Source of the DNA: an uncultured Curvibacter sp.
Lineage (GTDB): Bacteria; Pseudomonadota; Gammaproteobacteria; Burkholderiales; Burkholderiaceae
Direction of reading: 5' to 3'
DNA: 9,575 nt
Assembly (NCBI GenBank): GCA_946481355.1
Contig: CAMLNH010000078.1
Location: 1 to 9,575 of the forward strand
Shown here piece by piece: positions 1 through 9,575 of the stretch. Each line of letters opens with the position of its first letter. The first letter of the stretch is position 1. The position numbers and the translations under genes were made by a program. The notes under the pieces were generated by a model that saw nothing but the letters and a program-made list of their open reading frames with translations, searched no databases and was not told where the DNA came from.

Positions 1-966
1 GATGCCGGCCGACTTGATGATGCGGCCCCACTTCTGCGATTCGGCGGTCTGGAACTTGCGCAGCTCTTCCTGCGTGCTCGTGAAGATCTCCGTGCCCGTG
101 GACTGGAAGAAGCCTGCCGCGGCCGGGCCGTGCGCAGCCTTGACCAGCAGCTCGTTGAGCTTCGCGATCACCGGCGCGGGCGTGCCGGCGGGCACATAGG
201 CTGCGAACCAGTAGGTCATCTCGTAGCCCTTGACGCCGGCTTCGTCGATGGTGGGCACCTCGGGTGCCAGCGGGCTGCGCTTCTTGGTCGACACACCCAG
301 GGCCTTGAGCTTGCCGGCCTTCACCTGCGGCAGGCCCGTGGCCATGTCCGTGATCATCACGTCGATCTGGCCGCCGATCAGGTCGGTCACCGCGGGCGGG
401 TTGCTGCGGTAAGGGATGTTGACGATGTAAGTCCCCGTCATCTGCTTGAACAGCTCACCCGCAATCCGGCTCGACGAGCTGCCGCTGCCGAAGGACAGCT
501 TGCCCGGGCGCGCCTTGGCGTAGGCCACGAACTCGGCCACGCTGTTCACGGGCAGGCTGGGGTTGACCACCATGATCTGGCCGCCGCGGCCCAGGGACGT
601 GACGGGCTCGTAGTCCTTCACCGGGTCGTAGGGCAGCTTCTTGAACAGGTGCTCGTTGGCGGCGTGCGTGGTGTTGGTCGTGATGAAGACCGTGTAGCCA
701 TCGGCCTTGGCCGACTTGGCCGCCTGTGCGCCGATGAAGGCGTTGGCGCCGGGCTTGTTCTCGATCACCACCGACTGCTTGCTCTCCTGCGTCACGCCCA
801 GGCCCACGGCGCGCGCCAGCTGGTCGGTGGCGCTGCCGGCCGCGAAGGGCACGATGAAGGTGATGGGCTTGTCTGGGAAAGCCTGGGCCTGGCCCAGGGC
901 CGGTGCCAGCAGCGCCGTGGCGGCGCAGAGCAGCGAGAGTCGTCGGATGCCTTGGAAGTGGTTCAT
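1..966 (-). CDS. Bug/TctC-family periplasmic substrate-binding receptor (C-terminus cut by window edge)
   Basis: This is a tripartite tricarboxylate transporter receptor-like (Bug family, TctC-like) protein, read on the minus strand. It has 322 codons in the window and no stop before the edge. The family normally ends shortly after a W-G-x-I-I-K-x-A-G-I stretch, and the frame leaves the window exactly there, so only a few residues should be missing. Residues 1-29 form a signal peptide (basic RR, hydrophobic core, AQA cleavage site), so the mature protein starts FPDKPI and acts in the periplasm. Typical Bug features are the IxFIVPFAAGSATDQLAR segment (about 36-53), the IENKPGANAFIGAQ loop (72-85), GSGSSS in the middle, and PYRSNPP followed by DLIGGQID. 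A good ribosome site (AAGGAGA on the minus strand) lies 6 bases before the ATG. It is last of three co-oriented genes, 24 bases after the small AtuA-like gene. Bug proteins bind carboxylates, but the ligand cannot be read from sequence. No TctA/TctB membrane partner is visible. Confidence 0.93.
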   Translation of the reverse strand, partial: MNHFQGIRRLSLLCAATALLAPALGQAQAFPDKPITFIVPFAAGSATDQLARAVGLGVTQESKQSVVIENKPGANAFIGAQAAKSAKADGYTVFITTNTTHAANEHLFKKLPYDPVKDYEPVTSLGRGGQIMVVNPSLPVNSVAEFVAYAKARPGKLSFGSGSSSSRIAGELFKQMTGTYIVNIPYRSNPPAVTDLIGGQIDVMITDMATGLPQVKAGKLKALGVSTKKRSPLAPEVPTIDEAGVKGYEMTYWFAAYVPAGTPAPVIAKLNELLVKAAHGPAAAGFFQSTGTEIFTSTQEELRKFQTAESQKWGRIIKSAGI

Positions 967-972
967 GGTGCG

Positions 973-979
973 TCTCCTT
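973..979 (-). promoter_or_regulatory. Ribosome binding site of the Bug-family receptor
   Basis: The minus strand reads AAGGAGA 6 bases before the ATG that ends at 966. It is the clearest Shine-Dalgarno sequence of the three-gene cluster and supports that start, which also gives a well-formed signal peptide. The downstream receptor may be made in larger amounts than the two enzyme-like proteins encoded upstream. Confidence 0.75.
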
Positions 980-990
980 GTGTAAATCCG

Positions 991-1359
991 TCAATCGTTG
1001 TCGGGGCCGGCGAGCAGCGGCAGCAGCTCGACGGGAATCTGGACCGGCAGGTCCAGCAGCCAGTAGGACAGGGCCTTGCCATGCGTGTCCAGGTTCAGCG
1101 CGTCGTTGACGCCGCCGTCCAGCACCTCGTCGAGCACGAAGTTCATCGCGCCGAGCCGCGGCAGCAGATAGCGCCGCACGCTGGCTGGCTGGCGGTGCGC
1201 GAAATGTTTCCCAACGACGTCCTCGGTGATCTGCGCGACGATCAGCGGGTAGAGCTGTTCATGCCAGGCGATCACACTGATATTCGACCGGTTGCCCTTG
1301 TCGCCGGTGCGGCCGTGGGCGGCGCGGTACAGCGGTATGGTGCGCATCTGCGTGCTCAT
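991..1359 (-). CDS. AtuA-like ferredoxin-fold small protein (stand-alone C-terminal domain of AtuA)
   Basis: This 122-residue protein starts MSTQMRTIPLYRAAHGRTGDK. The segment A-H-G-R-T-G-D-K-G-N-R-S-N-I-S-V (residues 14-29) is the hallmark of the domain that sits at the C-terminus of longer AtuA proteins (AtuA-like ferredoxin-fold domain). Later landmarks are FVLDEVLDGGVNDALNLDTHGK near residue 80 and a hydrophobic tail. There is no signal peptide or membrane segment, so it should be cytosolic. Its ATG overlaps the stop of the upstream AtuA-family gene in an ATGA arrangement, so translation is probably coupled and the two proteins probably form a complex. The frame is open for 58 more codons upstream, but that stretch is just the neighbour's C-terminus read in another frame and matches nothing expected, so the coupled ATG is preferred. 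The biochemical role of this domain is not established; a part in acyl-CoA or acid processing with its partner is inference. Confidence 0.85.
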   Translation of the reverse strand: MSTQMRTIPLYRAAHGRTGDKGNRSNISVIAWHEQLYPLIVAQITEDVVGKHFAHRQPASVRRYLLPRLGAMNFVLDEVLDGGVNDALNLDTHGKALSYWLLDLPVQIPVELLPLLAGPDND

Positions 1360-2723
1360 GCGGCCTCCAGCAGCGCAAAGCTTGTCGGTACGGCCACGCG
1401 TGGCACCAGGCCCGAGAGCGTGTCCAGCCGCGGCGTCAGCGTGGTACGCACACCGCCCCCACCGGCCGGGCCACAGGTGTAGAGCGCGGTGACTTCCCTG
1501 AGCAGCTGTTCGGCCTGCGCGCGTTCGGTGCATGCCGTGGCTACGCGCAGGCGCACGTCGCGTGCCTGGCCGGGTGTCTGTGCGGCCAGCAGGCGGCCCG
1601 CGTCGTCGCCCATGACGCTGAGCACGCCGATCAGGTCGGTACGCAGCGTGAGCCCGGGCAGACGCTGGCGCAGCACGTCGGCCGCCAGGCGCGCGCGCGC
1701 TTCGGCCCGTGCGCCCGCATAAGAAATCTCGCCCTCGGCCAGCCAGCCCGCGTCATGGCAGACGTTGACCTTCAGGCTGTCGGTGCGCGCATGGCCACGC
1801 ACACCGCGCAAGACCACGCGGTTATCTCCGAGTTGCAGCACCTCGGCCTCGCTGATATCGGCCACCACGTCCGGCGTCACGTAGGCTGCCGGGTCATGCA
1901 CCTCGTAGAGCAGCTGTTCCTTCACGCTGGCCAGCGTGACCAGGCCACCCGTGCCCTCGGCCTTGGTGAGGATGCAGCCGCCGCGCGCGTCGATCTCCGC
2001 TATCGGAAAACCCACATGAGCTAGGTCCGGCACGTCCTTGTAACCCGGGTCGGCGAAATAGCCGCCGCAGACCTGGGCGCCGCATTCGAGCAGATGGCCG
2101 GCCATGGTGGCGCCGGCGATCGCGTCCCAGTCATCGGGCGCCCAGCCGTGGTGTGTCAGCGCCGGTCCCAGGGCCAGCGAGGGGTCCGCCACACGCCCGG
2201 CCACCACGATCTGCGCGCCCGCGCGCAGCGCTTCGGCAATGGCCTCGGCACCGATGTAGGCGTTGGCGCTCACGATGTCCAGTGCTTCCACTTGCGCGCC
2301 CAGGTGCTCGCGCAGCAGCGCGCGCTGTGCCGGGGCCGAGAGGTCGTCGCCGCGGACCACGGCGATGCGCGGGGCTGGCAGGCCCAGCTCACGCGCCATG
2401 CGCTGGATCAGGCGCGCGGCGGCTTCCGGGTTGGCCGCGCCAAAATTGCTCACGATGCGTATGCCGTGTTGCAGGCAGCGCGCCAGCACGGGGCGCAGCA
2501 ACGCGTCGAGCAGGGGCTCGTAGCCGGACTGCGGGTCCGCACGGCGCCGCAACTGCGCCAGGGCCAGGGTGCGTTCGGCCAGGGTTTCGAAGATCAGGGC
2601 TGCGCTGCCGCCGCGCTCGGCGAGGCGGCGCACCAGGGTGTCCACCACCGGGCCAGCCGCGTCCACCCGGTCGCCGGAAAAGCCGGCGGCGCTGCCGATG
2701 AAAAGTGGGTTCGATGTCGTCAT
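1356..2723 (-). CDS. AtuA-family (DUF1446) acyclic terpene utilisation-type protein
   Basis: This 455-residue protein belongs to the AtuA/DUF1446 family, named after AtuA of the Pseudomonas citronellol/geraniol pathway. Visible landmarks are GSAAGFSGDR (10-19), IFETLAERTLALAQ (44-57), IVSNFGAANPEAAARL (90-105), VVRGDD (122-127), IVVAGRVADPSLALGPAL (172-189), ECGAQVCGGYFADPG (213-227) and LTKAEGTGGLVT (252-263). It is cytosolic with no signal peptide. In AtuA itself a C-terminal ferredoxin-like domain is fused on; here that domain is the next gene, overlapping by 4 bases. The ATG at 2723 is chosen because MTTSNPLFIGSAAGF matches the usual family start. An ATG 14 codons upstream (2765) is possible; neither has a clear Shine-Dalgarno. 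The gene is divergent from a LysR regulator and followed by a Bug receptor, which suggests a catabolic operon for a carboxylate or branched acyl substrate. The reaction is not known from sequence and the terpene link is only by family name. Confidence 0.9.
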   Translation of the reverse strand: MTTSNPLFIGSAAGFSGDRVDAAGPVVDTLVRRLAERGGSAALIFETLAERTLALAQLRRRADPQSGYEPLLDALLRPVLARCLQHGIRIVSNFGAANPEAAARLIQRMARELGLPAPRIAVVRGDDLSAPAQRALLREHLGAQVEALDIVSANAYIGAEAIAEALRAGAQIVVAGRVADPSLALGPALTHHGWAPDDWDAIAGATMAGHLLECGAQVCGGYFADPGYKDVPDLAHVGFPIAEIDARGGCILTKAEGTGGLVTLASVKEQLLYEVHDPAAYVTPDVVADISEAEVLQLGDNRVVLRGVRGHARTDSLKVNVCHDAGWLAEGEISYAGARAEARARLAADVLRQRLPGLTLRTDLIGVLSVMGDDAGRLLAAQTPGQARDVRLRVATACTERAQAEQLLREVTALYTCGPAGGGGVRTTLTPRLDTLSGLVPRVAVPTSFALLEAA

Positions 2724-2758
2724 GAAGAAGCTCGGTCCAGCGCACTGTAGGCCGAGGC

Positions 2759-2787
2759 TTCCCATCTGTGAAATCGAAAATTAGAAT
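2759..2787 (+). promoter_or_regulatory. Candidate promoter of the lysR gene
   Basis: TTCCCA (2759-2764, 4 of 6 against the -35 consensus) and TAGAAT (2782-2787, 5 of 6 against the -10 consensus) are 17 bases apart. Transcription would begin near 2794, inside the palindrome at 2790-2812, giving a leader of only about 20 bases. A regulator bound to the palindrome would then block its own transcription, the usual autorepression layout of LysR genes. This is read by eye only. Confidence 0.35.
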
Positions 2788-2789
2788 GA

Positions 2790-2812
2790 ATTGATCTGAA
2801 AATCAGATCAAT
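2790..2812. promoter_or_regulatory. Perfect palindrome, likely LysR operator
   Basis: Arms ATTGATCTGA (2790-2799) and TCAGATCAAT (2803-2812) are exact reverse complements around a 3-base AAA centre. The core has the form ATC-N9-GAT (2794-2808), which also satisfies the general T-N11-A LysR box. It lies in the 93-base gap between the divergent AtuA-family operon and the lysR gene and ends 4 bases before the lysR ATG. It is the expected recognition site of the adjacent LysR protein, able to repress lysR and, with a co-inducer, activate the divergent operon. It would also form a hairpin in the lysR mRNA leader, covering the area where a Shine-Dalgarno sequence would sit. Confidence 0.7.
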
Positions 2813-2816
2813 CAAG

Positions 2817-3752
2817 ATGACCCAGCCGCCGATGAGCAAGCTCCCCGATCTCTCCACGCGCCAGCTGCGCGCCTTCCTGACCCTGGCCGAGCAGCGCAGC
2901 TTCACGCGCGCAGCCGAGGCCTTGCACCTGTCTCAGCCTGCTTTCAGCGCACTGATACGTGCCTTGGAGGAGGCGCTGGACACGCGCCTCTTCGACCGCA
3001 GCACACGCAGCGTGGAGCTCACGCCCGAAGGGCGTCTGTTCGAGACCTCGGCGCGCCAGTTGCTCGATGATTTCGGCGCCGCGCTCGGCACCTTGCGCGA
3101 CCATCTGCAACTGCGCACGGGCCGCGTGAGTCTGGCCGTGTTGCCCTCACTCGCTGCGGGCTGGTTGCCGGCCATCCTGGCCGAGTACAAGGCCCAATGG
3201 CCCGGCGTGGAGATCCAGCTGCGCGACGCGCTCTCGGACGACTGCATCGACCTGCTGCGCGCCGGTGTGGTGGACTTCGCACTGGCTGCCACCGGCCCGC
3301 AGACCATGGGGCTGAAAACCGAGGTTCTGTGTGCCGATGGTTTTCACCTCGTCTGCCGCAAGGACCACCCGTTGGCCAAACTCAAGGTGGGGGCGATCAA
3401 GCTGAAAGACCTCGCGCCCTATCCCTTTGTGCACCTCGCCCGCAACAGCAGCGTGCGCCAGCGGCTGGATGCGGCCGTGCACCCCATGCAGCTCAACACC
3501 GTGCTGGAGGTGGAGCATCTGGCAACAGTGGCCGGCATGGTGGAGGCGGGCCTGGGCATCAGCGTGGTGCCCGCGCTCACACTCTTTCATTTCGAGCGGC
3601 CGGCGCTGGTGACGCGGGCGCTCAAGCTGCCGGGCCTCAAGCGTAGGATTTATGTGGTGCGGCGGGCGGGGGAGAGTTTGTCGGTGGCGGCGGAGGCCTT
3701 GAGGGGGCTCGTCGTGAAACGGTTGGCACAGGCGAAAGACATCCTTGGGTGA
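2817..3752 (+). CDS. LysR-family transcriptional regulator
   Basis: This 311-residue protein has normal LysR length. Residues 13-70 form the winged helix-turn-helix: LSTRQLRAFLTLAEQRSFTR, then AAEALHLSQPAFSALIRALE (32-51) and TRLFDRSTRSVELTPEG (56-72). The remainder is the periplasmic-binding-protein-like effector domain, with the typical VEIQLRDA strand, DFALA near residue 160 and GMVEAGLGISVVPAL around 240. The ATG at 2817 gives the usual short lead before the DNA-binding domain; ATG at 2832 would also work. Neither has a clear Shine-Dalgarno. It is divergent from the AtuA-family/Bug operon and very probably controls it through the palindrome at 2790-2812, as is usual for LysR genes beside their targets. 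The effector should be a small acid or CoA derivative from that pathway; this is inference. Confidence 0.95.
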   Translation: MTQPPMSKLPDLSTRQLRAFLTLAEQRSFTRAAEALHLSQPAFSALIRALEEALDTRLFDRSTRSVELTPEGRLFETSARQLLDDFGAALGTLRDHLQLRTGRVSLAVLPSLAAGWLPAILAEYKAQWPGVEIQLRDALSDDCIDLLRAGVVDFALAATGPQTMGLKTEVLCADGFHLVCRKDHPLAKLKVGAIKLKDLAPYPFVHLARNSSVRQRLDAAVHPMQLNTVLEVEHLATVAGMVEAGLGISVVPALTLFHFERPALVTRALKLPGLKRRIYVVRRAGESLSVAAEALRGLVVKRLAQAKDILG

Positions 3753-3799
3753 GTGGTGACAAGTGTGGGAGCGGTATACATGCATCTGAGTACCCAATC

Positions 3800-3822
3800 T
3801 GCGGGGTTTGTCTGAGCCCGCA
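3800..3822. repeat. Inverted repeat downstream of lysR
   Basis: TGCGGG (3800-3805) pairs with CCCGCA (3817-3822) over an 11-base loop, and two more outer pairs follow one mismatch. It lies about 50 bases after the lysR stop and could stop or stabilise that transcript. No T-run follows it on either strand, so it is not a standard intrinsic terminator. Confidence 0.4.
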
Positions 3823-3903
3823 AATCACATGAAATGGCACTAGGTCTAGAGAAAACCTTTAAATTCAAATGCTTACCTGATGGCTGTGTGTGGCGTACAG
3901 ATG

Positions 3904-3935
3904 AGCCCCGAGTTATTCCGCACTTTTGCGGGGCT
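3904..3935. repeat. Alternative-hairpin inverted repeat upstream of the nuclease promoter
   Basis: AGCCCCG (3904-3910) is the reverse complement of CGGGGCT (3929-3935). Inside lies a second stem, CCGCA (3918-3922) with TGCGG (3927-3931) and a 4-base CTTT loop. The inner and outer stems share bases 3929-3931, so both cannot form fully at once. A moderately T-rich stretch (GTTTGTT) follows soon after on the plus strand. It may end read-through from lysR, or simply be a border structure of the inserted segment. Confidence 0.45.
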
Positions 3936-3942
3936 GCGCGGT

Positions 3943-3971
3943 TTGTTAGTAGCAGGGCGCTGGGCTATAGT
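3943..3971 (+). promoter_or_regulatory. Candidate promoter of the nuclease gene
   Basis: TTGTTA (3943-3948, 4 of 6) and TATAGT (3966-3971, 5 of 6) stand 17 bases apart, which is the ideal spacing. Transcription would start near 3978, leaving a leader of about 125 bases that contains the 23-codon frame at 4028-4099. It is the best sigma-70-like match I found in this region. Confidence 0.45.
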
Positions 3972-4027
3972 GGCTCGAATTTTTCAAACAAAACAAGCAC
4001 GTAGCTTGCAGCAAGGGAAGCTCCACG

Positions 4028-4099
4028 ATGAACATCCAACCATGTTGTTCCATACCTTTTCGGTGGAATCAGTTTAGTGTTCAAAGCACACCGACCTAA
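4028..4099 (+). CDS. Possible 23-residue leader peptide in frame with the nuclease
   Basis: An ATG at 4028 opens a 23-codon frame (MNIQPCCSIPFRWNQFSVQS, then TPT) that ends in TAA at 4097-4099. AAGGGA (4013-4018) lies 9 bases before the ATG, a reasonable ribosome site. The frame is the same as that of the nuclease, whose ATG at 4103 follows after just 3 more bases (CAG counting the first of them at 4100) and has no Shine-Dalgarno of its own. Ribosomes ending on the TAA could restart on that ATG. Other readings are an N-terminal extension closed by a nonsense mutation, or chance. The peptide resembles nothing I recognise. Confidence 0.35.
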   Translation: MNIQPCCSIPFRWNQFSVQSTPT

Positions 4100-4102
4100 C
4101 AG

Positions 4103-5284
4103 ATGCCTGATCCGCGTCCGATTCGTAGAAACGCCACTACTGCTCTTCGCAGCGCGCTTTTGCAGAAGCATAACTATCGCTGTGCCGTTTGCGGCCTGAG
4201 CAACGATGTGGTACCGCTTCATCTCGCCCACATTCAGCCGTTGTCACAGGGCGGTGACACGTCGCCTGAAAACCTGACTGTCCTATGTCCGAATTGCCAT
4301 GTTCAGTTCGACCGACAGCCCCGCGAACTTGAATTCACGACATTTCTGGGCTATCTGCTGACAGGGCACCCGGCATTCAGTCGTGTCGAACAAGAGCCCG
4401 TGATTGACGGTGATGAGCGTCTCCGTCCCGACATTCTGGCTATACGGCGAACTGCCAATGCAGAAGAGCGTCTCGTTATCGAATGCAAGACGTCTATTGC
4501 AATTGGGACGACACGTATCGACGCCGTTGCCCAACAACTTACGAGGTACGCGGCGCACATCCCTGGAGCGCGTCCAGTACTCGCAGTCCCGGCCACTCTG
4601 TCGGAGGAGCAACGAGCGGTTCTTAGTCGCGCGCATATTGAATTGTGGGATCTTCCCACCCTCGCAGATACTTTCCGCGATCAACTGCCGCCTGCTGCTC
4701 CAAGCTTCTACGGGAACGTTTTTTCGAACTACCTTCTACGGAACAAGCGTCCCACGCGCGAGGAAGAATTAATTTCCCGGCTTTCGGGGTGCCAAGCGGG
4801 AAAGCAAGATTGGCTGCTTTACCAGAAGCTCATAGGCGAAATACTAGAGCAGCTTTTTTTTCCGGTGCTAAATAAACCCATCTCAGAGCTCTCCGATAAG
4901 CCGAAGGTGAACCGGCGCGACTTCATTCTTCCCAACTATGCGGAGAGCGGCTTTTGGGCATTCTTGCGAGCCAAGTACCAAGCCGACTACATCGTTGTCG
5001 ACGCGAAGAACTATTCCAAGCGGGTCGGCAAGTCGGAGATTCTTCAGATCGCTAACTATCTCAAACCGCATGGGGCAGGTTTGTTCGGGCTCATCTGTTC
5101 TCGCCATGGAGGAGATGAAAGTGGTTGCGAGCACACGTTGAGGGAGCAATGGCTCGTCCACCAGAAGCTGATATTGGTGTTGAACGACGAAGACCTTTCG
5201 GCCATGCTCAGGGTCAAATCCGAAGGTCGTGGTGCGGAGGAGATTTTGGCTACGAAGATCGAAGCCTTTCGCCTATCCATGTAG
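4103..5284 (+). CDS. HNH nuclease with two PD-(D/E)xK-like domains (putative defence nuclease)
   Basis: This 393-residue protein is probably a cytosolic DNA nuclease. Residues 20-70 form a McrA-like HNH domain: zinc cysteines C27, C30, C62, C65, and H43, N57 and H66 in the H-N-H pattern (LAHIQPLSQGG, SPENL, CPNCH). Residues about 100-190 look like a restriction-endonuclease fold: D110 in RPD, E127-C-K129, then Q145-x3-Y149 and HIELWDLPTL (178-187). Residues about 215-390 repeat the logic: NRRD (D273), D300-A-K302 in YIVVDAKNY, Q315-x3-Y319, then GLFGLICSRHG. The catalytic-type residues of all three motif sets appear intact. The gene's base and codon use is much less GC-rich than its neighbours, indicating transfer. 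No methyltransferase, helicase or other partner is next to it, so it is probably a stand-alone restriction (type IV-like) or other anti-invader nuclease. Target and cofactor are unknown. It may be coupled to the leader frame at 4028-4099. Confidence 0.88.
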   Translation: MPDPRPIRRNATTALRSALLQKHNYRCAVCGLSNDVVPLHLAHIQPLSQGGDTSPENLTVLCPNCHVQFDRQPRELEFTTFLGYLLTGHPAFSRVEQEPVIDGDERLRPDILAIRRTANAEERLVIECKTSIAIGTTRIDAVAQQLTRYAAHIPGARPVLAVPATLSEEQRAVLSRAHIELWDLPTLADTFRDQLPPAAPSFYGNVFSNYLLRNKRPTREEELISRLSGCQAGKQDWLLYQKLIGEILEQLFFPVLNKPISELSDKPKVNRRDFILPNYAESGFWAFLRAKYQADYIVVDAKNYSKRVGKSEILQIANYLKPHGAGLFGLICSRHGGDESGCEHTLREQWLVHQKLILVLNDEDLSAMLRVKSEGRGAEEILATKIEAFRLSM

Positions 5285-5332
5285 ACGAAGAAAGAGCCGG
5301 TCACGAGCTCTAGCAGGTTGCTCGACGCAGAT

Positions 5333-5396
5333 ACGCAGCGGCATTGCGCGGCGAGCGTTCTGGTCAGCTAAGCCTCTGGACGCAATGCCGCTGCGT
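5333..5396. repeat. Perfect 16-base inverted repeat with 32-base loop between nuclease and ybeY
   Basis: ACGCAGCGGCATTGCG (5333-5348) and its exact reverse complement (5381-5396) flank a 32-base centre. The element lies between the ends of two convergent genes: the nuclease stops at 5284 and ybeY at 5414. A stem this long could protect or end both transcripts, but no T-run follows either arm, so it is not a textbook intrinsic terminator. It could also be a dispersed palindromic repeat or a recombination-type border of the inserted segment. No second copy of the arms was noticed elsewhere in the window. Confidence 0.8.
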
Positions 5397-5413
5397 GCCG
5401 GTCAACTCCGACG

Positions 5414-5869
5414 CTACTCATACGGATTCCCGTACCCCATCCCCTCCATCAACAAGACCTCCAGCGCCTCCATCTCCAGAGCGTCGACCTCATCGGTCTC
5501 GTGCTCGTAGCCTTGGGCGTGCAGGGTGCCGTGCACCAGCAGGTGGGCGTAGTGTTCTTCGAGGGTCTTGTTCTGTTCCCTCGCTTCCTTGGCTACCACG
5601 GGCGCGCAGAGCACCAGGTCGGCGCTGACCACGGGCTCCTGCGTGTAGTCAAAGGTCAGCACATTGGTGGCGTAGTCCTTGTGGCGGTACTCGCGGTTCA
5701 GTGTGCGTCCCTCGGCCGTGCCGACGATACGCACGGTGATCTCGGCGGAACGCAAGAGCGCCATGCGCATCCAGCGCGTGACGCGAGCTTTCGTCAGCAG
5801 CTTCTTGTGACTATCGGGCACAGCGGCGCCGAACTGCAGCGACAGGTCTAGCTCGGGCAGCCCGCTCAT
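5414..5869 (-). CDS. ybeY: YbeY, endoribonuclease for rRNA maturation
   Basis: This 151-residue protein has the usual YbeY length. YbeY is a metal-dependent single-strand endoribonuclease acting in 16S rRNA 3'-end maturation and 70S ribosome quality control in the cytosol. The family signature is plain: HGTLHAQGYEH, with the three metal-binding histidines H113, H117 and H123, and the upstream YRHKDYATNVLTFDY stretch (61-75) carrying the conserved TNVL-F segment. Its ATG overlaps the phoH stop as ATGA (4-base overlap), so the two are co-translated, as in the ybeZ-ybeY order of many proteobacteria. The expected next gene, corC/ybeX, does not follow; instead there is an inverted repeat and a convergent foreign nuclease gene. 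A separate Shine-Dalgarno is not obvious, which fits coupling. Confidence 0.96.
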   Translation of the reverse strand: MSGLPELDLSLQFGAAVPDSHKKLLTKARVTRWMRMALLRSAEITVRIVGTAEGRTLNREYRHKDYATNVLTFDYTQEPVVSADLVLCAPVVAKEAREQNKTLEEHYAHLLVHGTLHAQGYEHETDEVDALEMEALEVLLMEGMGYGNPYE

Positions 5870-6810
5870 GCCGACTCTCCCGGCTTTCGCTGCTTGTCGT
5901 AGGCATCGACGATGCGCGCGACGAGCGGGTGGCGCACCACGTCCGCACTCGTGAAGCGGCAGATGGCGATACCTTTCACGCGGCGCAGCACGCGCTCGGC
6001 GTCGATCAGGCCGCTGAGTTGCGTCTTGGGCAGGTCGATCTGGCTCACGTCGCCCGTGACCACGGCGCGTGAGCCGAAGCCGATGCGCGTCAGGAACATC
6101 TTCATCTGCTCGGGTGTGGTGTTCTGTGCCTCGTCCAGGATGACAAAGGCGTTGTTCAGCGTGCGTCCGCGCATGAAGGCCAGGGGCGCGATCTCCAGCG
6201 CGTTGCGTTCGAAAGCTTTTTGCACCTTCTCGAAACCCATGAGGTCGTAGAGCGCGTCGTAGAGCGGGCGCAGATACGGGTCTACCTTCTGCGTCAGGTC
6301 GCCGGGCAGGAAACCCAGGCGTTCGCCGGCTTCGACAGCGGGGCGCGTGAGCACGATGCGCTGCACGGTGCTGCGCTCCAGCGCGTCCACGGCGGCGGCC
6401 ACGGCCAGATAGGTCTTGCCTGTGCCGGCGGGGCCGATGCCCATGGTGATGTCGTGACCGGCAATGCTCTCCAGGTACAGTGCCTGGTTGGGCGTGCGGG
6501 CACGCAGCTCCTGGCGGCGCGTGTGCAGCACCTCACCGTCTTCGCTGAGGGGCATGCTGCTGTCGCCGGCCAGCATGAGCTGCACATGGGCTTCCTCGAT
6601 GGGGCGCTGGGCGATCTCGTAGAGCGCCTGCAGTACTTCCATGGCGCGCTGGGCCTGTTTCTTGGCACCGTCCACCTTGAACTGCTCGTGGCGGTGGGCG
6701 ATCTTGACGTTGAGCGCGGTCTCGATGATGCGCAGGTGTTCGTCGGCCGGGCCGCAGAGGTGGGCGAGGCGGGTGTTGTTGGGCGGGGAGAAAAGGTGGC
6801 GCAGAATCAA
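5866..6810 (-). CDS. phoH: PhoH-like ATPase (YbeZ), TTG start
   Basis: This 314-residue PhoH/YbeZ family protein is a cytosolic P-loop NTPase that works with YbeY in RNA and ribosome metabolism. Walker A is GPAGTGKT (126-133 from the chosen start), Walker B is FVILDEAQNT (222-231), followed by VVTGDVSQIDLP, the usual PhoH sensor region. The N-terminal 80 residues (LCGPADEHLRIIE, then NVKIAHRHEQFKV) are the KH-like part found in this branch. The start chosen is TTG at 6810: it gives M-I-L-R-H-L-F, fitting relatives, and has AAGGA 8 bases upstream. The frame stays open further, with an ATG at 6864 that overlaps the ruvA ATG and one at 6927 inside ruvA, but both lack support and add non-family residues. 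It is first of the phoH-ybeY pair and divergent from ruvA, with 52 bases between the starts. Confidence 0.94.
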   Translation of the reverse strand: MILRHLFSPPNNTRLAHLCGPADEHLRIIETALNVKIAHRHEQFKVDGAKKQAQRAMEVLQALYEIAQRPIEEAHVQLMLAGDSSMPLSEDGEVLHTRRQELRARTPNQALYLESIAGHDITMGIGPAGTGKTYLAVAAAVDALERSTVQRIVLTRPAVEAGERLGFLPGDLTQKVDPYLRPLYDALYDLMGFEKVQKAFERNALEIAPLAFMRGRTLNNAFVILDEAQNTTPEQMKMFLTRIGFGSRAVVTGDVSQIDLPKTQLSGLIDAERVLRRVKGIAICRFTSADVVRHPLVARIVDAYDKQRKPGESA

Positions 6811-6818
6811 CTGATAAT

Positions 6819-6823
6819 TCCTT
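6819..6823 (-). promoter_or_regulatory. Ribosome binding site that fixes the TTG start of phoH
   Basis: The minus strand reads AAGGA, 8 bases before a TTG codon at 6808-6810. This spacing is ideal, and no comparable site precedes the two ATG codons further upstream. Together with the family-like M-I-L-R-H-L-F start it makes TTG the best initiation codon. Confidence 0.7.
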
Positions 6824-6862
6824 GAAAGATCCCCCAATGATAGGCACTTCACCAGGAATACC

Positions 6863-7438
6863 ATGATCGGCAGACTCTCCGGCCTCCTCCTTGAAAAGAA
6901 CCCTCCCGAAGTCCTGGTGGACTGCAACGGCGTCGGCTACGAGGTGCAGGTTTCCATGAGCACCTTCTACAACCTGCCCAATCTGGGCGAGAAGGCCACG
7001 TTGCTGACCCATTTCGTGGTGCGTGAAGATGCGCAGCTGCTCTACGGTTTCGGCACCGCGACCGAGCGCGCGGCCTTTCGCGAGCTGATCAAGATCTCGG
7101 GCGTGGGCCCGCGCACGGCGCTGGCCGTGCTCTCGGGCATGAGCGTGGCAGAGCTGGCCCAGGCCGTGAGCCTGCAGGAGGGCGGGCGCCTGGTCAAGGT
7201 GCCGGGCATCGGCAAGAAGACGGCGGAGCGCCTGCTGCTCGAACTCAAGGGCAAGCTGGGCGCGGACATGGGGGCGCCGCACGCGCAGCCGGGCACCGAC
7301 GCGCAGGCCGACATCCTGCAGGCGCTGCTGGCCCTGGGCTACAGCGACAAGGAAGCGGCCCTCACGCTCAAGACCCTGCCCAAGGACGTGGGCGTGAGCG
7401 AGGGCATCAAGCTCGCGCTCAAGGCGCTGGCCAAGTAA
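6863..7438 (+). CDS. ruvA: Holliday junction DNA helicase subunit RuvA
   Basis: This 191-residue protein is RuvA, which binds Holliday junctions as a tetramer and loads the RuvB motor for branch migration in recombination and repair. It starts [12 protein letters not shown], with the OB-fold domain I over residues 1-62 ([16 protein letters not shown]). Domain II has the two helix-hairpin-helix motifs, [20 protein letters not shown] (72-91) and [20 protein letters not shown] (110-129). An acidic/Ala/Pro linker (about 133-148) precedes the RuvB-binding domain III ([15 protein letters not shown]). AGGA lies 5 bases before the ATG. The gene is divergent from phoH. A ykvA-like gene follows after 8 bases; ruvB itself comes only about 1.6 kb later, beyond two unrelated genes. 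Confidence 0.98.
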
Positions 7439-7446
7439 AAGTAGCC

Positions 7447-7827
7447 ATGGCCTGGCTGGACAAGCTCAAGCAGCGGGCCCGCGTGCTCAAGGCCGAAACT
7501 CATGTGCTCTACTTCGCGGCGCGCCACCCCGGCACGCCCTGGTACGCCAAGCTGCTCGTGGCCGGCATCGTGGCCTACGCCTTCAGTCCGGTCGACCTGA
7601 TCCCGGATTTCATCCCCGTGCTGGGCCTGCTCGATGATCTGGTGCTGATCCCGCTGGGCATCTGGCTCGCCATCCGCCTGGTGCCGCCGGCCGTGCTGGC
7701 CGAATGCCGCTCGCGCGCGCAGGAGCGTGGCAAGCGGGTGAGCCGCGTGGCGGGTGCCGTGATCGTGGCAACCTGGCTGGCGCTGGCCGCCCTCGGCCTG
7801 TGGTGGGCCTGGCGTCTCTGGGGCTGA
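7447..7827 (+). CDS. YkvA-family (DUF1232) small membrane protein
   Basis: This 126-residue protein carries the DUF1232/YkvA signature YAFSPVDLIPDFIPVLGLLDDLVLIPLG (44-71). Hydrophobic stretches at about 34-48, 64-80 and 101-121 suggest two to three inner-membrane segments with basic ends (KQRAR at the N-terminus, RSRAQERGKRVSR at 88-100). The family's function is unknown. Its ATG is 8 bases after the ruvA stop with only a weak AAAAG ribosome site, so it is probably co-transcribed with ruvA and translated by coupling. It converges with the carbonic anhydrase gene with only 3 bases between the stops; a short palindrome (CTGAG-C-CTCAG, 7824-7834) overlaps both stop codons. Confidence 0.9.
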   Translation: MAWLDKLKQRARVLKAETHVLYFAARHPGTPWYAKLLVAGIVAYAFSPVDLIPDFIPVLGLLDDLVLIPLGIWLAIRLVPPAVLAECRSRAQERGKRVSRVAGAVIVATWLALAALGLWWAWRLWG

Positions 7828-7830
7828 GCC

Positions 7831-8952
7831 TCAGGGCCGCCCGCCGGGGGCGATGAGCAGGGCGTCGCGCACGGGCCGGCCGTTGAGCGACTGCACCGGG
7901 CGCGCGTTGTGCGGGTAGAGCTGGCTAAAAAGGCGCAGCTGCTCGGCGCTGATGCTGGCCGGCTGCTTGAGGACGAGCCAGAGCACACCCTCGGTGCAGG
8001 GCGGCGTGGTCAGCGAGCCCATGTACTGGTAGTAGCGCTGGTCGCGCGGCAGGATTTCGCCTACGTGGATCAGGTCTGCCGGCAGTGGCACATGGTCTTT
8101 CACGTCCAGCGGCATGTGTGTCCAGACCTTCTGGATCAGCGGGTTGGCCGGGCCTTCCTCCAGCAGCACGGCCAGCACGGCGAGCTGCCCCGTGTCGCTG
8201 CGGTGCACGAAGTGCGCCACCATGGGGTAGACGCGGCTGTTGATGCGCTCTTCCGCCGGGTGGTGGAAGTGGAACTGCTGCAGGCGGTAGGTCTGCCCGC
8301 GCACCGTGAGGCTGTTGTCGCCGCTGAGCTGGACCTCGATGGTGTGGCCGTTGTTCACCACCGTGCCCGAGCTGGGCATGTAGTTGAAGGCGATGGCCTC
8401 GGCCGGGCCCTTGAGCGTGTCGGCGTCGTCGATGGCGATGGGCGACTGGCGCTGCCCGCTGGCGCAGGTGGCGTATTCGGGCTTGAGCTGGGCCCAATGA
8501 CCCGGGCCGCCTTCGCCCTCATAACTCCAGGGGATGGCCTTGAAGACCGGTGCCGGCGGCTTGGCGGGGCGCGCCGGTGTGGCGCGCTGCTGGCGGATCA
8601 CGATGCCGGGTTCGCGCTGCAGATGGTCCACCGGGTTCAGTGGCGGCGGCGAGCCCGGGGCCAGGCCGCCGGCGGCGCTCTTGCGGTCGATCAGCAGGTT
8701 GAGCTTCTTCTTGGTCGGGTCGCCGCTGCTCATGGCATCGCGCAGCTGGGACTCGATGTCGATGCGTGTGCCCTCCACGCGTGCGGGGGGCGTCGCTGCC
8801 GCGGGCGCGGGCGCAGCGGCCGGTTCCGGTGTGGGCGCGGGTGTTGCGGGGGCCGGGTCCGCCGCGCGCACGGTGGCCACGCCGCCAGCCAGCAGCAGGG
8901 TCAGCAAGGCAAGGCGGGCCGTGGGCCAGGTGAGGCGGGGGCTTGTTGTCAT
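7831..8952 (-). CDS. Periplasmic alpha-class carbonic anhydrase with long Ala/Pro-rich N-terminal extension
   Basis: This 373-residue protein is an alpha-carbonic anhydrase, which interconverts CO2 and bicarbonate. The signal peptide is residues 1-30 (hydrophobic [15 protein letters not shown], then RA-A), so it is exported. Next come an Ala/Pro-rich tether (31-57), a charged segment (60-92, [10 protein letters not shown] and [11 protein letters not shown]) and a Pro-rich stretch to about 138. The catalytic domain spans about 140-373: [20 protein letters not shown], zinc ligands H228 and H230 (QFHFHHP) and H247 (AHFVH), acidic E234/E235, proton-shuttle-type H203 (NNGH) and [16 protein letters not shown] with the T199-type threonine. 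C163 and C319 are placed for the disulfide usual in bacterial enzymes. Typical bacterial alpha-CAs are near 250 residues, so the extension of about 110 is unusual. No clear Shine-Dalgarno precedes the ATG. All catalytic residues are present. Confidence 0.95.
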
Positions 8953-9015
8953 GGGCAGGGTGCGGGACTTCGTTCCTATGCTATCGGCAGAAAGAGGCTA
9001 TCACTTGAGGTCGGC

Positions 9016-9021
9016 TATAGT
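9016..9021 (+). promoter_or_regulatory. Possible -10 element for ruvB
   Basis: TATAGT matches the -10 consensus in 5 of 6 positions and lies 37 bases before the ruvB GTG, in the 106-base gap between the divergent carbonic anhydrase and ruvB genes. No acceptable -35 box stands 16-18 bases upstream, so this is weak. It would give ruvB its own promoter now that ruvA is not directly upstream. No strong promoter was seen for the carbonic anhydrase. Confidence 0.3.
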
Positions 9022-9058
9022 CGGAAAAGACACTGATTTCCCTCGAAAACACCCCGCC

Positions 9059-9575
9059 GTGAGCATCCAGACCGACGATTTTGAAATGCCCAGCGGCCCG
9101 CGCGTGGTTTCGGCCGCGCCCGTCTCGCCCGGCGAGGAGGCCATCGAACGCGCGCTGCGGCCCAAGCTGCTCGACGAGTACGTGGGCCAGGCCAAGGTGC
9201 GCGAGCAGCTGGAGATCTTCATCGGCGCGGCGCGCAAGCGCGAAGAGGCGCTGGACCACGTGCTGCTCTTCGGCCCGCCGGGTCTGGGCAAGACCACGCT
9301 CTCGCACATCATCGCGGCCGAGCTCGGCGTGAACCTGCGCCAGACCAGCGGCCCCGTGCTCGAAAAGCCCAAGGATCTGGCCGCGCTGCTGACCAATCTC
9401 GAGAAGAACGACGTTCTTTTCATCGACGAGATCCACCGCCTCTCGCCCGTGGTCGAGGAAATCCTCTACCCCGCGCTGGAGGACTACCAGATCGACATCA
9501 TGATCGGCGAAGGCCCTGCCGCGCGCAGCATCAAGCTCGACCTGCAGCCCTTCACCCTGGTGGGCGCCACCACGC
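9059..9575 (+). CDS. ruvB: Holliday junction DNA helicase motor subunit RuvB (N-terminal half, cut by window edge)
   Basis: The first 172 codons of RuvB, the AAA+ hexameric motor that drives branch migration with RuvA, are present; the frame runs off the right edge in the Sensor I region (LVGATT). The N-terminus, [20 protein letters not shown], then [19 protein letters not shown], is typical of betaproteobacterial RuvB. Walker A is GPPGLGKTT (72-80) and Walker B is [10 protein letters not shown] (119-128). GTG at 9059 is chosen because residues 2-9 fit the family and no start codon exists upstream in frame before the divergent gene; ATG at 9086 would lose 9 residues. No strong Shine-Dalgarno precedes the GTG. 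It does not share an operon with ruvA here. Confidence 0.97.

Follow-up and report, generated by a model that had tools for sequence, protein, structure and literature searches.

A predicted multi-domain restriction-type nuclease carrying HNH, Mrr-like and FokI-like modules in one chain

What might a bacterial protein do that carries three sets of nuclease motifs in a single chain and has no obvious partner encoded beside it? The question is raised by an ATG-initiated ORF located between a LysR gene and ybeY in a 9,575-nucleotide stretch of DNA (hereafter 'the window') from an uncultured Curvibacter species. An initial annotation, made from the sequence alone, described one HNH and two PD-(D/E)xK-like motif sets and proposed a stand-alone, type IV-like restriction or anti-plasmid/phage nuclease. 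All 17 motif residues that it named are present where it placed them, comprising C27, C30, H43, N57, C62, C65 and H66 of the HNH set, D110, E127, K129, Q145 and Y149 of the middle set, and D273, D300, K302, Q315 and Y319 of the C-terminal set. Profile searches recover both the HNH and the Mrr-like modules. The Pfam family HNH (PF01844) matches residues 27-68 at 41.4 bits against a gathering cut-off of 21.4 (E 1.6e-10), and Mrr_cat (PF04471) matches residues 110-189 at 23.5 bits, barely over its gathering cut-off of 21 (E 6.5e-5). No Pfam family exceeds its cut-off in the C-terminal half of the protein, and the four NCBIfam matches, the best of which are HNH-containing families, all fall under theirs. 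The features of the locus are collected in Table 1.

Table 1. Coordinates of the nuclease gene, its predicted domains and an adjacent repeat (window positions).
Feature	Position	Strand	Evidence or key residues
393-aa nuclease gene (HNH + Mrr-like + FokI-like)	4103..5284	+	ORF, Pfam, homologues, GC3
HNH zinc-ribbon domain, residues 20-72	4160..4318	+	C27 C30 C62 C65, H43 N57 H66
Mrr-like PD-(D/E)xK domain, residues 73-195	4319..4687	+	D110, E127-x-K129, Q145, Y149
FokI/BspD6I-type cleavage domain (predicted), residues 215-393	4745..5281	+	D273, D300-x-K302, N303, Q315, Y319
Inverted repeat, 16-bp perfect arms 5333-5348 and 5381-5396	5333..5396	.	3' of nuclease gene, beside ybeY

The presence of three nuclease folds in one chain is borne out by the Pfam matches together with two structure models (pLDDT 84.4 and 94.4), in which a restriction-endonuclease core, on which the initial annotation depended, appears in both the middle and the C-terminal regions. 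The acidic and lysine residues were placed by their positions relative to the predicted strands. D110 immediately precedes strand 111-116, E127 lies within strand 121-128 with K129 directly past its end, D273 immediately precedes strand 274-277, and D300 and K302 close strand 296-302. We refine the identity of these two sets, such that the middle one is predicted to be Mrr-like and the C-terminal one to be a cleavage domain of the FokI/BspD6I type (for BspD6I, see PMC10853773). The latter assignment is based on fold and motif register, and it is the fold of the whole predicted domain that agrees with this type. FokI is the first Foldseek match, at an E value of only 1.6e-3 and with RNA polymerase subunits close behind. 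Sequence comparison links the domain to FokI only weakly, given that the hhalign similarity is not significant (probability 1, E 0.051 over 13 columns) and that a search with the C-terminal domain profile up to E 10 found no PDB chains. The protein also differs from FokI and BspD6I in sharing only about 14% identity with their cleavage domains, in carrying neither recognition domain, and in having 27 residues, with a predicted helix inside, between the two acids where FokI has 17. The middle fold also matches EndoMS, and a viral structure library yields 27 matches at E<=0.001, with many of the 50 matches listed being named HNH or restriction endonuclease. Given the Pfam scores, the homologues and the residue conservation described below, the three-module observation exceeds chance, and the window protein is one chain with three different predicted nuclease modules in which all motif residues are intact.

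A homologue search found 525 proteins, and two peptide patterns run against GTDB contigs found 43 loci in seven phyla. We aligned 157 sequences, consisting of the window protein, the best 120 of the 525 homologues, and 36 locus proteins. All 157 retain the FokI-like triad, with D273, K302, Q315 and Y319 each present throughout and D300 present in 156 (one E). Likewise, when the C-terminal domain was aligned across 27 sequences, six distant proteins among them, six columns were invariant, including D273, K302 and N303. The Mrr-like triad is intact in 148 of 157 sequences (D110 in 156, E127 in 152 and K129 in 149), and its loss in up to nine, scattered across the tree and including one possible alignment slip (L039), indicates that this site is not strictly needed everywhere. 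The four zinc cysteines are kept in 142 of 157, a full HNH site (H43, N57, H or N at position 66, and the four cysteines) in 92, and all three sites in 86. Overall, the HNH domain is not less conserved than the Mrr-like part, with mean pairwise identities over 2000 sampled pairs of 0.51 and 0.47, respectively, and of 0.69 for the FokI-like domain.

Much of the erosion of the HNH site affects its first histidine. H43 is replaced in 41 of the 142 four-cysteine members, by S, Y or F in 32 of those 41, and Y occupies this position even in a relative that is 83% identical to the window protein (P0003). Four cysteines without an intact HNH site are found in 46 of 156 rows (41 with loss of H43 and five with a change at residue 66); a further ten rows lack the HNH domain and five have it in part. 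The ten derive from Actinomycetota (four), Bacillota (two), Bacteroidota (two), Pseudomonadota (one) and a viral-labelled contig (L002). Since the first histidine of HNH domains is held to activate water (PMC11037411), its loss should abolish cutting. As read from the aligned sequences, the last module is intact in every relative compared, and the HNH domain often lacks a residue predicted to be required for cutting. The initial suggestion that one domain may be a degenerate recognition domain therefore fits the HNH domain best, and in the window protein itself the HNH site is intact.

A rapidly built tree of the C-terminal domain has weak support for 69 of its 147 inner branches and contains several long branches that meet. 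On it, the lost-HNH state shows 20 changes, at least seven of them forced by starred branches, compared with a mean of about 40 expected after shuffling. The state of the Mrr-like site changes nine times on this tree, in nine rows.

Some relatives depart from the common architecture in other ways. In two Flavobacteriales proteins (L025 and L028, each at 9692-10951), a different N-terminal segment of 94 residues substitutes for HNH. The ORFs of three clostridial relatives (L037, L042 and L044) stop at a common point in the C-terminal domain with a nearly identical short tail, and similarity continues in another frame past the ORF end; this common end may reflect decay inherited from an ancestor or a sequence feature that all three share. 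Full-length or nearly full-length relatives are located on two IMG/VR viral-labelled contigs (L001 3517-4614 and L109 8001-9158), the first of which is missing the Mrr-like lysine.

A second group of proteins shares Mrr_cat followed by the same C-terminal domain and differs from the window protein in having no HNH domain. Three such proteins were found (L084, L091 and L093), and a search with L091 returned 115 relatives (P0122-P0236), of which 106 have Mrr_cat and none has HNH among the Pfam matches listed. The two PD-(D/E)xK domains thus look like a recurrent core. Members of this group are about 330 residues long and, where named, are mostly called 'restriction endonuclease' or 'hypothetical protein'.

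With the graded conservation of the three sites counted as evidence, we consider it only slightly better than an even proposition that the window protein is a DNA endonuclease that stands alone, has spread horizontally and restricts phage or plasmid DNA as it enters the cell. In such an enzyme, the FokI-like domain, which is never degenerate in the sequences compared, would be the indispensable core cutter, and the rarely degenerate Mrr-like domain would serve as a second active site or as a DNA clamp. One polypeptide, or a dimer formed through the FokI-like domains, might cut both strands in the manner of single-chain restriction enzymes with two sites. The HNH ribbon, being often degenerate and sometimes absent, would chiefly be a zinc module that grips or reads DNA, with its own cutting optional. 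Lacking a methylase partner, the enzyme would need some DNA feature, such as modification, ends or structure, to distinguish self from non-self. A more specific reading, less likely than not, is of a methylase-free enzyme that cuts the two strands via the unlike Mrr-like and FokI-like sites of one chain, and whose HNH domain is repeatedly being converted to a DNA reader that holds zinc; in members like the window protein, cutting may persist at all three centres.

The classification of the protein as a probable multi-domain restriction-type nuclease, like the function we infer for it, derives from sequence and structure prediction. If confirmed, it would add a compact single-gene defence nuclease to the restriction enzymes, with a domain order (HNH, Mrr-like, FokI-like) that none of the titles listed by word searches of the open-access literature describes. 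The family would also show, as a natural series, the repeated loss of catalysis from a nuclease domain that keeps its zinc ligands, and would make it testable how a methylase-free enzyme spares its host.

A narrower proposal, closer to the initial annotation, is that the enzyme is type IV-like: its cleavage would be confined to modified DNA, which either the HNH ribbon or the Mrr-like domain would recognise. We judge this unlikely. It agrees with a stand-alone gene that has no adjacent methylase and with the presence of an Mrr-like domain, and PDB sequence searches with the HNH domain match the modification-dependent enzymes TagI and EcoKMcrA. However, the HNH domains of IscB, Cas9-like and group II maturase proteins also match, which indicates a likeness to HNH domains in general. 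McrA-type enzymes such as EcoKMcrA and TagI have the HNH domain in common with the window protein, which adds two PD-(D/E)xK domains, and a Pfam search of the chain found no SRA, PUA, wH, sulphur-binding or other known reader domain. What stands of the initial proposal is the set of three predicted nuclease folds in one chain and the lack of a methylase among the ten window neighbours; Pfam found no known modified-base reader, though a reader of another type may be present, and the window neighbours are not defence genes.

The combination of a FokI/BspD6I-type domain with a second, unlike catalytic domain instead recalls the Type IIT enzymes, for example Mva1269I, in which two unlike catalytic domains of one chain jointly cut both strands and which usually occur together with two methylases (PMC4081073). 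A literature search for recent work on BsmI yielded nothing. It is nevertheless improbable that the protein is a sequence-specific Type II enzyme (IIT- or IIS-like) whose methylase is encoded elsewhere in the genome or has been lost. The predictions do place two different catalytic domains in a single chain, but the window protein has Mrr-like and FokI-like domains plus HNH, and there is no methylase among its ten window neighbours. Nor does any recurrent neighbour emerge when five genes on each side of 45 loci are clustered (simple ORF calls, BLASTP 1e-5). No cluster spans more than three loci, and four clusters reach three, including one from the clostridial loci L037, L042 and L044, so a conserved operon partner was rejected; some contigs end near the gene, and partners could be missed there. 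The same 45 loci thus offer no recurrent neighbour that might supply a sensor, and neither a sensor nor an NTPase domain is detected in the protein by Pfam, which makes it quite improbable that the protein acts in abortive infection, as a suicide nuclease that an infection signal or dimerisation turns on to damage host DNA.

For the favoured reading, a defence endonuclease, gene context provides mixed signals. The ten window neighbours encode TctC, an AtuA ferredoxin-like protein, AtuA, LysR, YbeY, PhoH, RuvA, DUF1232, carbonic anhydrase and RuvB. The initial statement that no methylase accompanies the gene holds for all ten, and that on NTPases holds apart from housekeeping PhoH and RuvB. These two also give the only PADLOC matches, all weak (PhoH to PDC-S68 at 7.8e-6; RuvB to IetA and mad8, best 1.6e-6), and therefore the window does not form a defence island. 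This slightly lowers our confidence in a defence role and slightly raises that in a repair or selfish one.

Among relatives, 14 of 17 loci were used (one omitted without a match and two on short contigs), and 134 proteins within 6 kb of them were compared with 134 of 150 control proteins from elsewhere on the same contigs. At E<=1e-20, 47 PADLOC families are found near the loci and five in the control. The former include, among the 25 listed, Drt8, KwaA, KwaB, HamB, PDC-M23B, PDC-M08B, mad3 and C3a206; the latter are mad3, mad2, dGTPase, C3a214 and AriA. Since these counts are of model families and not of proteins, with one reverse transcriptase or helicase matching many models, and since 25 of the 47 are listed, the association with defence genes, which the initial annotation proposed to survey, is suggestive only. 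At the protein level the difference is small among the matches listed, at about nine (if the reverse-transcriptase models represent one protein) versus at most six. A contrast at E<=1e-5 (264 families near the loci versus 155 at least five positions away, 131 proteins each) has defence models on both sides; it was judged too blunt and was supplemented by the same-contig controls. Among 131 genes lying within two positions, Pfam identified 107 families, and the 25 listed are mixed and mostly ordinary.

The protein itself resembles a PADLOC candidate defence protein, PDC-M36A, in that residues 224-386 match PDLC04597 (E 8.5e-15). The match covers only positions 289-448 of 457 and leaves the N-terminal part of the profile unmatched. 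One relative (L094) matches positions 9-432; the scan shows both L092 and L094 to be PDC-M36A-like, and L085 is placed with them because it resembles L092. We found no paper on PDC-M36A in the open-access literature.

The gene has a GC3 of 0.589, compared with 0.834-0.935 in seven flanking genes, and its occurrence is patchy. A survey of 300 genomes of one order, to which the window probably belongs judging by sequence similarity, found a single full-length relative and two distant ones; the single positive is the genome on which the survey was centred (the Undibacterium of L022), which was picked for having the gene, and the fair count is thus 0 of the other 299. Full-length relatives were found in none of 250 genomes from the family of the window's closest genome by phoH region (four distant ones were seen), and relatives with 80% query coverage in none of 16 plasmid and four phage records, which hold partial relatives only. 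Patchy occurrence and low GC3 together suggest that the nuclease gene has spread horizontally.

HNH domains are common in mobile elements. That the gene is a selfish or homing-type HNH element, or encodes a non-defence DNA-repair nuclease, accords with this commonness, the EndoMS match of the middle fold and the ordinary window neighbours, ruvA and ruvB included, but is highly improbable given that the HNH catalytic site is often lost while the PD-(D/E)xK sites are kept, and that the patchy distribution argues against core repair.

Five relatives keep the ybeY-phoH stretch and have neither the LysR gene nor the nuclease within about 7 kb on the ybeY side; a clean empty integration site could not be demonstrated because the flank differs as well. 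The inverted repeat next to the gene is a putative terminator-like hairpin or scar, and none of the 25 relative loci contains an exact copy of 14-base words taken from either end of its arm region. Farther along the window (7439-9060), genes for DUF1232 and an alpha-type carbonic anhydrase separate ruvA from ruvB, and the matching ruvA and ruvB stretches of four relatives (L063, L064, L066 and L070) are only 4 to 72 bases apart.
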